Source: a virus
Length of the DNA: 64,000 nucleotides
IMG/VR virus record: IMGVR_UViG_3300020470_003428
Coordinates: 16,540 to 80,539 of that record
Strand: one strand, 5' to 3'
Position 1 is the first letter of the stretch. The number at the start of each line of letters is the position of its first letter. Positions 1 through 64,000 of the stretch are shown here, in pieces. Made by a program: the position numbers and the translations under genes. The notes below the pieces were generated by a model. The model was given only the letters and a program-made list of their open reading frames with translations, had not been told where the DNA came from and ran no database searches.

Positions 1-2
1 AA

Positions 3-206
3 CAGGGAGGGGCAACAGTTGACCCAGTTAATGATTATAAGATGAGCAATACTGCTGTTCTAAATAGAAGGCATAGGAACAGGATGGCTGCCACTGCATT
101 AGCGACCTTACTAGGAGGCGGTTTTGCTGTTAATCAACTAAACAAAAACGACAATATGGATGTCTTAGGCGATATCAAACGCCAAGCTCTACTTGCTCAC
201 TCTTAA
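3..206 (+). CDS. 3' part of an unrecognised protein (5' end outside window)
   Basis: An open frame runs in from the left edge and stops at TAA 204-206, giving at least 67 residues. An Ala/Leu/Gly-rich stretch (about residues 28-45) could be a membrane or hydrophobic helix. It is followed within a few bases by the next rightward gene, so it belongs to the same block. Function unknown. Confidence 0.6.
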   Translation, partial: QGGATVDPVNDYKMSNTAVLNRRHRNRMAATALATLLGGGFAVNQLNKNDNMDVLGDIKRQALLAHS

Positions 207-211
207 TTACC

Positions 212-574
212 ATGGAACTCGCTGGCAAAAAACTGGGACTTACCCCAACAACTGTTGGAGATATTGCCCAAGCAACACAAGAAGGGAAATCTGAGGAGAA
301 CGTCAACATGTTCACTCAGATAATGAAAACCCTGAGTTCTATTGTTGGACCTAGAGAAGGTGAATTCAATACTGGAACAGGCATTCAACCAGAAGGAATG
401 CATCCTTATCAAAAGGAACTCTTATTGCAAAGACAGATGGAGGAAGCGAGAGAGGAGGCTAAGAAGCAAAAGCAAAAAGAATTGGCGCCAGGAATAAGTG
501 ATCTTCTTTATAGAGGTGACACAGGATTAAGAAAAATCCATCCTTTCTATTCAGGTGAGGGCTGGGGACCTTAA
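212..574 (+). CDS. hypothetical protein, virion-block type
   Basis: 120 residues. The middle is a charged Glu/Lys/Gln-rich helix (about residues 70-92). Its stop overlaps the next start (TTAATG), indicating translational coupling. No domain recognised. Its position in a rightward block of similar low-complexity proteins suggests a structural or assembly role, which is inference only. Confidence 0.6.
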   Translation: MELAGKKLGLTPTTVGDIAQATQEGKSEENVNMFTQIMKTLSSIVGPREGEFNTGTGIQPEGMHPYQKELLLQRQMEEAREEAKKQKQKELAPGISDLLYRGDTGLRKIHPFYSGEGWGP

Positions 575-1755
575 TGCCTAAGCGGATTAGCAAAGAAGAA
601 TTTGATGCTCGCTTTGGAAAGAGAAGATTTTCCGAGCAAGAGTTGTTTGAAAGAGGATTGTCGACAGATCCTAACGGTCAAGTTCGTCCCACTGCTGAAG
701 TATTTAACGATCTCTTTATTGATGGCGTTAACCGTTTAGGCCTAAGTCATCCAGAAGCTAAAGCAAGAGCGAATAGGTATTTTGGACGTAATACAGATCC
801 TCTAAGCCATACGCAAGCAGGACCAGAATTACAGTCTTTAGTTACGAAAGCTCAGGCTAGTCCACCTCCTCCGGCGGATATTCTAAATGCTCCAGCAAGT
901 CCTGCGGCACAAAGAGTTAGGACTGAAGCTCAGTTAGACGATAGTGCTTTGAGGGATATTTCTGATGATTTTCGTAGTATGTTTGGTGAAGTAAATGCTG
1001 ATTTTTCTAATGTAGGCCCTGACAAGAGAGATTGGATTAGGGCTAAACAGATCGCAGACAATATAGATTCTTATCAATATTCTTTAAATAACGTTTCTGC
1101 ATTTGGAGGTAGTTCCAAGCCTTATCCTTTGTCACCTCAAGACAGCCAATTTGTTTCTGATTTCTTCAAGAAACAGATGATATATGACGACGGGGCTGGC
1201 ACTAATGTTTATGGGCGTGAAGGTGACGCAGAAGCTACTCGTCAATTCTATGATTTGCTTTATGACTTGGAAGTCGGTTCTGGAAAGAATGCAAAGACAA
1301 GAAGACAGATTAGTGACGAATTAGATGCTAAACGCTTTGCAGAAGAAGAAGCATTGTTTGCCGCAGAACAAGCTGCTAAAGCAACTCCAGTTCAGAAACA
1401 AGTTACAGATGATATATGGTCAGACAATTCATCTATAGATCCTAGGAATATTCCTGTCACGCCAGATTCTGTATCAAGAACTGATCTATGGGGTGGAGGA
1501 AGTGTACCTCCTGATCAGGTTTCTCCTAGTTCTAGGCAGCCATATATTTATCCTGAGGATTTACAATTAGCAGTTCGAATGCTTAATGAAGCTAAAGAAA
1601 CTAAATCACCCACGGGTAATCGAATGAGTATGAAGTTTTCGCCTGAATTAATAGCTGCCTTACTGGTTCCCTCTGCTGTAGTATCACCTCTAGTTCTTGA
1701 TGAGATAGGACAACCGAAACCAAAAGATGAAAAAGCCTTACAAAAAACTTATTAA
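574..1755 (+). CDS. hypothetical protein, probable structural type
   Basis: 393 residues, polar. There is a Pro/Ala-rich segment near residues 95-110 and a short hydrophobic stretch near the C-terminus (about 350-375, Ala/Leu/Val/Pro) that could be a membrane or hydrophobic helix. No family recognised. The ATG overlaps the previous stop. The 3' end overlaps the start of a small basic gene by 29 bases. Composition resembles the late-block proteins at 47-50 kb. Confidence 0.6.
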   Translation: MPKRISKEEFDARFGKRRFSEQELFERGLSTDPNGQVRPTAEVFNDLFIDGVNRLGLSHPEAKARANRYFGRNTDPLSHTQAGPELQSLVTKAQASPPPPADILNAPASPAAQRVRTEAQLDDSALRDISDDFRSMFGEVNADFSNVGPDKRDWIRAKQIADNIDSYQYSLNNVSAFGGSSKPYPLSPQDSQFVSDFFKKQMIYDDGAGTNVYGREGDAEATRQFYDLLYDLEVGSGKNAKTRRQISDELDAKRFAEEEALFAAEQAAKATPVQKQVTDDIWSDNSSIDPRNIPVTPDSVSRTDLWGGGSVPPDQVSPSSRQPYIYPEDLQLAVRMLNEAKETKSPTGNRMSMKFSPELIAALLVPSAVVSPLVLDEIGQPKPKDEKALQKTY

Positions 1756-1852
1756 ACTAAGCAAAAAAGCCGAGCAATGTTCTACTAGAGAAGAAGCTCA
1801 ACTTCTCATTAAAAAAGCCAGTAAATGGCATAAAAAATTACAATCAATTTAA
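1727..1852 (+). CDS. small Lys-rich cyanophage protein
   Basis: 41 residues, ATG at 1727, stop TAA at 1850-1852. Very Lys-rich, with a central REEAQLLIKKA helix. I recognise similar Lys-rich short proteins containing REEAQ from T4-like cyanophages, where they sit in the same neighbourhood. The stop overlaps the next ATG (TAATG). Role unknown. Confidence 0.6.
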   Translation: MKKPYKKLIKLSKKAEQCSTREEAQLLIKKASKWHKKLQSI

Positions 1853-2025
1853 TGAATTTTTACAGTGATCCAGCAGCTTTTCAGCTTGCTATTCTATTTC
1901 CGTTTATCCCATTAATTTGCGTAGGAATTGTTACTTTCGCTTTAGGCTATGACATGCGTGATGATAATGATGATGATGATGATGATAGAGGTACTTTAGT
2001 TCCTGTAATGTATCCTGCGTCTTAA
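1852..2025 (+). CDS. small single-membrane-span protein with poly-Asp tail
   Basis: 57 residues. Residues about 9-33 form one hydrophobic membrane segment, followed by a run of Asp residues encoded by GAT repeats (about 1960-1985) and a short C-terminus. The ATG overlaps the previous stop. Single-span small proteins with acidic tails occur in cyanophage accessory regions. It could be holin-like, but no function can be assigned. Confidence 0.6.
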   Translation: MNFYSDPAAFQLAILFPFIPLICVGIVTFALGYDMRDDNDDDDDDRGTLVPVMYPAS

Positions 2026-2171
2026 TCGTCAACAGGTTTAAAAACTTCTACGAAGGCATGACATTTAGGACATGTCAGGATTGTTACGATAGACCATTCA
2101 TCCATTAGATTCGGATCAACTGTTTTGTCTGGGCCGCGATCAAGAGGAGTATTGCAATAAAGACAGTTCAT
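2022..2171 (-). CDS. small CxxC zinc-ribbon-like protein
   Basis: 49 residues on the minus strand, ATG at 2169-2171, stop overlapping the convergent stop of the neighbour. It holds two Cys pairs, CLYC near the N-terminus and CPKC near residue 34, a likely zinc-binding knuckle pair. Similar small zinc-knuckle proteins are known in cyanomyoviruses. Target unknown. Confidence 0.6.
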   Translation of the reverse strand: MNCLYCNTPLDRGPDKTVDPNLMDEWSIVTILTCPKCHAFVEVFKPVDD

Positions 2172-2212
2172 ATTTTAAAAAGCCTAATATTAATGTAGCG
2201 GTTTAAAATTAC

Positions 2213-2653
2213 ATGGCTACTGAAGAAGTAATTCAGGAAGAACCTAAGAAAAGTATTTTCCAAAAAATAAAGGAAAAGATAGATGATAAGGAAGAACAGT
2301 TTGAATACATCTCAGTCGCAGTAAGGCTTCTCGTGGTTTTCTGGTCCGGAGCCCTGGTGACCTTAAATTATTTGCCAAAGATTCCTGGCCTAACGTCAGG
2401 GGAAAAACAGGATATAACTTTTCCGGCTTCTCTCCTGGCTTCGTCGCTTGCAAGTTTTGGCCTGGAGAAGAGTGCTAAAAAGAAAGGCGATGGAACATAT
2501 GATGTTAATTCAGAGGATAAGCCATTAAGTAAGAAAGAAATGTTGGCTTTAATGTCAAACCAAGGCGGTGGCTTCCAGACAATTCGTGTAGAGACTCCGA
2601 TTAAGATATTAGGTGCAGACGTTGTTGATTCTTCCAAAAAGGTTAAGTCATGA
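2213..2653 (+). CDS. conserved cyanophage membrane-associated protein
   Basis: 146 residues. A charged N-terminus with helix-forming Lys/Glu residues is followed by a hydrophobic segment (about 34-53) and a second moderately hydrophobic stretch (about 68-82). I recognise this protein type from T4-like cyanophages, where it has no assigned function. Holin or holin-accessory is possible because a membrane coiled-coil gene follows immediately, but this is not shown by the sequence. Confidence 0.6.
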   Translation: MATEEVIQEEPKKSIFQKIKEKIDDKEEQFEYISVAVRLLVVFWSGALVTLNYLPKIPGLTSGEKQDITFPASLLASSLASFGLEKSAKKKGDGTYDVNSEDKPLSKKEMLALMSNQGGGFQTIRVETPIKILGADVVDSSKKVKS

Positions 2654-2862
2654 CTTGCGAGAACCATTCGAATGTAGACGCCTCTCAGGAGACCCGCCTG
2701 ACAGTGCAAGCTCTCAAAATCGAAAGATTGGAAGAGAAGCAAGAGGAGTTACGTGAACGCCTCAAGGTTGTAGAGAAGTGGGTTATCGGGGCTGCAGCAG
2801 TATTGGCAGCCGGGGTGACTTTAATAGGGTTCGCTACGAATATATCGAAAGCATATTTATGA
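2650..2862 (+). CDS. coiled-coil plus C-terminal membrane anchor (XhlA-like layout)
   Basis: 70 residues. Residues about 15-45 are a Glu/Arg-rich coiled coil and about 46-66 a single membrane span. This is the layout of XhlA-type phage membrane proteins that accompany holins. The ATG overlaps the upstream stop and the stop overlaps the psbN-like start. A similarly built protein is encoded at 16642. A lysis role is inferred from layout only. Confidence 0.55.
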   Translation: MTCENHSNVDASQETRLTVQALKIERLEEKQEELRERLKVVEKWVIGAAAVLAAGVTLIGFATNISKAYL

Positions 2863-3047
2863 TCGAAAAAACGGTAGATCCACAATTAGTATTTGTTATA
2901 GGTAGTTTAGTAACCATTCTTTTGGGTGCTATTAGCTACGGAATTTATTTAACTCTTGGAAGTGGATCTAAAGATTTAAGAGATCCTATTGATGAACACG
3001 CCAAGATGCACGAGTTGGGTATAGCTCACGGACATCGTAAAAAATAA
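2859..3047 (+). CDS. psbN: PsbN-like photosystem II assembly protein
   Basis: 62 residues from ATG 2859, which overlaps the previous stop. A single membrane span (about residues 10-32) is followed by a segment reading YGIYLTLG, then SKDLRDPIDEH. Cyanobacterial PsbN (about 43 residues) has the same order: one span, a YxIYxxFG segment and a final LxDPFxxH. In cells PsbN aids photosystem II assembly and repair in the thylakoid membrane. The phage copy carries an extra His-rich tail of about 13 residues. It probably supports photosynthetic energy supply together with psbA and hli in this window. Confidence 0.7.
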   Translation: MIEKTVDPQLVFVIGSLVTILLGAISYGIYLTLGSGSKDLRDPIDEHAKMHELGIAHGHRKK

Positions 3048-3083
3048 TTACCTACTATAAGTAGAGACGTCTAAATTTTTCCC

Positions 3084-3614
3084 ATGAAGCGCGTAGTGTT
3101 ACCAGCGCTGTTGCTCACATCTCTTGCAGCGCCTGCGATGGCAGATATAACGCATAGTCTGAGTTCTTCGGTTCAATTGACCGTGGATGGGGCCAGTTCA
3201 GTGGCGACCAGGGTGCCAAGTACATATAGCGTGTCGGGTACAAATATAAAAGTTGGCACTGGTAATAGCGACGTATTTGGAGGTTTGACCGCTGGATCGG
3301 CTACTGCTGCACCGACAATGAAGGCCGGTACCTACGATTTGAATGTCTCCGGAAATCAATTCAGCTTTTCAGAAAGTTGGCTCCAAGGGGACGCCATACC
3401 TGCTATTAATGCAGGTTCGACTGTGTCAACCACAACCGGTCAGGTACAGTCCATTCCGGCGTTTGGCTCGACTACAACATTTGCCGGTGGAACAAAAGGT
3501 ACGTTGGCCGGTGGAGTCTCAAGTTTATCCGGTGGAACAGTTACTTCGCTAACCGCCGGTGGCGCCGGTACTACCGCTATTGGACAATTCATATCTACTC
3601 TTAACGTGAAGTAG
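3084..3614 (+). CDS. secreted Gly/Thr/Ser-rich protein of cyanomyovirus type
   Basis: 176 residues. It starts with a clear signal peptide (positive start, hydrophobic core, Ala-x-Ala cleavage near residue 20, PAMADITHS). The mature part is rich in Gly, Ser and Thr and ends GTTAIGQFISTLNVK. I recognise this as a conserved secreted protein family of T4-like cyanophages. Function unknown; its export signal suggests it acts in the host periplasm or is displayed. Confidence 0.7.
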   Translation: MKRVVLPALLLTSLAAPAMADITHSLSSSVQLTVDGASSVATRVPSTYSVSGTNIKVGTGNSDVFGGLTAGSATAAPTMKAGTYDLNVSGNQFSFSESWLQGDAIPAINAGSTVSTTTGQVQSIPAFGSTTTFAGGTKGTLAGGVSSLSGGTVTSLTAGGAGTTAIGQFISTLNVK

Positions 3615-3666
3615 ATGGGCAATGTTTTCAGTATCCGTGAGACCGGTTGCCCCGATTGTTGGCGCA

Positions 3667-4107
3667 ATGTGGAAATTAAAGTTTGCTGTACTTGCGGTGG
3701 TTGCTCTTGTCACACCTGCAAATGCGGTCCCAGTAGTACCGAATTTTTCATCCGGCCAGCTTACTCAGACTACGACATCGCGGTCTGTGATATCTGAGTC
3801 GATAGTCTCGGAAGATTTTGCGACAGGCTGGCAATACACTGTGTCCGGTACAGGGATTTCTTTAGATGGTGCATCTATCGAACCATCTGCCATAATCAAT
3901 ACAAATACAACTGCCGCGTCAGGAATAACTACAAAATGGACAGGCTTAGACGTGAACAACAAGCCAAATTGGACGCTGACTCAGCCCGGGGGTTCGTTCC
4001 AATTTCAATCCAGTTACTCCGGACCCGGACTCCAGAATCGCACGACCATAACGAGGACCATAGAAACGGACACAACGATAGAATCGGTTTCCGTATTTTC
4101 TCAGTAA
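3667..4107 (+). CDS. secreted protein of cyanomyovirus type
   Basis: 146 residues when started at ATG 3667, which places a textbook signal peptide at the N-terminus (MWKLKFAVL..., cleavage after ANA). An in-frame ATG at 3622 would add 15 residues ahead of the signal and is less likely. The mature part holds a conserved NKPNWTLTQPGGSFQF segment. Homologues sit beside the preceding gene in T4-like cyanophages. Function unknown. Confidence 0.7.
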   Translation: MWKLKFAVLAVVALVTPANAVPVVPNFSSGQLTQTTTSRSVISESIVSEDFATGWQYTVSGTGISLDGASIEPSAIINTNTTAASGITTKWTGLDVNNKPNWTLTQPGGSFQFQSSYSGPGLQNRTTITRTIETDTTIESVSVFSQ

Positions 4108-4130
4108 TACCAAGGGTTCTTAGCATTTTA

Positions 4131-4949
4131 ATGCTATTTCCTTTTTGTCCTGTCGTCAAGGCAAGTGACGTGGGAGGAATATCTGCTACCTCTAATCCGG
4201 TCGCTAATTCATCCGGTCAAGCGAATGTCAATGCATACCAAGTGTTGACAGGAAACTTCATGCAGTCAGGTTTTACCAATGGTGTTGTTTGCCAGTCTGA
4301 GACATTAACAATATCTCCTTACGTGGGTCGTTCTGCAAATATTAAAGAACCTTTTTTCGAAACTTACGAAGATCCGGTATACGATGTTCGAGATTTAGAT
4401 GGTGATGGTGCTCCTGATAATCCTGGAGATATTTTGTGGTACAAAACAGTACAAACCCTGCAGAAAGATAACTACTCCTTAAACATGGGAATAACGGCTC
4501 AATGGAGTCGGCCACTCGATAAGGAGATGATGTCTCTTTGCAAGGACGCTGCTGCGACTGAAATAGCCTTAAGAAAAGCAACATTAAATTTACGGGTTTT
4601 AGACTACGAAATTTCTCGGCTCAAGCATTGCGGAAATTTAGCGAAGGAGGGCATAGTATGGGATCCGACCAGTAAATACAAGGTCATCTGCGAGGATGTC
4701 CTCTTAACGAATCCTCCCGGAGTGTTATTAAATCACAGTCATTCAATTGATCCTATTACTTTCGATTCTTCCTCTGTTCAGTCATCCTCTCTCGAACAGA
4801 CAGAATCTTCTCAGGCTTCTTCAGAATCTTCTTTAGAACAGTCTTCGTCACTTTCTTCGCCAGAGGCTTCACAATCTTCATTAGATACTGTTGGAGAGGT
4901 TGGCCCACTAGGGCCACCCCTAGAGTTGCGCCTACAGCTATCGAAGTAG
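4131..4949 (+). CDS. cyanomyovirus-type protein with antisense-overlapped Ser-rich tail
   Basis: 273 residues from ATG 4131. The frame is open upstream to 3936, so a non-ATG start giving a fuller signal peptide is likely. Residues up to about 210 match a protein I recognise as the third member of a conserved cyanophage trio with the two secreted proteins upstream (features include YxxPVY, DNPGDILWY, RLKHCGNLAKEGI). The last 65 residues are Ser/Glu/Gln-rich and lie entirely opposite the 3' end of the leftward gene at 4756-5568. Confidence 0.6.
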   Translation: MLFPFCPVVKASDVGGISATSNPVANSSGQANVNAYQVLTGNFMQSGFTNGVVCQSETLTISPYVGRSANIKEPFFETYEDPVYDVRDLDGDGAPDNPGDILWYKTVQTLQKDNYSLNMGITAQWSRPLDKEMMSLCKDAAATEIALRKATLNLRVLDYEISRLKHCGNLAKEGIVWDPTSKYKVICEDVLLTNPPGVLLNHSHSIDPITFDSSSVQSSSLEQTESSQASSESSLEQSSSLSSPEASQSSLDTVGEVGPLGPPLELRLQLSK

Positions 4950-5568
4950 TATTCAGGACGGTTGCAGGAGGGGGCGTGTAGTTATTGATGACATTGAGCA
5001 AAGCAATATCTTCGTACAACGTAATACATTCGCCTTCAGAGTTTTTCTCGTAGCCTTTTACAATCTTCGTACCATACTTACCGTATGCTCCCGGCGGGGG
5101 ACTTCCTGGTCTGGGACAGGGGAGATCAATGTCAATAGGCTTAATAGCGTTAACATCGAGACCAGGAAGATCAGAGACTTGACTTGCTCCCTCTGTATTG
5201 GATTCATCTGTTTCACTTTCGTTATCCTTGGATTTTGTATTTCCTAAACCACTAACGGCTCCCAAGTTAGGAGTATTCTCCATGGGAATAACTACTAATT
5301 CTTTGCTTGGATCAAACTCAGGGGGATTGAAGGAGGGCATACCTGGCCCTGTACATAGCGTGAGAGTTCCTTGAGGATCGTCTTCTATTAGTTTGTTATT
5401 ACCTTGTGTCTCTCTAGCTTCAACACAACCAGGCATCTCTACGGTTGGGAAGCCTATCTGCAGAGTCACAGGAGGGGCTTGAGGAATGCTTAAAGGTAAA
5501 TCAATCGCCCATGTCGGTACCTGTGGAACGTATATCTCCCTGACGCCTATCCGAGGGACTGAACCCAC
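4756..5568 (-). CDS. proline-rich conserved cyanophage protein with C-terminal membrane segment
   Basis: 270 residues. The N-terminal half is Pro-rich (PxVTLQIGFPTVEMPGC), then an acidic linker, then a Pro/Gly-rich segment and a C-terminal hydrophobic span (about 205-228). A Lys/Arg-rich tail containing SVRERMTEQ follows. I recognise the same order in T4-like cyanophages. Function unknown. Its basic tail is encoded opposite the Ser-rich tail of the convergent gene. Confidence 0.65.
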   Translation of the reverse strand: MGSVPRIGVREIYVPQVPTWAIDLPLSIPQAPPVTLQIGFPTVEMPGCVEARETQGNNKLIEDDPQGTLTLCTGPGMPSFNPPEFDPSKELVVIPMENTPNLGAVSGLGNTKSKDNESETDESNTEGASQVSDLPGLDVNAIKPIDIDLPCPRPGSPPPGAYGKYGTKIVKGYEKNSEGECITLYEDIALLNVINNYTPPPATVLNTTSIAVGATLGVALVGQPLQQYLMKIVKPLAKKVTKTVLKKILKKPEKILSVRERMTEQRKNRK

Positions 5569-5573
5569 TGATC

Positions 5574-5840
5574 TTACTTGTTAACTGGCAGAACGCCCCC
5601 AGTGGTACTAGGAATAGATAGAAAACTGCTAGTGCCACCAGAAGCACTACCACCGAGGCCAGGTAATGCACTCTTGATTTGAGATTCGACCAAAGGTCCG
5701 ACTTGTTCAATTAATGCCTTCTTTAATTGTTCTTGAGTTGCTGGAGCTTTGAGGTAAAAATAGGCTGCAATAGTTCCACCAACAAGGCTACCTGATAACG
5801 CTAAGCTTGCTGCTGCGAGAATAGTGGGAAGGTTTTTCAT
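5574..5840 (-). CDS. small membrane-anchored conserved cyanophage protein
   Basis: 88 residues. An N-terminal membrane span (about 8-30) is followed by a helix rich in Glu/Lys and a Gly/Ser-rich tail. It lies 5 bases upstream of the preceding leftward gene, so the two are an operon. Similar proteins precede the same partner in cyanomyoviruses. No known role. Confidence 0.6.
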   Translation of the reverse strand: MKNLPTILAAASLALSGSLVGGTIAAYFYLKAPATQEQLKKALIEQVGPLVESQIKSALPGLGGSASGGTSSFLSIPSTTGGVLPVNK

Positions 5841-5940
5841 GGTTATTTAGGTGCCACTTCTAATCTTAGGCACTTTTCAGTAGTGAATGCAGGAAAATAT
5901 AGATTTTATTTTTTAATCTTGGTGTAACCGAAAATTACGA

Positions 5941-6450
5941 TTGACACCAGAACACTGGGGTTCATACGTGTTTAACCTTGTAGACCTGTCTAAAGGTGCT
6001 GCACGAAAAAGGTTTAAACAATCTATTAAAGACGAATGGAGGTGTTGTGCCTATTGCGGAATTGATGATTCTCTTCTGACTATCGACCACTTGAAACCTA
6101 AAAAACATGGTGGAGATAGTTGCAGGAGAAACCTTGTACCTGCCTGTCGATGCTGTAATACCAATAAAGGATCTCTCATGGATTGGCGTCTTTGGTACCA
6201 ACAACAAGTATTCTTTTCTAAAGTTAGAGAAAACAGAATTTTGGAATGGATGAAACCAAGACCAATGGAGAATCTTGAATTATGGTATGTAAAAAGGGAG
6301 GAGCATGAGAGACGATCTAACTCAAGAACAGCAGTTCATGCTTCAACGTATAACGTTGGAAATCAAGGATTACTCGAAAGAGGAACTTATAGAAGCATTG
6401 CTAAGCTGCTGGGAGGCACGATTCAGGCAGAAGCAAATCTTTCTTGCTAG
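5941..6450 (+). CDS. HNH endonuclease
   Basis: 169 residues from a TTG start. The fold is visible: CAYC zinc pair, then TIDHLKPKKHGG (the first HNH histidine), then NLVPACRCCNTNKG. This is a compact HNH nuclease domain of the McrA/homing type with two Cys pairs. The last 49 residues are encoded in another frame of nblA, and the N-terminal three quarters contain the whole nuclease domain. It could be a free-standing homing endonuclease protecting the adjacent accessory genes. Confidence 0.75.
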   Translation: MTPEHWGSYVFNLVDLSKGAARKRFKQSIKDEWRCCAYCGIDDSLLTIDHLKPKKHGGDSCRRNLVPACRCCNTNKGSLMDWRLWYQQQVFFSKVRENRILEWMKPRPMENLELWYVKREEHERRSNSRTAVHASTYNVGNQGLLERGTYRSIAKLLGGTIQAEANLSC

Positions 6451-6646
6451 TAGTCAAGATGCTGGATTTTCTTTCGCATTTAATGATGGTGTAGCTGTCA
6501 TGCCAGAAGCTGCTGTTAAAGAATTTGAACAGTCCCATGGCTACAAACCAACATGGGAAGACGCGGAAGACTACATGGAATCGATTGCAGAGGAGGCTTG
6601 TATGGAGCTAGACATGGAAGCTATTGTTCTTGAACCTGAAGAATAA
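6305..6646 (+). CDS. nblA: NblA-like phycobilisome degradation adaptor with C-terminal extension
   Basis: 113 residues. The start is fixed by a strong Shine-Dalgarno (AAAAAGGGAGGAGC just before ATG 6305). Residues about 4-48 match NblA: LTQEQQFMLQRI, then YSKEELIEALLSCWEARFRQKQIF, the two-helix hairpin. NblA brings phycobilisomes to the Clp protease for breakdown, freeing amino acids and altering light harvesting. Host NblA is about 60 residues. This one has an extra acidic domain of about 60 residues (TWEDAEDYMESIAEEA). It overlaps the HNH gene by 146 bases in another frame. Confidence 0.8.
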   Translation: MRDDLTQEQQFMLQRITLEIKDYSKEELIEALLSCWEARFRQKQIFLASSQDAGFSFAFNDGVAVMPEAAVKEFEQSHGYKPTWEDAEDYMESIAEEACMELDMEAIVLEPEE

Positions 6647-6680
6647 CTCGTTACACTAATATTCAGATACGTATTTTTTA

Positions 6681-7064
6681 ATGGAAACCCTCATAGCAGG
6701 AGCAGCAGCAGTTTTAGTGGGGATTTTTTCCGGTAGAGTAATTACCTTGAAACAAGGGGAGAAAAAGGGAGTAGCTTTTCATGAACACAATGAGTTACTT
6801 CAAAGGGTTTCAGATATTGAGCAAGTCATACCAGGGCTAATTCCTCGTACTGAAGTGCAAGATGCTATTAACAAGGTTCCTCCTTTGGTCATGGATGCTG
6901 TTAGAACGGAGATTAATAGTATTGGCTTATCGATGAATCAGAGACCTGCTCCTTCAGTTGGTTTAGGAGGAGTTGATCTTGCTCAAGTTAGGGCTGACAC
7001 GGAGAAGATGAAACAGTTGAATGACATGCTTAAGAACTTCGAACAGGCTCAAGGTAATGGCTAA
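6681..7064 (+). CDS. hypothetical protein with N-terminal membrane span
   Basis: 127 residues. Residues about 4-24 form a small membrane span (AGAAAVLVGIFSG). The remainder is helical with Leu/Glu/Gln content, likely coiled coil. The stop overlaps the start of the following oxygenase gene by 8 bases, so they are co-translated. No family recognised. Confidence 0.55.
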   Translation: METLIAGAAAVLVGIFSGRVITLKQGEKKGVAFHEHNELLQRVSDIEQVIPGLIPRTEVQDAINKVPPLVMDAVRTEINSIGLSMNQRPAPSVGLGGVDLAQVRADTEKMKQLNDMLKNFEQAQGNG

Positions 7065-7776
7065 ACTTTTTGAGACATATTATCTAGATACTAAAACTGC
7101 TGACGATATAGAGGCATGGGTCTTAAAGAAAAATACTCCCTTGAATTGGAGTTTCAACGATAATGTTGCTTATGATTATCATCATCTACAAGAAACTAAA
7201 AAGAAATGGGGACATGAATTGAACTTTGAAGAGAACACATGGTTTTGTCCTGGGTTTTCTTGTCGCTTAATTCACCAAGGATCAGAACATCCTAATTTTT
7301 GGTTACCTGGTTGTATGAAGAATCTACAAATTCCCAAACTAAAGTCATTACTAGATAGTAAATATACAGCATTAAATATATGGAGAATGCAACTTTGGAT
7401 ATATCCTTCTGTTAGTCAGGAAGCATTTAATCAGCCTCATAGTCCTCACATAGATATTTCTACTCGTAAAGGTCGTAAGAATGGAAGAAGAATAACTAAA
7501 GATGAAACAGGAGAAGGGAATATAGTCCTCTTATATTACATTAATGATGCTGATGGTGATAATTTCTTTTACAAGGTCAAAGATGAATATATAGATCACC
7601 CTTCGTTAGATGATGATCAAATGTATCATCCTGACCTACTAGACATAGTGCATACGGAGACTCCTGAAAAAGGCAAATTATTAGTGATGGATGGCGACGT
7701 AATTCATGCTAGTTCCTCCCCTTCTAAAGGAATAAGGTCAACATTAAATATCAATTTACTACCTAAACGTGATTGA
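7057..7776 (+). CDS. 2-oxoglutarate/Fe(II)-dependent oxygenase-like protein
   Basis: 239 residues from ATG 7057 (AAGG four bases upstream). The double-stranded beta-helix motif is visible: HSPHID (HxD-type iron ligands), then after about 85 residues DVIHASSSPSKGIRSTLNINL with the distal His and the Arg that binds 2-oxoglutarate. Family members hydroxylate proteins, nucleobases or small molecules using O2, Fe(II) and 2-oxoglutarate. Substrate unknown. First of three oxygenase genes beside a halogenase. Cyanophages commonly carry such genes without known targets. Confidence 0.7.
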   Translation: MAKLFETYYLDTKTADDIEAWVLKKNTPLNWSFNDNVAYDYHHLQETKKKWGHELNFEENTWFCPGFSCRLIHQGSEHPNFWLPGCMKNLQIPKLKSLLDSKYTALNIWRMQLWIYPSVSQEAFNQPHSPHIDISTRKGRKNGRRITKDETGEGNIVLLYYINDADGDNFFYKVKDEYIDHPSLDDDQMYHPDLLDIVHTETPEKGKLLVMDGDVIHASSSPSKGIRSTLNINLLPKRD

Positions 7777-8338
7777 GTTACCTTTCTTACATAATTTTTT
7801 CTACACTGATATACCTAGTAATAAAGATGAATTATTGCATGAAATAGAAAATAGCGAGTTAGATAAAAACCAAGATTTCTCATGGAATACTTTTTGCTCA
7901 TTAAAGTTAGAACGACTTGATTTAGATAAAAAAATAGAATTATTTTATCCTTCTTTATCCAAGTTCTTTAAAGAATTAGATATTGAAGGTCGGAATGTTA
8001 AACTTCGATTATGTGGTATGTGGAAAAATACATATAGCAAACATGCTTTTCAAGAAATTCATGATCATTGTCCTCATCATTTTTCAGGTGTTTTATTTTT
8101 AACGGATGAACAACCTGGTGATAGTAGATTTTATTTTGTAAATAAACATGGAAGCGAGATTCCGCAGGGTTGGCGAAAACTTAGAAAAAATCAAAATATT
8201 CTTCATGCGGGTAGGTATTGGGTAAAAGCTGAACGAGGTCGAATTATATTCTTTCCTTCTTATTTAATGCATGGTGTTACGGAACATCAATCAGATAAAC
8301 CTAGGCAGACAGTATCCTTTAATTTTGATTTCCTTTAA
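7769..8338 (+). CDS. 2-oxoglutarate/Fe(II)-dependent oxygenase-like protein
   Basis: 189 residues from GTG 7769, overlapping the previous stop. The motifs are HDHCPHHFSGVLFL (proximal His region), then RIIFFPSYLMHGVTEH (distal His) and RQTVSFNFDF (Arg for 2-oxoglutarate). This is the usual signature of the short phage 2OG-Fe(II) oxygenases. It ends tail to tail with the next, leftward oxygenase gene. Confidence 0.75.
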   Translation: MIELPFLHNFFYTDIPSNKDELLHEIENSELDKNQDFSWNTFCSLKLERLDLDKKIELFYPSLSKFFKELDIEGRNVKLRLCGMWKNTYSKHAFQEIHDHCPHHFSGVLFLTDEQPGDSRFYFVNKHGSEIPQGWRKLRKNQNILHAGRYWVKAERGRIIFFPSYLMHGVTEHQSDKPRQTVSFNFDFL

Positions 8339-8982
8339 GTTGGGTTATAAAAACTACACCACCCAGTTGCAATATATTTTTCTCCTTTATTAGGAGTGAC
8401 TCCTTTGTGGGGATGAGTCCAATAAGCAGGCCAAATCACAACACGTCCTTCCTTAGGTTGAATAGTTGTAGCTTGATGGGGAAATTCTGTTCCCGATTGT
8501 GCATCATTTAAATAAATCATCCAAACCAGCATACGATCTCCAGCTAGTGCGTGATCTTCTGCAGTTAATGAATTTAGGTCTAATTCCTGATTATTAATAT
8601 TTTTCCATCTAGAAACATGTTCACAATGTAAGCCGCTGTATCCTTGGCCTTCTGAATAATATTGAATGTTATACCAAGATCTCAAACACCATGAGGCTAA
8701 TTGATCTAGAAATGGATAAGTGATTTTATATCGCCCAATAGCCTCAACAACAGTCGGTAAAAGAATTGTATTGAACTGACGAAATGGTGTATATGGTATT
8801 TCATTATCAATTTCAGAAAAATCGACATTAAAATCTATCGATTTCTTGGATTCTGTATCTCTCGAATACATGAAACGCTGTTTGTCTTTATCTTTTAATT
8901 GTTTGAAGTATTGAATGACTGATTGGCAAGAATTTGAATCTAATAAATCATCATAAATTTCAATAAAGGATACATCAGTCAT
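8335..8982 (-). CDS. 2-oxoglutarate/Fe(II)-dependent oxygenase-like protein
   Basis: 215 residues. YSGLHCEHVSRWK carries the proximal ligands (HxE type). WPAYWTHPHKGVTPNKGEKYIATGW carries the distal His and Lys/Thr region typical of prolyl-4-hydroxylase-like phage oxygenases. It overlaps the 3' end of the halogenase gene by 8 bases on the same strand, so it is translated with it. Likely to act on the same pathway as the halogenase, which is inference. Confidence 0.75.
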   Translation of the reverse strand: MTDVSFIEIYDDLLDSNSCQSVIQYFKQLKDKDKQRFMYSRDTESKKSIDFNVDFSEIDNEIPYTPFRQFNTILLPTVVEAIGRYKITYPFLDQLASWCLRSWYNIQYYSEGQGYSGLHCEHVSRWKNINNQELDLNSLTAEDHALAGDRMLVWMIYLNDAQSGTEFPHQATTIQPKEGRVVIWPAYWTHPHKGVTPNKGEKYIATGWCSFYNPT

Positions 8983-10147
8983 TTTGTTTTAATTCTTCTG
9001 TCATTCCTTTGTGCCAATATTTTAAACCAGATAGAGCCCAAGGACCGTATCTAAAACTTGCAGGATTAGTCGCTTCAGCAATTTTGACATCTTCTAATGT
9101 TTTGTTTGCAATAAACTCAAAGGCATCATGAAACAAAGGCTCATGTATTGATAGATCCTTTGCATACTTCCAAAATGGAGTGTCATATTTAGAACCAAAT
9201 TTATAGTGCCAAAGGATAAAAGTTTCCACCTGTTTAATATGTTGTTTGATATCTATGGAAGCATGATGAGCAGCCCAACCTTTGTTGCCAATGAACTGAT
9301 ATGAATACCTAGCCCATGTTTGATAAGTTGAAATAGATGTGGATTCCATTGGTTCTAAAAAGAACAAACGATTCCCATTAAGAATGATTCGATTATTGAT
9401 AACAGGTTGTTTAGCTACATAGTTCTTAAATGTCAAATGATCAGTGATTTTAACGTTAAAATTTTTGGTGAAATTTTTTTCAGCATCTTCCCGCGAGGTT
9501 ATTTCCTTGTTATATAAATATCCAATAGACCTGTCATATGATGGTGATTCTTCATGAGTTGGAATAATAAATGTCCAACCATCCTCTGTTGCTATGTGTT
9601 TGGTATATGGATCATTTATTTTAGACTCAGGCTTACCTAAGACAACCGCATTAACAGGGTTAATCAATTCATCGTAATCGTCAAAATTTGAAGGTCTCCC
9701 CCTGCAGTCAATAATATAATCTGCGTCTACTTCATCTAAATTATTAATTGCTTTTTCAACAACTTTAAAAGTATTAGATGATAAAACATATCGTTGCATT
9801 TCCGCAGGACAAAAATGTACTGCAATTTGATTACCAGGGAAAGGATGAAAAACATCTTTATTAATCTTGCCCCAATCCTGATATAAGATTCCTAACTTAG
9901 GAGTGGCATGAATAGCATTGGAGTAATAATTAAATTCTTCCTCTAAAGCACTCCAAAGTAATTGAGGCTGTTGAGGAAATGTTGCCTGACCTACTTTTTC
10001 AGTCTCAGTATGAGGATCATGAATCAGTTCAATTTCGTCAATCCCTCTGCCATTGCCTCTCCATTTATCCATCTTGGATTGCCAAGAATACTCCAAAGCT
10101 GAGAAGCATCCTGCATTACCAGCCCCAACGATAGAAACTTTAGTCAT
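8975..10147 (-). CDS. flavin-dependent (tryptophan-type) halogenase
   Basis: 390 residues. GAGNAG at 8-13 binds FAD. VGQATFPQ at 52-59 corresponds to the family's GExxIP-type segment. Lys84 in TPKLGILYQDW aligns with the catalytic lysine that forms the chloramine. GWTFIIP at 190-196 is a near match to the diagnostic WxWxIP, with Phe for the second Trp. LEPMEST at 264-270 matches the LEPLEST catalytic-Glu segment. The enzyme uses reduced FAD, O2 and halide. It is shorter than the bacterial enzymes (about 500 or more). A 28-residue membrane peptide gene overlaps its start, and an oxygenase gene overlaps its end. Confidence 0.8.
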   Translation of the reverse strand: MTKVSIVGAGNAGCFSALEYSWQSKMDKWRGNGRGIDEIELIHDPHTETEKVGQATFPQQPQLLWSALEEEFNYYSNAIHATPKLGILYQDWGKINKDVFHPFPGNQIAVHFCPAEMQRYVLSSNTFKVVEKAINNLDEVDADYIIDCRGRPSNFDDYDELINPVNAVVLGKPESKINDPYTKHIATEDGWTFIIPTHEESPSYDRSIGYLYNKEITSREDAEKNFTKNFNVKITDHLTFKNYVAKQPVINNRIILNGNRLFFLEPMESTSISTYQTWARYSYQFIGNKGWAAHHASIDIKQHIKQVETFILWHYKFGSKYDTPFWKYAKDLSIHEPLFHDAFEFIANKTLEDVKIAEATNPASFRYGPWALSGLKYWHKGMTEELKQND

Positions 10148-10230
10148 CGACGTACCTTTTTAATAGTGAGATATAAATTGGAATACGCAGCAATTACCAA
10201 TAAGACTAATAGAAAAGTATTAACTGTCAT
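10144..10230 (-). CDS. 28-residue single-span membrane peptide
   Basis: ATG at 10228-10230 overlaps the upstream stop, and the stop TGA overlaps the halogenase ATG (ATGA). Both junctions are of the coupled type, which argues that this tiny frame is translated. Residues 5-23 are almost purely hydrophobic, followed by a basic KKVRR tail, giving one membrane span with a positive inside. No family recognised. A comparable peptide precedes the oxygenase at 39248. Confidence 0.6.
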   Translation of the reverse strand: MTVNTFLLVLLVIAAYSNLYLTIKKVRR

Positions 10231-10547
10231 CTGCCATCTCCTTTAGTAAAGGCTTCCTCATCGGGACCGGTGAATCTGTCGTCAGTTCCCCATCCATTTC
10301 TTTGGTATTCCATGAGAAAGAGGAGGCAGCATCCGGCGTGGGCAAGGTGGGAGTATCCTGTCTCTGGGTCATTATCCTCTCCTCTCCACCAGGCAAAGAG
10401 GTGTCTACATAACGCGGCAAAGTAACGCCCCCACTCAGTTCCCCTACACCAGTTATTAGAGCTATACTTTCGAGCACCGTAGCCGAGAACGTCAGCGATG
10501 TCTCCAACAGCTTGCCAAGGGACGAGATCAAAACGAGTCTTTTCCAT
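10227..10547 (-). CDS. MazG-like dATP/dGTP diphosphohydrolase-type protein
   Basis: 106 residues. RFDLVPWQAVGDIADVLGYG, then the segment WGRYFAALCRHLFAWWRG followed by ED and DPETGYSHLAHAGCC matches the all-alpha dNTP pyrophosphohydrolase domain (dATP/dGTP diphosphohydrolase N-terminal type). The acidic EDNDPE and SHLAHA helices provide the metal site. It probably trims dNTP pools during phage replication. A related fold (MazZ) serves the 2-aminoadenine phages, but no PurZ is visible here. Confidence 0.65.
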   Translation of the reverse strand: MEKTRFDLVPWQAVGDIADVLGYGARKYSSNNWCRGTEWGRYFAALCRHLFAWWRGEDNDPETGYSHLAHAGCCLLFLMEYQRNGWGTDDRFTGPDEEAFTKGDGR

Positions 10548-10598
10548 TTATAGTTCTATTTTGCCTAGGATAGAAAATGAAGCAAGTTCTATCAAGTT

Positions 10599-10889
10599 TT
10601 GAAAGGTAATTCGAGTTCTCCTTACAGGTGGGGACCTAAAAGTAAGTCAGGATTAGTACGGCAATACCTGGCCAAAGCTAGAAACTTTAATGCAAAAGCG
10701 CAACATTATGGTGGTAGTACTGGAGGAAGAAAAAGTATTGATCAAGGATCAGGAATATCCGTATTAAATAGACGTTCTGCAGAGCAAGCAGCTAAGAAAA
10801 AAGTATTTGAGCAAGAGGTCAAGCCTTTCAGTGCAGGAAAAGCTGCATGGGATGTTAAAAAAGAATTATATAAAGACTTAGGCACTTAG
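10599..10889 (+). CDS. small basic hypothetical protein
   Basis: 96 residues if started at TTG 10599. No ATG is available in this frame near the 5' end, and no clear ribosome site is seen. Rich in Lys, Gly, Gln and Ser. The stop overlaps the convergent gene's stop by four bases. Isolated rightward gene between leftward blocks; function unknown. Confidence 0.45.
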   Translation: MKGNSSSPYRWGPKSKSGLVRQYLAKARNFNAKAQHYGGSTGGRKSIDQGSGISVLNRRSAEQAAKKKVFEQEVKPFSAGKAAWDVKKELYKDLGT

Positions 10890-11335
10890 TTAATTGCTTG
10901 AGCCTCCACTAATCTTGAAGTAAGTTTAGTTAACTGCAAACGATTACCTCTTCTCGTTTTGTTGTAATGCAGTAAGTCTTCAGAAGAAAAATCGGCAACC
11001 ATAAAACGACAAGTCTTACCTGAATTCCATCTATCGTCTGCATCCGTAGGATCCCACCATAGAACAAATTCAAAGGGAGGCTCCATTGTGCCTTTATAGC
11101 CGGGTAGTGATTGATGGAATTTGTGAAGTCTCCCTGCTAATTCTGTGATGTTGGAAAAATTCTCTAGTGTTAATAATTTCCTCTGAGCTTCATCTATAGG
11201 TAATGCATCTTTCCATGTAATCCATGAGTCGTAAACAATTGCTCTAATTGTTAGATAGGTCTTACCATCCGGCGCCTGGAATTTGTCAGGCGGATTATCG
11301 AATATTTGATTATCCATGTCAAGAATGGAAGTCAT
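10886..11335 (-). CDS. hypothetical protein
   Basis: 149 residues from ATG 11335, chosen because the longer frame would overlap the upstream gene heavily. This start leaves 17 bases of overlap. Contains FEFVLWWDPTDADDRW and a basic KTRRGNRLQLTKL segment. Not recognised. Co-transcribed with the Dam-like gene. Confidence 0.55.
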   Translation of the reverse strand: MTSILDMDNQIFDNPPDKFQAPDGKTYLTIRAIVYDSWITWKDALPIDEAQRKLLTLENFSNITELAGRLHKFHQSLPGYKGTMEPPFEFVLWWDPTDADDRWNSGKTCRFMVADFSSEDLLHYNKTRRGNRLQLTKLTSRLVEAQAIN

Positions 11336-11963
11336 ACGCTTTACGACAGGTAATCTGATACGATTTTTCCCAATCGTTTTCGCCGCTATATTCGTTGAAA
11401 ACAATCCGCCCCATTGGATGAAAAACATTATGGAAACGAGATAATCCTGTTTGAAATTGATCGTGTTGGACTGGCGGCAAATAAATAATTGCCGACCAAT
11501 CAGATGGAGAAACGCTTCTAAATGTATCTAATTCATCGTCATACCACATTGGACGTAGTCTTCTAAATGGAATGCAGATCGGAAAGTCCCAAATCCAAGG
11601 AGCACGAATGATTGCCTCGTTATGGGCAATCCAAATCACAGCGTGGTCTATATGACCTTTTCTATATTCCTTTAATGTTTTATTCAGCAGTCGTCGTGTT
11701 AAGGCTGCTCCTGTTGGGGCTCCTACAAAAACTCTTCTAGAAGAACTATGAACATCATCTGTATACCAATCTTTGCGGATAATATCTTCTAAGGATTCTT
11801 GCTCTCGGTTGTAATAGCGAGATGCTCCAATCAACCGATTGAGATCAGGTGATGAATAAGGGTCGAGATCAATAGAACCTAGAACAGATTTAGCCCCGGC
11901 AACGACATCAGCTGGTGGCGCTAAATCACACTTGTCTGGATGATGACGAATCTTATCGCTCAT
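11319..11963 (-). CDS. Dam-like N6-adenine methyltransferase relative with degenerate motif
   Basis: 214 residues. GSIDLDPYSSPDLNRL, then YYNREQESL resembles the start of the phage Dam (DNA N-6-adenine-methyltransferase) family, where D-x-D and SPxN precede the catalytic NPPY. At the expected place the sequence is RVFVGAPTG, so the catalytic Asn and Tyr are absent. A later DWSAIIYLPP is also family-like. It may be a non-catalytic DNA- or AdoMet-binding relative, or a divergent enzyme. Confidence 0.5.
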   Translation of the reverse strand: MSDKIRHHPDKCDLAPPADVVAGAKSVLGSIDLDPYSSPDLNRLIGASRYYNREQESLEDIIRKDWYTDDVHSSSRRVFVGAPTGAALTRRLLNKTLKEYRKGHIDHAVIWIAHNEAIIRAPWIWDFPICIPFRRLRPMWYDDELDTFRSVSPSDWSAIIYLPPVQHDQFQTGLSRFHNVFHPMGRIVFNEYSGENDWEKSYQITCRKAYDFHS

Positions 11964-11965
11964 CC

Positions 11966-12436
11966 TTACAAGTCATTCATTAATTTTGCAATTCTCCCTG
12001 CTGGATTGTCTCGCGGTAATGTCGTACAAGAAGCACCAGATTTATCTATCAAAATGAGACATATCTCTTCTTTAGGATTAGCACCCTTGATTGTTTTTAA
12101 TGCATCTTTGCAAAACTCTACGACTGTTGAATCATTATTTCTTTCCGCATCTTTTAAATCCTCTGACATCATGAATTCATTAATATAATTAGATCTGTCT
12201 GGGTGGCCTTTTTCAGCTATTAAATTTAAAATAATTGCTCCTGCTCCGAGATAGCTATAGGCACGATCATATCTATCTATCATGTCAGCCATGATCGCTT
12301 CGCAAATTCTGATATTTAATTCCTTAGAAGCTTCTTTATTACCTTCAGGAACTTTCTTGTCTATTAATTCTGGAAAAAACTTAACAAGAAATTCGGCTGG
12401 TTGAGGTCTCGCCACGAAAGTAAGTACGTTGAACAT
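11966..12436 (-). CDS. hypothetical protein
   Basis: 156 residues, mostly helical, with a hydrophobic segment AYSYLGAGAIILNLIAE near residue 60 and EEICLILIDKSGASC near the end. It overlaps the upstream small gene by 56 bases in another frame. No family recognised. Confidence 0.55.
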   Translation of the reverse strand: MFNVLTFVARPQPAEFLVKFFPELIDKKVPEGNKEASKELNIRICEAIMADMIDRYDRAYSYLGAGAIILNLIAEKGHPDRSNYINEFMMSEDLKDAERNNDSTVVEFCKDALKTIKGANPKEEICLILIDKSGASCTTLPRDNPAGRIAKLMNDL

Positions 12437-12575
12437 CTATTAACAAAGAGTCGCAACGTTCTTCTGCGTCTTGAGCTAAAGGTATTAAGTGCTCGAACTC
12501 TTTGTCTACAGATATCGAATCAACTAACTGACTGAGATAATCATGCAGTTCAGCGACGTCAATAACAAGATCCAT
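12381..12575 (-). CDS. small acidic hypothetical protein
   Basis: 64 residues. The ATG overlaps the stop of the ThyX-like gene (TAATG), so it is coupled to it. Asp/Glu/Leu-rich helical pattern. Not recognised. Confidence 0.5.
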   Translation of the reverse strand: MDLVIDVAELHDYLSQLVDSISVDKEFEHLIPLAQDAEERCDSLLIDVQRTYFRGETSTSRISC

Positions 12576-13345
12576 TAGACTCTTAATTCGGTTTTAGAAC
12601 GTTGGCTGTTAGACCACCATGCATACACTTCAGGAACCCAATTAGCAACATGATCAGCAATTAGATCTGTCAAGCTCTTTGTTTCGTAAGACTTATTAGG
12701 TCTAGAACAGCTATCGAGTAAACGTAGCCATGCACGAAGACTACCTGAAGCTGTAACATTCTGCAACATACACATCGTTAATAACTGCTGTGCTTGTACT
12801 GCACTCGCTCCTGCTTCTCGTTGACAGTTGTAGTCAATAGCGGAAGAATAAGCAGAAGCAAGTTGGTTTTGTTCATCCTCTTCGCTCCAAGGATGTCGAT
12901 TGCCAGTGTAGTCTGGATAATTCCCAGGGGTTCGAGAGTGGAAAAGTTTTTCTAGAGGATAATCTTTTTCGTGAACACATAATCTTGTATCTTCTGCCGC
13001 TTCATATAAGGGTTGAAAGCTAAATGTAATATCATTTCTTTCAGTACATAACTCGTGTAATGTACTATGATCTGCTCTTATATATAGAGATAAATAAGGA
13101 TGTTCAAGAGAGGAAAAAGATCCCCAAGAAGGATGAGTCTGACTTGTATTGCGAAAATGACTCGTTAAAAGGTTGCCACAAGTATCTTCTGCAAAAGCAT
13201 CCTCTTGAACATCTTCTTGCTTTTCTATGTTATTAATAAAGTCGCCATGCTTATTCATATATAAAGCCGTATACATTAAACGTTGAGGCATTTCCGTCCC
13301 TGCAACTTTTTGCACCTCGTAGGCTTGTATGGCTGACTTGGTCAA
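12575..13345 (-). CDS. ThyX-like protein with degenerate catalytic motif
   Basis: 256 residues from TTG 13345; an ATG at 13291 is an alternative. The family pattern of flavin-dependent thymidylate synthase is visible: THPSWGSFSSLEHPYLSLYI, a motif region, and later SGSLRAWLRLLDSC, equivalent to ThyX's TxNLRSxxHFLxLR, then ADHVANWVPEVYAWW. The signature RHRxxSxxExSxR should fall at TERNDITFSFQPLY, where only one Arg is kept. Catalysis of dUMP methylation is therefore doubtful. It leads a leftward operon with small genes. Confidence 0.5.
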   Translation of the reverse strand: MTKSAIQAYEVQKVAGTEMPQRLMYTALYMNKHGDFINNIEKQEDVQEDAFAEDTCGNLLTSHFRNTSQTHPSWGSFSSLEHPYLSLYIRADHSTLHELCTERNDITFSFQPLYEAAEDTRLCVHEKDYPLEKLFHSRTPGNYPDYTGNRHPWSEEDEQNQLASAYSSAIDYNCQREAGASAVQAQQLLTMCMLQNVTASGSLRAWLRLLDSCSRPNKSYETKSLTDLIADHVANWVPEVYAWWSNSQRSKTELRV

Positions 13346-13427
13346 AATACTCAGTATCTCTTGGCAAAGAGTATCACCATGCCATTGTTAGGCAAGCCAT
13401 CTTGAGCTTTTCGATTGTTAAGTTTTA

Positions 13428-14246
13428 TTAATCGTCGTCGTCGTCGTCGCCGTACACTTTGCTGTGGAAATAATCAAACATCTCCTTGGGATCCATGTAA
13501 TCAGGAATGTTTAATTTATTACCAATAACTTTACCGTAGTCATCACGTTCATATGTTCTGCCTTGGTGATAATTTAATGCTGCGCCAGTTTCTAATACTC
13601 CCCTATCTATATATGCCTTGTTCTGAGGCAAGCCACGCATATAAAAATGATCGGTCATACGATTACCTGCACTTGCTGCAGCATCTATACCGTCATTAAC
13701 TTCATACTCAGGAAGAGTAGGAGAAAAATTATTCCAATCAATATCTTGCCAATTAGGCCCTGGCGTTGGAGTTGGAGTTGGAGTAGGGGTAGGGGTTGGA
13801 GTAGGGGTAGGAGTAGGAGTCGGGGTAGGAGTGGGAGAAGTATTACGTTGTTTCCATTCGTCTGAACGTCTGATATTTGCTAAGACGTCATCTCTAGTCG
13901 CTCCTTGTTTAAGGTCGTTCATCCAATAAGACCGGCCTTCATCTCTTAATCCTCGGCCTAATTCACTTTTATAAGTATCTTGAAGCCACTTTTCGTCACT
14001 CAACCCTATGTCTCTTTCTATATCTGCTTTTGAAGTTCCGCTACGATAAGCATCACCCCAGTAATTAAGACCTTCTTCCCCGACATCTCTCCCAAGATCT
14101 CTCTGATAGACGCTACGCAACCAAGAACTGGTTGCTGGATCTTTCTTCCATGCGTCTGTTCTTTCTATTGCGGATTGCTGGTTACTTAATATACCTGAAG
14201 CAGCCTTTGATATTGCGTTATTTAATATCCCAGGAGAGAACAACAT
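13428..14246 (-). CDS. DUF4214 repeat protein with Thr-Pro linker
   Basis: 272 residues. Two DUF4214 units are seen (about residues 41-86 and 87-133: WLRSVYQRDLGRDVGEEGLNYW and WLQDTYKSELGRGLRDEGRSYW). A run of about 13 Thr-Pro repeats (13752-13840) follows, then a C-terminal domain ending in six Asp. DUF4214 units bind calcium-like or surface ligands in cyanobacterial S-layer and phage proteins. Probably a virion appendage or adhesin; inference. One of three DUF4214 genes in a row. Confidence 0.7.
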   Translation of the reverse strand: MLFSPGILNNAISKAASGILSNQQSAIERTDAWKKDPATSSWLRSVYQRDLGRDVGEEGLNYWGDAYRSGTSKADIERDIGLSDEKWLQDTYKSELGRGLRDEGRSYWMNDLKQGATRDDVLANIRRSDEWKQRNTSPTPTPTPTPTPTPTPTPTPTPTPTPGPNWQDIDWNNFSPTLPEYEVNDGIDAAASAGNRMTDHFYMRGLPQNKAYIDRGVLETGAALNYHQGRTYERDDYGKVIGNKLNIPDYMDPKEMFDYFHSKVYGDDDDDD

Positions 14247-14285
14247 TTGGACTGTACGAATTATCTAATCTTTATTTTAAACGAG

Positions 14286-14573
14286 TTACTTGTTCAACTC
14301 TGCGTAAACAGCGTCCTTGCTAATGCATGTTCCGTTTTTATGAGAATAAAAACCACCTTTCTGAGCACAAGCATACTCTGGAGAAAGCATGATATTAGAC
14401 AACACTTCTGTTCTAGTTGCGCCTCCTCTGAGATCTGCACCCCAATATTCAAGACCTTCTGTGCATACGTCTCTACCAAGATGCTTGGTATACATAGCTT
14501 GTAGCCATTTTGCGTTCTCAGGATCTTTATCCCAAGCAATAGTTCGAGCGTCTTTTTCTGCTGTGATGGTCAT
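14286..14573 (-). CDS. single DUF4214 domain protein
   Basis: 95 residues, almost all one DUF4214 unit: WLQAMYTKHLGRDVCTEGLEYW, then GGATRTEVLSNIMLSPEY. The C-terminal 30 residues contain two Cys. Sits between two other DUF4214 genes, suggesting local duplication. Confidence 0.7.
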   Translation of the reverse strand: MTITAEKDARTIAWDKDPENAKWLQAMYTKHLGRDVCTEGLEYWGADLRGGATRTEVLSNIMLSPEYACAQKGGFYSHKNGTCISKDAVYAELNK

Positions 14574-14615
14574 AGCAATATTTCAATGTGTTACAAGACT
14601 AGCTCGAAATCTTGA

Positions 14616-15140
14616 CTATGAAAGGAATGAATCAGTATCGTCCCACATCGAGGCGATCAAACTATTAGCTAATTTACTGCTTTCTTGTGGTTTATTATGC
14701 AGGAAATCGACGAATCGTCCGGATTTATAGCGGTTGCCATATTGATTAGAAGTGACAAAAGGAATTGAACCCATCTGTTCTGCTGGAGTTAAATCAACAC
14801 CTAGTCTTCTTCCTAGCGGATTCCAAGTATCTTCGAAGTGTCCTCCGTATCCTCCGACTTTTGGTTCAGGAATTGTAGATGATCCAGATGGGTCGTCTGG
14901 ATCTACTGGAACGACAGGAGTTACTGGATCAGGTCTTTGTGCTAAGCCGCGACGGTATCCGTCATACTCAGGACTTCTTCTGATATTGGCTATCACTTGT
15001 TCACGGGTTTGACCTCTCTCATGAACGTCATCAGTCCAATATTTACGTCCTTCAGCGCCTAGTTCTCTTCCTAGTTCATCTCTGTATACACCTTCTAACC
15101 AAGCTTCAGTTCGAGCCCTCGCATCATCAGTGGCTGACAT
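14616..15140 (-). CDS. DUF4214 protein with Pro/Asp linker
   Basis: 174 residues. N-terminal DUF4214 unit (about 9-60: WLEGVYRDELGRELGAEGRKYW), a Pro/Val/Asp linker (PVTPVVPVDPDDP), and a C-terminal domain unlike the others. Its spacing from the other two DUF4214 genes is under 50 bases, so they form one unit. Confidence 0.7.
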   Translation of the reverse strand: MSATDDARARTEAWLEGVYRDELGRELGAEGRKYWTDDVHERGQTREQVIANIRRSPEYDGYRRGLAQRPDPVTPVVPVDPDDPSGSSTIPEPKVGGYGGHFEDTWNPLGRRLGVDLTPAEQMGSIPFVTSNQYGNRYKSGRFVDFLHNKPQESSKLANSLIASMWDDTDSFLS

Positions 15141-15179
15141 TATCGACTTAAAATTAACACTAGTTATATCTTAGTTGAT

Positions 15180-15854
15180 CTAAGGTTGTTGCTTTTCTTT
15201 GACGGCTGTGGGACTGAGTGGACCATTTGCTGCTAATCGGAAATCAATCCACATTCGATTAGCTGCTTGAATTTTTTTAAATCGTTTAGGATCTTTGTCG
15301 TGAGTTGTTTCGAGAAATAATTGAGTCTCATGAGTCAACTTATTAGACGAGAATTCTAAGTCAACTGTTTGTAAATGACGGTTATGAAAGAAATGAGGAA
15401 CTCCTTTTACTCTGAGGTGTAATGGGTTACAGCAATTATTGTCACCACAAACTGCTTTAATAGGTAGTCTTCCTATATCTCCCCAAGTAAACCATGCTGC
15501 AACTCTAGGAGCAGAATACTGTCTACCAGAACCCCAGTGTCTTGGCATAGGAAAATAACTAGAGTTTGACCGGGAATGGAATTTACCCCTCCATGGCCAA
15601 CATTCTTCTGGGCCTCTTATTTCAACGAACGACCAAAATTCCAAGAATCTACGTCTATATTTTTTCTCGATCTTGTGAACATCTAAGGATAATCTTCCTT
15701 CAGTAAGAGAACTAATACACCTGACGCAAGCATGACTATCTGTGTAGCGAGGTATTAATCCATCCTTAGAGCCGATGGAATGTTCACAGTGGAAACATAT
15801 AGGACCTCCTTCTGTTTTGGAATGCAACTTAGGAGGAATAGCCCATTGAGACAT
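15180..15854 (-). CDS. HNH homing-endonuclease-like protein with N-terminal zinc ribbon
   Basis: 224 residues. An N-terminal CFHC...CVRC pair is followed by ECWPWRG, RVAAWFTWGDIGRLP, VCGDNNCCNPLHLRVKG. The latter is the HNH_3-type homing nuclease pattern (CWxWxG...HRV...CxxxxCxNPxHL), though the usual first His appears as Asp/Asn (CGDNNCC). It overlaps the upstream KOW-like gene by one base. May be a mobile free-standing endonuclease. Confidence 0.65.
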   Translation of the reverse strand: MSQWAIPPKLHSKTEGGPICFHCEHSIGSKDGLIPRYTDSHACVRCISSLTEGRLSLDVHKIEKKYRRRFLEFWSFVEIRGPEECWPWRGKFHSRSNSSYFPMPRHWGSGRQYSAPRVAAWFTWGDIGRLPIKAVCGDNNCCNPLHLRVKGVPHFFHNRHLQTVDLEFSSNKLTHETQLFLETTHDKDPKRFKKIQAANRMWIDFRLAANGPLSPTAVKEKQQP

Positions 15855-16081
15855 TACTTTAAATGAAGAGGAAAACCAGTTGGTGGTTTAAACTTACCGC
15901 CTAATTTCACTAATTGCTGTGCAAGAGGTTTGAGTTTCGTTTGGACTTCAGGCCATAACTCCTTACGAGTACTACCTTCTATAGCTACTGGAACTAATTT
16001 GTTGTAAGGACTGCTAATAACGAATCCATTGCGGCCATCATTAATATTCTTAACACGATGTCCTATTTTGAGGTCTTTCAT
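15854..16081 (-). CDS. small SH3/KOW-like protein
   Basis: 75 residues. KIGHRVKNINDGRNGFVIS resembles the KOW-type beta-barrel that precedes many small phage regulators. The remainder is Lys/Leu-rich. Stop and start overlap the HNH gene by one base. Role unknown. Confidence 0.5.
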   Translation of the reverse strand: MKDLKIGHRVKNINDGRNGFVISSPYNKLVPVAIEGSTRKELWPEVQTKLKPLAQQLVKLGGKFKPPTGFPLHLK

Positions 16082-16120
16082 GGTATAAGACGAATCTATA
16101 TACCCGCTACAGTAGCTTAA

Positions 16121-16612
16121 TTATTCTTCTGTATCGTCTATTTCTCCATCAAAGGGAATACGATGCACTGCAATACCTGCTTCTACACACATTTCCCTGG
16201 CTTTATCAAATGATTCTTGCCATCGATAAGGCTCTACAAAATCAGGAACAATAATTTGAGCAATATCTGCTTGAATTAAAACTGCAGCACATTGACTGCA
16301 AGTCATTAAAGGCCAAACATACATTGTCGCACCTGCTAAACAAACTCCATTTCGCGCTGCAAATGAAACACAATTCATCTCTGCATGTACTGTCATAGCA
16401 AGACGAGTATCTCGATTCTTTAACCTAGAGTCTGAGTCAGTTATCCCACTAGGTAGTCCGTTATAACCCTGCACTAAAATACGTCTATCTCTAACAGCAA
16501 CTGCTCCGACTTTAGTACTAGGATCTTTCGACCAACCCGCGAACATCCTTGCGGCGTGTAGGAATCTTTGATCCCAATTCTTTGGAGTTCGTGGTGCTTT
16601 AAGAGATGTCAT
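16121..16612 (-). CDS. dCMP/CMP deaminase
   Basis: 163 residues. Zinc-dependent deaminase signature: His76-Ala-Glu78 (VHAEMN), then the zinc cysteines at 105 and 108 (MTCSQC). The N-terminal STKVGAVAV and GYNGLPSG segments are typical of dCMP deaminases. It makes dUMP for thymidylate synthesis. Here it lies in the same leftward run as the ThyX-like and dNTP pyrophosphohydrolase genes, suggesting nucleotide pool control. One Cys replaces the usual PCxxC Pro (LMTC). Confidence 0.8.
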   Translation of the reverse strand: MTSLKAPRTPKNWDQRFLHAARMFAGWSKDPSTKVGAVAVRDRRILVQGYNGLPSGITDSDSRLKNRDTRLAMTVHAEMNCVSFAARNGVCLAGATMYVWPLMTCSQCAAVLIQADIAQIIVPDFVEPYRWQESFDKAREMCVEAGIAVHRIPFDGEIDDTEE

Positions 16613-16641
16613 AGAATAAAGATGTAAAGGAGGTATTTGAT

Positions 16642-16857
16642 TTGTTGGAAGTCACCGCCATTATCGGAATAGCCTCAGCTGGAGCCTTGTGGAGGATGGC
16701 TTTCACTTGGGGAAGTATGAAGACAGGGATGGAAGCAATTTTAAGAGAAGTTAAGTTATTAAGAACTGAACTATCTAAGGATATAGTAATGTTAAAAGAA
16801 GATGTCAAGGATCATGAAATGAGACTTAGACAACTAGAAAATTCCAAACGCAGATGA
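16642..16857 (+). CDS. membrane-anchored coiled-coil small protein
   Basis: 71 residues from TTG 16642 or 16645, with a strong ribosome site AAAGGAGG at 16626-16633. An N-terminal membrane span (IIGIASAGALWRMAFTW) is followed by a Leu/Glu/Lys coiled coil. The layout mirrors the protein at 2650 in reverse order. Not assigned. Confidence 0.55.
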   Translation: MLEVTAIIGIASAGALWRMAFTWGSMKTGMEAILREVKLLRTELSKDIVMLKEDVKDHEMRLRQLENSKRR

Positions 16858-16860
16858 ACT

Positions 16861-17073
16861 GTGGACTGGGACGCAGAACTTAAAAACGAACAATGTGAAA
16901 GTATGCTCACTGTTTATCAAGATCACATTGAAGAATTACAAAAAGAAATCAAAGAGAAAGAAGTGCATATTAAATTCCTAGAGCAACAATTAGAGTATAA
17001 AACTATGGGTCCACCTGACACAGAACCTGTTGATACTCAAACTTTTCTTTCTATTGGCCGCAACCTGCTGTAA
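16861..17073 (+). CDS. coiled-coil small protein
   Basis: 70 residues from GTG 16861, four bases after the previous stop. Residues 10-45 are a strong coiled coil (EELQKEIKEKEVHIKFLEQQ). It converges with the leftward gene at 17051 and overlaps it by 23 bases. Role unknown. Confidence 0.5.
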   Translation: MDWDAELKNEQCESMLTVYQDHIEELQKEIKEKEVHIKFLEQQLEYKTMGPPDTEPVDTQTFLSIGRNLL

Positions 17074-17353
17074 CATCAGCGCCTGAACCTATTTCGTCTT
17101 CTTCTAATCGGCCCGGTCTCCACCCACTTTGCCAAATACTTTTAGATTTTTCGTTAAGTTGATCGGGAGTCTTGTCCCACTTATGAAGCGCCATGATAAT
17201 ACTATCTCGAATATCTTCACTATTAGGTACGCCGCTATAACGAATGAGGATTCGAGATGCATTGGTGATATCGTCATTAGTTAGATTTTCTAGGTCTTTA
17301 GATGCTAATCTATCCGCGATTTCTTTGTCTGTCTCGTAAAGTGGACTAGGCAT
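17051..17353 (-). CDS. hypothetical protein
   Basis: 100 residues, polar, with LASKDLENLTNDDITNASRI and a WQSGWRPGRLEEDE segment. Not recognised. It starts next to an AT-rich non-coding stretch. Confidence 0.5.
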   Translation of the reverse strand: MPSPLYETDKEIADRLASKDLENLTNDDITNASRILIRYSGVPNSEDIRDSIIMALHKWDKTPDQLNEKSKSIWQSGWRPGRLEEDEIGSGADVTAGCGQ

Positions 17354-17669
17354 GGTGCCAGGGTGCCAAGGGTGACAGTGCTACTATAAACTTTTTTTGA
17401 GTTTATCTTTCTTATTTAATTAAATATCTACAAAATCGTCACATATTTCAATACTAAGTGTTTTAAAAAGTGAACAACTTTCTATTTTTCTAATAAAGGT
17501 TTTCTAGAAGGGTGTCACCTATGGCCCCATTTATGAGACTCATTCGAGCAGAAGAGATATAAACAACAAGACCCTGGCACCTAAGTACCAGAGTCCTAAT
17601 AAAAAAGACCACTGATTAAGTTATGTCAGCAGTCTTGGTGTGAGATTAATTTATCTAGTCTCGAGAATC
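17354..17669. other. AT-rich non-coding region, possible origin or control region
   Basis: 316 bases without a gene, downstream of the primase-helicase. It contains GGGTGCC repeats near 17361-17373, an AT-rich stretch at about 17385-17510, a GGTGTCACC palindrome near 17513-17521, a hairpin at 17570-17595 (GACCCTGG/CCAGAGTC) and a terminator at 17600-17636. Phage origins often lie near primase genes, so an origin is possible but not shown. Confidence 0.4.
17600..17636 (-). terminator. Rho-independent terminator after primase-helicase
   Basis: In minus sense a two-part stem, AAGAC/GTCTT outside and CTGA/TCAG inside with symmetric two-base bulges, is followed by six T. It lies 34 bases after the stop of the gene at 17670. 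Confidence 0.7.
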
Positions 17670-20018
17670 TCAGTTTGGACCAAGCCAGATTCTTTGACTT
17701 TTACCATTTCTTTTGATTCTCTTCGGTTTGTAACCTAATCTTTTTAAGCAGTCAGTTACTGGTGTTGTCATTTGATGTTGTTGAGCAACATTGACATCGA
17801 CCCATGTGAACAGATCTGCAAGGATGACGTAAGATTGGCCTTGATAGTAGCCACTGCTATTGGTCTCTAACGCACGAGTAACCAAGGCGTCAATAGGGTT
17901 ATCTCGTGTGAATGAATCTTGATAGTCAGCAATATAGCTGAGCTCGTAACTGGAAAAGACATGAACAGGATCGTCTAGGTAAGCCTTATATGCTGCAGCC
18001 CATATTGAATCACGATCTTTCTTCAGCCTATCTAAGTCAATAATTTTTAACGCAGGATTCTCTTTCGAAGGTACTTTGCCTTCTACGATGATCGGCATAA
18101 ACCTACGATTTCCTGTTGGATCACATAGGAAGTCTGAGTTATTTGTAGCAGCAGCTAAGACGAAGGCACGAGGATAAGATTTCTCATTCTCATACTTGCG
18201 AGCAGATCTATCGACAGAGACAGAAACTAGGTTCTTTAATTCTTCCGAGTACTTTCGTTTGCAGTAACGTTCAAACTCATCCATGACAACGATGAATCCT
18301 GCATGCAAAGCGTGGGGTTTTTCCTTTAGGTATTCAATCCCCTGCTGCATAGTGACTACCCAAGGGTAGGTACCAGGGTCATCTAATGATGGTGGAGTTA
18401 AGTATTGGAAGAAGGTTGTTTTACCGCAATTTTGGTTGCCGATTAAAATTGGCATCCAGTCATGGCGACATCCCGGAGCTAAAACTCTGGCTACCGCACC
18501 AATCAGGAAACGTTTGATGATAACATCTGCCAGTAAATTTCCGCAAGGCATGACAGGATTTTGCATGTCATCCTTTGGTACACCTAGGATCTCAGAGGCA
18601 ATTCTATCAAAGTAAGTACAAGGACTAGCACTAGCTGCGCATCTTTCTAAGTAGGATTTTACGGGGTGGAATCTATTCTCATACCCAATAACTCCTGCTA
18701 AATCAAAAACTAGGGTTTTAGGAAAGACCTGTCTTTGACCTCTAGAAATATAGACATAAGCTTGAGATATATCGTGTATTTCTCTTGGTTGTTGCTCTGG
18801 ACCATAAACCAACTGTTGGCTCATGCAATTCAATCGCAAGCCGTTGTAATGACTATCAAGTAGATCTTTAATTCGTTCAACTAAGTCCTCGTTATTACTA
18901 TTGTTATTTCCTCTTGAGCGAGGAGTATTCGGAGGTTCTTCATGATCAAAGGTGGCGACTTCAGCCGGTTCATTATTATCATCTGGCTTATCTATAACTG
19001 CTATTTGTGTCCAAGGTTTATTCTCATCAAACAAACCTTGAGCTTGTTCAATAGGTTCTACAATATCTGGTTCACCGAGAAAATCCTCATGGTCATACCC
19101 TGCAAAAGCATCTCCATGGACTCCTAATTTAAAAGATCCTGAGTTACCTTTTAGTTCGGGAGGTAAAGACTGCCTCCAGCCGGGTTGTTGGGTATCGGCA
19201 GCCCAAAAGATGGTTGCCAACGATTTACCACGCCATCCATAGAAGAATTTTTCGCTGGTTTGAGATTTATTTTTTCCTTTTCCGTGGTGTCCTCTAGATG
19301 CCCATTCTGACCAACAGGAGAATAAAGCTTCTCCTCCAGTACTGGCTGCTCTGGTGATACTACAGAATTGGTCTCTATCACCATCGGAAGTAGGATCCAA
19401 CACATGCTCGAGACAATAAGCAGCAAGGTTAATTGAATGTTCATCAACATCGGCTGATTGGGAGTGATAAGTCGTCCGTTGATGTGCTGCGTGTGCTACC
19501 GCATCATCTATGAAAGATTCAGGCAATACTGCTTTCGGTTGCCAAACAGGGTGTTGAGCACGACTATTACCGTAGAAAATCCTGCAACGGTCAGAACAAT
19601 TAGCGTCACCTCCTAAAGATTTGATCAGGAGTGATGTGATTGATTGGTATAGTTCTCCATCGCTAATCCTATGAGGAAGTTGAAATACAACTCTAAAGCG
19701 ATGCTTATCTGCCTTAGGATTATGGCTTGCAGAGGTATACACCCATGCTGCCAAGCTAGATAAGGAATGTTTAGCGAATTGTTCTAATGTTAAACCGTTA
19801 TCAATGTCGACGACGACAAGATCAGCGTGGTCGAAGGCTGCGCTATTCCTGTGGTCGGACACCATCGCTGCAGGAATAAAGGCTCCGCCATGTGAAATAT
19901 GATCCTTTAAATCAAATATCGTACCTGATTTCCTTTGCCAATTCTTACCAAAGGCTGGTGACCATACACTTGGCTTGTCTTTTATTGTGGGATGAATACT
20001 GAATTCAATCTTTCGCAC
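17670..20018 (-). CDS. PrimPol-VapE primase-helicase
   Basis: 782 residues. The N-terminal third looks like an archaeo-eukaryotic primase: VVVDIDNG with Asp71 and Asp73, TSASHNP, HRFRVVFQLP, then DANCSDRCRIFYGN. The C-terminal half is a VapE-type (VirE) P-loop ATPase: Walker A GNQNCGKTT at 527-535, Walker B FIVVMDEFE, and the family's AAATNNSDFLCDPTGNRRF with the arginine finger. It would prime and unwind DNA at the phage origin. This arrangement is known from satellites and several phages. It is not the T4 or T7 type. Confidence 0.8.
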   Translation of the reverse strand: MRKIEFSIHPTIKDKPSVWSPAFGKNWQRKSGTIFDLKDHISHGGAFIPAAMVSDHRNSAAFDHADLVVVDIDNGLTLEQFAKHSLSSLAAWVYTSASHNPKADKHRFRVVFQLPHRISDGELYQSITSLLIKSLGGDANCSDRCRIFYGNSRAQHPVWQPKAVLPESFIDDAVAHAAHQRTTYHSQSADVDEHSINLAAYCLEHVLDPTSDGDRDQFCSITRAASTGGEALFSCWSEWASRGHHGKGKNKSQTSEKFFYGWRGKSLATIFWAADTQQPGWRQSLPPELKGNSGSFKLGVHGDAFAGYDHEDFLGEPDIVEPIEQAQGLFDENKPWTQIAVIDKPDDNNEPAEVATFDHEEPPNTPRSRGNNNSNNEDLVERIKDLLDSHYNGLRLNCMSQQLVYGPEQQPREIHDISQAYVYISRGQRQVFPKTLVFDLAGVIGYENRFHPVKSYLERCAASASPCTYFDRIASEILGVPKDDMQNPVMPCGNLLADVIIKRFLIGAVARVLAPGCRHDWMPILIGNQNCGKTTFFQYLTPPSLDDPGTYPWVVTMQQGIEYLKEKPHALHAGFIVVMDEFERYCKRKYSEELKNLVSVSVDRSARKYENEKSYPRAFVLAAATNNSDFLCDPTGNRRFMPIIVEGKVPSKENPALKIIDLDRLKKDRDSIWAAAYKAYLDDPVHVFSSYELSYIADYQDSFTRDNPIDALVTRALETNSSGYYQGQSYVILADLFTWVDVNVAQQHQMTTPVTDCLKRLGYKPKRIKRNGKSQRIWLGPN

Positions 20019-20217
20019 AGGGTTCTACCTCTCTTAAATGATTTTGAGCTTCTATTAGGTCGTTACAAAAACGACATGATCCGAGATAACAAGCTAAGTG
20101 ACGAACAAACGTAGATTTTCCGCCTGTTAACGGATAGGTATGGATCGTTCCCCCTAGTGGAGTTGTCAGAATTAGTTCTGGCTTGGGCATCGGGGTTTCA
20201 CAATTTAGTACACGCAT
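20005..20217 (-). CDS. small Cys-containing hypothetical protein
   Basis: 70 residues from ATG 20217. An ATG at 20190 would give 61 residues starting MPKPELILTT and is equally plausible. Contains PLTGGKSTFVRHLACYLGSCRFCNDL with a CxxCxxC-like cluster. It overlaps the primase start by 14 bases, so it heads that operon. Not recognised. Confidence 0.5.
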   Translation of the reverse strand: MRVLNCETPMPKPELILTTPLGGTIHTYPLTGGKSTFVRHLACYLGSCRFCNDLIEAQNHLREVEPCAKD

Positions 20218-20293
20218 ATGGAGTATGCCGATTATTCTGACGAATTGCAAATTTACTCTTTTATTCTAAAATCTATTCAAAGTATCTTTTCCC

Positions 20294-20881
20294 ATGCCGT
20301 TGACAACTAATAATTGGTTGCAAAAGACAGCAGTGATTGCAGTAGCCGGCACCTTTGGTCTATCTCACTTATGGATGATTAGTTTAATCGCTAACAAAGA
20401 AGGTGGGCTGCCGAAGTTTAATCTACCTGTCGGTCCATATAGTCAATACACAATTGATGCTAGTAAGGAAGGCTACAGGATTACCCATCGGATGAATGAT
20501 CCGAAGGTGATGGAGATGCGTAAGGATATCGTTGTCCCTCAAGGAGGGTTGTTCGGTAGCAAGAAAGATAAGAAAATTTTCCAGCTTGAGCAGTACACCA
20601 TGGAGGGCCATCAGCATTTGGTAGGTCCAGGTATCTTTCAAGCTCAAGAAGGAGGAGACGGAAAACTTACCGAAAAACAAATCGCCTGTCTCAAGAAAGC
20701 CGGATCCGGAGCAGGAGTTGGGGCTGCGGTTGGCGCTGCGGCAGCTTCTGAGTATATCGCTCCTTCCGTTTCTTCCATACCTATTATCGGTTGGGTTGCA
20801 TCTGGCTTTGCTACTGCTTTCGGAGCTAAGAAAGGGGGTGAAGTAGGAGAAAATCTGGCTGAGTGGTACCATGACTGCTAG
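20294..20881 (+). CDS. conserved cyanophage membrane protein with glycine-zipper tail
   Basis: 195 residues. An N-terminal membrane span (about 11-32) is followed by a segment reading FNLPVGPYSQYTIDASKEGY and RMNDPKVM, a Cys (QIACLKKAGSG), and a Gly/Ala-rich C-terminal region that can form glycine-zipper helices. It ends in Cys. I recognise this protein from T4-like cyanophages, where it is unassigned. The stop overlaps the following oxygenase. Confidence 0.65.
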   Translation: MPLTTNNWLQKTAVIAVAGTFGLSHLWMISLIANKEGGLPKFNLPVGPYSQYTIDASKEGYRITHRMNDPKVMEMRKDIVVPQGGLFGSKKDKKIFQLEQYTMEGHQHLVGPGIFQAQEGGDGKLTEKQIACLKKAGSGAGVGAAVGAAAASEYIAPSVSSIPIIGWVASGFATAFGAKKGGEVGENLAEWYHDC

Positions 20882-21401
20882 GGTTGAGAGTCTATTTGGC
20901 ATTCCGTTATGGGTCTTAGAAGGAGATTTACTAGAAGGTAGTTTGGAATGGGCATTGGATTTTAAGAGAAAAAATCCTGATGGTGCTCAAATGACAAACC
21001 AAGGGGGATATCACAGTCGGGATATGCAAGACGAGTTCCCTTTCTTTGATCACTTGAAATCAAGAATCGAGACATTACCTAGATGCAAGGTTGTTTCTGC
21101 TTGGATCAATGTTAACGGTCAAGGACATTCCAATAGTATTCATACACATCCTCTAACGGATATTGCGTTGGTGTGGTATTTAACGAACAACCAAAACGCC
21201 TTGAGACTTGTAGATCCTTTGGGAGGAATGAAGCATAAATTATTGCGAGCTTTGGACTATACAAACATGGATGATACGAACCTAGTCCGAGCTACTGCAG
21301 GGGATATGGTGGCTTTCCCAGGATTCATTCCTCATTTGGTTGAGCCTAATAAAGAGGAAACCGAACGTGTGTCAATTGCTATAAATCTAGTATGTCCATA
21401 A
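20871..21401 (+). CDS. 2-oxoglutarate/Fe(II)-dependent oxygenase
   Basis: 176 residues. SNSIHTHPLTDIALVWYL has the HxH/HxD iron ligands, and GDMVAFPGFIPHLVEPNKEETERVSIAINL has the distal His and the 2-oxoglutarate Arg. This is the phage and cyanobacterial short putative 2OG-Fe(II) oxygenase type, the best match in the window. Overlaps the preceding membrane protein by 11 bases. Substrate unknown. Confidence 0.85.
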   Translation: MTARVESLFGIPLWVLEGDLLEGSLEWALDFKRKNPDGAQMTNQGGYHSRDMQDEFPFFDHLKSRIETLPRCKVVSAWINVNGQGHSNSIHTHPLTDIALVWYLTNNQNALRLVDPLGGMKHKLLRALDYTNMDDTNLVRATAGDMVAFPGFIPHLVEPNKEETERVSIAINLVCP

Positions 21402-21407
21402 CGATTG

Positions 21408-21436
21408 TTGATGGACGGTATAAGACTAAGTAATAT
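21408..21436 (+). promoter_or_regulatory. sigma70-like promoter for hli
   Basis: TTGATG at 21408-21413 and TAATAT at 21431-21436 are 17 bases apart, a standard host-type promoter, 45 bases ahead of the hli ATG. Confidence 0.45.
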
Positions 21437-21480
21437 TACCTAGTGGCTATACTTAGCTTGTAATCTTTTCTTTAGATTTA

Positions 21481-21666
21481 ATGACTACGACTACTGAGTA
21501 CGGCAAGCAAAACATGTTTGCCAAGGAAGTAGCTCCTCATGTTACAGAGGCTGGATCTTATTCAGAGCAATCAGAATTACTTAACGGTCGTCTTGCAATG
21601 ATCGGCTTTGTTGCTGCTCTTGGTGCTTACGTTACTACTGGTCAACTCATCCCTGGCATCTTTTAG
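21481..21666 (+). CDS. hli: high-light-inducible protein (Hli)
   Basis: 61 residues. ELLNGRLAMIGFVAALGAYVTTGQLIPG is the single chlorophyll-binding helix of Hlips, with the conserved E-x-x-N-G-R. Hlips bind chlorophyll and carotenoid near photosystem II and dissipate excess energy; phage copies are thought to protect photosynthesis during infection. Its last 90 bases lie opposite the 3' end of the exonuclease gene. Confidence 0.9.
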   Translation: MTTTTEYGKQNMFAKEVAPHVTEAGSYSEQSELLNGRLAMIGFVAALGAYVTTGQLIPGIF

Positions 21667-22413
21667 AATTTGTTTAGCTAGTCGTTCTTCTTCTTTTATT
21701 TCTTGATAACGACGAACTTTTTGAAGCCATTTTGTTTGGAACTTCGCTAATTCGTTGGCATTTAATATAAAACTTTGGTCCATCTCTGGTGTAGACACAA
21801 TGATTTCAGCACAGCTGACGTTGACTCCCAAAGTTTCCTTGCATGCCTGAGCATAAGCAGCTAACTGCATTGCACATTTATTGAACTTATTCCATCCAGT
21901 AAATAAGCTTCTATTAGAACTATTAGAAGAAGGATAGTAGCGACAATAAGGTTGATTAGATGTTTTAAAGTCTCCAATAATCACTGTGTCATTACGGATT
22001 CCTAGTAAATCAGGACACCCGCAATACATATATTTATGACTCCAAACTCTACTGATTCCGTCCTCGCCTGTACAGAATTTCCATTCTGGTCTTAAGGGCA
22101 TTTCACTCCAGATAAATTCATCGTATTTATCTAAGTGTTTACTTATTCCCTCCCAAAATGGTTGGTATTCTTTTTCTATTGTTATTTCTTTCCCTCGAAT
22201 ATAGTCCTCGCAGGCTTGGTGTACCGCTGAACCTCGCTTGGCTGCGGCTGCGGCACCGTTCGGATTCTTGATTTGCCAGTTCAGCAGAGCTTTCTTGCTC
22301 TTTTCTGATGATGTTTTTCCGAGGATAGTTGTTACGGATGGATATGCTTTATCTGCTTGATCTGTTGCATAATGACGTTCGCCGTCTATCTCAAATCGAG
22401 TCGGCGCAGTCAT
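21577..22413 (-). CDS. PD-(D/E)XK exonuclease (Cas4/RecB/lambda-exo type)
   Basis: 278 residues. The motif order is GSAVHQACEDY (the RecB/Cas4 His region), GCPDLLGIRNDTVIIGDFKTS (the PD...DxK core) and QLAAYAQACKETL (the QhxxY motif). Family members resect double-stranded ends for recombination and replication. The C-terminal 30 residues are encoded opposite hli and look like a charged, poorly conserved extension. Confidence 0.75.
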   Translation of the reverse strand: MTAPTRFEIDGERHYATDQADKAYPSVTTILGKTSSEKSKKALLNWQIKNPNGAAAAAKRGSAVHQACEDYIRGKEITIEKEYQPFWEGISKHLDKYDEFIWSEMPLRPEWKFCTGEDGISRVWSHKYMYCGCPDLLGIRNDTVIIGDFKTSNQPYCRYYPSSNSSNRSLFTGWNKFNKCAMQLAAYAQACKETLGVNVSCAEIIVSTPEMDQSFILNANELAKFQTKWLQKVRRYQEIKEEERLAKQILKDARDELTSSNVSTKSSNKADHCKTTVK

Positions 22414-22708
22414 AAACAGTTACATTATTTCTTCTAATGTAACAATTTATTGAGTTTTGTCACAAAATTGGGGGCTTGGCTCTTCAGTGTCCTTGTAACC
22501 AGCCTATGAAAAGAGGCTCCCATTAAACCCCTTCGGCACTACTGGTTAACCTCGATGGGTCCCTGATCTGGTAAGACTAATTCTTGAAAGAAGCAAGATT
22601 ACCGTCCTGCTAGAACCAACCACATAGCCCGAGTAGTTGCTTTCTCAAATTAAGGGAGAACACTTAATGGCGGCAATCATGCAAAACCTCCGAAGGAAGC
22701 CCCTATAA
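22414..22708. other. non-coding, candidate structured RNA or leader
   Basis: 295 bases with no convincing gene, more GC-rich than its neighbours. Three successive stems are seen: AGCCT/AGGCT at 22501-22518, CCCAT/ATGGG at 22519-22559 with inner AACC/GGTT, and GGTAA/TTACC at 22570-22603 with an inner TTCT/AGAA. A 13-codon reading frame after AAGGGAG at about 22669 is too short to call. It lies upstream of the exonuclease in minus sense. Confidence 0.35.
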
Positions 22709-23098
22709 TTACTCTGCCGTATTTTCCTTAGAATTCAAGAACTCTAACGCATTACTTAATATATCCTTTTGTTGCTGTTGTTCTTGGTAGGCAGAATACT
22801 CTTCTGTCACCTGAGAAGACAAGTGAACCATTCCTTTTAATATCTCTTCAATTCCTCTCACATTATCTAACTTACGTGCCAATGCTGGTCCTGCTAGCAA
22901 TAGATATGCCAATGTTGCAGTGTCTGGTATGTACCCATTAAAACTGACTCCACCAGAGGTGAAGCCATTGACTAGATAACGTAAATCTTCTGTTGCTTTA
23001 GCTATAAGTCTTAAGTACTCACCATTGTGCTTTGTCTCTTGGAGAATGTCTGTTAGCAGTTGGTGGTCGTTCTTCTCTGTCTGTTTCTTTGTAGTCAT
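22709..23098 (-). CDS. hypothetical protein
   Basis: 129 residues from ATG 23098. A Leu/Ala-rich segment (AYLLLAGPALARKLD) sits mid-protein, with a Gln-rich C-terminal helix. It overlaps the upstream gene by 80 bases. Not recognised. Confidence 0.5.
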   Translation of the reverse strand: MTTKKQTEKNDHQLLTDILQETKHNGEYLRLIAKATEDLRYLVNGFTSGGVSFNGYIPDTATLAYLLLAGPALARKLDNVRGIEEILKGMVHLSSQVTEEYSAYQEQQQQKDILSNALEFLNSKENTAE

Positions 23099-23279
23099 GA
23101 ATAATTGTGCCTTGGAAAACGTTTGCAAATTGAAGTGCAGCCCTATCTACTGAGCTTAGTTGTTTCCAAGCTTTATTACATTCTGCTTGCCCGTATTGAT
23201 CGATAATACGCTTGACATCCCTACCGCAAGTTGCCTCACGGAGGGAATCAAGTGCTATTGAATATTCAGACCCAGTCAC
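23019..23279 (-). CDS. hypothetical protein
   Basis: 86 residues, helical N-terminal two thirds (EYSIALDSLREA, QAECNKAWKQL) and a charged tail. Overlaps both neighbours by short stretches on the same strand. Part of the SSB operon. Function unknown. Confidence 0.5.
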   Translation of the reverse strand: MTGSEYSIALDSLREATCGRDVKRIIDQYGQAECNKAWKQLSSVDRAALQFANVFQGTIIHDYKETDREERPPTANRHSPRDKAQW

Positions 23280-24015
23280 TGCCGATACTTTCCTCGGTAG
23301 TTTTCTTGCCTATTTCATGGTCTGCACCTAGTTCATCTCTGTGAGTAGGAGGCAGTCCTCTAGTTGTCGCCTCTGCTGGCTTACCAGCAAAAGGATCTGC
23401 GTTGTCATATAGAGCAGGTAGATACCATTTATCTTTGATTTCTGCCCATTTTTTAGCGACGGCATTTCTGACAGGCGCTTTCAGGGGAGCAGGAGTTAAT
23501 GTATAAACAGTGTCTGTACCTGATCCTTTTCGAGCTAACTTCATCATGAAGTTGTAGACACCATCGTCGTTCGCCTCGTAAGAATCCATAGACAGGATTT
23601 CTTCTAAGGCTGTACGTAGTCCTCGAGTATTGAACTCGATAATGGCAAAGTCTTTCTTCTCTTTGATATAGCCAATAAAGCTAAGAATTTGCTTTGGCTT
23701 ATCTAAGTCATCTTCCGTATGAGATCCATATTCAACTTTACGTTTAAATTTAGCCTCATAGTTTAAGCCGATATCCTCCTTATAGTCTTTTGGATAACCC
23801 TCAGAGAAAGGAGTCGTATGTGGTTGACCATCATTTTTAAAATACTTATAGCCACTAATGACATGACCAGTATCAAAACCACCGCAGACGATTATTTCAT
23901 GAGAATCGCCATCTTTTAATTGTTTACCAGGTGAGTAGAAGCGATCAGTTTCTTCCTGTGTAAAAGTGTTTGCTGTGTCTGTAGCAAACTTATGATCTGG
24001 AGGAAAGAATCCCAT
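23266..24015 (-). CDS. hypothetical protein of the SSB operon
   Basis: 249 residues. Contains EIIVCGGFDTGHVISGYKYF, then LSFIGYIKEKKDFAIIEFNTRGLR, beta-rich, with a charged C-terminus. It lies between the SSB gene and a small gene, with 3 bases between it and SSB. A recombination mediator or second DNA-binding protein would fit the context, but nothing in the sequence proves it. Confidence 0.5.
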   Translation of the reverse strand: MGFFPPDHKFATDTANTFTQEETDRFYSPGKQLKDGDSHEIIVCGGFDTGHVISGYKYFKNDGQPHTTPFSEGYPKDYKEDIGLNYEAKFKRKVEYGSHTEDDLDKPKQILSFIGYIKEKKDFAIIEFNTRGLRTALEEILSMDSYEANDDGVYNFMMKLARKGSGTDTVYTLTPAPLKAPVRNAVAKKWAEIKDKWYLPALYDNADPFAGKPAEATTRGLPPTHRDELGADHEIGKKTTEESIGSDWV

Positions 24016-24018
24016 AAT

Positions 24019-24708
24019 TTATTTCCAAGAGTTAGAGGTTGGCATGTCACCAGGATCGTCGTCACCCATAAACGCAGAGGGCTCATATCCTGATGCGGAA
24101 GTATCTTTAGCTGGATCTTGAGCTCCAGAACCTCCTTTTGTTCTTTCGTGAATGCGGATACGTCGGCATTTCACTTCCGTATAGATTTTTCCTTTCGAAT
24201 CTTTTTGAGGAGTGAGCATACCTAATACTTCAGCTAAGCTTCCCTTTGGATAATCAAGGATTCGTTCCTTCCAATTACCGTATCCTCTTACTCGATACCA
24301 GTCAGTGTGTTGAGTACCTGCAACATATCTGTTGACTGCGACACTTCTACTAGCGCTTTTCTCTGCTGCTCTTCCATCCTTAGAAAAGCGTCCAACAAAC
24401 ATTGCTTCGTTGATGAACTGGTCTGGGTTGGCATTACAGATAGTACTAATGGTGATGATGGGTATGCCATCATGTTCTGTCTCTTTTTCTCCTAAAGCTA
24501 GAGCACCAACAACAAGAATATTCTCATCTGGCTTTTTCGCTTGAAATTTAGAAGCGGGACCGGAACTGTTTTTCAAAGCTGCTCGAAGGATAACCGCCAT
24601 CGGTTCAGGAGTGCTTGCAACAGCAGGAGCTTCTAAATACTCCTGTCCATTAATGACGACCTGAGTGGGTATTGATCCTAGAGCAACCGTAAGAATTGCT
24701 GTAGACAA
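24019..24708 (-). CDS. ssb: single-stranded DNA-binding protein
   Basis: 229 residues. Residues about 100-190 read as an OB-fold SSB: FVGRFSKDGRAAEKS, RSVAVNRYVAGTQHTDWYRVRGYG, PKGSLAEVLGMLTPQ, KIYTEVKCRRIRI. The tail is acidic (GDDDPGDMPTSNSWK) but lacks the canonical host DDDIPF tip. It has an unusual N-terminal 95 residues before the OB fold. It would coat single strands during phage replication and recruit partners. Confidence 0.65.
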   Translation of the reverse strand: MSTAILTVALGSIPTQVVINGQEYLEAPAVASTPEPMAVILRAALKNSSGPASKFQAKKPDENILVVGALALGEKETEHDGIPIITISTICNANPDQFINEAMFVGRFSKDGRAAEKSASRSVAVNRYVAGTQHTDWYRVRGYGNWKERILDYPKGSLAEVLGMLTPQKDSKGKIYTEVKCRRIRIHERTKGGSGAQDPAKDTSASGYEPSAFMGDDDPGDMPTSNSWK

Positions 24709-24767
24709 ACTTCTTCATAGTGTGGGCAATTCAGAATAACGCTGCTCGTAGCGGATGCAAGTTTTAT

Positions 24768-25406
24768 TTATACCATCTGTGGTGTTGCACCTTCGTGAGC
24801 ATAATTCCTTAGCCATTGAGGAATAGGTGGAATCGGCTCTGCTGTCTGAGGCATAACAAGTACGACTATTTCTCCAGAGCTTTCTTCTATTCTCATTGGA
24901 CCACCATTAAACGAACTAAGGATTACAGAAGCATTGAGTGTACTCAATCCTTTAATTGCTCGTTGAATGTAAGAGATGTTGTATCGACCAGCTGTTGCAG
25001 ATACGGACTGTGCATCTAATCGATCCCAATGATCTAAACAATCTTTCAAAGCTTTGGCTAAGTTCGGAGAATTGACTGAACTGCGATTGATTGGAATTTC
25101 TTTTGTTTCTGAAGTGGTCTTCCTATATGTCGTGACCTTTGCAATATCGTTTTCAATTACCAAAGTTCTAGTAGCTGTTTTAACTCCACGAGAGGCTTTT
25201 ATCAGTTCTGAATTTGGTAGTAGATTAATTGTTTCATCGCCTTCTCCTGCTGGATCAAAGGCTAAGCAGGCTACGTTTCCTTTATCTGTAGAAGCTAGGA
25301 AGACTCCTCCTCTCTCATGAGGTGTTAATTCAACGGCTTGGTAGGGAGCATAAGTGCCTGTAAATTCAGACGCTATGGCAAGCAGTGCCGAATTGCAACT
25401 GAGCAT
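24768..25406 (-). CDS. possible sliding-clamp-like protein
   Basis: 212 residues, beta-rich, with repeats of hydrophobic beta strands. NASVILSSFNGGPMRIEESSGEIVVLVMPQ resembles the clamp C-terminal end (MPxx). Length would give one to two clamp domains. It sits beside SSB and the exonuclease, which fits a processivity factor. Not certain; it could be another beta-rich DNA-binding protein. Confidence 0.4.
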   Translation of the reverse strand: MLSCNSALLAIASEFTGTYAPYQAVELTPHERGGVFLASTDKGNVACLAFDPAGEGDETINLLPNSELIKASRGVKTATRTLVIENDIAKVTTYRKTTSETKEIPINRSSVNSPNLAKALKDCLDHWDRLDAQSVSATAGRYNISYIQRAIKGLSTLNASVILSSFNGGPMRIEESSGEIVVLVMPQTAEPIPPIPQWLRNYAHEGATPQMV

Positions 25407-25641
25407 TTTCTGATGTCTCGGCTAAATTGACTGTCCCAGCAAGATTAACTAAATTTCCCACCCATTGCCATTGCCATATACTATAATCTTCGTCTAATAA
25501 GTGATTCGCCATATCAAACTCCTCTTGAGATATGAGTGGTCTCCAATGCATATCTAGGCACTTCTTGTTCTGCCTGTCGATCAGAACTGCTCTTCTCATT
25601 CCTTCCATTTTCTTTTTTCGCGGAATTACATCATATATCAA
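25366..25641 (-). CDS. hypothetical protein
   Basis: 91 residues with many Trp (WQWQWVG), a likely compact domain. It overlaps the next gene by 41 bases. Leads the SSB/clamp operon. Not recognised. Confidence 0.5.
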   Translation of the reverse strand: MIYDVIPRKKKMEGMRRAVLIDRQNKKCLDMHWRPLISQEEFDMANHLLDEDYSIWQWQWVGNLVNLAGTVNLAETSENAQLQFGTACHSV

Positions 25642-25718
25642 ATGGTTAAGAAACGAAACAATTCTTAATTGAAAAATTATTACAATCAGGCAGAATAAGG
25701 AGAACGCTGAGGTTTTTC

Positions 25719-25967
25719 GTGAGTCAAGAATACAAGCAAATTAAATCGTATACTTATTATTTGTTTTGGGGTGCTGCGACTATTGCAGTTGTTGTAGGAC
25801 AAATGCAAATATCGAAAGGTCTTTACGCTTTAAGTGAGAGCATCGAAAGATCTGCTTGGCAGTTGAGACCAGAACCAAGATTTTCCCCTGTCCCAATACC
25901 TTCAGAACCAGAGCCTTACATAGAACCTATCTATATAGAACCCTATCCAGATATCAGTAATTACTAG
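25719..25967 (+). CDS. membrane-anchored Pro/Glu-rich small protein
   Basis: 82 residues from GTG 25719. One membrane span (about residues 10-28) precedes a Pro/Glu/Tyr-rich tail with repeats of EPIYIEPYP. Surface-exposed tail is likely. Function unknown. Confidence 0.5.
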   Translation: MSQEYKQIKSYTYYLFWGAATIAVVVGQMQISKGLYALSESIERSAWQLRPEPRFSPVPIPSEPEPYIEPIYIEPYPDISNY

Positions 25968-25997
25968 AATAAGAAGGTTATCAATGCTTACTGTTAG

Positions 25998-26468
25998 ATG
26001 TCCAATATATTAGATCGAATAGGTGGTTGGACTGGAATTGACGCAGCCTCTATAGAAGATTACGCCCTCAGAGAAGCAGCTAAACAAGCAGGGGTTAGTT
26101 ATGACGGTCGTACCTTTAGTAGGAGAGCAGGTGAGAATCCACAGGTTAATCAGCTTATGAATAGTATGCAAAATCAGACCGGCACTCTGATAGATCAAGG
26201 CCAAACAGCTGATGGAATTAACCCAAGTCAACAGAAGAATGTTGTTCCTTGGAATTTCAGTGTTGATGCTGACAGTTCAGGGGTGCAAAATTTAGGAGTG
26301 AATTTTAGCCCTAATGATCAATTCAATGTCTCTGGAAATTTAGACACGCAATATGGGGGATTAGGTGTACAAGGCAGCTACCAACCTAATAAGAACGTAA
26401 AGATTGATTTTAATTACGACACTAGACAAGGACCAGGTATATACGGTGGTGGAAATTTTACGTTCTAA
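25998..26468 (+). CDS. hypothetical beta-rich protein
   Basis: 156 residues. N-terminal helical half (ILDRIGGWTGIDAASIEDYALREAA with Gln/Asn-rich linker) and a C-terminal Gly/Asn/Tyr-rich part of alternating polar residues (NVSGNLDTQYGGLGVQGSY) like a beta-barrel or fibre strand. Not recognised. It ends just before the control region at 26486. Confidence 0.5.
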   Translation: MSNILDRIGGWTGIDAASIEDYALREAAKQAGVSYDGRTFSRRAGENPQVNQLMNSMQNQTGTLIDQGQTADGINPSQQKNVVPWNFSVDADSSGVQNLGVNFSPNDQFNVSGNLDTQYGGLGVQGSYQPNKNVKIDFNYDTRQGPGIYGGGNFTF

Positions 26469-26489
26469 ATCGTTAAATTTTGTAAAACC

Positions 26490-26519
26490 GTATCAAGGTG
26501 ATACAGTATCGGTTGATAC
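26490..26519 (+). promoter_or_regulatory. tandem GTATC/GATAC palindromes over a promoter
   Basis: Two adjacent inverted repeats, GTATCA-AGG-TGATAC (26490-26504) and GTATC-GGTT-GATAC (26506-26519), overlap a TTGATA (26513) and stand 19 bases ahead of a TATAAT (26538-26543). An operator for a repressor or an RNA hairpin are both possible. Confidence 0.5.
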
Positions 26520-26543
26520 CGTTTGTTAGGATGAAGATATAAT

Positions 26544-26608
26544 CGTCGGACCTTATAGGTTGCAATCACCAGCACCATACGACGGGGGTGTTGTTATGGA
26601 GAAAAACC
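26544..26608 (+). promoter_or_regulatory. candidate pseudoknot riboswitch-like leader
   Basis: Beginning just after TATAAT, the leader has P1 CGTCG (26544-26548) with CGACG (26580-26584), an inner hairpin ACCT-TAT-AGGT (26550-26560), and AGCACC (26571-26576) able to pair with GGTGTT (26587-26592) as a pseudoknot. It precedes a short DUF4278-type peptide. The layout recalls the glutamine (downstream-peptide) RNAs of cyanobacteria and cyanophages, but the conserved core sequence differs. Confidence 0.45.
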
Positions 26609-26713
26609 ATGGCTACAGCAACAGCTACAAAACCTGCACAGAAGTCTGTCACTTTAACTTATAGAGGAGTTGCATATAAGCAGCAGCCTTTAACTTGCGT
26701 TAGAGGAAGCTAG
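26609..26713 (+). CDS. 34-residue DUF4278-like peptide
   Basis: ATG 26609 after GGAG at 26598-26601. The core SVTLTYRGVAYKQQP matches the LTYRGVxY signature of small cyanobacterial DUF4278 proteins, which are often controlled by glutamine riboswitches. Preceded by a candidate structured leader. Function unknown. Followed one base later by another short frame. Confidence 0.6.
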   Translation: MATATATKPAQKSVTLTYRGVAYKQQPLTCVRGS

Positions 26714-26714
26714 T

Positions 26715-26804
26715 ATGACAGAACTTCTATTAATTCGTAGGCGTTTACTTAGAGCAAGACGCCTACATGATGCACAGGTTATGGCATGTGTACCTCATCG
26801 TTAG
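26715..26804 (+). CDS. 29-residue basic peptide, possible second half of the DUF4278-type unit
   Basis: ATG 26715, one base after the previous stop. Sequence is Arg/Leu-rich (LLLIRRRLLRARR). An eight-base inverted repeat (GTAGGCGT at 26737-26744 and ACGCCTAC at 26759-26766) lies inside it, so the region may also form a hairpin. Basic-region YRG proteins in cyanobacteria often carry such an Arg-rich tail in one frame; a split is possible. Confidence 0.4.
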   Translation: MTELLLIRRRLLRARRLHDAQVMACVPHR

Positions 26805-27004
26805 ATTAATTTCTTATCTAACAGAATCGACTCAAGGATGGACGCCCACCGTTGGATTGTCCATCCTTTTCTTATGGTGCGATAAGTAAGTTTATTAAGG
26901 TGATTAGCTGTCTCAACAGCAACCTCAATATTTTCTGTATCCCTTAGTCTTGCCCAACAAGAGACCAAGTCTTTCGCTGAGCCTTGCAGATATAATTCAT
27001 TCAT
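26801..27004 (-). CDS. hypothetical protein
   Basis: 67 residues, helical, with DLVSCWARLRDTENIEVAVETANHL. The ATG overlaps the upstream stop by four bases. Not recognised. Confidence 0.5.
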   Translation of the reverse strand: MNELYLQGSAKDLVSCWARLRDTENIEVAVETANHLNKLTYRTIRKGWTIQRWASILESILLDKKLI

Positions 27005-27534
27005 TTCTTGGCATTCATCCAGTGATCAGTCTTATTTAATTCATGCTTGCAGATGTTAGGAGCAATTTCCTCTAAGTGTCCTCCCTTATATTTATCAGGT
27101 TCAACAACAGTACAGAAGGTCATAACTCCAGCATCATTTTGTTCATCATCTTGAGATGCAATAGCCCATATATCTTTATGAGGATTAGGTGTGGATCCTA
27201 TAGATAGTCTTAGTGCCAAGGTGGAATTAGTCCAATGACCACATTCTTCTTCATCTAAATATTTAACCGCAGTGATAGTCCTGCCTAGAAGTTGTTCTCT
27301 AAACCTATTAGCCCATGCTTGCCCGAAGGGAAGTTTTCTTGGTTTCCTTTTCGCGGTTTCCTTTTGCTTTGCTATTTTCTTTTGAAGTTTTTCTGCTTTA
27401 GCCACTGATTGTTTGACGTCACTAGAGACTTTCCATTGAGAGTCTTCCTGAGCTCGACGTTGTCTAGCTAGAAACTCATCGACTTCTTTTTGATTTTCAA
27501 GAGGAGTTTTTGTGTTTGAAGTTGTCACTTTCAT
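27001..27534 (-). CDS. hypothetical protein downstream of cytosine methyltransferase
   Basis: 177 residues from ATG 27534. A long Lys/Gln/Glu coiled helix (about 30-70) leads into LGRTITAVKYLDEEECGHWTNSTLALRLSIG, a compact C-terminal domain with several Cys/His. It overlaps the methyltransferase end by 38 bases. Not recognised. Confidence 0.5.
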   Translation of the reverse strand: MKVTTSNTKTPLENQKEVDEFLARQRRAQEDSQWKVSSDVKQSVAKAEKLQKKIAKQKETAKRKPRKLPFGQAWANRFREQLLGRTITAVKYLDEEECGHWTNSTLALRLSIGSTPNPHKDIWAIASQDDEQNDAGVMTFCTVVEPDKYKGGHLEEIAPNICKHELNKTDHWMNAKK

Positions 27535-28570
27535 AGTGGGGATAAGTGGATAAGTGTTTAATTCGTTGTAGAGGTACAGCAGCACAAGCCGGAACTATGG
27601 TATTTCCGAGTGCTTTTAAACGAGATATCCGATTGGATAACCCATCATCTCCTCTACGAAGTGTGGGTTCAGATACGTACTCTCGCCACTGCGGGTCAAG
27701 GCGTCTGGAAGTTGGCGGGGTCTGCCACCTGATCGATCCTGGAAACCTTGGCCTGATCTGCCCTTCCAATCCCGAGCGCATGGGGTTGGCAGGCTGTTCG
27801 TCAAGACGACCGCCGAACCAGCTAGCCTTCTTTTTTGGTGAGCCTTCTCGTAATTCAGGTTGGGACCCGAGTCCTTGTGGTCTCTCGCTGTCGGAGTTGG
27901 TAGAGGTGGATTCCTCATCTCCTTCAGTTCCTCGAAGAGTTGAATTGCTTCTGGGTTGACTGCCTCCCTGAGATTGGAGAGTTGTGTCCTGCCTGGTCTC
28001 GTCTCTGTCACTTGCTTGATCATGGATTCCTTGCTCCTTAGAGGGAGGGAGTCCATTGTGTTTGGGGTAGGCAATGATCCAGATACGTTCTCTTTTATGA
28101 CAGGCTCCCACATCTCTAGCTGAAACAATCGACCATTCAGCATCGTACCCTGCTTTGGCAATTTGAAAGAGAATTTCTTGGAAGGTTTCCCCTTGCTGGT
28201 GCGAGATAAGATTTCTAACGTTTTCAAGTAAGACGAATCGAGGTCGAATGAGCCTAACCAATCGCATGACTTCGTAGAAAAGACCGCTGCGAGTTCCTGC
28301 TCCAATACCCTTCTGCGAACCAGCCACGGACAAATCTTGGCAAGGAAATCCGGCTGTAAGTAAGTCGTACTCTCCTTGGTATGATTGGAATGTGGTGATG
28401 TCATTGTGTATAGGAATGTTAGGAAAATTCTTCTTTAAAACTGATTGACAATAAGGATCGATTTCAATGAATTGTTTAGTTTCAAATCCACCGACTAGTC
28501 TTTCAGCTGCATAAGAGAATCCTCCTATGCCAGCAAAGGCGTCTAATAGTTTCAACTTACATTGGTTCAT
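27497..28570 (-). CDS. C5 cytosine DNA methyltransferase
   Basis: 357 residues. Motif I FAGIGG (12-17), motif IV GFPCQDLS with catalytic Cys77, motif VI ENV (116-118), motif VIII CHKRERIWI, and motif X LKALGNTIVPACA near the end are all visible. AdoMet-dependent methylation of cytosine C5 on phage DNA would shield it from host restriction. No partner endonuclease is seen. The variable region between motifs VIII and X is also covered by a 263-codon frame on the same strand. Confidence 0.85.
   Translation of the reverse strand: MNQCKLKLLDAFAGIGGFSYAAERLVGGFETKQFIEIDPYCQSVLKKNFPNIPIHNDITTFQSYQGEYDLLTAGFPCQDLSVAGSQKGIGAGTRSGLFYEVMRLVRLIRPRFVLLENVRNLISHQQGETFQEILFQIAKAGYDAEWSIVSARDVGACHKRERIWIIAYPKHNGLPPSKEQGIHDQASDRDETRQDTTLQSQGGSQPRSNSTLRGTEGDEESTSTNSDSERPQGLGSQPELREGSPKKKASWFGGRLDEQPANPMRSGLEGQIRPRFPGSIRWQTPPTSRRLDPQWREYVSEPTLRRGDDGLSNRISRLKALGNTIVPACAAVPLQRIKHLSTYPHYESDNFKHKNSS
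27616..28404 (-). CDS. overprinted ORF within the cytosine methyltransferase gene
   Basis: 262 residues, same strand but a different frame from the methyltransferase. It has repeated LPTPxARD motifs (LPTPTARDHKDSG, LPTPCARDWKG), FKLPKQGTMLNGRLFQL, and a LNPHFVEEMMGYPIGYL ending. I recognise these phrases from phage proteins linked to cytosine methyltransferases, where LNPxFVEWxMGFPxGW is common. No Shine-Dalgarno is seen before ATG 28404, so a later start or frameshift is possible. Confidence 0.5.
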   Translation of the reverse strand: MTSPHSNHTKESTTYLQPDFLAKICPWLVRRRVLEQELAAVFSTKSCDWLGSFDLDSSYLKTLEILSRTSKGKPSKKFSFKLPKQGTMLNGRLFQLEMWEPVIKENVSGSLPTPNTMDSLPLRSKESMIKQVTETRPGRTQLSNLREAVNPEAIQLFEELKEMRNPPLPTPTARDHKDSGPNLNYEKAHQKRRLAGSAVVLTNSLPTPCARDWKGRSGQGFQDRSGGRPRQLPDALTRSGESTYLNPHFVEEMMGYPIGYLV

Positions 28571-28838
28571 CGTCGGTAACAGCGCACCAAGCCATTTGAA
28601 AATCTATTAACCATTGTCGCTGATCTTTTGAAAGATACAAGTCATCCATGTGATCAACTAATTCATCTTCAGGAATACCAGCCCAACCTTTTATGTCGGT
28701 TGTGAGTGGGCTGATATCTTTATTAAGAAGATCATCACAGCACCAATTAGGTAGTGATTGTTCTTTACAGAATTTCTCGAGTTGCTCGGATAAGCAGACT
28801 CGAAATTCTTTAATAGGAGTAACAGTAGTTTTAGTCAT
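28557..28838 (-). CDS. hypothetical acidic protein
   Basis: 93 residues from ATG 28838, which is overlapped by the upstream small gene's stop. Contains SLPNWCCDDLL and ITDIKGWAGIPEDELVDHM-like acidic segments. It overlaps the methyltransferase start by 14 bases, so it is upstream in the same operon. Not recognised. Confidence 0.5.
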   Translation of the reverse strand: MTKTTVTPIKEFRVCLSEQLEKFCKEQSLPNWCCDDLLNKDISPLTTDIKGWAGIPEDELVDHMDDLYLSKDQRQWLIDFQMAWCAVTDDEPM

Positions 28839-29001
28839 ACTCTTTGACCTTATGAACAACGGATGAATCGTAATCGGTGTAATCATCGTAGTGATCTACA
28901 CCATCTTCATTAACTATCCTGAGAGCTTCCTTTTTACAGGATGCTTCTATGTTGTAGTCAAGATAACGATTCATAACGCAAGTGATTTTGTAGTTAGGCA
29001 T
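28831..29001 (-). CDS. small DpnD/PcfM-like protein
   Basis: 56 residues, ATG overlapping the upstream stop (TAATG). Begins MPNYKITCVMNRYLDYNIEA, then CKKEALRIV. The pattern of an aromatic start, a beta strand and an E-A-hydrophobic helix is like small DpnD/PcfM-type proteins, and it resembles its neighbour at 29001 and the frame at 29458. Function unknown. Confidence 0.55.
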   Translation of the reverse strand: MPNYKITCVMNRYLDYNIEASCKKEALRIVNEDGVDHYDDYTDYDSSVVHKVKEYD

Positions 29002-29216
29002 TACGTGTAAGATGCAGCGTCGCTTTCGGAATCATAAGATTCGTCTCCATCAGGATCCTCGATCTTATCTATACCGAGAAAGTTGCTGGTTGAATCAACA
29101 CGGTCGAGATATTCGAACTCTGATTCATCCATTTGTTCAACATCTTCAAGACTGTTAGCCTTGACATGAACGGTATAGCTGGTTTTCTCAGAGCAAGTGA
29201 CGTGAAAAATAGGCAT
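29001..29216 (-). CDS. small DpnD/PcfM-like protein
   Basis: 71 residues. MPIFHVTCSEKTSYTVHVKA has the same N-terminal pattern as the neighbouring small genes, followed by an acidic tail rich in Asp, Glu and Ser. Overlaps both neighbours by one base. Likely a duplicated small-protein family. Confidence 0.55.
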   Translation of the reverse strand: MPIFHVTCSEKTSYTVHVKANSLEDVEQMDESEFEYLDRVDSTSNFLGIDKIEDPDGDESYDSESDAASYT

Positions 29217-29458
29217 TAGGTTTTCTCCTTTTTGTGAATAAAGAGTGTGTTGTCAATTAATTCAGCTAATAAATCTTTGTCATCAGCTTCTATTAACTCT
29301 TTCAGTTGATCGGGAGTTTTCTTAGCGTAGTGTTCTATAAGCATTTCGGTATGTTCTGCTTGTAGTTGCTTGGTGTCCATTCGATCAACTTCTATTTCAG
29401 AGAATTGTTCGACAAGTGTTCCCATTTGTTCTGGGGTTAAATCATGAATCGTTGTCAC
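29216..29458 (-). CDS. small acidic helical protein
   Basis: 80 residues, strongly acidic and Leu/Gln/Glu-rich, a likely coiled helix (HTEMLIEHYAKKTPDQLKELIE). One base overlaps each neighbour. Not recognised. Confidence 0.5.
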   Translation of the reverse strand: MTTIHDLTPEQMGTLVEQFSEIEVDRMDTKQLQAEHTEMLIEHYAKKTPDQLKELIEADDKDLLAELIDNTLFIHKKEKT

Positions 29459-29625
29459 TAGACTTCCTCTACTTCGTGAACATAGTAATCATCGCTATCA
29501 AATTCCTCCCAACTTAAGTTGTCGTTTCTCATTTCTTTAGCTTTTTCCTTGCTAACAGCTTGTACTGTTGTTGAGTAGTTAGTAATTCGAGAGGCATGGA
29601 GGCGATACCATTTAAGTTCAGTCAT
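29458..29625 (-). CDS. small DpnD/PcfM-like protein
   Basis: 55 residues from ATG 29625, overlapping the upstream gene by eight bases. MTELKWYRLHASRITNYS, then VQAVSKEKAKEM and an acidic C-terminus. Third member of the local small-protein family. Confidence 0.55.
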   Translation of the reverse strand: MTELKWYRLHASRITNYSTTVQAVSKEKAKEMRNDNLSWEEFDSDDYYVHEVEEV

Positions 29626-29980
29626 TGTTCTTCGTCATGAATTTGGTGTACAACATTTTGGCTGGTCTAGACGCCCAGCGTGGAGTACGAAGACATTCGA
29701 TGTAATGATCCAAGGTTGGAACAAAACCGAGATCTTCTGTAATGTGTTGCTCAAGGATGAGAGAGGTAGGTACTTTTCTTCCTTTGGAATTAGTGAAGGT
29801 GTCGCCAAACAAGGCAACACCATCTGCTATTCCTTGGGTGTGATGACACAACATCCTATGAAGGATCTTGCTTGTACCTGTACGTCCTCTATCCATCCAC
29901 TTATGTAGTGGTGCATAATCTTCTGGTTCACCACCAAAAGCTTTAGCAGAACTAACACAGTGATAGTGGTAGTGGGACAT
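29618..29980 (-). CDS. DUF6915-type protein
   Basis: 120 residues. SAKAFGGEPEDYAPLHKWMD, then a stretch reading HRMLCHHTQGIADGVALFG, TNSKGRKVPTSLILEQHITEDLG match the DUF6915 pattern of phage and plasmid accessory proteins (HHSxGI, TNSxGRxVPVRDIGEQHV). Its His-rich helices could bind metal. Biological role unknown. Confidence 0.55.
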   Translation of the reverse strand: MSHYHYHCVSSAKAFGGEPEDYAPLHKWMDRGRTGTSKILHRMLCHHTQGIADGVALFGDTFTNSKGRKVPTSLILEQHITEDLGFVPTLDHYIECLRTPRWASRPAKMLYTKFMTKNND

Positions 29981-30549
29981 TAGAACATCTCCACCTCATG
30001 TCTTTCAGTGGTGATTACATTGTTCTCGTGATCACAGGTACACTTCCATTGACCTAGATCGTTGTGATCTTTTTTGATATCAATTTCACCTTGACCTCCT
30101 TCATTGTTATGAAAACCAGGAGAAACATCTTGTGTTATCCACCATCCCGCTTCTGATACGTGCTTATAGATCAGATCGTCGCTTGATATATTAATAACTT
30201 TGCCTTTTCTGTCATAGAATTCAACATCTTCAACTTGGCCGTCATCTCCTTGACCTTCATATCGGATATTAATAGCATCCAATTCAGGGTGGACAAGACT
30301 GATTGCATTCAAGGCATGCTGAAAAGCTTGCATCTTTCTCATGAACAAGTCATGTTCCCATGCTTGTGACTGAGCCCAAAAATTGTTCCAATCTCCTTCC
30401 ATTTCAGGAAATCTAGGCTTCTTTCTTCCTACGATATTTGCTGAGTTTTCATGTTTAAAATATTCATCAAGACGTTCAAAGTATTCAGCGAGTGATTCGT
30501 CGCGATTCTTTTTAAAGTCCAATGGGACTACTGTGGTGGAATTTGACAT
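29980..30549 (-). CDS. DUF6878-type protein
   Basis: 189 residues. AINIRYEGQGDDGQVEDVEFYD, then the segment PGFHNNEGGQGEIDIKKD fit the DUF6878 pattern (short mobile-element proteins). It pairs with the DUF6915-type gene, overlapping it by one base, a pairing that fits mobile accessory operons. Function unknown. Confidence 0.6.
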   Translation of the reverse strand: MSNSTTVVPLDFKKNRDESLAEYFERLDEYFKHENSANIVGRKKPRFPEMEGDWNNFWAQSQAWEHDLFMRKMQAFQHALNAISLVHPELDAINIRYEGQGDDGQVEDVEFYDRKGKVINISSDDLIYKHVSEAGWWITQDVSPGFHNNEGGQGEIDIKKDHNDLGQWKCTCDHENNVITTERHEVEMF

Positions 30550-30551
30550 GG

Positions 30552-31193
30552 TTAGTGATATAGAAGAGCAAAGGGTTGGTCTATAGGACCGTAAGCAAGA
30601 TCATCTTTCTTATCAATAGGAAGATTAAGCTTGGCAGCTTCTTCCTCTGAGCGAACGACTCTTGCATTTCGTGGAAAATCAACAGGGTTGATTAAGTGAT
30701 CGAAGCGACCTCCCCAACTAGCAGAGAGTCTGTAGTTGTCAGGTCTTTTGACATCCAAGAATAAAGGTAAATTCTTGGTGTAAGAGTAATGAATCAGATG
30801 ATTAATCTCTTTAGAAGTATTAAAAATTGCATCACGGAGTTTAACCGAGTCGCAATCACCTGAAACAAACCATCTCACTTTCTCAGCTTTTTTGAAGCCT
30901 TTATGGGTAGAGATGGATATGACCATGAGGTCAGTAAGATCTGTAAGAGTTAGAGAATCTATAAGATCTTTGTTATGCCAACGAGCCTTACGGACATTGG
31001 GATAACGAGCTTCCATACGTGCTGCATAGCAGTCATATAAAAGGTTGGCAGCTTTAGTGAGCTTGCCTGTCTCTCTGTCAGAAATAACGTGACAGTGCTT
31101 AGCACCAGGACAGCAATGGCCAGCTGGTGTGCTAAAGGTGAGGATGGTGTCGGCAAGCTTGAGGTTACCTGCCCCAAGCTTTAATAGATCCAT
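30552..31193 (-). CDS. hypothetical protein
   Basis: 213 residues from ATG 31193, which is directly preceded by the conserved upstream element. Contains GHCCPGAKHCHV, a Cys/His cluster near residue 26, and a basic SWGGRFDHLINPVDFPR segment. The CCxxxxHCH cluster could bind metal. No family recognised. Confidence 0.55.
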   Translation of the reverse strand: MDLLKLGAGNLKLADTILTFSTPAGHCCPGAKHCHVISDRETGKLTKAANLLYDCYAARMEARYPNVRKARWHNKDLIDSLTLTDLTDLMVISISTHKGFKKAEKVRWFVSGDCDSVKLRDAIFNTSKEINHLIHYSYTKNLPLFLDVKRPDNYRLSASWGGRFDHLINPVDFPRNARVVRSEEEAAKLNLPIDKKDDLAYGPIDQPFALLYH

Positions 31194-31253
31194 AAAAGTA
31201 CTGATGAAAAGATCCAACAAAAAATCCCTCTGCGCCCACCAACGCAAAGGGAT
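31194..31253 (-). promoter_or_regulatory. terminator plus conserved upstream element
   Basis: In gene sense: stem ATCCCTTTGCG/CGCAGAGGGAT followed by six T (31219-31253), then CTTTTCATCAGTACTTTT to the ATG. The 9-mer CATCAGTAC lies at 31198-31206. Confidence 0.65.
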
Positions 31254-31356
31254 CTTAAGCCTGGGCTTACGTGAGATGATATGAATTAATGCTTCTCTAT
31301 CACTGGATTCATACCATACCCTTTCTGTCTCACGGCCAGAAAAGGTTACATGAATC

Positions 31357-31539
31357 TTAGTCCATTGAATCTAAGCTGTTATGGAATCTGATCTTCTTTG
31401 TTGGCGTATCAAATTCTGCTATAAATTCATTAATCCTTTCAATCATTGCGATTGTGGATGGAGTGGTGGGGATCTTAGATAAAACGTCATCTCGGAGAGA
31501 GACTAATTCGTTTCTAGTTACTTCAATGGAACGGTGCAT
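31357..31539 (-). CDS. small hypothetical protein
   Basis: 60 residues, helical and acidic, with a mixed Glu/Arg/Leu pattern. The leftward strand carries it between two larger genes. Not recognised. Confidence 0.4.
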   Translation of the reverse strand: MHRSIEVTRNELVSLRDDVLSKIPTTPSTIAMIERINEFIAEFDTPTKKIRFHNSLDSMD

Positions 31540-31590
31540 TGTGCGGATGTGGGATAGATGTTGCAGATTGGTTGAACAGAAGTCACAGAC

Positions 31591-31773
31591 TTAGCTGCTT
31601 CTTCTATTAGTTTTAGGAAGTTTTGCCGATGATCGGATGTCAATTGTGTCAATGTTTCCATCAGGAAATAGGGGTTGTCCGTCTGTATTTAATTGGTATC
31701 TAAGGGAACGCTTATAGCTGCCTTCCCTTAGTCTATATTTTTGACTGTATGTTTTACGTTTATGCTTGCCCAT
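31591..31773 (-). CDS. small basic hypothetical protein
   Basis: 60 residues, Arg/Lys/Ser-rich at both ends (MGKHKRKTYSQKYRLREGSYKR). Overlaps the next gene's end by 14 bases. A nucleic-acid-binding role is possible from charge only. Confidence 0.4.
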   Translation of the reverse strand: MGKHKRKTYSQKYRLREGSYKRSLRYQLNTDGQPLFPDGNIDTIDIRSSAKLPKTNRRSS

Positions 31774-32014
31774 TATCAGGTATTAGCATCGCTTGCGCTA
31801 CTGGAGTGGGTTCTGATTTACCTTCGAACATCACGTAGTACCCTGGGTGAGTACGTCCGTTAGTGTATTTCAGATCTTTTCTGCCACAGATAACACCCTT
31901 CTTGGTGCGAAGGGTTCCATTGCGGTCAGGTTTAAGCACTTTGTCTCCTAATTTGAACTTGGCTCCTTCAGTCTTATTAGACCTCTTCTTGAGCTTGTAA
32001 TTAGTGTCCGGCAT
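31760..32014 (-). CDS. small basic protein, KOW/SH3-like
   Basis: 84 residues from ATG 32014. AKFKLGDKVLKPDRNGTLRTKKGVI and YYVMFEGKS read like a small SH3/KOW-type domain. Overlaps the DUF932-like gene by 14 bases. Not assigned. Confidence 0.45.
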   Translation of the reverse strand: MPDTNYKLKKRSNKTEGAKFKLGDKVLKPDRNGTLRTKKGVICGRKDLKYTNGRTHPGYYVMFEGKSEPTPVAQAMLIPDNGQA

Positions 32015-33080
32015 AGAATTTAACTTTCGGATGGTCAAGCAAGTGGTTAGTAAAGCTAGCATTTAATCTGGCTATTGGGCCATCAAGCTGCTGAGCAAAT
32101 CTTGCTTCGTCCCCATTTTTAACGTGTTTTGTGTGACTTGTAAATTGGGTGACTGCAGAATGAACACTAAACATATTGTTTTGTCTTGTTTCCAGTTCGC
32201 TTCCTATGAGATCTCCTTTGAAGATCCTTTCTAATTGATTCAAGAACTTACTCTTGATCGGAGAGTTAGGGAACTGAAGGGCATGGCCTCTGTCTTCCTC
32301 TGGAATCATATCTTGGAAAAATTCACGCATTAACACAACACCTTCTTCTTGAGAACATGGTGTATTAATCATGCGGATTTTGTCTTTGATATATTGTTCG
32401 CCAGTGGTGATAGCAGCATCCATTGCTTGTTCTACGTCGATAATGTCACGCTTTTGCCTATGACTTACTCTTGTGTCTGACCCTTGTACTCGACGTGTCA
32501 TCCCATTGTCACAAACCAATTCATTTGCATAAACAGTTGCTCTCATGGATTGAGCCTTGAGATAGTTGATGGTGTACATCAAAAAGAAGTCGGTAGTATC
32601 ACCAACTTTTCTTAACTCAGGAGGATTAAGGTTGGTCATCTTAGAAAAGAAGTACAAGACTTTCTGTTCTGGCAACCAACCAATACCATCAAGGGTAATG
32701 TCGGGTTTGTTCTCTATGGATTTCTTGTACCAATTCAATGCGTCTACTGGATTAACAATGAATCTTTTATCTGAGAATTGACCTAACTTATCTCCAGTAT
32801 TGCTTTGATACCAATGGACTACGTTAGGATATTCTTTATCAAAATTTCTAGAGTAAAGAGTTTCAGGCTCTACCGTCCAGTTACAACCAATTGATTTCAA
32901 TTGTTCTTCTGTTGTTTGCCAATCTCTACACTCTGATTTATATCCTTGGAAGAACTTAGCGTCTTCTCGAGTTAACTTACCGGGGACAAATACAGTTGAA
33001 CCTGGGTCATCAATTTCTTTTGTACAGATACCTGCCGTTGTTTGAGAACGAGGCATAGCTTGGGTGGGAGTAATAGTCAT
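32001..33080 (-). CDS. DUF932 (phage/plasmid-like protein)
   Basis: 359 residues. KRFIVNPVDALNWYKKSIENKP, LYTINYLKAQSMRATVYANELVCDN and TRVSHRQKR follow the DUF932 order (Y-x-VNPxEAL...; AxxTPxRVVCxNT; R-x-HTxN). Proteins of this family occur in phages and plasmids near recombination and restriction-related genes, with no known catalytic role. The local matches are clear but Asn and Thr at the diagnostic site vary. Confidence 0.6.
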   Translation of the reverse strand: MTITPTQAMPRSQTTAGICTKEIDDPGSTVFVPGKLTREDAKFFQGYKSECRDWQTTEEQLKSIGCNWTVEPETLYSRNFDKEYPNVVHWYQSNTGDKLGQFSDKRFIVNPVDALNWYKKSIENKPDITLDGIGWLPEQKVLYFFSKMTNLNPPELRKVGDTTDFFLMYTINYLKAQSMRATVYANELVCDNGMTRRVQGSDTRVSHRQKRDIIDVEQAMDAAITTGEQYIKDKIRMINTPCSQEEGVVLMREFFQDMIPEEDRGHALQFPNSPIKSKFLNQLERIFKGDLIGSELETRQNNMFSVHSAVTQFTSHTKHVKNGDEARFAQQLDGPIARLNASFTNHLLDHPKVKFYAGH

Positions 33081-33092
33081 TGAAGGATAGGG

Positions 33093-33326
33093 TTAAGGAC
33101 TTCTGAGTGCTAGATCTGTTGCAATATCTTCAACAATGATCTCAATAGCGGTGAGATCTCTGCGAAGAGAAGGATCTAATTTGGGTTTAATCTTACGTAA
33201 CTTCCCAAGTATGAAAGTTACGTTGTCTTTTGTATTAAGAGGTGGTTGATTCTCCTGTTCTTGAACTCGCTTCAATAAGAGTTTGTTCTGCCTGAACTTC
33301 GTCAAGTCTGTTATCTTGCTCATCAT
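33093..33326 (-). CDS. small hypothetical protein
   Basis: 77 residues; a second ATG lies one codon in. Helical, Leu/Lys/Glu-rich. Its 5' end overlaps the next gene's 3' end by 92 bases in another frame. Not recognised. Confidence 0.4.
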   Translation of the reverse strand: MMSKITDLTKFRQNKLLLKRVQEQENQPPLNTKDNVTFILGKLRKIKPKLDPSLRRDLTAIEIIVEDIATDLALRSP

Positions 33327-33960
33327 TTACACCTATTAATTGTGAGAAAGGAAGAGGTTGATCTAGTTTTCTACAAAGTTCGCAGACTCTATCTTCAAAC
33401 AACAGTGGATCACGAGTGAATGCAGTACCCTGCACTGGTCTGTTATCCGTGTTGAAGATATTGGCAAAGATGCCACCTTTGGATCCTCTAGATGTGTATA
33501 TCGTGCCGTAAATATCCCAGAGGTCAAGATTGTTTGTTATGTGGTAGTCGATAATCGACTCTAAGTCTCCTAACAGGGTTGCAGGTGCGCATTGTATGAG
33601 CTTTTTACCTGTATCAGGGTTAACTAGGCCTCCACATCTCATCTTGAGAATACCTGTGACAACTTCATCTGTTCGCTCAAGATCAGGAAGGATATTGAAC
33701 GTTTGAAAAATGAAGTTTAAATAAGGTGTCTTTTGCCCTTTGCTGAAGTGATGGCTGACTCTAAGGACAGGCTTGCTCCAGAAGACAAGACCTTCGTTTT
33801 TCTCTAGCGTGAACGCTGGATTGTCAGGAGTCTGACCATAACCATAGATACAGCCGGATCCATTAATACCCATGACTACAGTGTTAGTCTCGGGTTTGAA
33901 CTGTCTAGTAGTGTCAACTACAGCAGTATCAGTGGTGAGAGAACTCGTGTTAGAACTCAT
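33235..33960 (-). CDS. hypothetical protein preceded by a leader peptide
   Basis: 241 residues from ATG 33960. A beta-rich Asn/Thr/Gly protein (MGINGSGCIYGYGQTPD, GTIYTSRGSKGGIF). The start is overlapped by a nine-residue leader frame that begins just after the conserved upstream element. Not recognised. Confidence 0.5.
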   Translation of the reverse strand: MSSNTSSLTTDTAVVDTTRQFKPETNTVVMGINGSGCIYGYGQTPDNPAFTLEKNEGLVFWSKPVLRVSHHFSKGQKTPYLNFIFQTFNILPDLERTDEVVTGILKMRCGGLVNPDTGKKLIQCAPATLLGDLESIIDYHITNNLDLWDIYGTIYTSRGSKGGIFANIFNTDNRPVQGTAFTRDPLLFEDRVCELCRKLDQPLPFSQLIGVNDEQDNRLDEVQAEQTLIEASSRTGESTTS

Positions 33961-33979
33961 AAAACAAAAGCAACAACAT
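33950..33979 (-). CDS. nine-residue Leu-rich leader peptide
   Basis: ATG at 33977-33979 directly follows the conserved element (CATCAGTACGTTTT), and the stop overlaps the downstream ATG. It would encode M-L-L-L-L-F-Y-E-F. Coupling or attenuation is possible but not shown. Confidence 0.35.
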   Translation of the reverse strand: MLLLLFYEF

Positions 33980-34009
33980 AAAACGTACTGATGAACAGCC
34001 GCACAAAAA
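33980..34009 (-). promoter_or_regulatory. conserved upstream element (copy 2)
   Basis: In gene sense a short T-run, then GTTCATCAGTACGTTTT to the leader-peptide ATG. The 9-mer is at 33985-33993. No GC-rich stem is obvious upstream here. Confidence 0.55.
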
Positions 34010-34043
34010 GCTCTCCTAAGATAGGAATAATCGCATCTTTCAG

Positions 34044-34571
34044 ATGGAACTACATAACGCTCCTGTACCAGAATCTCCAGACCAACCAAAGTTGGCACTA
34101 ATGGTGCAAGGAGAATCTTACGAAGATAAAGTGGGAGCTATTGGAGAGAAGTTGGTTTTATTAGCTGCGTTTGCCAAAGAATTACAGACACAATCTCACC
34201 TTATTCATTTCAACTACGAAGGATCTAATTTCCTTGCAGTGCATCAGTTCTTAAAGGATCAGTATGAATTACATACAGAGCAATTTGATACCTTAGGCGA
34301 GTTGGTGAGGACTCTTAATTATTGGATGCCTATGTGTTCTAAAGGATTAAAAGAATCGTTAGGTCCTTGCTTCAAGCATTGCGATTGCTACGAGGGAAAT
34401 GCAATGCTGGCTACGTATTATAGAAATCTAGAATCATTCTCTAGCATGGTCAAGATGGTTGAACCAGCTGCTCAAGAAACACAGCATTACGATATTGCTA
34501 ATTATCTAGGCGAATTGATTGGTCAGATATGGAAAACTTGCTGGATGGTTAAAGCTACTCTGAAGAATTAG
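34044..34571 (+). CDS. Dps-like ferritin
   Basis: 175 residues. LLAAFAKELQTQSHLIHFNYEGSNFLAVHQFLKDQYELH matches the Dps helix A-B region, and FDTLGELVRTL the next helix. Ferroxidase residues equivalent to E. coli Dps: His55, His67, Asp82 and Glu86 are present, but the Asp47 equivalent is Lys71. Dps cages bind DNA and detoxify iron and peroxide. A phage copy might protect phage DNA from peroxide. Iron oxidation may be impaired by the lost ligand. Confidence 0.6.
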   Translation: MELHNAPVPESPDQPKLALMVQGESYEDKVGAIGEKLVLLAAFAKELQTQSHLIHFNYEGSNFLAVHQFLKDQYELHTEQFDTLGELVRTLNYWMPMCSKGLKESLGPCFKHCDCYEGNAMLATYYRNLESFSSMVKMVEPAAQETQHYDIANYLGELIGQIWKTCWMVKATLKN

Positions 34572-34878
34572 AGCCATCGAAATCTTCTATTGCTTGTTCA
34601 AAATCACTTGCTGTGAGTTCAGCTGGTTTATCAGATGGCAACGTATGAATCACAGGTGGTTTACTACTAGTAATATTTTCTTCTTCTTCGGTATTGCATA
34701 GCCATTTAACAATAGTGACAGGAAAGGTTAGAGACTGTTCTTCTCTACCTCTGACTTCTAGCATTATTTTGGATGTCAGCCATCCTATTAATGCTTCCTT
34801 AGTAGCGAATGTATCTAATTCTTCCGACTTAGGACCAGAAACGCCTTGTCTTACTGCGTATACTTGTTGAAGGGGCAT
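34555..34878 (-). CDS. hypothetical protein
   Basis: 107 residues, acidic C-terminus (DFEQAIEDFDGSNSSE). Tail-to-tail with the Dps-like gene, overlapping by 17 bases. Not recognised. Confidence 0.5.
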   Translation of the reverse strand: MPLQQVYAVRQGVSGPKSEELDTFATKEALIGWLTSKIMLEVRGREEQSLTFPVTIVKWLCNTEEEENITSSKPPVIHTLPSDKPAELTASDFEQAIEDFDGSNSSE

Positions 34879-34907
34879 AGCCTTGTTTGATCTGACAATA
34901 TATTAGT

Positions 34908-35096
34908 TCAACTGTAGTCATATGTCGGTAGAACTTGCCACACATCTGCTGAGCCTCTTTTGCAGGCTGGAATAGTTTTCAGAAATCTTTCCATGGCTGT
35001 ATGAGACGTACATCCATACGCTAAGAAATGGAAGGGAAACGACTCCCCTGGCGGTCGGTATCGAACTTGCCAGTCACCTAAGTATGTGTGTTGCAT
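34908..35096 (-). CDS. small hypothetical protein
   Basis: 62 residues with several Trp, Tyr and His (LGDWQVRYRPPGESFPFHFLAY). A compact beta-type domain is likely. Not recognised. Confidence 0.45.
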   Translation of the reverse strand: MQHTYLGDWQVRYRPPGESFPFHFLAYGCTSHTAMERFLKTIPACKRGSADVWQVLPTYDYS

Positions 35097-35097
35097 A

Positions 35098-35301
35098 TCA
35101 GTAAGATGGAACGTCTAAAAAAGCTTCGTCTTTACAATCGCTAGAGCAGGTTTGGTCGTTGAGAGCGCATTCAGATAAGCATTCAAAGTATTGATCTATT
35201 TCATCTAGTTGAGTCGCGTCTTTAGGTAGGAGAGTGGGTGAAATGGTCTTCATGTTGGTGCCTCCCTGCGTGTCTGTGTTTGGCTTTTCTCTGGATACCA
35301 T
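35098..35301 (-). CDS. small Cys-containing hypothetical protein
   Basis: 67 residues with four Cys in the second half (ECLSECALNDQTCSSDCKDEAF), a CxxxC...CxxxC pattern. It could be a disulphide or metal knot. Stop just before the next gene's start. Not recognised. Confidence 0.45.
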   Translation of the reverse strand: MVSREKPNTDTQGGTNMKTISPTLLPKDATQLDEIDQYFECLSECALNDQTCSSDCKDEAFLDVPSY

Positions 35302-35389
35302 AGAGAATAATAAACCAGGAAAAGAATCCTAATAAGTCTAAGAAAGTCATAAAAATAATTCCAGTAGTGAAAACAATAGTCTGCTAGTA

Positions 35390-35518
35390 TTACCTGCCTC
35401 GGGGAATTAAAGTGATATTTTTAACTGCACTTCCTTTCGTCCACTTGATTCTCACCCTGTGAGCAGGGAACTTGTAGGATAATTTAACCCATTGGATGAA
35501 GCGTTTGAAATGTTTCAT
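35390..35518 (-). CDS. 42-residue basic protein
   Basis: ATG 35518 overlaps the upstream stop (ATGA), so it is translationally coupled. Very basic, with KHFKRFIQWVKLSYKFPAHR. Not recognised; a nucleic-acid-binding role is only suggested by charge. Confidence 0.5.
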   Translation of the reverse strand: MKHFKRFIQWVKLSYKFPAHRVRIKWTKGSAVKNITLIPRGR

Positions 35519-35748
35519 AAATCTATAAGTTCTTTAATGAGTAGATATTCTGTCTGGGCATTACGCCAAGGAATTAGTTTGGCATGTCCTCCTGCTCCTT
35601 TCTTGAAAGAATAAGAGAGGACTCGACTGCCTGATCTTTTCCATGCGTAACAATCCCTTTGGTCTTTAGAGCAAACAGAAATAGTTTTACCTAGTTCTAG
35701 CTCTAAGAGAACACTTTTGCGAAGATGATCATCGTTGTTCTTCTTCAT
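35515..35748 (-). CDS. small hypothetical protein
   Basis: 77 residues, with a mixed Lys/Ser/Gly middle. Overlaps both neighbours, so it is part of an operon. Not recognised. Confidence 0.45.
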   Translation of the reverse strand: MKKNNDDHLRKSVLLELELGKTISVCSKDQRDCYAWKRSGSRVLSYSFKKGAGGHAKLIPWRNAQTEYLLIKELIDL

Positions 35749-35971
35749 TTTCTTTGCGTTCCTCCTCGAAGAAATGTTCTAAGGCAGGATCTCCTATGCA
35801 ATGTTGAATGTTATAGGAGTCCAAGGTATAAGGAGGTGGATAGTCGCTTTTGATAGGCCATTCCACCTCCGGAGAGATAGTGATCTCTTCTGGTAATGGC
35901 TCAATAGAACTGTCTGCAATCTTTCCATCCTTAATAGTGAGAATGATTTTGTAATCTTGCATCGTATTCAA
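35729..35971 (-). CDS. small acidic hypothetical protein
   Basis: 80 residues, acidic C-terminus (FFEEERKENEEEQR), beta-like N-terminus (YKIILTIKDGKIAD). Overlaps the next gene by 20 bases. Not recognised. Confidence 0.45.
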   Translation of the reverse strand: MNTMQDYKIILTIKDGKIADSSIEPLPEEITISPEVEWPIKSDYPPPYTLDSYNIQHCIGDPALEHFFEEERKENEEEQR

Positions 35972-35993
35972 TACCTATTGAGACATATATTAG

Positions 35994-36653
35994 TTATGTA
36001 TCAGCCTCTTGGCTAAATTGTCGTTGCCTTCTGATTTGGCCGTTAGCAATAAAGTCTTTACCACTGTTAATGGCACAGGAGACAACGGATCTTTGAATAT
36101 GGTCGACTGTGAAAGCAGGTTTGCATCCTAAGCGTTTAGCAGCATAAAGCATGCCATCGCATAGTTGCTCAATCATGTACTTAAAGTCTGGGTCCAACTG
36201 TCCAAAAGAGTCAGTGGTATTGATACCATCTGCTCCGTAGTTGTCTGGGTAACCTTCAAATCCAGCTTCTTGCCAGTCTGTTGAAATGAACGTAGAGTCG
36301 TCTTCCATTTTCGTGTTGCTTGCTTGTTGCTCGTCGCTAAAAAGGAGTACGTCGACGCCGAGGTCACGGTCGTATTGGATTCTTGTTGTGTAATGGTTTC
36401 CTTCGATTGGAGTTCCATCTGTGCTGAATGGCTCTCCTTTCTTGAATAACTCAGCGACTCTTTCTCGTGCTGATGCAGGGAACGCGACTGTTGCATGGAC
36501 AGGTGCTCCGTTCCTTCCTCTGACGAGGTAGTCGAACCTAACGAACCAATATCCTGCGTGTGCAGGTTTTGATTTGACGCAGGCTGATGGGACTCCTGTG
36601 AATTTGTGGAAGGACTTGTAAGGTGTTTTGGCTTTCGTAGGGGTGGTAACCAT
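35994..36653 (-). CDS. hypothetical protein
   Basis: 219 residues. AGYWFVRFDYLVRGRNGAPVHATVAFP is a beta-rich core; the tail is basic (RRQRQFSQE). No family recognised. Its first 481 bases are shared, in another frame, with the gene at 36173-36856. Confidence 0.5.
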   Translation of the reverse strand: MVTTPTKAKTPYKSFHKFTGVPSACVKSKPAHAGYWFVRFDYLVRGRNGAPVHATVAFPASARERVAELFKKGEPFSTDGTPIEGNHYTTRIQYDRDLGVDVLLFSDEQQASNTKMEDDSTFISTDWQEAGFEGYPDNYGADGINTTDSFGQLDPDFKYMIEQLCDGMLYAAKRLGCKPAFTVDHIQRSVVSCAINSGKDFIANGQIRRQRQFSQEADT

Positions 36654-36856
36654 TTGACTGAATAGGTGGGTGGGATGAAATGGGTAACGATAGCTTCTAT
36701 GTCTCGAAGACAGAAAACAATAGAGTCTCCTTGTCTGGAGGAGTTGCCTCCGACAAATACATCAGTCCATAGGAAAGCTAACGCTTCTTGCGTAACAGGA
36801 GTAAGGAAAACTTCACTAGCTCCTTTACGTGTTGAGACTAAGAAGTCATGTGTCAT
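36173..36856 (-). CDS. hypothetical protein with long same-strand overprint
   Basis: 227 residues. The first about 68 residues (DIEAIVTHFIPPTYSV end) look like an independent small domain. The remaining 159 are Ser/Thr/Gln-rich and entirely overprinted on the neighbour gene. The real C-terminus may be that low-complexity tail. Start ATG 36856 overlaps the Gp157-like stop. Confidence 0.45.
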   Translation of the reverse strand: MTHDFLVSTRKGASEVFLTPVTQEALAFLWTDVFVGGNSSRQGDSIVFCLRDIEAIVTHFIPPTYSVKWLPPLRKPKHLTSPSTNSQESHQPASNQNLHTQDIGSLGSTTSSEEGTEHLSMQQSRSLHQHEKESLSYSRKESHSAQMELQSKETITQQESNTTVTSASTYSFLATSNKQATRKWKTTLRSFQQTGKKLDLKVTQTTTEQMVSIPLTLLDSWTQTLST

Positions 36857-37515
36857 TCGAATCTAAAAGCTCGACGATTGTGCATCTTAACTCCTTGGAA
36901 TTGAACTCCATGTTTAAGGTGGTCTTTGATGGCTGATTTCTTAATAGAAACAGATACTTCTTTACAATCAAGAGGTATTTCTTCCCAATCGATATTGTCG
37001 TAGTCGATATCAATGACATTAGAAACCATCTTGGACTTCATCTCGAAGCTTGGAAAGCTGTATTTAGTTTCGTTCGGATGTAAGACGCTCATAACATCTA
37101 GGATCCTTTCCTCTATTTGATCAGCCTTGCGTTGAGCTTCCGAAGCTAAAGCATTTAGTCTCTTGACTTCTTGCTTACGTGCTTGCACCAAGGAGAGATA
37201 TTTCTGCCTGAGGTGAAGGATACGATCAGCTTCTTGTTCGAACTGTTCAGACTTACTTAAATACTCCTGAATGCTCTGATATAATTCATCTCTTTCTTCG
37301 TCTGTTTCTACATCTGCAAGTGAATCTATTAAGATCTCAATCGGACTTAAAGATCCTTTGCTTTGAATGTCGAGGTCGAAGGATGAAATCTGGGACTTTA
37401 GTTGGTTGGAGATCCCCTTCGCAGAGGTCACCGGAGTAGAGGGCGAGGCAGTAGTTACCTGCGTCTTCTGTTGTGTCGAAGCTTTCGACCCATTGGAGGT
37501 TGGTTTTGTGGTCAT
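36853..37515 (-). CDS. Siphovirus Gp157-like protein
   Basis: 220 residues. The C-terminal half fits Gp157: a coiled-coil helix LVQARKQEVKRLNALASEAQRKA, then SFEMKSKMVSN, and VSVSIKKSAIKDHLKHGVQFQG, then HNRRAFRFE (compare KKAIKEALKAGxxVxGAxLVQRRSLRIR). The N-terminal 60 are a Ser/Thr/Gln linker. The family accompanies recombination/replication genes in phages; mechanism unknown. Confidence 0.6.
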   Translation of the reverse strand: MTTKPTSNGSKASTQQKTQVTTASPSTPVTSAKGISNQLKSQISSFDLDIQSKGSLSPIEILIDSLADVETDEERDELYQSIQEYLSKSEQFEQEADRILHLRQKYLSLVQARKQEVKRLNALASEAQRKADQIEERILDVMSVLHPNETKYSFPSFEMKSKMVSNVIDIDYDNIDWEEIPLDCKEVSVSIKKSAIKDHLKHGVQFQGVKMHNRRAFRFE

Positions 37516-37699
37516 GAATTTGAATCCTTTTGAAATTGTCTCGATAAGGAGTGGCTGTGTATCTATCCATGGGTTCTACCGAGTCTTGAGGTAAGTAGGC
37601 AGACCAATGAACGTACACGTCTTGCTTTGGGCTGTGGAATATCCTGAAGGGATTCATGTGAACTATCAATCGCTTCAAGAAGTTGTTGAATTCCGTCAT
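37337..37699 (-). CDS. hypothetical protein
   Basis: 120 residues from ATG 37699 (an ATG at 37657 is alternative). It overlaps the Gp157-like gene by 179 bases on the same strand. Aromatic-rich middle (YVHWSAYLPQDSVEPMDRY). Not recognised. Confidence 0.4.
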   Translation of the reverse strand: MTEFNNFLKRLIVHMNPFRIFHSPKQDVYVHWSAYLPQDSVEPMDRYTATPYRDNFKRIQIHDHKTNLQWVESFDTTEDAGNYCLALYSGDLCEGDLQPTKVPDFILRPRHSKQRIFKSD

Positions 37700-37787
37700 T
37701 GCGGCAATTGATCTTAGAAGCAGAACCATGTGCTAGCATTTCTAACTTGTAGGTAATTAGATGATGCCGAATAAAACAAGTTTTGGG

Positions 37788-37859
37788 TAGTCCTGGTCTT
37801 AAGCTTTAGCCAGAAAAGTGGAGCAGACCATCCACAAGATTGGATTGCAGCCAGGACTA
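37788..37859. ncRNA. 72-base cloverleaf-like inverted repeat
   Basis: Outer nine-base stem TAGTCCTGG (37788-37796) with CCAGGACTA (37851-37859). Inner hairpin GTGGA/TCCAC (37818-37835). The length matches a tRNA, but I find no D-arm or T-arm sequence and no CCA, so it is not called a tRNA. Could be an RNA processing or regulatory element. Confidence 0.35.
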
Positions 37860-37866
37860 TCACTTG

Positions 37867-38283
37867 TTATGCAGCAGCAGTGGCTTGCTTCTTGGCAGTA
37901 TTATTCTTAGCAATGGCAGCATTGTCAGCGGCTGACTGTTGAACCATCTTTGCTATGTACTCGCCAGAGATTGTCCAGCCTTGGTAGACTCTAGTTTCGT
38001 AGGTCTGACCTGTGGTAGGACATGTGAAGTCTTCTCCTTCTACAACTGGGCATGACATCAGTTCAGCGACAGAAGTCTTTTTGATGATCTCAGCACAGTC
38101 TTCATAGGAAGTTTTGAAAACTCTAGGGATACCTTCGTACTTACCACCGAGTCGGTTAAGTTGCCATGCGTTGACAGTGGCACCACCTTCTCTGTATCGG
38201 TAATACGTAAGGAGACCACCGAAGAACTCTGCAAATGCAGGATCATCTTTGGTGTAGAAATTGGGTTTGGTTTTGGTGTTCAT
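37867..38283 (-). CDS. hypothetical protein
   Basis: 138 residues from ATG 38283; an in-frame TTG at 38304 would add seven residues. Contains AFFGGLLTYYRYREGGATVNAWQ-like beta segment and an Ala-rich end. Preceded by the conserved element 40 bases upstream. Not recognised. Confidence 0.5.
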   Translation of the reverse strand: MNTKTKPNFYTKDDPAFAEFFGGLLTYYRYREGGATVNAWQLNRLGGKYEGIPRVFKTSYEDCAEIIKKTSVAELMSCPVVEGEDFTCPTTGQTYETRVYQGWTISGEYIAKMVQQSAADNAAIAKNNTAKKQATAAA

Positions 38284-38319
38284 TGTGATTGTGAACGTGA
38301 ACAACCCCCATCATCAACA

Positions 38320-38341
38320 CAAAAAGTACTGATGAAAAAGG
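38320..38341 (-). promoter_or_regulatory. conserved upstream element (copy 3)
   Basis: CTTTTTCATCAGTACTTTTT in gene sense; 9-mer at 38326-38334. Here there is no terminator stem beside it and 40 bases separate it from the ATG. Confidence 0.55.
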
Positions 38342-38355
38342 TCAAATAAGAAAAT

Positions 38356-38391
38356 GAAACAACGTTAAACTATAGAGAGAACGGTTGTTTC
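38356..38391 (+). promoter_or_regulatory. perfect inverted repeat before the gene at 38401
   Basis: GAAACAAC (38356-38363) and GTTGTTTC (38384-38391) flank a 20-base AT-rich spacer containing TATAGA. It lies in the divergent gap ahead of the rightward gene, so it may be its operator or leader hairpin. Confidence 0.45.
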
Positions 38392-38400
38392 ATTGAATCG

Positions 38401-39024
38401 ATGGCTGAACAGAGGGTAAGACGTAGAGACATAGCAATGGCTGCTCTACAGGAGAAATTAGCTGAACTACAGCAGAAGGTTGGAAATATTCCACAAGGTA
38501 TTACCGATAAAGCTCAGTCATTAGAGCAAATGGTGATAAATCAAGCATCTGATAGGGCTCGTAACGCTAGAACTCAGCAGATTAGTAATATTTCTGGGGG
38601 ATATAGGCGTCAAGCAGAGAAAGGAAATGAGCAGATATTCAAATTATTAGCAGCTGCAATATTCGAGGAGGCAAATGATGTGACTGTCGCTGCTGTTAAA
38701 CAACGCATAGGAACACACGGATTAGATTCTGTAGTTCAGGAAGCTGCAAAGAATACAGCTAGACCAAAATACAGTGTTAATACTGCATATCAATCTGTTA
38801 ACGAGGCAATTGCTAATGATCCAAATATCAGAAGAGTAGGTGGACCCGTAGCGGCAGCAGCTGGTGCAGTAGCAGGAACTGGAGCATTAATGGAATGGAA
38901 TGATCCTGACAGAGGTTTTGCAATCGTAGCTGGACCTAATGTCAATCAGGCAGCGATGCAGGATATCATAGAATTCCTAGAGAATGGTGATCCTCTAAGA
39001 AGAGAGACAGAAACAATCGCATGA
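38401..39024 (+). CDS. hypothetical protein of virion-block style
   Basis: 207 residues. Coiled-coil start, then an Ala/Gly-rich hydrophobic stretch near residue 147 (VAAAAGAVAGTGALM). It is one of a pair of rightward genes inside a leftward block and resembles the late structural proteins in composition. Not recognised. Confidence 0.5.
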   Translation: MAEQRVRRRDIAMAALQEKLAELQQKVGNIPQGITDKAQSLEQMVINQASDRARNARTQQISNISGGYRRQAEKGNEQIFKLLAAAIFEEANDVTVAAVKQRIGTHGLDSVVQEAAKNTARPKYSVNTAYQSVNEAIANDPNIRRVGGPVAAAAGAVAGTGALMEWNDPDRGFAIVAGPNVNQAAMQDIIEFLENGDPLRRETETIA

Positions 39025-39251
39025 GATTAGCTGGCGACCTATTTGATTTTGATCTGACCGAGGGTTTAACTGCAGGTAATATTGACAGCCTGAGGCGTGG
39101 CTTCAGGGCTGACAAGATGATACCTAGGTCTTTAACTCGTGGTTTCTATGATATTAAAGATATACAGAGGAATGAGATGGCTCCTGAGAATAGCGAGCCT
39201 GAATATACATTGACAGGTGCTTACCAGCCTGAAGTCACCTATGGGCTTTAA
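39021..39251 (+). CDS. hypothetical protein
   Basis: 76 residues. ATG overlaps the previous stop (GCATGA). Contains a LFDFDLTEGLTAGNIDSLRRG pattern and an acidic end. Converges with the oxygenase gene, overlapping by four bases. Not recognised. Confidence 0.5.
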   Translation: MRLAGDLFDFDLTEGLTAGNIDSLRRGFRADKMIPRSLTRGFYDIKDIQRNEMAPENSEPEYTLTGAYQPEVTYGL

Positions 39252-39853
39252 GTCTCGATCTTATCTCCGTAATAATTAACATTAATCACTGACCTATAAG
39301 GTTTATCGGTACAAGTAGCACCTCTATGTGGATATTTGTTGGAGAAGATAATAGCTCTATTAGCAACAGTATCTATCTTTTGTTCGAAGTTGTCTAAGTC
39401 TGGGTGTTGAACATTGGTCCATCCATTACATGTATTTAAATGGATGATGGCAACCATGCAATTGTCTCCGTATGCCTCAGGTGGATTTTCGTCATGGTGG
39501 TAGGGAGCAGGTATATGCTTTCCTTTTGCACAGTTAAGGTTGACCTTAATTCTGACAGGCACTCTGGATTTGAGGGCAAACAGCATAGGAATGAATCTAT
39601 TGAAATGTTGAGATATATGAAATTCTGGTGAGACAGAGTAATGGTTAGCTACGAATTGAAGATTAGCGTCAGGTGGTAAGTCTTTGAAATACTCTATATA
39701 TCGTTTCTTCTCACTATCTGGCATATTAGGGTCTCCTATACCAGAAATAGTGCTTATCTCCCAAGGTTGATAGACTTCGCACCAATGGTTAAGTTCGTCG
39801 AAGTATTTCTTATCTAGGAAGTTATCAATGATTTGGACGTCTTCTAGTGCCAT
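39248..39853 (-). CDS. 2-oxoglutarate/Fe(II)-dependent oxygenase-like protein
   Basis: 201 residues. PAPYHHDENPPEAYGDNCMVAIIHLN has the proximal HxD (His-Asp), IIFSNKYPHRGATC the distal His, and YRSVINVNY the 2-oxoglutarate Arg. Its start is overlapped by a 25-residue membrane peptide, as for the halogenase gene. Substrate unknown. Confidence 0.75.
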   Translation of the reverse strand: MALEDVQIIDNFLDKKYFDELNHWCEVYQPWEISTISGIGDPNMPDSEKKRYIEYFKDLPPDANLQFVANHYSVSPEFHISQHFNRFIPMLFALKSRVPVRIKVNLNCAKGKHIPAPYHHDENPPEAYGDNCMVAIIHLNTCNGWTNVQHPDLDNFEQKIDTVANRAIIFSNKYPHRGATCTDKPYRSVINVNYYGDKIET

Positions 39854-39930
39854 TAGTAATTTTGATAGACATAGTTAACAATAAGGTAAACGCTGACAAC
39901 AATAATTGCCAATAATAAGAGGTGAGTCAT
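39853..39930 (-). CDS. 25-residue single-span membrane peptide
   Basis: ATG 39930 follows a CATCAGCAC copy of the conserved upstream element. The stop overlaps the oxygenase ATG (TAATG). Residues 3-20 are hydrophobic, giving one span. A second case of a tiny membrane frame coupled to an oxidative enzyme gene, with the same layout as 10144. Confidence 0.55.
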   Translation of the reverse strand: MTHLLLLAIIVVSVYLIVNYVYQNY

Positions 39931-39932
39931 GG

Positions 39933-39982
39933 GTGCTGATGTAAGAGAGAAAAAAAGCCCTAACAGTTAGAGCTATTAGGGC
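39933..39982 (-). promoter_or_regulatory. terminator plus conserved upstream element (copy 4)
   Basis: In gene sense a CTCTTACATCAGCACCC-ATG element (9-mer variant CATCAGCAC at 39933-39941) follows seven T from a GCCCTAA/TTAGGGC stem (39950-39982). The most divergent copy of the element. Confidence 0.6.
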
Positions 39983-39988
39983 AATATA

Positions 39989-40360
39989 TTAGTCCTTGTT
40001 TGGGTAGAAGTTGGGGTACTTCTTCTTGCTTATAACGTGATTGTTTATATTACGAGGCACACCTCGCTTATCACGGTAGACGCAAATTTCACCATCGTAA
40101 AACTCAGCTAGAAATTGAGCTAGTTCTAGTGGTACGTTCCTCATTGCAAAGAGGAGTTTAACTATAAGAGGGATAATTGGTCGAGAGGCTGCATTAATAA
40201 AACGAGCAAGAAGGTCAAGGATGTTCTTTGCCTTCCGATAGGTTTTCATTGCGAATTCGGAAAGTCTTGCCATAAGATTAACGCGGTTTGACTCATTTAG
40301 CTCTTCATAGTCAATGTCAAGGACTTCTCCAGGGACTTCGGTAGTCAGGATGGAGTTCAT
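39989..40360 (-). CDS. hypothetical protein
   Basis: 123 residues from ATG 40360. A hydrophobic helix PLIVKLLFAMRNVPLELAQFLAEF near residue 68. Ends just before a terminator. Not recognised. Confidence 0.5.
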   Translation of the reverse strand: MNSILTTEVPGEVLDIDYEELNESNRVNLMARLSEFAMKTYRKAKNILDLLARFINAASRPIIPLIVKLLFAMRNVPLELAQFLAEFYDGEICVYRDKRGVPRNINNHVISKKKYPNFYPNKD

Positions 40361-40417
40361 AAAAGTACTGATGAAAAGGTACAAAAAAGCCCCACCTCAA
40401 GGGCAGGGCTGGGGTTT
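40361..40417 (-). promoter_or_regulatory. terminator plus conserved upstream element (copy 5)
   Basis: A CCCCA/TGGGG terminator stem and six T, then ACCTTTTCATCAGTACTTTT to the ATG at 40360. 9-mer at 40365-40373. Confidence 0.65.
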
Positions 40418-40598
40418 AAATGTGAGATTCATCAAGAGTGTCGTCAAAGAGCAGTTGGTCGGCTGCATAGCCTTCAACATCCGGAATCTCGTCAGGTTCA
40501 TAAATGTTCTCTCCGACAGGGATGCCATCGGAGTTCTTTATGATCTTGTGAGGGTTGGCCTTCATAGGAAAGCCTTCGAAGCCACGTCGGTCACTCAT
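40416..40598 (-). CDS. small acidic hypothetical protein
   Basis: 60 residues, ATG overlapping the upstream stop (TAATG). Asp/Glu-rich with a central ENIYEPDEIPDVEGY. It is read in the same direction and is coupled to the next gene. Not recognised. Confidence 0.45.
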   Translation of the reverse strand: MSDRRGFEGFPMKANPHKIIKNSDGIPVGENIYEPDEIPDVEGYAADQLLFDDTLDESHI

Positions 40599-40897
40599 TA
40601 GTTATCCTCGTTGAGGTCTGAGTATTCTGACATAGCCTTCTCTTGTTTGGACTCGAGTTCAGCCTGACGCTTGGCATAATCAACAAGTTGCATCTTGCTT
40701 TGATCGTGAGACCATTTCAAGATGTCATATCTATGGTTGATCTTTTCAAGTAGAGTCTTGTGAATTCTCTCTAGGCCGGGCTTATTGAAGAGGTGCATAG
40801 CATCAAGAAGAGCTAGTGCCTCCTTAACAGTGATCCATCCTAGATCGATATCAAGATCTTCTACTTTGGGTTCAGGTTGATCGTACTTAGATAGCAT
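40598..40897 (-). CDS. hypothetical protein
   Basis: 99 residues, helical, with HRYDILKWSHDQSKMQLVDY and Glu-rich tail. Starts right after a conserved element. Not recognised. Confidence 0.45.
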   Translation of the reverse strand: MLSKYDQPEPKVEDLDIDLGWITVKEALALLDAMHLFNKPGLERIHKTLLEKINHRYDILKWSHDQSKMQLVDYAKRQAELESKQEKAMSEYSDLNEDN

Positions 40898-40957
40898 GTC
40901 GTACTGATGAAAAGGTACAAAAAAGCCCCATCCAGCATGTGAAAGCTAGACAGGGCT
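40898..40957 (-). promoter_or_regulatory. terminator plus conserved upstream element (copy 6)
   Basis: AGCCC/GGGCT stem and six T (about 40917-40957), then ACCTTTTCATCAGTACGAC to the ATG at 40897. 9-mer at 40901-40909. Confidence 0.65.
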
Positions 40958-40963
40958 GTTGGG

Positions 40964-41548
40964 TTAGAAGTCAGCGATAGCAGTATTCTCTTTAGGAGCG
41001 CTAGTCAAGACATCGAAGGCAAAAACCTTCTTGCTTGGGTTGTAGCGCAGAGTCTTCTCTTTCTGACCAGTAGGTTGACCATTGTCATCCAAGATGTCTC
41101 TTAGTTCAATGTCTTCCTTCTTTGAGTACCATTCCCAGTAGAGTCTTACAACTGCATATTCAGTCGTGTCAACCAATTCCATGATTTGGTCTCCTACTGG
41201 GTTTGGCTCTGCCTCTGTGCCATTGTTCCAGAAGTCAAACCAGGTTTCCCTGACTTTAACTTTCTGGTACTTGCCGTCACCCATGAAGATGTCGACTGAC
41301 TCTCTTACAGGAGCAACAAAGAGGTTAGGAGAGATAACTGTGCCATCTTTCCTAGTACCAGGTTTTGCATAATTGATCAGACCAACCGTAGTAAAGTCTG
41401 CCCTCTGCTTACGGATCTCTAGCTTAGAAAGGGTTGGAGACTGAGCAGCTAATAGCTCCTCATATTTATCAGCAACCTCATTCTTTGTGCCAGATGCAAT
41501 CCTTTGCTTAGGAGTCATTTCTGCAAAAGTGGTAGAAGCGTTAGCCAT
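40964..41548 (-). CDS. hypothetical protein
   Basis: 194 residues from ATG 41548. Contains VREVTWF-like KVRETWFDFWNNGTEAEP, QIMELVDTTEYAVVRLYWEW and a charged end. A beta/alpha fold is likely. Not recognised. The longer frame upstream runs through the conserved element and the terminator and is a by-product. Confidence 0.5.
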   Translation of the reverse strand: MANASTTFAEMTPKQRIASGTKNEVADKYEELLAAQSPTLSKLEIRKQRADFTTVGLINYAKPGTRKDGTVISPNLFVAPVRESVDIFMGDGKYQKVKVRETWFDFWNNGTEAEPNPVGDQIMELVDTTEYAVVRLYWEWYSKKEDIELRDILDDNGQPTGQKEKTLRYNPSKKVFAFDVLTSAPKENTAIADF

Positions 41549-41618
41549 AGTACGCAGCACTAAAAGTACTGATGAAAAGGTACAAAAAAGCCCCCACTCA
41601 GAGAAGTTGAGCAGGGGC
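41549..41618 (-). promoter_or_regulatory. terminator plus conserved upstream element (copy 7)
   Basis: GCCCC/GGGGC stem (with inner CTCA/TGAG) and six T (41584-41618), then ACCTTTTCATCAGTACTTTT and 14 bases to the ATG at 41548. 9-mer at 41566-41574. Confidence 0.65.
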
Positions 41619-41624
41619 GTTGGG

Positions 41625-41801
41625 TTAGTCAGTCCAAAAATCGAAGCTACTATCCCAGCCTTCAGCTGAAATATGTCTATAGGCATCGATACGAGCGTGG
41701 GCTCTTTGGGCTGACCCGTCTTCTAAGAATGAAAGCAACGCTGCACGTATAGAATCTTGTGCGGTGGCAGGCCGACCTTCATATAAAAAACTAGAAGCCA
41801 T
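41625..41801 (-). CDS. 58-residue hypothetical protein
   Basis: ATG 41801, TAA 41625-41627. Helix-rich with ATAQDSIRAALLSFLEDGSAQRA and an aromatic C-terminus ending WTD. Bounded by a terminator behind and a conserved element in front. Not recognised. Confidence 0.55.
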   Translation of the reverse strand: MASSFLYEGRPATAQDSIRAALLSFLEDGSAQRAHARIDAYRHISAEGWDSSFDFWTD

Positions 41802-41812
41802 GGTGGTGAGCA

Positions 41813-41877
41813 GTACCTAAAACGTACTGATGAAAATGGACAAAAAACCCCCACTCATACAAAAAATGAGCAGGGGT
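41813..41877 (-). promoter_or_regulatory. terminator plus conserved upstream element (copy 8)
   Basis: CCCC/GGGG stem with inner CTCAT/ATGAG and six T (41842-41877), then CATTTTCATCAGTACGTTTT and 16 bases to the ATG at 41801. 9-mer at 41824-41832. Confidence 0.65.
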
Positions 41878-41883
41878 GTGGGG

Positions 41884-42036
41884 CTAGGCATCATATTCCT
41901 CTACGACCTTCTTGATATGTTCAAATTCTCTTTCGATGATCTCTAACTCTGCAGGAGTGAATAGAGAATGCATCTCTTCTTTGAACTGAAGGTTGGACTT
42001 AGCAATTTCCAAGGAATTAGGCTGACCGTTAAACAT
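41884..42036 (-). CDS. 50-residue acidic hypothetical protein
   Basis: ATG 42036, TAG 41884-41886. Helical with Glu-rich C-terminal part (ELEIIEREFEHIKKVVEEYD). The conserved element lies three bases before the ATG, with no space for a Shine-Dalgarno. Not recognised. Confidence 0.55.
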   Translation of the reverse strand: MFNGQPNSLEIAKSNLQFKEEMHSLFTPAELEIIEREFEHIKKVVEEYDA

Positions 42037-42092
42037 AACGTACTGATGAAAGGGAACGAAAAACCCCCACTCAGAGAGAAACTGAGCAGGGG
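42037..42092 (-). promoter_or_regulatory. terminator plus conserved upstream element (copy 9)
   Basis: CCCC/GGGG stem with inner TCAG/CTGA and five T (42059-42092), then TCCCTTTCATCAGTACGTT directly to the ATG at 42036. 9-mer at 42040-42048. Confidence 0.65.
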
Positions 42093-42099
42093 TGTTGGG

Positions 42100-42360
42100 T
42101 TAGAAAGGGAGATCGTCGTACTGACTTGAGTCTCCTACCTTCGCAGGTAAGGACTCATTCTCGATTCTTATCAGATTGTCAATAACTGTGTCTTTGATCC
42201 TGATCAACTGTTTCTGCGTTAGAACTTGGCTGTGGCCATGCTCAAGCAAATCCATGATCGTCTCAAAGCGAGACAGGCCGACCTCAGTCCTAGAAGGAGG
42301 CTGGGGAGTGGCTTTGAAATCTGCGTAAGGAGAGGAGATTTGTGGCGCTTGTGTCGTCAT
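42100..42360 (-). CDS. hypothetical protein
   Basis: 86 residues from ATG 42360. An unstructured Pro/Thr-rich start, then a helix FETIMDLLEHGHSQVLTQKQLI. Not recognised. Confidence 0.45.
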   Translation of the reverse strand: MTTQAPQISSPYADFKATPQPPSRTEVGLSRFETIMDLLEHGHSQVLTQKQLIRIKDTVIDNLIRIENESLPAKVGDSSQYDDLPF

Positions 42361-42416
42361 CGTAAAAGTACTGATGAAAAGGGACAAAAATACCCCCACT
42401 CAAGCAGAGCAGGGGC
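42361..42416 (-). promoter_or_regulatory. terminator plus conserved upstream element (copy 10)
   Basis: CCCC/GGGG stem followed by ATTTTT (42386-42416), then TCCCTTTTCATCAGTACTTTTACG to the ATG at 42360. 9-mer at 42368-42376. Confidence 0.65.
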
Positions 42417-42422
42417 AAAACT

Positions 42423-42800
42423 TTAATGCCAAACTAAGCCTTCTTTACATATTTCTAGAATCTCAAGGGATCTATCATATGTCAGATCGGCGTTGGCAGA
42501 GAGGAGGAGCCTGAGACAGAGCTCGGGATCTTTGGTGGATCCGATGGACTCATCCTCAGGAATGAGACTGAGATCAAACTTACCCCATCCGTAAGACAGG
42601 AAGTCACGATATTTAGCAATAGGACCACCCTCGACAGCGACATGAAATGCTAAATCAACTTCGTCGATCTCCATTTTCTCGTAAGCGCAGTCCAAGGCAT
42701 TCATAAGGATCTGGTAGTAATCGGCAATCCCAGAACGGACGCCGGCTAACTTCTCAAGATCACTATCTGAACACTTAGCAGGATAAAGACGCGTACCCAT
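42423..42800 (-). CDS. hypothetical protein
   Basis: 125 residues. Contains ADYYQILMNALDCAYEKMEI and SYGWGKFDLSLIPEDE. Mixed alpha/beta, acidic. Element three bases before the ATG. Not recognised. Confidence 0.5.
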   Translation of the reverse strand: MGTRLYPAKCSDSDLEKLAGVRSGIADYYQILMNALDCAYEKMEIDEVDLAFHVAVEGGPIAKYRDFLSYGWGKFDLSLIPEDESIGSTKDPELCLRLLLSANADLTYDRSLEILEICKEGLVWH

Positions 42801-42847
42801 AATGTACCGATGAAAAGGAACAAAAAAACCCCACCTAGCGGCGGGGT
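42801..42847 (-). promoter_or_regulatory. terminator plus conserved upstream element (copy 11)
   Basis: Compact stem ACCCC/GGGGT and seven T (42822-42847), then TTCCTTTTCATCGGTACATT to the ATG at 42800. 9-mer variant CATCGGTAC at 42804-42812. Confidence 0.65.
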
Positions 42848-42869
42848 AGCGCGCAGTAGTACGGAACTA

Positions 42870-43025
42870 CTACATGAATACAGGAGCTAAAGGATTGAAG
42901 AATCTAGTGACAGACTGACCAACCCAGTACCAACGGATGACAGTGCCTAGGGCTATGCAGATGGCGAGATACCAGCCGGTATGCTCCATTGCAAAGTCAA
43001 CAACGTCATGGAATAAGCGATTCAT
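42870..43025 (-). CDS. small membrane protein
   Basis: 51 residues from ATG 43025. A single membrane span (WYLAICIALGTVIRWYWVG). The longer frame from 43100 runs through the terminator and is not favoured. Not recognised. Confidence 0.5.
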   Translation of the reverse strand: MNRLFHDVVDFAMEHTGWYLAICIALGTVIRWYWVGQSVTRFFNPLAPVFM

Positions 43026-43083
43026 GGAATGTACTGATGAAAGGGTACAAAAAACCCCCACTTCATAGAAACGAAGCAGGGGA
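43026..43083 (-). promoter_or_regulatory. terminator plus conserved upstream element (copy 12)
   Basis: CCCC/GGGG stem with inner CTTC/GAAG and six T (43049-43083), then ACCCTTTCATCAGTACATTCC to the ATG at 43025. 9-mer at 43031-43039. Confidence 0.65.
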
Positions 43084-43090
43084 TTTAAGG

Positions 43091-43294
43091 TTATGACCAC
43101 TGTCTAACGACTTGTGGATTACCTTGACCGAAGGCTGTCCTCCACTGCTGAAGCTGGTGGAAAGCATCCTTTGGGCCAAGATCAGGGACTAACTTGCCTA
43201 ACCGTCTGCACTTAGCACTCATGATCACACCATGCCTGGAGATGATGGCGAGCTTATTACCTTGTGCAAAATCGTAGCGAGTTTCAGTAAACAT
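43091..43294 (-). CDS. hypothetical basic protein
   Basis: 67 residues, basic, Lys/Arg-rich middle (SAKCRRLGKLVPDLG). Last leftward gene before the divergent region. Element seven bases before the ATG. Not recognised. Confidence 0.5.
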   Translation of the reverse strand: MFTETRYDFAQGNKLAIISRHGVIMSAKCRRLGKLVPDLGPKDAFHQLQQWRTAFGQGNPQVVRQWS

Positions 43295-43320
43295 GAAAAT
43301 GTACCGATGAAAAGTGACAC
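43295..43320 (-). promoter_or_regulatory. conserved upstream element (copy 13)
   Basis: CACTTTTCATCGGTACATTTTC to the ATG at 43294; 9-mer variant CATCGGTAC at 43301-43309. The outermost copy, and the only one with no gene or terminator behind it. Confidence 0.6.
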
Positions 43321-44071
43321 TAACATCGGATTAACATAGTTTTGACATACGTCTACGCTTGGTAGCCATCAAAGGAACAATAGCTACAAGCGAATGTTAT
43401 GTGAGAAGAATTGCGTAGCAATTCGAACACAAACATGAGCGACAATAAGGATAGCGAATAGCGAATATTACTGTGATGAATCACGAAGTGATTTACACAT
43501 AATATGAGCGTAATGAGCGTTCAAAGGTTCCCCAGTGATGCGTAAACGCAGCAGCTATGTAGGGTTGTCAAGGGATTTGGCGCACTCGCAAGCGCAAGAG
43601 GGAGGCGTGGGATAAACGCGCTATGCATGCGCATATACGCTGGATAACTGTTGCTAACGCAGAAGACAAAGGGGAACAGGTGAACGCACAAGAGTTGACA
43701 AAGGAACGCGTCCCTCAAGCGAGCGATTGATGCGCTAATTAGGAACTAATTACGCACAATTGCGAGCGCTAATTAACACACACTTAACAGAAACGTTGCG
43801 TCGCTTAACATCAGAGCAACATCGGTGCGCTAGAATCGCCCCTTATTTTTTTGTTTACGCGGTATCGCAACTTGCAGTGGGTGTTTGATGTATAGCGCGG
43901 AGAGCAAAAAATTAGCAATTTCTCCCGCGAGGCTATATAGGGAATAACATCGCTTCATAGTGAAAATTCGCGACGTCAAATTCTGTGAAATTTTTTGTTC
44001 CCTATTTCCCGCGAGGCGCTTACCGGCGAAACCCTAGTAATCAGAGCCGATAGACTTGTAATACGTGGAAT
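43321..44071. other. divergent non-coding region with palindromes and GCG motifs
   Basis: About 750 bases between leftward early genes and the rightward late block. GCG/CGC-rich words are frequent (GAGCG repeated near 43436, 43505-43519, 43720, 43764). Two perfect hairpins: GAATTGC-GTA-GCAATTC (43408-43424) and AATCAC-GAA-GTGATT (43479-43493). A CCCGCGAGGC direct repeat sits at 43924-43933 and 44008-44017. Candidate replication origin and/or divergent promoter region. No convincing coding frame seen. Confidence 0.5.
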
Positions 44072-44086
44072 GTGTATCTGAGTCGA

Positions 44087-47011
44087 ATGAACGCTTGGGA
44101 ACGGTTAATTAATCTGGATCAAAGCAAGATGCAAGATCCAAAAAATACTTATTTCGGTCAAAAATATCCCGGGACGACGAACGAAAAAAAGAAAACTATT
44201 TTTAATGCCTTGCAAAACGCGGCAGGCTCTTTACCTCAATCGTTATTTCCGCCGATAACCATAAATAAACCTGTTGATAATTACCAAATTCCAACTGTTT
44301 CTAATACTCAATACTCTCCTGCTAAAAAAATAGCTGCAATCGCCACGAGTCCCGGCGAAATGAGGCCTACTGCAAAAGTTGCTTTACCTGTAGGCAAGAT
44401 TGTTGTCCCAGAAATGCAGCGAATTACGCAAAAGAACGCTACAAACCTGAAAGCAACAGGACGTCTTCGCTTAACGACGCCTGCTAAAGGTGATTCTTGG
44501 GATTTATCTGGTTTTGATACGTTAAATAAGCAATATGGCAAACGAAATTACGCTGTTACTCCTATTGGACTAGCTCAGCAACAACAAACTACTAAATGGC
44601 CGGCACCACTTTCTAGTAGAAGGGGCGACAGGACAGTACCAGGAGTAAATCTTGCAATTAATAAACAAAAAACATTACAAAACAGCGAGCAAAAAGGCAA
44701 CGAATTAGGAACAACAGAGAGTAGATTCGGTCGCAAAGTTGTACCGCAGTTTGAAAACTATGAATATAAAGGTGCTGTTACTGATTCCAGGAAAAAACCT
44801 CAAACTTCTTGGTTTAAAAGGAGCAAAGATGATGCCACACCTGGTCGTTGGGACGGCAATCAGTATATAAAAGCTGTTGAAGATACTGTAGAGCGTAAGG
44901 TCTTAACTTCTCCTGCCGGTTCTATCAGCAGTCGGCGAAGTAGAAGTGGTATGCCTGCTCAAGGACCAACATCATTAAATCCAGAAGCGAGAAAAATTCT
45001 AGAAGAATATAGAACTGGAATGCAATATGAAACAGATGTCAGACCAGAAACCAAGGAACAATTAAGAGGTGGAGTAAAAGCCGTTAATCCTGCAACTGGA
45101 GGAGATTGGACTCAAAACCCAGTTAAAGGCAGAAGAATTCCATATCCATTCGAAAATAACCCTAATTACGGCAAAGAGGTTGGCGGAACTAACTATGAAG
45201 TTGGTGTTGACATGCTTTATAAGACCGGTGATCAAACATATGATGTTCGTCGTGTATACGGTACGGATGCTGCAGGAGTAAGAACCAAAGATCCTGACGC
45301 TCGCTTCTTCAACGAGCAACAAGAGGATAAGCGATTGGGAACAGCCGCAACAGAAGCAATGGATGCGACTAAAACGCCTCTTATTAGCGGTAAGACTCTT
45401 GGGGAGATGAAAGAACAAGGCTTAGCAAGATTGGCAACTCCGGCTGACATGACAGCTACAGGTCCTAGTGGAAGACTGAAATACGAAAATAAGAGAGGTA
45501 AATTGAATATCGGTGGGGTAAGAACTGACTTAAAAGGATTCCTAAGAGGCGCAAAAGATCCCGATACAGGTAATTATTCTAAAATCCCTGTTTATCTATA
45601 TCGCGGGGAAAACGAGAAAGATCCTGCAAAAAGACTATATAGACAAGGAGTACCTACTAATAGAGATCTAGACGAAATGAGGAGGATATTGGCTGATCCT
45701 CGTAGAGAAACTAGCGTCAATCAATTAATAACAAATGCGTCAAGAGAAAGAGGTAAACCAGTGGAAAGAGGGTTTACTCCTTTCTTGAACAGAGAAGATG
45801 TGTATGACAAGGTCGGAGGAATTAGAAAGGGTTATGAAAATCCTATAAAATTCCCTCTTCCTCCTAAAGGACCACAAAATCCATACGGTGTAACAGAAGC
45901 TCAGTTAACGAGAGATTACAGCGAAGCTATAAGGATTCTTCAGACACAACATAGAGCAGACAATAAATTCCCGATGACTAGCCAACATTCTTTGGCTGAA
46001 AGTTATAGACGTGTTCTTGCAAGTGCTGCAGCAAGTGGCGCAATGGTTGGTGCTCCTAGTCAGGCGGTTTCAGATTACATGAGATCTTCTAACCTCCAAA
46101 GAGTTGTAGAAGCCGGAGGCCGACAGTTAAGACATGCAATGATCCAAGCGAAAGCTCAAGGTCGGGTATTTAATACAGAGCAATTAATAGCAGCGTCCAA
46201 CGCTATTGGATCAAGGATAGGAGTGAGTGGTAACGCTATTATCAACGCTGCGACTGCAAATGTTGCTATGGGTCCGAACAGAGAAGTCAATCTGTTCCAA
46301 GAGCCTTATGGTTACGATCCACTTTTACCGAAGAATCAGCAAGGGCCAACTCCATTCACTAATAAGAAACAATTAAGAGACAGAGAAGCTTTAGCGGCCT
46401 TACTTTCTCGCGATCAAAATTTATTAGATGATGAAGAAATAGCGTTAAGAGATTCTATTGTTAGCAAGGTAAGAAATAAGCCTTTAGATGAATCTGAAAT
46501 TTATGCATTAAGTTACGAAGACAGAGGAACCAGTGAAGATGGGGTAAAAGGGTACAGAGTGATAGACGATGATGAATACAGGAAAGCAATCGCTGCAAGT
46601 CCTGACCTATATCTAGATGTTGATAATATTGCGAGACGTGCTCCTCAAGCGCCTGTTACTCAGGATAATTTCCTTAGAACTTCCGTTGGTGGTCCAACAG
46701 TCTTGACTACTGGTGACGTCCCTGCTCAAGCCGCCGCACTACGAGCTCGGTACAACGCTGATCCTCGCGTAGCTCTTGGACAAGAAGCTCATAATGATTC
46801 CCGGGTCTTGCAAGCTGGTGTAGATGGTGCTTCACTAAATGCACCTGCTAAACAAACAGCCCCTGTTCCTTACATGGATTACAGAAACGTCGCTGCTGCT
46901 TTAGGTGCTGGCAACGAAGGAAATATATCTGATGAAGCTTTCCTAAGACAGCGGAGAGCCGAAGCTATTATCGCCCAAAGAATTGCTGCCAGAAATAGAA
47001 TGAGAGTATGA
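44087..47011 (+). CDS. large hypothetical virion-block protein
   Basis: 974 residues from ATG 44087 (a GTG at 44072 adds five). Basic and low-complexity with many Arg, Lys, Gln and Pro, segments such as KDPDTGNYSKIPVYLYRGENEKD, and an Ala-rich region (about residues 655-680). No fold recognised. Largest protein of the late block; a tail or internal virion protein is plausible by size and position only. Confidence 0.55.
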   Translation: MNAWERLINLDQSKMQDPKNTYFGQKYPGTTNEKKKTIFNALQNAAGSLPQSLFPPITINKPVDNYQIPTVSNTQYSPAKKIAAIATSPGEMRPTAKVALPVGKIVVPEMQRITQKNATNLKATGRLRLTTPAKGDSWDLSGFDTLNKQYGKRNYAVTPIGLAQQQQTTKWPAPLSSRRGDRTVPGVNLAINKQKTLQNSEQKGNELGTTESRFGRKVVPQFENYEYKGAVTDSRKKPQTSWFKRSKDDATPGRWDGNQYIKAVEDTVERKVLTSPAGSISSRRSRSGMPAQGPTSLNPEARKILEEYRTGMQYETDVRPETKEQLRGGVKAVNPATGGDWTQNPVKGRRIPYPFENNPNYGKEVGGTNYEVGVDMLYKTGDQTYDVRRVYGTDAAGVRTKDPDARFFNEQQEDKRLGTAATEAMDATKTPLISGKTLGEMKEQGLARLATPADMTATGPSGRLKYENKRGKLNIGGVRTDLKGFLRGAKDPDTGNYSKIPVYLYRGENEKDPAKRLYRQGVPTNRDLDEMRRILADPRRETSVNQLITNASRERGKPVERGFTPFLNREDVYDKVGGIRKGYENPIKFPLPPKGPQNPYGVTEAQLTRDYSEAIRILQTQHRADNKFPMTSQHSLAESYRRVLASAAASGAMVGAPSQAVSDYMRSSNLQRVVEAGGRQLRHAMIQAKAQGRVFNTEQLIAASNAIGSRIGVSGNAIINAATANVAMGPNREVNLFQEPYGYDPLLPKNQQGPTPFTNKKQLRDREALAALLSRDQNLLDDEEIALRDSIVSKVRNKPLDESEIYALSYEDRGTSEDGVKGYRVIDDDEYRKAIAASPDLYLDVDNIARRAPQAPVTQDNFLRTSVGGPTVLTTGDVPAQAAALRARYNADPRVALGQEAHNDSRVLQAGVDGASLNAPAKQTAPVPYMDYRNVAAALGAGNEGNISDEAFLRQRRAEAIIAQRIAARNRMRV

Positions 47012-47223
47012 AAGAGTATTTAGTTGCCATCACTCCTGAAGACATGAGGAGGCATACTGAACAAGGTTATGCACTGTTGGGAGCTATTACAAATGAAAAG
47101 GGTTTTGACCCAGTTGCTGTAGTAATGTTATCGACATTGATCTTTAATACTCATACATGGATCTTCCACGCATTTGTACTGAAGAACGGAACCGTGCATG
47201 GTATAGAATTAAGAGATGAATAA
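47008..47223 (+). CDS. small hypothetical protein
   Basis: 71 residues. Overlaps the previous stop by four bases (ATGA). Contains DPVAVVMLSTLIFNTHTWIFHAF, partly hydrophobic. Not recognised. Confidence 0.5.
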   Translation: MKEYLVAITPEDMRRHTEQGYALLGAITNEKGFDPVAVVMLSTLIFNTHTWIFHAFVLKNGTVHGIELRDE

Positions 47224-47320
47224 ATCTTGCGACACCAAAAAAGGTAGTTGTGGTTGCGACAAATGCAATCATGAGGAAGCCAAAGAAAGGGCTATGACTT
47301 ACCGAAGAAATAAATCTTAA
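47216..47320 (+). CDS. 34-residue Cys-rich peptide
   Basis: ATG 47216 overlaps the previous stop. Cys at positions 5, 12, 14 and 17 (SCDTKKGSCGCDKCNH), a likely metal-binding or disulphide knot. Basic tail. Function unknown. Confidence 0.5.
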   Translation: MNKSCDTKKGSCGCDKCNHEEAKERAMTYRRNKS

Positions 47321-47366
47321 GTTTCTAGAATAGTTAATATAGATAATGAAAGGTATCCAGTAAGAC

Positions 47367-47705
47367 GTGGCTTTTAAGTTAAACAGAGATCCTGGATTTA
47401 CGAGAGATGCTCTCAATGATATTGTTGGTGCTGAGGGTCGTGGAACTTTAGCTGGGTTAGAACCGAAAGAACGTCAAATAGATTTTACATATAAGGCATC
47501 TTCTCCAGAGAAAAAGGTTGCTGCTGTCCCACCATGGGAAGAAGGGATAGGAGGCAGGGAGTTTGGTGCTAAAGCTAATGATATGGAGCATCCAATTCAG
47601 GAAAATTTAACGGCATTTGTTCAGAAACTTCAACAAGGACCATTCCCTCTGTATCCTCCTGAGACGGATCGGATGGCAGGAGAACAAGGGCCACCAATCG
47701 CATAA
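47367..47705 (+). CDS. hypothetical protein, virion block
   Basis: 112 residues from GTG 47367 (AAAGG about 15 bases upstream). Polar, Pro-rich C-terminus. Stop overlaps the next start. Not recognised. Confidence 0.5.
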   Translation: MAFKLNRDPGFTRDALNDIVGAEGRGTLAGLEPKERQIDFTYKASSPEKKVAAVPPWEEGIGGREFGAKANDMEHPIQENLTAFVQKLQQGPFPLYPPETDRMAGEQGPPIA

Positions 47706-48292
47706 TGTTTAGAAGAAAAGCAGCCCAATTTATGGCGAAGCCAATCACCAAACGATTGGCTAGATTCGCAAAGCAATGGGGAGATGATCTCCTCCCTGGT
47801 GCTCCTGGCCAAGGAATATTAAGCCCTCGCGCTTTAGCTGAAACTGCTATTTGGTATGGTCCTGATATCTTGTTATGGCCATCGATTTCAGCAAGTATGC
47901 TCCCTGCGGGGACGTCAGCAGCCGATAGAGCAAAAGTCTTCATGCAAGACGCGGGTATAAATGTAGGAGCTTCGCTAATAGGCCAGTCCGGTGGTATTGG
48001 AATTGCAAGAGCCCTAGGAAAAGGTAAGGGAACAGGTACATTTACCACGTTAAAAACACTTGGAGACATGGGGGCTGCTCCATTAAACATGGGTGTTAGG
48101 AGACCTACAGAAACAAAAATCTATAATCAGCTAGCTGCTGAACAAGAGCAGGCTTTGATTGAGAGAATTAGAGCAGAAGAGCAGATGAAAGCTCAACAAT
48201 TTCTCCAATCTTTAATGACCGGAGGCGGTGCTTATCGTAAAGAAGACATTCTTCGTGCTCAACTTGGACTTCCTTGGGGAGGAATGAGTTAA
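47705..48292 (+). CDS. hypothetical virion-block protein
   Basis: 195 residues. Basic N-terminus, then a Gly/Ala/Ser hydrophobic stretch (GASLIGQSGGIGIARALGKG) and a Glu/Gln coiled C-terminal helix. Suggests a scaffold or internal virion protein; no recognised family. Confidence 0.5.
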   Translation: MFRRKAAQFMAKPITKRLARFAKQWGDDLLPGAPGQGILSPRALAETAIWYGPDILLWPSISASMLPAGTSAADRAKVFMQDAGINVGASLIGQSGGIGIARALGKGKGTGTFTTLKTLGDMGAAPLNMGVRRPTETKIYNQLAAEQEQALIERIRAEEQMKAQQFLQSLMTGGGAYRKEDILRAQLGLPWGGMS

Positions 48293-49744
48293 ATGGCTGA
48301 TAGTTTTCCTTTAAATCCCACTTGGGAAGAGTTGGTAGACGTTTATAGACGTTCTTTCGAGGCTAATCCTAGAAATTATGCGGATTATCGTCGTAAAGCA
48401 ACGGGATATGAGAATACTCCTCTCATGGACATGGGACAAGGCTCCCAAACATGGAATTATCTAAGGCAAGCTCTGCCTGAAAACGTAGGATCCCTGCAAT
48501 GGTTCCAAGATCAAGCAAGAAATATTCAATCTGCTAATAATTCCCCTAATTGGAGGAGAAAATTAGCTACTAATGTTATGAATGCTGTTGAAAACATACC
48601 TTTAGGTGGTTACACAGCAAAAGAAAGGCAGATGTACGCAGAAGCTCGTGCAGCTGATTACAACGTTCGAACTAAAACAGTTGATTTTAACCAAGTTCTA
48701 GATCCTAGGACTATGACAAAAGCTGCTGAAGCAGCAGGTGTCATGCCTCAGTATGTGGATATCGGTAATAATGCTAGGGTCAGGGCTGCTCAAGCTGCAG
48801 GAGTTGTTTCAGCTGATATAGCTACAGATGGTGCTCGTAATATTTGGTGGTTCTTAAATGCACCTCAGGCTGTGGCATCTATGGCAGCTTTAAGTGCTTT
48901 ACATCATGCTCAATCAGGATCTGAAAAAGTCATAAGAGACAAAGGTATATCTCAGGAGAACGTTCAAGTTCCAATGATGAAAAAACGTGGATATAGACTA
49001 GCTGCAACTCTACCTTCGGTCATCGCGATGTCTGCGGCTGTAGGGAATATCGGAAGGAAGCCAGGTTACAAGCAAGTTGTCCCTAGTGCTGAAGATCCTC
49101 GTAAAACTGCTGATCCATGGCAGGAAGCATTAAGTCGGTATTTCTTAGGTAGAACAGGACGTTTACTCCCTTATAAAGAATTTTCTAGGGAAAGACCTGA
49201 TGTTTCTCCTGATGAATACAGAAGATATAAAGCATATAGTTTCGATCAAAAAACTGATTTAAATCCGTTAGATGGTGATTTTAATATTCTGGGAGCATTA
49301 AGAGGAACAACTCAGGGGATCCATGGACCAGAAGTTAATTTCATGGGTAAGAGTATTCCTATTGGAACTGGAGTCTTACCTGTGGCAGCTGGTGTTATAG
49401 GTACTCGTATGGGTGCTAAGAAGGCGATGAAGAGATTGATAGATATGAAAGCAAAAACTTCGGATTACGGTATTGACAAGTTAAATGCATACAGCACGAA
49501 ACTGAGTGAGATGGAGGATGCTCAGAGAAGAAGAATAGATCCCGAAACCGAGGCACCATTCAGGTCAGCTAAAGAAGAGAGAGATTTTGCTGCAAGAGTA
49601 GACCGCTTAAAAATGCATAAAGATGAAATTGATTCCAAGAACCAAAGAGAAGTATTAAGACAAGCTCTTTTATATGGTGGAGCAGGTGTAACAGGTACTG
49701 CTCTTGTAGGAGAAGGGGTTGAGCAAATAAGGAGGGCAGGCTAA
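48293..49744 (+). CDS. hypothetical virion-block protein
   Basis: 483 residues with alternating polar helices and Ala/Gly segments (LNAPQAVASMAALSALHHAQ, MGAKKAMKRLIDMKA). Ends with a hydrophobic Gly/Ala helix (GGAGVTGTALVGEGVEQ). Overlap of starts and stops with neighbours indicates a transcription unit. No family recognised. Confidence 0.5.
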   Translation: MADSFPLNPTWEELVDVYRRSFEANPRNYADYRRKATGYENTPLMDMGQGSQTWNYLRQALPENVGSLQWFQDQARNIQSANNSPNWRRKLATNVMNAVENIPLGGYTAKERQMYAEARAADYNVRTKTVDFNQVLDPRTMTKAAEAAGVMPQYVDIGNNARVRAAQAAGVVSADIATDGARNIWWFLNAPQAVASMAALSALHHAQSGSEKVIRDKGISQENVQVPMMKKRGYRLAATLPSVIAMSAAVGNIGRKPGYKQVVPSAEDPRKTADPWQEALSRYFLGRTGRLLPYKEFSRERPDVSPDEYRRYKAYSFDQKTDLNPLDGDFNILGALRGTTQGIHGPEVNFMGKSIPIGTGVLPVAAGVIGTRMGAKKAMKRLIDMKAKTSDYGIDKLNAYSTKLSEMEDAQRRRIDPETEAPFRSAKEERDFAARVDRLKMHKDEIDSKNQREVLRQALLYGGAGVTGTALVGEGVEQIRRAG

Positions 49745-50442
49745 TGGCTGGATTATTCTCTGATCATGGAGTAGCAGACTCTGTAAATGCGGTTACAAAA
49801 GAGAAACAGTATGAGGCATTAGCAAGAGCTAAAGCATTCGAATTAGAACGTAAAAAAGTTATGGGTGAGAAGGCGATTGAAGCAAGTAGAAAATCAGGTC
49901 AATTACAAGCGGATGCAACTAAATATGCTGGCACAATGAATTTGTTAGGTAGTGTTGTTAGTGCTGCAACTAGTATTATTCCTCAAACAGGTGCTTATAA
50001 GAAGTGGGCTGGCAATAATTTTGGACCAAACAAGTATTCAGATGTCGCTGCATACGCAACGGATCATGGCATCTCTTATAACCAAGCTGACCATATATTG
50101 AACGGGGCTGGGACTACTTGGAATACTGACCAATCGCTGAGTTCATGGTCTCCTGCGACAGCTAGTGCTTTCTCTAACAGTATGAATAATGCGAATATAG
50201 TTAATTCGGTTAATTTTTATAATCCAAGCGGAGAATATATAGGGCATACTTATCCAGGTACAAATATTGATGCGTTTAAGACGAGTTCATTCAACCCTGG
50301 TGATAATTATTACAACTTTAATAATTCCAATGCCTTTAATAATACCTTTAGCAACTCTGTCTTGAGTAATTCTTACTCAAACAATAGCTTATACAATGAT
50401 GGTGGGTTGCTTATCCAAACAAACAAGGCTTTTGCTTTTTGA
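49744..50442 (+). CDS. Asn/Ser-rich hypothetical protein
   Basis: 232 residues. Helical first third, then an Asn/Ser/Tyr-rich tail with many short repeats (SNSMNNANIVNSVN, NNTFSNSVLSNSYSNN). Fibre- or virion-like composition. No family recognised. Confidence 0.5.
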   Translation: MAGLFSDHGVADSVNAVTKEKQYEALARAKAFELERKKVMGEKAIEASRKSGQLQADATKYAGTMNLLGSVVSAATSIIPQTGAYKKWAGNNFGPNKYSDVAAYATDHGISYNQADHILNGAGTTWNTDQSLSSWSPATASAFSNSMNNANIVNSVNFYNPSGEYIGHTYPGTNIDAFKTSSFNPGDNYYNFNNSNAFNNTFSNSVLSNSYSNNSLYNDGGLLIQTNKAFAF

Positions 50443-50445
50443 TCC

Positions 50446-50904
50446 ATGCTTAAAACAGACGTTACTTATAAACTCAATACAGATGATGAGATTACTGATG
50501 CTCTAGATCAGTACACATCTAATAAAGATAGAGAGATTGAAGGCCCTGATCCTAAGGACTTTGGGGTTCCAACTGTTGGTAGTCAGGCTAAATCGTATCT
50601 AGCGTCTCAGACCAAAGCTGGCCCATTAGGTAAATATGCCGTAGAATTTACTGGTTTTCAAAAACCTTTAGAGAGTGTTGAGTCAACGGTAGGACGAGAG
50701 ATAAATAAAAGTATTGAGGGACAAAGAGATCAGCTTTTAGGGCAAGGTATACGTATGGTGGAACAGAAACATGCAGAAGAGATGGAAGGCGACAGATTAC
50801 AAGCTCAAATAGATATTGCGCAGATGGGTGCTTCTGCAACAAAAAGTGCTGCAACCAAAGGTTTGATAGGTAGTGTGATTGTTGGTGGAGCTATCTTGTT
50901 TTAA
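50446..50904 (+). CDS. hypothetical virion-block protein
   Basis: 152 residues, start ATG four bases after the previous stop. Glu/Gln helices and a C-terminal Gly/Ala/Ile hydrophobic end (GLIGSVIVGGAILF) that could be membrane-inserting. Not recognised. Confidence 0.5.
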   Translation: MLKTDVTYKLNTDDEITDALDQYTSNKDREIEGPDPKDFGVPTVGSQAKSYLASQTKAGPLGKYAVEFTGFQKPLESVESTVGREINKSIEGQRDQLLGQGIRMVEQKHAEEMEGDRLQAQIDIAQMGASATKSAATKGLIGSVIVGGAILF

Positions 50905-50946
50905 TTTTTTTCTTCGATAGAATAACGAGCAGCGTAGGGGAAATTT

Positions 50947-51741
50947 TTGAATAAGAAACTAGAACGTACTGATCAGATTATTGATTCTTGCGTGAATACT
51001 TTTCTGTCAACAATGATGTGTTGGTCAGGGGGTAAAGATAGCATGGTACTACTCCATTTATTAAGAAGACATGGAGTAAAAATTCCGATCTTATTCTTTA
51101 GAGAACCATGGCAACCATTTAAATATGAGTTCCATGATCGAATTATTCGAGATTGGGAGTTATTGGTTTATTCATGGCATCCTTACGAATCCTTAATGCA
51201 GGAGAAAAATGGAGAGTTTGAAGTTCAAAACAGGTATGCAATCAACGGTTATACGATTTCCTGCCCTACAGGAATCGTTGATCCTGTCGATGATTTACCT
51301 TGTACTAGCTGTCTGGAAATTTTAAGACGTCCTAAACAAAAAGAACTACTTGTTCCCTATTTAGATGCTATTTGGATAGGACATAAAGGAAGCGATACGG
51401 ACTCCTTAGCAGGAGATGTTGGAATTAAATCTGAGGTTCGACAAGTTCCCGGTGGAGTATCTTCTATTTTTCCTTTAAGAGATTGGACTGATGAGGACGT
51501 ATGGAATTATATAGAAGAGCATGATGTACCTTATGACGAAAAACGATATGAAAAATTTGAAGGTAAATGGAGAGAGCGTCCTGATAGAAGGCATAATGCT
51601 GATTACGTTCATGCCTGTACTCGAAGCGTAGACAGAAGGGAAGGAGCAGAAGAGTTCCCTTATTGCAGGAAATTAAAAACAACAGTTCAAAATATGGCTA
51701 AATATGTTGTATGGACGGAACCTGTTAAGCCTGACTATTAA
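50947..51741 (+). CDS. PAPS-reductase-like PP-loop protein
   Basis: 264 residues from TTG 50947. PP-loop SGGKDSMVLLHLL (27-39). GVSSIFPLRDWTDEDVWNYIEEHDVPYD is typical of APS/PAPS reductases and DndC/sulfurtransferase relatives. The usual reductase C-terminal ECGLH motif is absent; Cys residues are CTSC, CTRS and PYC. It may use ATP to activate a sulfate or adenylate intermediate, possibly for a modification. It sits alone in the virion block, an unusual neighbourhood. Confidence 0.65.
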   Translation: MNKKLERTDQIIDSCVNTFLSTMMCWSGGKDSMVLLHLLRRHGVKIPILFFREPWQPFKYEFHDRIIRDWELLVYSWHPYESLMQEKNGEFEVQNRYAINGYTISCPTGIVDPVDDLPCTSCLEILRRPKQKELLVPYLDAIWIGHKGSDTDSLAGDVGIKSEVRQVPGGVSSIFPLRDWTDEDVWNYIEEHDVPYDEKRYEKFEGKWRERPDRRHNADYVHACTRSVDRREGAEEFPYCRKLKTTVQNMAKYVVWTEPVKPDY

Positions 51742-51768
51742 AGTCATTAGAATCAGTACATAGGAATA

Positions 51769-52386
51769 TTGTGTCTAGTTTTGGATCCTACAGATTTTGC
51801 GAAAGCAGTACGAGAGAAAGCTATTCTCGAAGAATATATAAGAAGGCAAGCCGTTGGTAGGGGTGGTCAACTAGCTCCTGTGACGATGGCATTTGGAAAT
51901 CCATTCCAAAGAGGATGGAAGAATTACGTAAATTATGTAGATGATTTTAATAGAACTGTTACTCCAAAAGTTGCTGGTTTTGCTAAAGCATATGGACCTT
52001 TAGCTGTATTAGTAGATGCTGGATTAGAAATGACAGATACTGATGATCCAGCAGCTGTCAACGTAGCGGAAGGAGTCGGCAGTGGTCTTGGATGGTGGGG
52101 AGGTGCTGCCTTGGGAGCTAAGCTCGCGGCTCCTCTTTCCTTCATCCCCGGAGCACCAATAATAGGAGGAGTTGCAGGAGGTTTAATTGGTAGTGGTGCA
52201 TTGAAAGGTGCTGCTCGTGGTGTTTACAAAGCATTTGATCCTGAAGTTGATCAAAGGAAAGCATTAAAACAGCAAGAGAGAGCTAATGAATTGTATCTAA
52301 AACAAATGGAGCCTAGACTTCAATTAATGCAGCAGATCCAAGCACTTCAAAATAGTGGCGGTCGTGCATACGATCTTCTTCAATAA
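51769..52386 (+). CDS. hypothetical virion-block protein with glycine-rich segment
   Basis: 205 residues from TTG 51769. A Gly/Ala hydrophobic segment (about 105-150: GSGLGWWGGAALGAKLA, GGVAGGLIGSGALKG) that could span or insert into membranes, flanked by polar regions and a Gln-rich tail. Not recognised. Confidence 0.5.
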   Translation: MCLVLDPTDFAKAVREKAILEEYIRRQAVGRGGQLAPVTMAFGNPFQRGWKNYVNYVDDFNRTVTPKVAGFAKAYGPLAVLVDAGLEMTDTDDPAAVNVAEGVGSGLGWWGGAALGAKLAAPLSFIPGAPIIGGVAGGLIGSGALKGAARGVYKAFDPEVDQRKALKQQERANELYLKQMEPRLQLMQQIQALQNSGGRAYDLLQ

Positions 52387-52388
52387 TT

Positions 52389-52943
52389 ATGGCAGCAAAC
52401 ATTTCTATTCCTTCTCTTTCTAGCCGAGCATATAGGCCAGTAGCTATACCTCAAACTACTGACTTGTATGGAGCCGGGGGACCAGGGACTAACGCTGGAA
52501 TGAACATGATGAATAATGTTCTGACCTCTAACGCATCACTAGGTAAAGCGTTAACCCTTCAAGCAATGGAGGACAAGAGTGCTTTGACTATTGCTGATAT
52601 GAATAATAAAGCAGCAATAGAGAAGGCGAAGATCATGTATAAAGGTCCTACTTTATTTGACAAGCTAACGGCTATTAACAGTTTGTTTGACGATGATCCA
52701 ATTCAAGTTGGAGTAGGGAATAGCAATCTGAGCAATGGTAGTGCTATTGGCTTGCCAAATGATCCAGCCACTGAAGCTTACAATGCTGCATTAAAGGAGA
52801 CACTACAGAAGGAGTTCCTTGAAAAAATGGAGCAAATCAGATTAGGGCAGAGTGAACTGACTAATTACTCTGAGATTCTTAGTAATTCGAAAGCGAATTC
52901 TATTTTGAACAATAATGCATTAAATAATGTGAATCCTAAGTAG
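52389..52943 (+). CDS. Asn-rich hypothetical virion-block protein
   Basis: 184 residues. Begins with a Ser/Pro/Gly region and ends in an Asn-rich tail (SILNNNALNNVNPK). A middle coiled helix with KMEQIRLGQSE. Not recognised. Confidence 0.5.
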   Translation: MAANISIPSLSSRAYRPVAIPQTTDLYGAGGPGTNAGMNMMNNVLTSNASLGKALTLQAMEDKSALTIADMNNKAAIEKAKIMYKGPTLFDKLTAINSLFDDDPIQVGVGNSNLSNGSAIGLPNDPATEAYNAALKETLQKEFLEKMEQIRLGQSELTNYSEILSNSKANSILNNNALNNVNPK

Positions 52944-52985
52944 AGCTAATATTAGAACAGTTCTCTTGTCGAAACTAGAAGCATA

Positions 52986-53783
52986 ATGTCGGACAACCTT
53001 ACTCTTGACAACACTAACGTAAACCAGCGGATTCTTCGGGAATATTTAAATCAAAAAAGGGATGAGCTTGAGAGGAAGTATGTCCCTGAAGCACGAGGTC
53101 TGGATGTTACTCGTTTTCTAGGCATTGATAATGCTTTCCGCTATCCAGCACTAGATAAGGCTTTCGAAACAGAAGTTTTAGAGCCTTTAGTGGCTCAAGG
53201 AATTATTGATAGGAATTCTTACAACCAGCTAATGGTTGATGGTGCCGACAGACGTATACGTAGTGGTTGGTATCACATGGGAGGAGATAAACAAAAAGCA
53301 GCCCATTTAGACCTGATCAATAATTTGCAGCTTGGGGCGAATGCTAATAGCATGCTCAACGAAAAGCAATTCCAAACAGCTGTCAACGCCATCTCACCTG
53401 GTAGTGGCACTTACCAAAATACTGTTCAAGATAATACTTTAAATGATTTAAGCAAAGCTCAAGAAATTTTGAATAAGACGAATTTGTCGAGTATACAAAA
53501 AAATAACCTTGAAAATCAGTTCACCAAAGATAAGTTTTCAAACCAAAGTTTCATAGACAAAAATATTCCTATAGAGGAATTAGGTGGAAAGACCATACAA
53601 CAACAACTAGAGCTCACTGGTCCTAATGCGATTAAAACTAGACAATTACAACAATTAATACAGCAAGGACAACAACCTCAGAATGAAGCCCTTGAACTGC
53701 AGCAACAACAGATAAAAAATCGACAGACTAAAAATTTAATTACAGGTATATTGGCTGGTGCTGCAATCTTGAAAGGTGACTAA
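52986..53783 (+). CDS. Gln/Asn-rich hypothetical virion-block protein
   Basis: 265 residues. Charged helical N-terminus (DELERKYVPEARG), then Asn/Gln-rich and a final hydrophobic AGAAIL segment. No family recognised. It is followed by the Hint-containing gene. Confidence 0.5.
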   Translation: MSDNLTLDNTNVNQRILREYLNQKRDELERKYVPEARGLDVTRFLGIDNAFRYPALDKAFETEVLEPLVAQGIIDRNSYNQLMVDGADRRIRSGWYHMGGDKQKAAHLDLINNLQLGANANSMLNEKQFQTAVNAISPGSGTYQNTVQDNTLNDLSKAQEILNKTNLSSIQKNNLENQFTKDKFSNQSFIDKNIPIEELGGKTIQQQLELTGPNAIKTRQLQQLIQQGQQPQNEALELQQQQIKNRQTKNLITGILAGAAILKGD

Positions 53784-53835
53784 TAGATCTGACTAAGATA
53801 GAAAGGATAGACGTTAAGACAGCAGTTACACCAAC

Positions 53836-56154
53836 ATGGCAGCTTTTGCATCTCAGCAGCCCATCGATGGCCTAGCCGATACTAGTTATTACCAAGAAGA
53901 ACTCGACAGAATTAGAAAGCGTGGTAACTCTGTTGTGCAAAATACTCCTCAAGGAGTGGCTGGAGGAGATAATATGATTGGTGACTTTTTAGATTTTTAC
54001 AACAGACAGAAAAGTCCTATATACGATGGTCTAGGAAATCAAATAGGTTTTAATCATGGCTATGGTGTTGAGGAAAGATGGGATCCTCAGCAACCAGGTG
54101 ATGACAAATGGATTAGTGATGAAGAGTGGGAGCAAATAAGAAATGAACCTTCTCCTCCACCAGAGCAGCGATGGCCTAACTTACCAGGGGAAGACGTAGA
54201 TGTACCTCAACCAATAGATAAAGGACTACCCGGATTAATCAACCCTGTTGAGCCTCCAGGTAATATCGATCCAGTATCTCCAAGATCTGGATATGGTAGT
54301 CGGATTGGCGCAGATCCTGATTCTATGTTCACCATGGATTTCCAAGATCAAGATGGTGACGGCACAGACGACAGACATCAAAGAGGCCCAGGTCAGCCAT
54401 ATATAACTTGGGAAGATTCAACTCCTGAGGAGAGAGGTAAATTTGGTCGTACACCGGGTGGACGTGATTCTAGGATTGGTCCTCCACCAGGGGGATGGGA
54501 AGAAGATATCATGCCTCCTGGTTGGGGTGGTTCAGGAACGCCTCCAAGAAGAGGTGAAAGTGCGGAAGACTATAGACGACGTATGCAGGAGATACAAGAT
54601 AACTGGGATAATAGAAGAAGAGAAGAACAAGAAGGTCGTAGACCACCTAGATGGCGTGGTGACGATCAAATTGGTCCAGGGGATCCTAGACCTCCTGTGA
54701 GACCGGGCTTACCTCGTCCTCCTGAGCCAAGACCAAGACCAAAGCCACCTGGACCAAGACCACCTGAGCCAAGACCACCTATTCCTAGTCCTGAGCCAAG
54801 ACCACCTATTCCTAGTCCTGAGCCAAGACCACCTAGACCAGAGCCAAGACCACCAAGACCAGAGCCAAGACCACCTAGACCTGACGGTGAATATGGTGAC
54901 CTTGTGCCATTCCCTATGCCACCGAGTTGGGAAGGATGTCCTACTCCTGACCAGCAAATTTTGCTAGCTGATAAAAGCTTGATTTTTGCAGGGGAACTCC
55001 AAGTTGGCGACAAAGTGCATACGATGCACGAGACAACATTTGAAAGTGGTGACTATGAAGTTACTCATGTAAGTTTCCATGAGCAGCCTGTTTATCTTGT
55101 TAAATTTAGCGATGATCACGAAATTAGATGTTCCGCGAGTCATAAGCTTTATTCCGAAGATAAGGAAGCTTGGGTTTCTATTAAAGAGTTAGGTTCTGGG
55201 GAGAGAGTCTCTTTATATGACGGAGAGGTTGCCTTTATTTCAGCTGAATACACTGGTGATGAAAAGGTAGTCAAGATTACGGTTGAGGACGCTCATACCT
55301 ATATTTGTGAAGGTTTATTCTCTCATAACAAGACCTTAGCTCCTGAATCACATCCAGACCATCCTGACTACGGAAAAGATCCTTCTGAATGGGGCAATAA
55401 GCGTCCAAAAGACGAAGTAGCCATAGGACGTATGTATCAAGATTATCTAGGAAGGGACGCCGATAAAGAAGGATTTCAATATTGGTTAGATCAGGTACGT
55501 TCCGGTAATCAAAGCTTAGACCAAGTCGCTGCGAATATCAAAGCTTCTCCAGAGTCGGAAGACTACAGAGCTAGCAGACCTACTCCTGTTTCTTCGGGTG
55601 TAGGGGATGAGGATTACAGAGCCGTCAGCATTAGATATGCCGAGGGACATGAGCCTTCAGATGAGCAACATCGTATTAACCAGAAGAAATTCTGGGAGGA
55701 GATACAGGGACCAACTAGGCGATTTGGCGAGAAGAGAAACGAAGAAAGACAAAAACTCGCAGAAAAAACTCCAGCTGTACCTGAGGAAAGGAAAGAGGAG
55801 GCGAAGGAGAGAAGTAGGCAATGGCAGCAAGATCGTGGTCCTATCAGAAGAGAGGAAAGAGCACCTAAGCCAAACATAGGCAGAGATCCGGAAAGAAGAC
55901 CACGGATAGAGCCTTCTAGACCTGAGCCTTCTAGACCTAAACCTTCTAAGCCTAAGCCTTCTAGACCTGAACCTTCTAGACCTGAACCTAAGCGTGATTG
56001 GTTGGAAGCCGCCTATCAAGATAATCTTGGACGTGCCGCAGACAAGGGTGGAAGAGAATACTGGGCTAATGAAGTTGCATCCGGACGTCAGACTAAAGAA
56101 CAGGTGGTGGAAAACATTCGGAGATCAGACGAATACAAGAATAGGAATAGGTAG
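53836..56154 (+). CDS. proline-repeat/DUF4214 protein with embedded Hint (intein-like) domain
   Basis: 772 residues. Order: polar N-terminus; Pro/Arg/Glu repeats (about 300-350, PEPRPP and PIPSPEP units); a Hint domain from Cys368 (CPTPDQQILL) to His497-Asn498 followed by Lys499 (EGLFSHNK), with block-B His436; a DUF4214 unit (about 533-577); a second Ser/Lys/Pro repeat; and a second DUF4214 at the C-terminus. The Hint is about 131 residues and has no visible homing endonuclease. HN followed by Lys, rather than Cys/Ser/Thr, suits a bacterial intein-like (BIL) domain, which cleaves rather than splices. Likely an adhesin or fibre protein. Confidence 0.75.
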   Translation: MAAFASQQPIDGLADTSYYQEELDRIRKRGNSVVQNTPQGVAGGDNMIGDFLDFYNRQKSPIYDGLGNQIGFNHGYGVEERWDPQQPGDDKWISDEEWEQIRNEPSPPPEQRWPNLPGEDVDVPQPIDKGLPGLINPVEPPGNIDPVSPRSGYGSRIGADPDSMFTMDFQDQDGDGTDDRHQRGPGQPYITWEDSTPEERGKFGRTPGGRDSRIGPPPGGWEEDIMPPGWGGSGTPPRRGESAEDYRRRMQEIQDNWDNRRREEQEGRRPPRWRGDDQIGPGDPRPPVRPGLPRPPEPRPRPKPPGPRPPEPRPPIPSPEPRPPIPSPEPRPPRPEPRPPRPEPRPPRPDGEYGDLVPFPMPPSWEGCPTPDQQILLADKSLIFAGELQVGDKVHTMHETTFESGDYEVTHVSFHEQPVYLVKFSDDHEIRCSASHKLYSEDKEAWVSIKELGSGERVSLYDGEVAFISAEYTGDEKVVKITVEDAHTYICEGLFSHNKTLAPESHPDHPDYGKDPSEWGNKRPKDEVAIGRMYQDYLGRDADKEGFQYWLDQVRSGNQSLDQVAANIKASPESEDYRASRPTPVSSGVGDEDYRAVSIRYAEGHEPSDEQHRINQKKFWEEIQGPTRRFGEKRNEERQKLAEKTPAVPEERKEEAKERSRQWQQDRGPIRREERAPKPNIGRDPERRPRIEPSRPEPSRPKPSKPKPSRPEPSRPEPKRDWLEAAYQDNLGRAADKGGREYWANEVASGRQTKEQVVENIRRSDEYKNRNR

Positions 56155-56186
56155 ACTGAATTCATTAGTAGTCAATTAGACGTCTC

Positions 56187-56822
56187 ATGAGTTCAGCAGC
56201 TAATAGCGGCATCAGTAGAGTTGGCCAGCAAGGGCAGCAAGCGGTCGACCAATGGAAAAATTACGTTCCTCAAAATACTGGTGCCAGTATGGTCAACCAA
56301 GGAATGGGTGCTCTTACTTCTTGGGGATTAGCTAATCCTGGTAATGAAACTATTGGAGCTTATATATCTGGTGCGAATTTAGATCTTGGGTATACCTTGG
56401 CTCGCATGGGCTTAGCTTCTCAATATCAGAATGATCAGTTGAATAATATGGCAAGGTATTCAGGTATGATGGATAACCTGCATACAGGAAATACATTGAA
56501 GTTGATGGCAGGAGAAGGAGATATAGCTAGAACTTTAATGCGCGAGCAAGGCAGATTAGGTGACAGACAACTAGGGGTGATAGGTGATCAAGACAGAAGA
56601 ACTCTTCGTGTAGCAGGACAAGAGAAGAGACTGCAGTCTCAAGAAGAAGGTTCCCAAACAAGAATGAATTACATGGGTCAAGGTTTGCAGAACAGGATGC
56701 AAGCTAAGACAGAAGGAGAGGAAGACCGTAAGACACAAAGAGATAGATATAACGAAGAGAGAAAGATGAGAGCAGATGCTCGGGGAGCTATTCGTTCTTC
56801 AGGTGCAAGATTTTTTGGTTGA
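56187..56822 (+). CDS. Gln-rich hypothetical virion protein
   Basis: 211 residues. Ser/Gln/Gly-rich start, then Leu/Gln helices and a strongly charged C-terminal helical half (GEEDRKTQRDRYNEERKM). Consistent with an internal or scaffold-like virion protein but no family recognised. Confidence 0.5.
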   Translation: MSSAANSGISRVGQQGQQAVDQWKNYVPQNTGASMVNQGMGALTSWGLANPGNETIGAYISGANLDLGYTLARMGLASQYQNDQLNNMARYSGMMDNLHTGNTLKLMAGEGDIARTLMREQGRLGDRQLGVIGDQDRRTLRVAGQEKRLQSQEEGSQTRMNYMGQGLQNRMQAKTEGEEDRKTQRDRYNEERKMRADARGAIRSSGARFFG

Positions 56823-56866
56823 TATTTTCTGAAAAATCCTAGGGGAACTTGTAGACTCGTATAAAA

Positions 56867-57376
56867 ATGGTAGTTAAAACAGAAGGACCTGTTAATTCCT
56901 TTCTCGTATCTTTAGAGCAAGACAGAAGAGAAGCATTTACGACTTATGTAGAGAATACATATTCAATTTATGAAATATGGCTTTACGCAAATGTTTTAGG
57001 TTATACAGGTGGTTTTACTGCTCTTGATAAATGGGTACTTCAGAATTACCCAAAACTCAATAGACGTGAATTAATGTTGGCTGAGATTGTCAAATTAGAA
57101 GCTGATATCGATTATTTAAGGCAACAAGTGCAAGCTGATATTGTGAAACCAGATGCTGCAGCTACTCGTATTGCTCATTTATCTAAAGAATTAAGAGGTC
57201 ATGTTGTCGAGGTAGAAAAGATGACACGAGGTACAGATCGTCGAGGCTTAGTATTGGCGGGTGCTGACAAAGTGATGCGTGAATTAAAATCAATATTCAA
57301 GGGTAATGATGATGTCGTTAATGCTCTTGAATTAGCTTACGAATCTGTTTGGGCAGCTTTAGCTGAGGAGAAGTAA
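56867..57376 (+). CDS. candidate small terminase or DNA-binding protein
   Basis: 169 residues. A helical N-terminal region, then a helix-turn-helix-like stretch DKWVLQNYPKLNRRELML, then a coiled coil EADIDYLRQQVQ, ending in a Glu/Ala-rich helix. It lies about 1.2 kb before the large terminase, where a small terminase subunit is often found, but other small genes intervene. Inference from context. Confidence 0.4.
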   Translation: MVVKTEGPVNSFLVSLEQDRREAFTTYVENTYSIYEIWLYANVLGYTGGFTALDKWVLQNYPKLNRRELMLAEIVKLEADIDYLRQQVQADIVKPDAAATRIAHLSKELRGHVVEVEKMTRGTDRRGLVLAGADKVMRELKSIFKGNDDVVNALELAYESVWAALAEEK

Positions 57377-57402
57377 CCTAATCTGAAGTTCATCGCAATT
57401 AG

Positions 57403-57687
57403 ATGACGGAAGAAAAAATCAGGGAAATCTTGCCGCACTTGTGTTACACCAAGGAAGAAGTAGATCTTCTATTGGATGATGCCGTAGCAAAAGCACGAGC
57501 AATTGATGAATTATCGATGAAAAAACATAATCGGAATGCAACTATTATTAGTATGATTTTGGGTTTCCTTTGTTTAGCATTGTTCTTGGATGGTTTATTA
57601 AGGATCTTAGGAATTATTCCACCCTTTTTAGGACTAGATGTGAATATAATTGATCAGATAGTCGATAAGGTGAAACATGCTCGATGA
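57403..57687 (+). CDS. membrane protein
   Basis: 94 residues with a helix NRNATIISMILGFLCLALFLDGLLRILG, one membrane span, and an amphipathic C-terminus. Overlaps the next gene's start by 11 bases. Holin is possible but unproven. Confidence 0.45.
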   Translation: MTEEKIREILPHLCYTKEEVDLLLDDAVAKARAIDELSMKKHNRNATIISMILGFLCLALFLDGLLRILGIIPPFLGLDVNIIDQIVDKVKHAR

Positions 57688-58327
57688 CAAAACATACGAA
57701 GAACTAGCCGCAATGAAAGGTGCTGCTCGACGAATAGGTTATTTGCCGCTATTTCCATCCTTGGTTTACAAGTATGAAATGCCTCCTGCTCTCTTAGAAG
57801 AGATGCAAGAGCATGTTAAAGATATTGAAGGAACCAGCATTGACGTGATGTCTAATCCAAAATTTGATCTGTTGAAGCGTTGTGTTCAAATCTCTTGCGA
57901 TACCTGCGTTCCTTCCACTGATAAAACAGGAGAGTGGAAAGCTGTTACAGGTTGGATTAATAATCAAAAACCTGACGAGGATGGTTTTGGTTTTCACGGG
58001 CATTGTGATTCCTTCATGTCTTCTGTTGCTTACTTGGCAGGTGAAAATATTCAAATTCTTTTTCGTGATAGCCCGAAAACTACTGAGATTGCTTCCAACG
58101 AAAACAGGAGTAATTATGACTTATTAGTGAGGCATACTTGGTATGGAGATGAGGTGGTAGACGTCAAGCCAGGTGATATCTTGTATTTTCCTAGTTATTT
58201 ACTACATAAACAGGCCAAGAATACTGGATCAACAAATAGAGTGAGTGTTGCGTACAATATTGTGCCAGATAGAAGACCTCCTTCTCCAGATGCCAGAGCA
58301 CCTTGGTTTGTGCAATTTGAAATTTAA
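57677..58327 (+). CDS. 2-oxoglutarate/Fe(II)-dependent oxygenase-like protein
   Basis: 216 residues. FGFHGHCDSFMSSVAYLAG carries His and Asp iron ligands (HxD), GDILYFPSYLLHKQAKN the distal His, and TNRVSVAYNIV the 2-oxoglutarate Arg. Sits between packaging-related genes of the late block. Substrate unknown. Confidence 0.7.
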   Translation: MLDDKTYEELAAMKGAARRIGYLPLFPSLVYKYEMPPALLEEMQEHVKDIEGTSIDVMSNPKFDLLKRCVQISCDTCVPSTDKTGEWKAVTGWINNQKPDEDGFGFHGHCDSFMSSVAYLAGENIQILFRDSPKTTEIASNENRSNYDLLVRHTWYGDEVVDVKPGDILYFPSYLLHKQAKNTGSTNRVSVAYNIVPDRRPPSPDARAPWFVQFEI

Positions 58328-58360
58328 CTTACTATATTGAGTTAACACTGATTCCAATGG

Positions 58361-58594
58361 ATGAAAAAAGAAGAAGAAAATGCTCGTGTACCTATCCCTA
58401 TTTATGACCTATTAGATGCTTGCTGTGCTTTGCATGGAGGACTAGAACTAGATAAATTTGAAGATAAAAATTATTCCCTAAAACATGCATTGAATTTGTT
58501 CTTTGGTTACATGACCCCAGAAGCAAAGGCTGAATTTAATCAATGGGTGGAGAGAAAAGGATGGAAGAAGAAAGAGAGAATCATCCTGTCTTAA
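58361..58594 (+). CDS. small hypothetical protein
   Basis: 77 residues with many aromatic and charged residues (LDACCALHGGLELDKFEDKN). Close to the terminase start. Not recognised. Confidence 0.45.
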   Translation: MKKEEENARVPIPIYDLLDACCALHGGLELDKFEDKNYSLKHALNLFFGYMTPEAKAEFNQWVERKGWKKKERIILS

Positions 58595-58620
58595 TAGTGA
58601 ATAACACTTAGACTAGCTTT

Positions 58621-60153
58621 ATGCCTAATGCTTCTATATCCCTTGCACGTAGACGTAGTGCTCAGTTAGCAGCACAATCGATTAAGGCGAAACCAGAAGC
58701 TGTTGTTACCCCACCTCACGTTCTAAAGGCTAGGAATAATTTTGCCTATTTTTGTGAATTAATGGGTAAGAAACCCGCAAAGCATATGCGGGAGTGGCAT
58801 AAACAGATACTAACTGGAGAAAGTAACGAGCATTTGCTCGATATCGCGGGTCCCAACACTTGTCTATTAAGTCCACGAGGTAGTGCTAAGTCTACTGTTA
58901 TAGGACTATTAATAGCATGGCTGATAGGTAGGCATGCGGAAGCAGGGAAACTTTTAAGAACTCTCTATGTTTCTTATAACGTGGATGTTGCAAGGAATAA
59001 AAGTGCAGCAATTAAAAATTTGATATCTAATAAAGAGTATCAAGAGGTTTTCCCTAAAGTTCGATTATCTAAGCATCGAACAAGTGATGAGCTATGGTCG
59101 ATTGATTTTGAACATGCAGGGGTAGACATTAGAGGAGAAGATGCTTTTACTGTTGCTTGTGCAGGATTAAAAGGAACAATTACTTCCAAGCGAAGTTCTT
59201 TGATTATTGTTGATGACGCAATTAAAAGTGCTGCTGCGATTGCTAATCCAGACATCCGAAGAGAGATGGAATCGAACTGGACTAACGTTATTGTTCCCAC
59301 CATGTTCCAAGGTGCAAGAGCTATTGCACTAGGAACTCGTTTCCATTTTGATGATTTATTTACAACGATTTTTTGTGAGAAGAGAGGATGGAAAGTTATC
59401 ACTCAACAAGCGTTAAGTTACGACGATAATGGAACCCCTAAATCTTATTGGGGGTCAATGTGGTCGGTAAGTTATTTATTAAAACTTCAATCGGAAGACC
59501 GAATTGCTTTTTCTTATCAATATTTAAATCAACCAATCAAGACAACAGAGCTTGGCCTATCTCCAGAGTTGTTTATTAAAGGAGAGGTTCCTGATACTTA
59601 CGACACGATTGGTGTCGGTATTGATTTATCTGCAGGGATGAGTGAACGTAATGATTGGACTGTCTTTGTTTTGGCTGGGAGAGTAGAAGACAAGGTCTAT
59701 ATCATTGATTACAAGAGAATGAGATCAATGGGGAATATCGAGAAAATAGAGGCTTTAGCGGAATTATTAGTCGAATGGAATTTACTTGGAATGAATGATG
59801 AAGGACAATTTTTCAAGACTGAATCACCTGTTGTTATATGGCCTGAGATTGTTGCTTATCAGAAAAGTTTTGAAGGTGATTTAAAACGAATTCTTTTCAA
59901 TGAATGGCAGCTGTATAATTTAACTGTGAGTCCTGTCAAGGGTTTTCGTGGCGATAAACTCGCTCGTCTTAGAGGAATTATCGGTTTATTCCAAGGCAAG
60001 AAGATTATCTTCAATAAATACAGAGATTTTTCTTACATGGTTGACGAGGTTGTGAATTTCGGTCACGCATCACATGATGATTGTGCTGATGCTTTAAATA
60101 TCGTGGTGCAAGGTCTCATGAAACGAGGCGGTGCGCAGATCCAATGGCAGTAA
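58621..60153 (+). CDS. terL: terminase large subunit
   Basis: 510 residues. ATPase P-loop SPRGSAKST at 84-92 and Walker B SLIIVDDA. The nuclease part starts near GVGIDLSAG and includes a conserved Asp, with DDCADAL near the end. It pumps DNA into the prohead and cuts the concatemer. The PRGSAKST P-loop differs from T4 gp17, so the packaging system is not T4-type by this motif. Confidence 0.85.
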   Translation: MPNASISLARRRSAQLAAQSIKAKPEAVVTPPHVLKARNNFAYFCELMGKKPAKHMREWHKQILTGESNEHLLDIAGPNTCLLSPRGSAKSTVIGLLIAWLIGRHAEAGKLLRTLYVSYNVDVARNKSAAIKNLISNKEYQEVFPKVRLSKHRTSDELWSIDFEHAGVDIRGEDAFTVACAGLKGTITSKRSSLIIVDDAIKSAAAIANPDIRREMESNWTNVIVPTMFQGARAIALGTRFHFDDLFTTIFCEKRGWKVITQQALSYDDNGTPKSYWGSMWSVSYLLKLQSEDRIAFSYQYLNQPIKTTELGLSPELFIKGEVPDTYDTIGVGIDLSAGMSERNDWTVFVLAGRVEDKVYIIDYKRMRSMGNIEKIEALAELLVEWNLLGMNDEGQFFKTESPVVIWPEIVAYQKSFEGDLKRILFNEWQLYNLTVSPVKGFRGDKLARLRGIIGLFQGKKIIFNKYRDFSYMVDEVVNFGHASHDDCADALNIVVQGLMKRGGAQIQWQ

Positions 60154-60162
60154 GATTAAGAA

Positions 60163-62400
60163 ATGAGTAACCCATCTAACGAGAGATACCGTCAGATCCT
60201 AGAAGCTGCTAGGAAGCGTGATGGAAGCAGTGGCACTGACACGATGGTTGTCAATAGTCACTTAGCTCAGATGAAGCTTTTCATGCTGAGACAAGGAATT
60301 GAATTTTTCCCTGCACAAGATACATTTGGCTTTAGAAAAATATTCATTCAACAATTAGTTGAAGAGAATGAAATTGATAGCAGGTTAGAAGGAATTGTTG
60401 ATGATTTCTTACTAGATGGTAAAGGGTTATTTTATTTCAGACCTGTAGACGATACATATAGGTTGATGTGGTTCAGCAAAGAGAACTACAGAGCTTACTA
60501 TGACGCTCAGTCTCAGTTAGAAGAGATTGAACTGATTTATTCTTTCTCTGTGCGTAGTGGCACAGGAGCGCTAGCTATACCTACAGCAGATAATGGCAGC
60601 ACAAGATATGTCAAATTACAAGTTAGACGCGATACGATCAAAGAATCAATAACAACTGAAAGACCTTCTTTCGAAGCAGGACAAACTAACAGCTTTACTT
60701 GGTCTCCTAATCAAACAAGGACTTTGGTCAACAGCCTTGGATTTATCCCTGCGGTTGAAGCCTTTAACACAATGCGTTCTACAGGAATGGACGCAACAGG
60801 TGATTTTGATTGGTTGTCTGAGCAGATTGTATTGCATGATGATTTAGTTAAAAATATTCGTACAAACATTACGTTCTTTGGTAATCCAACCTTAGTTTCT
60901 AGTAGACCTAAACATGATCTAGTCGAATCAGGATCTGAAGAAGGTTTAAGACCAACAATTAGTTCTCAGGCAGGATTCTACTCAGCAAGTAGACCATCGA
61001 CTCGTGTAAGTGAACCTGGACCAAGTGGTGGTGGTGGATCCTTAAAAGTTCCTCGGATCATTGCCAATGTTGAACCGACTGACCGGGCTGTTTACTTAAC
61101 TCCTGATGCCGTTTCTGGTGATCAGAATTTATATGCACGTCAATATCGAGAGGAATTAAGAACCGCAATGGGCGGAGTAGATGAGCTAGGAATTAGTTCT
61201 GGAGCAACAGCCTACGAAATTAAATCTTTATATGGTCGAGCAGCTACAACGGCTACACGTCGATGCAAGGGGTTATTGACATACGGATTATGTAAATTAT
61301 TTGGTTTAATTATTTATCACGAAGAAAAAATCTTCCGTGATTCCTTCGCTATGGCGATAGGGATGAAAAGGCCGGCGCCACCTATCGAAGAGAACTTCCA
61401 ACCAGGAGAAGACTACGACAAAGCAGTAGGAGCTTTTCAGGAACAAGAGAAAGCATACGACGAACAACTAGAATTAGCCATCCGAGAAGCAGTCCAGTCC
61501 ACTGAACTTCCTCCGGGTGTTGTCGGTTTAATCCCCGACGGCAACAGGAAGATTGAGTGGAGATGGAAGGGTCCAGTCTTTGAGGACGGCACAGAGGATA
61601 TACTGAATTCAAGTATTGTGGTTCGTAACCTACAAGAACTCGGTGTTAACAGCATCGAAGCGTTGCGTTACCTCTTCCCTGACAAAACAGATGAAGAGAG
61701 AAGTGCAATGCTTAGTGGCTATCCATTTAGAATGGCTCAAGCCACCCAAAGCAGTATTGGACAATTCTTGGCGCTGATAAATGACATGCGTCAAACCCCT
61801 CATCCTCAGGCCCCAGATCTACCGCTTTTGGCAGATCCTAAACTTGACTTAACACCCTACGTCTATAGGGCATTCGAATTTTTAAAGAGAGAACTAACTT
61901 ATGCAGGACAGTATTCAGACACAACAGGCTCCGGCGACCCAACAGAACTCGATACCATCGAGCGCGCCCGTTCCGAACGCGGCTTACCAGCAAGCTCCGG
62001 CCCAGACCGCCCAAGTTTCGTACCAGACACCTTCGGAACAATCGGTTCAGGCGGTGGCACCCCAGGTTCAGGCACCCCAGCCACAGGCTCCGGTCCAGGA
62101 GGTCAATCCATGGCAGGAGGCGTTCAAGAGCCTCAGCGACAGTTTGAGCGCAACGCAGACCTCCCAGCCCCAGGCAGCTTACTCAACTCCGACCCCACAA
62201 CAACCGCAGACAAGCAGCTTTCCCTCTCAGGTTCAGCAATACCAAGCGGCTCCGTCCGTTTCGGGGATGCAGACTTATCAGCCCCAAGCAACGCCGGCGT
62301 ACTCCCCGACCCAGCAGGTACAGGCGCAGCCCTCGACACAGCAAGGAGCAACACAAGGCGGAGACGGGTATCTAGACAACGTCAGCAACGAAAGTCTTGA
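60163..62400 (+). CDS. portal protein with overprinted C-terminal extension
   Basis: 745 residues, starting 10 bases after the terminase stop, the usual place for a portal. The stretch IVDDFLLDGKGLFYFRPVDDTYRLMWFSK is typical of a portal wing, and the N-terminal 580 residues are alpha/beta with AMGGVDELGISSGATAYEIKSLYGRA. From about residue 581 the frame becomes Gly/Ser/Pro/Thr-rich and overlaps the scaffold-like gene in another frame for 500 bases. The portal core probably ends near residue 580. Confidence 0.75.
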   Translation: MSNPSNERYRQILEAARKRDGSSGTDTMVVNSHLAQMKLFMLRQGIEFFPAQDTFGFRKIFIQQLVEENEIDSRLEGIVDDFLLDGKGLFYFRPVDDTYRLMWFSKENYRAYYDAQSQLEEIELIYSFSVRSGTGALAIPTADNGSTRYVKLQVRRDTIKESITTERPSFEAGQTNSFTWSPNQTRTLVNSLGFIPAVEAFNTMRSTGMDATGDFDWLSEQIVLHDDLVKNIRTNITFFGNPTLVSSRPKHDLVESGSEEGLRPTISSQAGFYSASRPSTRVSEPGPSGGGGSLKVPRIIANVEPTDRAVYLTPDAVSGDQNLYARQYREELRTAMGGVDELGISSGATAYEIKSLYGRAATTATRRCKGLLTYGLCKLFGLIIYHEEKIFRDSFAMAIGMKRPAPPIEENFQPGEDYDKAVGAFQEQEKAYDEQLELAIREAVQSTELPPGVVGLIPDGNRKIEWRWKGPVFEDGTEDILNSSIVVRNLQELGVNSIEALRYLFPDKTDEERSAMLSGYPFRMAQATQSSIGQFLALINDMRQTPHPQAPDLPLLADPKLDLTPYVYRAFEFLKRELTYAGQYSDTTGSGDPTELDTIERARSERGLPASSGPDRPSFVPDTFGTIGSGGGTPGSGTPATGSGPGGQSMAGGVQEPQRQFERNADLPAPGSLLNSDPTTTADKQLSLSGSAIPSGSVRFGDADLSAPSNAGVLPDPAGTGAALDTARSNTRRRRVSRQRQQRKS

Positions 62401-62965
62401 AGTTCTTCAGCACTTCGGAGCAGAAGCACCAGCACTTTTAAATAGATATGCATGCACCGTTGAGGATGCACTTCTTCAGCAGGCAAATCAAACTCAGGAA
62501 GCGTTCCAAAGAATTAATACCTTAGCCAAGAACGTCGAAGGAGCTAAGAAAGTTGTTGATGCTGCAGCCGCAGATAATGCTGCATACCATACAATGCTGA
62601 CTAACCCTGACCTACTCTCTGAGTACGTTAACGAGTTCTTCGGTCCTAATGGTCCTCATCCTGTAGAGATAGCTCAGGATCGTCTAGCAGCAGAAGTTGC
62701 AGCGAACGAAGCAAAGATGGGAATTACTCAGGCTCCTGCTCCTCAGGCTCCTGCCCCTCAAGCTCCTGCTGGACAAACTCCAACTCAACAGTTCCAGCGT
62801 CCTCAGATCGATATGCCTAACCCAGGCGTACAAGCTCCTCAAAACGGAGATTTCTGGGCAGAGTTCTCTAACTTGAGTGATAAGAACCCAGCAGCTGCAT
62901 GGCAGGCTTTGAGTTCAGCTACTCCAGATCAACTACGTAGCAAGCTTCTCGTTTCAGAAGGCTAA
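61901..62965 (+). CDS. scaffold-like protein, overprinted on the portal gene
   Basis: 354 residues from ATG 61901, in the +1 frame relative to the portal. The first 167 residues are Ala/Pro/Gln-rich low complexity. The later part forms Gln/Glu helices (VEDALLQQANQTQEAFQ, DRLAAEVAANEA) and a Pro/Gln tail. Position after the portal and this composition suit a capsid scaffold. It ends before a strong terminator at 62980. Confidence 0.65.
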   Translation: MQDSIQTQQAPATQQNSIPSSAPVPNAAYQQAPAQTAQVSYQTPSEQSVQAVAPQVQAPQPQAPVQEVNPWQEAFKSLSDSLSATQTSQPQAAYSTPTPQQPQTSSFPSQVQQYQAAPSVSGMQTYQPQATPAYSPTQQVQAQPSTQQGATQGGDGYLDNVSNESLEVLQHFGAEAPALLNRYACTVEDALLQQANQTQEAFQRINTLAKNVEGAKKVVDAAAADNAAYHTMLTNPDLLSEYVNEFFGPNGPHPVEIAQDRLAAEVAANEAKMGITQAPAPQAPAPQAPAGQTPTQQFQRPQIDMPNPGVQAPQNGDFWAEFSNLSDKNPAAAWQALSSATPDQLRSKLLVSEG

Positions 62966-62979
62966 ATAAGAAACACAAG

Positions 62980-63013
62980 AATCCACTGCCTGTAAGGGTG
63001 GTGGATTTTTTTT
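62980..63013 (+). terminator. Rho-independent terminator after the scaffold-like gene
   Basis: AATCCAC (62980-62986) pairs with GTGGATT (63001-63007), 14-base loop, followed by eight T from 63006 on. It separates the late virion unit from the psbA unit. Confidence 0.75.
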
Positions 63014-63030
63014 GTGTCTACAATGTAGAA

Positions 63031-63504
63031 ATGAGATATGCAAGCGTACCAGCCGTTCAATCCTTAGACGATTTGATGGGATCTGGCCCCTCTTTTGTTA
63101 GTAGTCTTCCTGTCGCAGACTGGGAAGCTATTGATAGAGATTTGGATGGTTTATGGAGAGATGCGAAAAGGGAAGAAGAAGAGGAAGTTATAGCTGATCC
63201 AGATCCGATAGTAGAAGAAGATAAGGAGCCTGAAAAAACTCCAGGTAGGCTTTTCACTGAAAAGTTATATGGAGGTGAGCCTATGACAGATATGGAATTA
63301 AAAGCAAGAATGAAATTTAACCCAGCCACTACTCCAGAGGATTATGCAAGAGCATTCGGTAAGTGCAGAACTACGAGAAGTAGCGATAAGCATGAGAGTA
63401 TTCCAAGCGATTGTTATTTCCCTGAAGAGAGTGGTTTAAGTATGGGTGATTTCACTGGAAGCCGCAACAGAGGCAGGGTAGGAGGTCGAGGTACTGGTAG
63501 GTAG
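63031..63504 (+). CDS. acidic hypothetical protein
   Basis: 157 residues from ATG 63031, which lies clear of the terminator. The middle is acidic (REEEEEVIADPDPIVEEDKE), the end basic and Gly/Arg-rich (GRVGGRGTGR). A longer reading from 62998 would begin inside the terminator stem and is not favoured. Not recognised; psbA follows. Confidence 0.45.
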   Translation: MRYASVPAVQSLDDLMGSGPSFVSSLPVADWEAIDRDLDGLWRDAKREEEEEVIADPDPIVEEDKEPEKTPGRLFTEKLYGGEPMTDMELKARMKFNPATTPEDYARAFGKCRTTRSSDKHESIPSDCYFPEESGLSMGDFTGSRNRGRVGGRGTGR

Positions 63505-63566
63505 GTAAACAAAACTTATACGGCTGATAGATATAGCTAATATTCCGAATTGCTAACATTAGATCT

Positions 63567-63590
63567 GAGTCTTTATTGACTCTATAAATA
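63567..63590 (+). promoter_or_regulatory. late-type promoter and hairpin ahead of psbA
   Basis: TATAAATA at 63583-63590 matches the T4-type late promoter used by T4-like cyanophages. It is abutted by the hairpin GAGTC-6 bases-GACTC (63567-63582). The psbA ATG is 64 bases downstream. Whether this phage has a late sigma factor is not visible in the window. Confidence 0.5.
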
Positions 63591-63653
63591 CCCCAAACCG
63601 AGACCATGGGGATAAGTCTCTCATCTTACAAGTTCAATCGTACTATTACTTAA

Positions 63654-64000
63654 ATGACTTCTTCTTCTTTAACAAGAAGTGGCAGTGTTTTGAAAGGATG
63701 GGACGAGTTCTGTGAGTGGACTACTTCTACTAGTAATCGTATTTACGTTGGTTGGTTTGGAGTCTTAATGATTCCATGTCTACTTACTGCAGCAACTTGT
63801 TTCATCATTGCTTTCATAGCTGCTCCTCCTGTCGATATTGACGGGATTCGTGAACCAGTAGCAGGTTCATTCTTATATGGAAACAACATCATCTCAGGAG
63901 CCGTTGTACCGTCATCTAACGCAATCGGTCTTCACTTCTACCCAATCTGGGAAGCTGCAACCCTCGACGAATGGCTCTATAACGGAGGACCATATCAACT
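63654..64000 (+). CDS. psbA: photosystem II D1 protein, 5' part (continues past window)
   Basis: At least 115 residues from ATG 63654. [44 protein letters not shown] and [21 protein letters not shown] are classical D1. D1 forms the photosystem II core with D2 and is replaced during light damage; phage copies keep photosynthesis running during infection. Truncated only by the window edge. Confidence 0.95.

What the first reader, a model, noticed from the sequence alone, without database searches (positions are those of the whole stretch)
54937..55329. Hint/BIL domain embedded in a DUF4214 proline-repeat protein
Seen: Cys368, block-B His436 and terminal His497-Asn498-Lys499 define a 131-residue Hint without an endonuclease, set between a Pro-repeat arm and a DUF4214 unit. 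Known: Hint domains with HN plus a non-nucleophile residue are usually bacterial intein-like domains that cleave or transfer rather than splice. Inference: self-processing may release or crosslink the DUF4214 part of a virion or surface protein.
Basis: partly seen in the sequence, partly recalled or inferred. Interest (0 to 1): 0.7.

Follow-up and report, generated by a model that had tools for sequence, protein, structure and literature searches.

The report
Lysine-ended self-processing Hint in cyanophage virions
A small self-cutting protein module related to inteins sits in flexible arms of probable tail or virion proteins of marine phages, and it almost always carries a lysine just after its cut site where inteins carry Cys, Ser or Thr, which suggests, but does not prove, that these phages join protein pieces through lysine.

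Summary
Residues 368-498 of a 772-aa ORF (53836-56154, +) are a complete, endonuclease-free Hint fold: Cys368, His436, His497-Asn498, then Lys499. It lies between a Pro-rich arm and the first of two DUF4214 units. AlphaFold pLDDT is 90.7; the best PDB relatives are Tetrahymena BIL2 and the Ssp DnaB mini-intein (Z about 21). Purifying selection is strong (dN/dS at most 0.04). The virus is an S-EIV1-lineage cyanophage with psbA.

The main new result came from relatives. In 43 non-redundant Hints, mostly of one viral clade and set in unrelated Pro/Gly-rich proteins, Cys1, block-B His and HN are kept, and a lysine stands at +1 or +2 in 40. Bacterial toxin-type Hints mostly lack that lysine, as does the intein in S-EIV1's terminase (+1 Cys). 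Hint-less counterparts exist in S-EIV1 and in cyanophage VrlC/DUF4815 proteins.

Best reading: an autoprocessing domain of type-A-BIL kind in virion proteins, its thioester probably resolved on the conserved lysine; the nearest structural relative, BIL2, is reported to form Lys isopeptide bonds. Cleavage without ligation remains a serious rival. No activity was tested; the lysine's role is inference. New variant of a known kind.

The parts
53836..56154 (+). 772-aa ORF: N-terminal region, Pro-rich arm, Hint, arm, DUF4214, charged/Pro region, DUF4214
   Evidence: orthologues L001-L004 keep the layout, with an extra upstream DUF4214-like unit in two of them; L005 is cut at its 5' end
54688..54936 (+). 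Pro-rich repeat arm before the Hint (about residues 285-367)
   Evidence: read from the translation; arm differs among orthologues
54937..55329 (+). Hint domain, residues 368-498
54937..54939 (+). Cys368 codon (Hint position 1, nucleophile)
   Evidence: 44/44
55141..55143 (+). His436 codon (block-B His)
   Evidence: 44/44
55324..55329 (+). His497-Asn498 codons (block G)
   Evidence: 43/44 each
55330..55332 (+). Lys499 codon (+1); Lys at +1 or +2 in 40/43 of the Hints gathered
55405..55557 (+). first DUF4214 unit
55993..56145 (+). second DUF4214 unit

Best explanation
This is a self-processing Hint module of the type-A BIL kind, carried in a flexible Pro-rich arm of a probable virion protein. 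Shown: the fold (as a confident prediction), the catalytic residues and the selection on them, and the recurrence of the arm-Hint-Lys-arm arrangement in unrelated phage proteins. Inferred from Hint chemistry: Cys368 attacks the preceding peptide bond and holds the N-terminal part as a thioester, and Asn498 cyclises and frees the C-terminal part. Inferred from conservation and from Tetrahymena BIL2: the thioester is taken over by an amine of the conserved lysine (epsilon-amine of Lys499 at +1, or of the +2 lysine in relatives), so that the N-terminal part becomes joined through an isopeptide bond to the DUF4214-bearing part while the Hint is removed. The biological effect would be a covalently matured or crosslinked tail/virion protein with its DUF4214 domains displayed on a flexible arm.
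For: Fold with pLDDT 90.7; closest solved relatives are T. thermophila BIL2 (Foldseek rank 1, E 4e-11, TM 0.82; VIA Z 21.1) and the Ssp DnaB mini-intein (Z 21.3); the sequence profile also ranks BIL2 first (E 9e-11). BIL2 is reported to make a Lys epsilon-NH2 isopeptide bond and to conjugate ubl4 to substrates (PMC8616854). Cys1, block-B His, His and Asn are kept in at least 43 of 44. dN/dS is 0-0.015 against four near relatives and 0.04 against L005, lower than in the ends of the same protein. Lys at +1 or +2 in 40/43 non-redundant Hints, the label changing state several times on the tree, while the C-exteins are unrelated; bacterial Hints with long C-exteins have it in 5/28 (Fisher 7e-11, not corrected for kinship). 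Several bacterial proteins, some with a signal-peptide-like start, end HN-K-stop or HN-K plus 1-4 residues. Empty sites: S-EIV1 AHV82213 starts MG-GKK..PPPPDDTF where L028 has MG-[Hint]-KGN..PPPPPPDTTF; VrlC of five phage or virus records lacks the arm-Hint-arm cassette.
Against: No activity was measured. Lysine is a poor nucleophile at neutral pH and its conservation has other possible causes (electrostatic help to Asn cyclisation, packing). Arg takes +1 in one degenerate Hint, and three of the 43 lack the lysine at +1/+2. In L028 the N-extein is only Met-Gly and in some bacterial proteins the C-extein is a single Lys, so joining two large parts cannot be the purpose in every member. In BIL2 the nucleophilic lysine is described as one of the ubl5 C-extein; the solved construct continues Met-Gln after the Asn position, so it is not at +1. 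The best solved relatives are only about 13-24% identical. Seven of the ten bacterial C-terminal Hints were seeds of a profile used there; the earlier look is (8 of 9), found with a profile (A4) that itself holds the lysine column.
Confidence: 0.4

Rival explanations
1. Cleavage-only maturation. The Hint cuts at Cys368 by thioester hydrolysis and/or after Asn498 by Asn cyclisation, as BILs without a +1 nucleophile mostly do, and so releases or separates the DUF4214 part. The lysine only tunes Asn cyclisation or stability.
For: BILs lacking the +1 nucleophile give mainly cleaved products (PMC7664689; PMC4031507). Hints at the very end or start of proteins fit trimming better than ligation. No Cys/Ser/Thr at +1 in the intact members of the main clade.
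Against: Does not readily explain why a lysine within two residues of the cut is kept in 40/43 Hints with unrelated exteins but is rare in bacterial toxin-type Hints, which are thought to release their toxin by cleavage (PMC3482391).
Confidence: 0.33
2. Intermolecular transfer. The Cys368 thioester is attacked by an amine or hydroxyl of another virion protein or of the host surface, so the N-terminal part becomes covalently attached elsewhere, as in Hedgehog's transfer to cholesterol.
For: BIL2 is reported to conjugate ubl4 to other substrates such as Ras (PMC8616854). Many relatives have the Hint at the C-terminus with a C-extein of at most 31 aa, a Hedgehog-like layout.
Against: No acceptor domain or sterol-recognition region is seen next to the Hint. 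HN is kept, which Hedgehog does not need. A kept lysine in cis is at hand.
Confidence: 0.13
3. A selfish mini-intein that has lost its endonuclease and splices out without a role.
For: Catalytic residues intact; clean empty site in S-EIV1; phage inteins are common, and S-EIV1 itself has one in terminase.
Against: No Cys/Ser/Thr at +1; the site is not a conserved enzyme motif but varied Pro/Gly-rich arms; in VrlC the insertion includes arms and extra sequence that splicing would leave behind; several tandem copies occur in one protein.
Confidence: 0.08
4. An inactive Hint kept only as a folded spacer.
For: No activity has been shown; block F Asp is missing (Lys/Arg most common at that place, Asp once).
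Against: Near-complete conservation of Cys1, His, His and Asn across 44 sequences and very low dN/dS.
Confidence: 0.06

Closest known systems
Tetrahymena thermophila BIL2 of the BUBL1 locus (PDB 6y75, 6tmm)
   Same: Hint fold (Z 21.1, TM 0.82), Cys1 and C-terminal Asn (the solved construct is C1A-N143A), reported Lys epsilon-amine isopeptide ligation
   Different: Eukaryotic, flanked by ubiquitin-like domains; its lysine is in the ubl5 C-extein rather than at +1; about 21% identity
Type A bacterial intein-like (BIL) domains, e.g. C. thermocellum BIL 2lwy
   Same: HN ending, no Cys/Ser/Thr at +1, no endonuclease, set in variable parts of non-conserved proteins
   Different: The phage group keeps Lys at +1/+2 and an HE.T motif, and sits in phage structural-type proteins; Z 18.9, 22% identity
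Pretoxin HINT (PF07591) of polymorphic toxins
   Same: Best Pfam match; Hint between a repeat-rich part and a C-terminal part
   Different: No toxin domain found; bacterial long-extein Hints sampled here have Cys/Ser/Thr at +1 in 11/28 and Lys at +1/+2 in 5/28
Class 1 mini-inteins (Ssp DnaB, gp41-1)
   Same: Fold (Z 19-21), Cys1, block-B His, HN
   Different: +1 Lys in place of Cys/Ser/Thr, no conserved-enzyme insertion site, F:4 Asp missing
Synechococcus phage S-EIV1 protein AHV82213
   Same: Counterpart at the same syntenic place; 47% identical to the non-Hint part of L028, with a weak PBS_linker_poly match
   Different: Lacks the Hint

Membership tests
Hint superfamily | Hint fold with Cys1 and block-B His | tested here: met
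Type A BIL | C-terminal His-Asn | tested here: met
   His497-Asn498; 43/44 in relatives
Type A BIL | no Cys/Ser/Thr at +1 | tested here: met
   Lys499; 40 of 43 have Lys at +1/+2
Type A BIL | no homing endonuclease, variable non-conserved host proteins | tested here: met
   131 aa; unrelated hosts
Type A BIL | autocleavage or splicing activity | not testable with these tools
   needs expression
Class 1 intein | Cys/Ser/Thr at +1 | tested here: not met
   Lys499
Class 1 intein | insertion at a conserved site of a conserved protein | tested here: not met
   set in varied Pro/Gly-rich arms
Class 3 intein | no Cys1 and a Cys at F:4 | tested here: not met
   Cys1 present 44/44; the F:4-like position is Lys/Arg/Val and others, never Cys
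BUBL-type isopeptide-forming BIL | closest fold to BIL2 | tested here: met
   Foldseek rank 1; VIA Z 21.1, tied with the DnaB intein at 21.3
BUBL-type isopeptide-forming BIL | Lys epsilon-amine attack on the N-terminal thioester | not testable with these tools
   the conserved lysine makes it plausible; no chemistry done
BUBL-type isopeptide-forming BIL | flanking ubiquitin-like domains | tested here: not met
   flanks are Pro-rich arms and DUF4214
Pretoxin HINT (polymorphic toxin) | profile match | tested here: met
   PF07591 1.1e-7, 32.6 bits against cut-off 27.7
Pretoxin HINT (polymorphic toxin) | C-terminal toxin domain after the Hint | tested here: not met
   only DUF4214 units found; an undescribed toxin cannot be excluded
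Hedgehog Hog-Hint | C-terminal sterol-recognition region instead of HN | tested here: not met
   HN present; DUF4214 follows

The most novel reading that the evidence does not exclude
A prokaryotic and viral class of Hint domains defined by a conserved +1/+2 lysine that acts as the acyl acceptor, so that virion arms are ligated by isopeptide bonds without enzymes or ATP: a phage counterpart of the ciliate BUBL system. It would also occur in bacterial proteins whose C-terminus is HN-Lys, some of them probably secreted.
Probability: 0.3. Interest if true: 0.85.

Novelty: new variant of a known kind. Interest (0 to 1): 0.6.

Why it matters
The phage inteins met here and in the papers read lie mostly in terminases, helicases and ribonucleotide reductases. 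A Hint module repeatedly built into probable virion proteins, with a kept lysine at the cut site, points to self-processing or self-ligation as part of phage tail maturation. It offers compact natural Hints (about 125-135 aa) for ATP-free lysine ligation that could be tested in one expression experiment. It also gives a sequence rule (HN followed by K, or by an aliphatic residue and K) that may separate structural or possibly secreted Hints from toxin Hints.

Tried and rejected
(1) Selfish intein: thought unlikely on the +1 residue, the absent endonuclease, the variable site and the extra cargo. (2) Class 3 intein through the Cys in HTYIC: that Cys is not at F:4, Cys1 is present, and the Cys is replaced in about half of the members. 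(3) Disulfide between the block-B Cys (Hint 65) and the HTYIC Cys (Hint 124): they co-occur (21 both, 15 neither; Fisher 3e-5, not corrected for kinship), but 8 members have only one, and no coordinates were available; left as a lead. (4) N-degron idea for the new N-terminal Lys or Leu: no test available; Ile/Val/Ala at +1 do not fit. (5) Hint-less orthologue of the window protein itself by sequence: the upstream-gene scan gave only L004; synteny through S-EIV1 and L028 served instead. (6) Cellular members of the clade: the first genome scan found none, the second one distant relative, Sphingopyxis flava (37%); both used few patterns, so this is a lower bound. (8) DUF4214 fold search: phycobilisome linkers lead the list, but with Foldseek E above 1 and VIA Z of at most 5.8, so only suggestive. 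(9) A profile match of one short S-EIV1 segment to DUF4214 was not significant. (10) Literature searches found no report of this phage Hint group; the library lacks most subscription journals, and a look-up for an S-EIV1 paper by a remembered DOI found nothing held.

Full report
What is there. ORF 53836-56154 on the + strand encodes 772 aa. Residues 368-498 form a Hint domain: PT-HINT 1.1e-7 and Intein_splicing 2.2e-7 on the domain alone, and two DUF4214 units after it. NCBIfam's intein N-terminal and C-terminal models, weak matches, begin and end exactly at Cys368 and Asn498. An AlphaFold model from 52 relatives has pLDDT 90.7 and pTM 0.85. Against the PDB the best matches are T. thermophila BIL2 (Foldseek E 4e-11, VIA Z 21.1) and the Ssp DnaB mini-intein (Z 21.3), followed by other inteins, the C. 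thermocellum BIL (Z 18.9) and Hedgehog (Z about 18). A profile search of PDB sequences also ranks BIL2 first.

The virus. The record is an 80.5-kb IMG/VR virus. The start of a psbA gene lies at 63654-63998 (identified by reading the translation). Terminase and the next large protein (probably the portal) are 52% and 47% identical to Synechococcus phage S-EIV1, by far the nearest isolate. So this is an S-EIV1-lineage cyanophage. The Hint gene lies a few genes upstream of terminase, in a run of + strand genes most of which match no PHROG family; one weakly matches tail lysin and tape-measure families. The genome holds 11 DUF4214 matches in at least four ORFs and only this one Hint found with the clade's profile.

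Relatives. Near orthologues L001-L004 keep the layout, with 99-100% identical Hints but arms that differ in length and repeats; L005, cut at its 5' end, is 83% identical. Wider scans gave 46, 70 and 50 loci, many shared. After removing near copies there were 44 aligned Hints, one of them a degenerate tandem copy and a few of them outliers of other phage Hint types. Cys1 is in 44/44, block-B His in 44/44, His and Asn in 43/44 each. Host proteins are mostly unrelated to each other: the DUF4214 protein of the window; VrlC/DUF4815 (phrog_358), whose homologues lie between gp8 and gp13 in cultured cyanophages and are in part annotated as structural protein; small Gly/Pro proteins; and proteins that end with the Hint. 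Within 30 aa of the Hint, Pro+Gly is 0.28 (median) against 0.15 in the rest of the protein, higher in 97.6% of 41 (Wilcoxon 4e-8). DUF4214-like units follow the Hint also in L006, L009 and L034, so the pairing recurs outside the window's gene. L052 carries four tandem Hints in which #1 has lost HN and #2 has lost Cys1.

Selection. Between the window and L001-L004, 15-22 synonymous and 0-1 non-synonymous changes separate the Hint (dN/dS at most 0.015); against L005 it is 0.04. The N-terminal 110 aa and C-terminal 60 aa of the same proteins have 0.08-0.24.

The lysine. Among 43 intact Hints, +1 is Lys in 29, and in 11 more +1 is aliphatic and +2 is Lys, 40/43 together. Internal Hints mostly have HN-K, those within 31 aa of the C-terminus mostly an aliphatic residue and then Lys (25 and 4 against 1 and 10, Fisher 1e-5, not corrected for kinship). 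On a maximum-likelihood tree the state changes several times, so it is not one inherited accident. As a control, Hints from bacterial genomes were drawn by PF07591 and by this group's profile. Those with a long C-extein have Lys at +1/+2 in 5/28 and Cys/Ser/Thr at +1 in 11/28; C-terminal ones have Lys at +1/+2 in 9/10, several ending HN-K-stop or a few residues later. In the earlier look it was 8 of 9; seven of the ten later served as profile seeds, and the A4 profile used first holds the lysine column, so the bacterial figure leans towards Lys. Some of those proteins begin with signal-peptide-like sequences (by eye). A second control is S-EIV1 itself: its terminase has a 330-aa insertion with a significant Intein_splicing match and Cys at +1.

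Empty sites. No clade Hint was found in S-EIV1 (a search without a positive control inside that record). In L028, an S-EIV1 relative (terminase 84% identical in its longer match), the protein at the same syntenic place reads MG-[C..HN]-KGNTTYHAPPPPPPDTTF, and the S-EIV1 protein reads MG-GKKVSYT-PPPPDDTF, 47% identical beyond. The window's Hint gene lies at a similar place, judged by the shared downstream gene and terminase, although outside the Hint it did not match either protein. In VrlC the arm-Hint-arm cassette fills a short loop just before the conserved DPLAQSF and is absent from SynMITS9220M01, S-SM2, Bellamy, S-SSM7 and AG-345-O18. Excision of the Hint alone would leave the arms and cargo, so the cassette is not a traceless intein.

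Mechanism. Literature: BILs lack the +1 nucleophile and mainly cleave (PMC7664689); type A BILs can splice when the freed alpha-amine attacks the thioester (PMC4031507); BIL2, the nearest structural relative here, is reported to form a Lys epsilon-NH2 isopeptide bond and to conjugate its N-extein to other substrates (PMC8616854). The kept lysine within reach of the junction is best explained, in my judgement, as acyl acceptor (0.4). Cleavage-only processing with a tuning role for Lys is close behind (0.33). Intermolecular transfer (0.13) and a selfish or inert Hint (0.14 together) are less likely. All chemical steps are inferred; none was measured. The lysine in BIL2 belongs to the following domain, so the parallel is of chemistry, not of position.

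Novelty. The fold and the HN ending place it with type A BILs; the conserved +1/+2 lysine and the probable virion setting make it a new variant. I found no description of it in the held library, which is not proof that none exists.

Noticed in passing
window 63654-63998 (+): Start of a psbA (photosystem II D1) gene at the window's end; marks the virus as a cyanophage. Identified by reading the translation.
   Followed up: partly
L238 16081-18621 (S-EIV1 KJ410740, 54080-56620): S-EIV1 terminase carries a ~330-aa insertion with an Intein_splicing match (C..LN-C), annotated in the record only as terminase; the window's terminase lacks it.
   Followed up: yes
L180, L168, L187, L193, L196, L197, L198, L206: Bacterial proteins whose C-terminal Hint ends HN-K at or within five residues of the stop codon; L180, L168 and L198 begin with a signal-peptide-like stretch.
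   Followed up: partly
L052 (and L045-L054): Four tandem Hints in one phage protein; the first has lost HN and the second has lost Cys1, so the pair keeps one N-terminal and one C-terminal reactive end.
   Followed up: no
Hint residues 65 and 124 (window protein residues 432 and 491): Two cysteines that tend to occur together or not at all across the relatives (21 both, 15 neither, 8 only one); possible redox pair, not corrected for kinship.
   Followed up: partly
G000:3254-5350 (L207), window 13428-14246 and 14616-15140 (-): Further DUF4214 proteins in the same virus, two of them with Gly/Ser or (Thr-Pro)n arms. A DUF4214 model has phycobilisome linkers and the RsaA S-layer N-domain among its weak best fold matches (Z at most 5.8).
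   Followed up: partly
L042 / L013: A second, different Hint-like stretch (CVALES..HHNV) follows the clade Hint after a GGGGG linker in the same protein.
   Followed up: no
window 8975-10147 (-); 7021, 7769, 8335, 20871, 39248, 57677; 50947-51741: Halogenase-like flavoprotein, many 2OG-Fe(II)-oxygenase-like genes and a PAPS-reductase-like gene, judged by eye from translations.
   Followed up: no

Follow-up and report, generated by a model that had tools for sequence, protein, structure and literature searches.

Portal and scaffold-like genes in relatives of cyanophage S-EIV1 very likely share an old, dual-coding overlap

The end of the portal gene in this viral genome raises a question: do the same 500 nucleotides encode the C-terminus of one head protein and the N-terminus of another, or is one of the two open frames a by-product? 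The window, i.e., the whole stretch of 64,000 nucleotides analysed here, corresponds to positions 16540-80539 in a virus record that is 80,539 bases long (~80.5 kb). Judged by its sequence, the source virus is a relative of cyanophage S-EIV1. On the plus strand its genes follow the order TerL, portal, scaffold-like, a 168-aa ORF and psbA-like, the ORF from 63654 being what we take to be psbA-like through its likeness to D1 protein. The relevant features are:

58621..60153, + strand: terminase large subunit (TerL), 510 aa (PHROG 38, E=2e-66; Pfam Terminase_6C)
60163..62400, + strand: portal protein gene, 745 aa, including the overlapped C-terminal tail of 166 codons (PHROG 20475, Foldseek, position 3' of TerL)
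60163..61899, + strand: portal core, 579 codons, fold-bearing (alignments; AlphaFold2)
61884..61893, + strand: putative weak Shine-Dalgarno-like stretch of the GAGAGAAC type, 5' of the scaffold start (sequence)
61901..61903, + strand: scaffold start codon ATG, formed within the portal codons TAT GCA (Y-A-G)
61901..62400, + strand: probable double-coding overlap, 500 nt, with portal residues 580-745 and scaffold residues 1-166 (ORF table, dual-frame constraint)
61901..62965, + strand: scaffold-like protein gene, 354 aa, its N-terminal 166 aa overprinted (conserved in relatives; model; gene order)
62105..62146, + strand: predicted scaffold helix NPWQEAF..L...L, scaffold residues 69-82 (invariant residues, model, scaffold-dominated constraint)
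62356..62400, + strand: basic C-terminal tip of the portal tail, RRRRVSRQRQQRKS, with stop TGA (charge, stop conservation)
63654..63998, + strand: 5' part of the psbA-like gene, cut by the record end (ORF translation)

Two further observations concern the region before TerL. A match to 2OG-Fe(II) oxygenase (PHROG 81) lies at window 57677-58327, and similar-looking ORFs were seen by eye in locus L132 (12916-15013). A 772-aa protein (window 53836-56154) carries DUF4214 and a Hint/pretoxin-Hint-like domain; here PT-HINT (Pfam, E 3.2e-6) is just above its cut-off and Intein_splicing below cut-off.

At the sequence level, the portal assignment is based on a match of residues 4-683 to PHROG 20475 (E=3.9e-183), which is described within head and packaging as 'virion structural protein' only. 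The identity proposed in the initial annotation is backed by the fold: the top 50 PDB matches from Foldseek of the AlphaFold2 model were all portals or portal-containing complexes (best E 6e-9, probabilities 0.99-1.0), among them those of T7, 80alpha and the cyanophages P-SCSP1u and Pan3, with low TM-scores and a modest model pLDDT of 56. The gene lies 3' of TerL and 5' of the scaffold and major capsid protein (MCP) genes, as a portal gene should, and alignments show that its core has been conserved among portals as little as about 50% identical. In the model, residues 564-578 form the last long helix of the portal, which ends within two codons of the scaffold start. Beyond this helix, the low-confidence model suggests a chain that is probably disordered. 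Since the end of the folded portal and the beginning of the scaffold gene nearly coincide, the overlap would encode two disordered arms.

For the protein of the second frame, AlphaFold2 gave an all-helical model: residues 1-152 are of low confidence, with one helix at 70-83, and are followed by a long coiled coil and then by a helical domain at the C-terminus. Its gene is situated between portal and MCP, with MCP close by in S-EIV1, L127, L129 and L130 and ~3.5 kb downstream of it in clade B; no MCP gene was found in the window record. Searches against PHROG, Pfam and NCBIfam revealed no match above cut-offs for the window protein and weak matches for a few relatives, and a PDB search with the model gave no fold match. 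As neither homology nor fold supplies the name, we infer 'scaffold' from gene order and the all-helical coiled-coil architecture, which make this identity likely.

The portal frame had been claimed to run 500 bases into the scaffold-like gene. This holds exactly, for 61901-62400 on the same strand, with the scaffold frame +1 relative to the portal frame and both frames open for 166 codons in the ORF table. 'Nested' is not the right word for the scaffold gene, though: the overlap is partial and covers 500 of its 1,065 nt. How widespread is this arrangement? Within the annotated phage collection, Synechococcus phage S-EIV1 is the sole protein-level relative, with a portal 47.5% identical to that of the window, and scans of IMG/VR delivered 140 matches in one case and at least 594 and at least 596 in two others. 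We analysed 168 loci in which both genes are complete, taken from IMG/VR plus S-EIV1 (106 first, to which 62 of the S-EIV1 clade were added). They fall into the window-like clade A, clade B at ~50-55%, clade C, which is the S-EIV1 clade, and intermediates. All 168 have kept the overlap (443-638 nt, median 512), the length of which varies by whole codons with both frames remaining open. It is also present in nine further loci from microbial genome assemblies (binned contigs, presumably viral). Relatives without the overlap, sought in order to learn which frame is older, were found neither among the matches listed by the IMG/VR scans nor in a scan of GTDB genomes.

Early stops in the portal frame, which the initial annotation had named as counter-evidence, are absent from all complete relatives (0/168). 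The lone exception belongs to an incomplete locus, L157, where TAC has turned into TAG within the last 12 bases of the contig, a probable contig-end error. The regular portal stop sits at the corresponding place across the family, being TGA in 102 of 106 loci, and the last 15 aa of the portal bear a median net charge of +6 (168 relatives).

The scaffold start is equally persistent. It is ATG within the portal sequence TATGCAG in 80 of 106 loci and in 62/62 of the S-EIV1 clade, and GTG within ACAGTGG (portal TAC AGT GGA, YSG) in 26 of 106. GTG starts belong to three or more separate groups (L013/L019, L086/L087 and clade B), and a portal change from Ala to Ser (YAG to YSG) accompanies the switch from ATG to GTG. 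Thus, with ATG in YAG portals and GTG in YSG portals, the scaffold start codon is never lost. The portal Tyr codon was also seen to be TAT in all ATG-start members and TAC in all 26 GTG-start members; TAT is necessary for the ATG start, and for TAC there is no obvious need with GTG. The same-strand +1 arrangement would also permit ribosomes to undergo a programmed frameshift close to where the portal core ends and produce a portal-scaffold fusion, instead of or besides independent initiation. We hold such a frameshift to be extremely unlikely: the compensatory ATG/GTG switching keeps a start codon at the junction, a good Shine-Dalgarno precedes it in S-EIV1 (clear AAAAGGAG, weaker in the window), and in many members the scaffold frame has a stop two codons ahead of its ATG (TAA CTT ATG), which leaves little room for a shift.

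In this phase, portal third positions are scaffold second positions and scaffold third positions are portal first positions, so that selection on the two frames can be tested separately. The codon-substitution analysis in relatives that had been proposed as a check found both frames constrained in the overlap. Changes were counted pairwise over 34 independent sister pairs and by parsimony on trees, not with a full codon model; if saturation has any effect, it lowers the estimate of the neutral rate. In the sister pairs, 4.6% of portal third positions differ within the overlap, compared with 19.7% of those in portal-only sequence (p 3e-216); for scaffold third positions the values are 7.4% and, in scaffold-only sequence, 16.1% (p 5e-48). 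Limited to four-fold codons encoding the same residue, the sister pairs gave 3.7% in the overlap vs 23.4% upstream for the portal (ratio 0.16) and 8.2% vs 18.2% downstream for the scaffold (ratio 0.45). Fitch counts on trees concur in clades A, B and C, the scaffold-frame four-fold test on the tree of clade B alone, which is small, being not significant (p=0.3). At the protein level evolution is faster in the overlap, by 2.6x at portal first and 3.1x at scaffold second positions compared with the non-overlapping parts. Purifying selection on both frames throughout the family is strongly supported by these substitution patterns.

Could the overlap be translated in the scaffold frame only, with a portal shortened by processing or another end and its open frame a by-product? 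Stops are rarer in the portal frame because the scaffold is rich in Ala, Pro, Gln and Ser; codons for A/P/Q/S/T, AGY aside, cannot create stops in this phase, and own-codon permutation left the portal frame open in a median of 4% of clade A trials. This confound is real but partial, and insufficient to explain the results. When the codons of the window scaffold peptide were redrawn synonymously, 0.1% of trials kept an open portal frame, with ~6.4 stops expected; with scaffold-only codon usage, redraws did so in 0-0.5%, typically in none. Furthermore, 339 scaffold-silent changes produced 0 portal stops, where ~19 would be expected without constraint. Chance openness of a low-complexity frame was ruled out by the codon redraws together with the absent portal stops. 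Since scaffold third positions in the overlap also change at under half the scaffold-only rate, and portals that have diverged by about 50% still share the basic C-terminus and the place of the stop, we consider translation in the scaffold frame only to be very improbable.

The opposite reading, translation of the overlap in the portal frame only with the scaffold starting downstream, is the one that the GenBank annotation of S-EIV1 (KJ410740) favours. There, the portal (AHV82224) extends from 57537 to 59840 and of the scaffold no more than the C-terminal 134 aa are annotated (AHV82225). Most of the scaffold frame is lacking in that record, although S-EIV1 has the same +1 overlap as the window: its unannotated frame runs from an ATG at 59287 to 60264, encodes 325 aa and shares 554 nt with the portal gene. 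A start downstream, as in that annotation, was rejected in view of the portal four-fold constraint, with variation in the overlap at 16% of the upstream rate, and of the window having no Met near the position concerned. As the ATG/GTG start is always present and the NPW motif invariant as well, a scaffold of the AHV82225 type (134 aa) appears highly improbable for the family.

Other parts of the S-EIV1 record deserve a remark. Its TerL (846 aa; L081 2544-5084, KJ410740 54080-56620) carries an intein, recognised by Pfam Intein_splicing over residues 202-526 (E 1.4e-11) and by NCBIfam through its N- and C-terminal splicing regions; the window TerL (510 aa) is without one. Its MCP gene seems mis-annotated: the minus-strand ORF AHV82227 lies over most of an open 385-aa plus-strand frame (L081 9317-10471, KJ410740 about 60853-62007), the last 156 aa of which are AHV82228, with a match to PHROG 1357 (major head protein).

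Constraint is not shared evenly along the overlap but alternates, in all three clades, between portal-dominated segments and the scaffold-dominated NPW helix. For the NPWQxAF helix, the ratio of portal-changing to scaffold-changing differences is 2.3, 2.0 and 6.2 in clades A, B and C; for the portal-dominated segment of the FGDADLSAPSNAGV type it is 0.82 and 0.69, and 0.49 for the S-EIV1 equivalent. The NPWQEAF..L...L helix is the most conserved scaffold segment within the overlap, with W71 and A74 invariant in 57-58 sequences. This bears on the idea that a cis-acting RNA or DNA element, not two proteins, underlies the conservation. Reduced synonymous change by itself cannot discriminate such an element from dual coding. 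However, each frame has conserved amino-acid motifs, the constraint extends over the entire region, and a fixed element is hard to reconcile with a length of 443 to 638 nt that changes codon by codon in two open frames; its probability is next to negligible.

Composition is in line with dual coding as well. The overlap, described as GC-rich from the start, has a median GC of 0.62 vs 0.45 in portal-only and 0.52 in scaffold-only sequence, and exceeds both in 168/168 relatives. This rise fits dual coding, as scaffold third positions are G-rich and T-poor, being portal first positions, and portal third positions are C-rich due to the second positions of scaffold Ala, Pro, Ser and Thr codons. The biased composition noted earlier was likewise confirmed, the portal side being G/S/P-rich, plus A and R, and the scaffold side A/Q/S/P-rich. 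Lys and Arg are scarce in the scaffold arm, with a median of 2 residues.

Taken together, a genuine and old dual-coding overlap of two head-morphogenesis genes, portal and scaffold, is very likely on sequence grounds. The portal fold would end near residue 579 and be followed by ~166 further codons for a disordered tail, rich in Gly, Ser and Pro and basic at its tip. At the end of the folded portal, one base out of frame, the scaffold gene would start with ATG or GTG, probably by independent internal initiation. The same DNA would thereby supply the scaffold with a disordered Ala/Gln/Pro/Ser-rich N-terminal arm, containing the conserved NPWQxAF helix, ahead of its coiled-coil body and C-terminal helical domain. 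The scaffold of P22 sits on the portal as a dome (PMC12005531), and the C-terminal domains of the P22 portal form a barrel that putatively extends inwards (PMC4992974). By analogy with these P22 domains, the twelve portal tails may project between the scaffold arms inside the procapsid, where they might help to nucleate scaffold on the portal, and the overlap would tie both partners into one inherited cassette. That it couples two assembly partners, as first suggested, is a plausible hypothesis. Rather unlikely, in our estimate, is the stronger version, in which portal tail and scaffold arm bind or co-assemble co-translationally and the overprint enforces co-inheritance and correct nucleation at the portal vertex.

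Among large-genome dsDNA phages, few overlaps of this length are out of frame. Here, ~500 nt shared by what appear to be the two proteins initiating head assembly are kept in a lineage widespread in seas and lakes, with genomes of ~80 kb for which compression is no obvious need. The finding corrects the annotation of a cultured phage, S-EIV1, which misses the scaffold frame in the overlap. It also provides a natural data set of two disordered proteins sharing one sequence and raises the question whether portal tail and scaffold arm interact.

Among known systems, lambda C/Nu3 and herpesvirus UL26/UL26.5 have a scaffold that shares DNA with another head-assembly gene by means of an internal start. 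In contrast to the present case, these pairs are in-frame with shared C-terminal sequence, so there is no overprinting, and the partner is a protease, not a portal. Lambda Rz/Rz1 form an out-of-frame same-strand overlap, fully nested and much shorter than that of portal and scaffold. These spanins are two interacting phage proteins, and widespread, but they belong to lysis (PMC5295617, PMC6139136). The T7-like cyanophage P-SSP7 has the portal-scaffold-psbA order of the window in gp8/gp9, yet these overlap by 1 nt, and no homology of either window protein to gp8/gp9 was detectable. Its full order (L213) is portal-scaffold-hli-psbA-MCP; psbA may have a recurrent insertion place. An overlap of portal and scaffold in different frames did not turn up in the literature searched, which contained few of the subscription journals. 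Many viruses have overlapping genes, but across virus reference genomes a +1 overlap measures 14 nt at the median (PMC8903798). For a large-genome tailed phage, the portal-scaffold case is unusually long.
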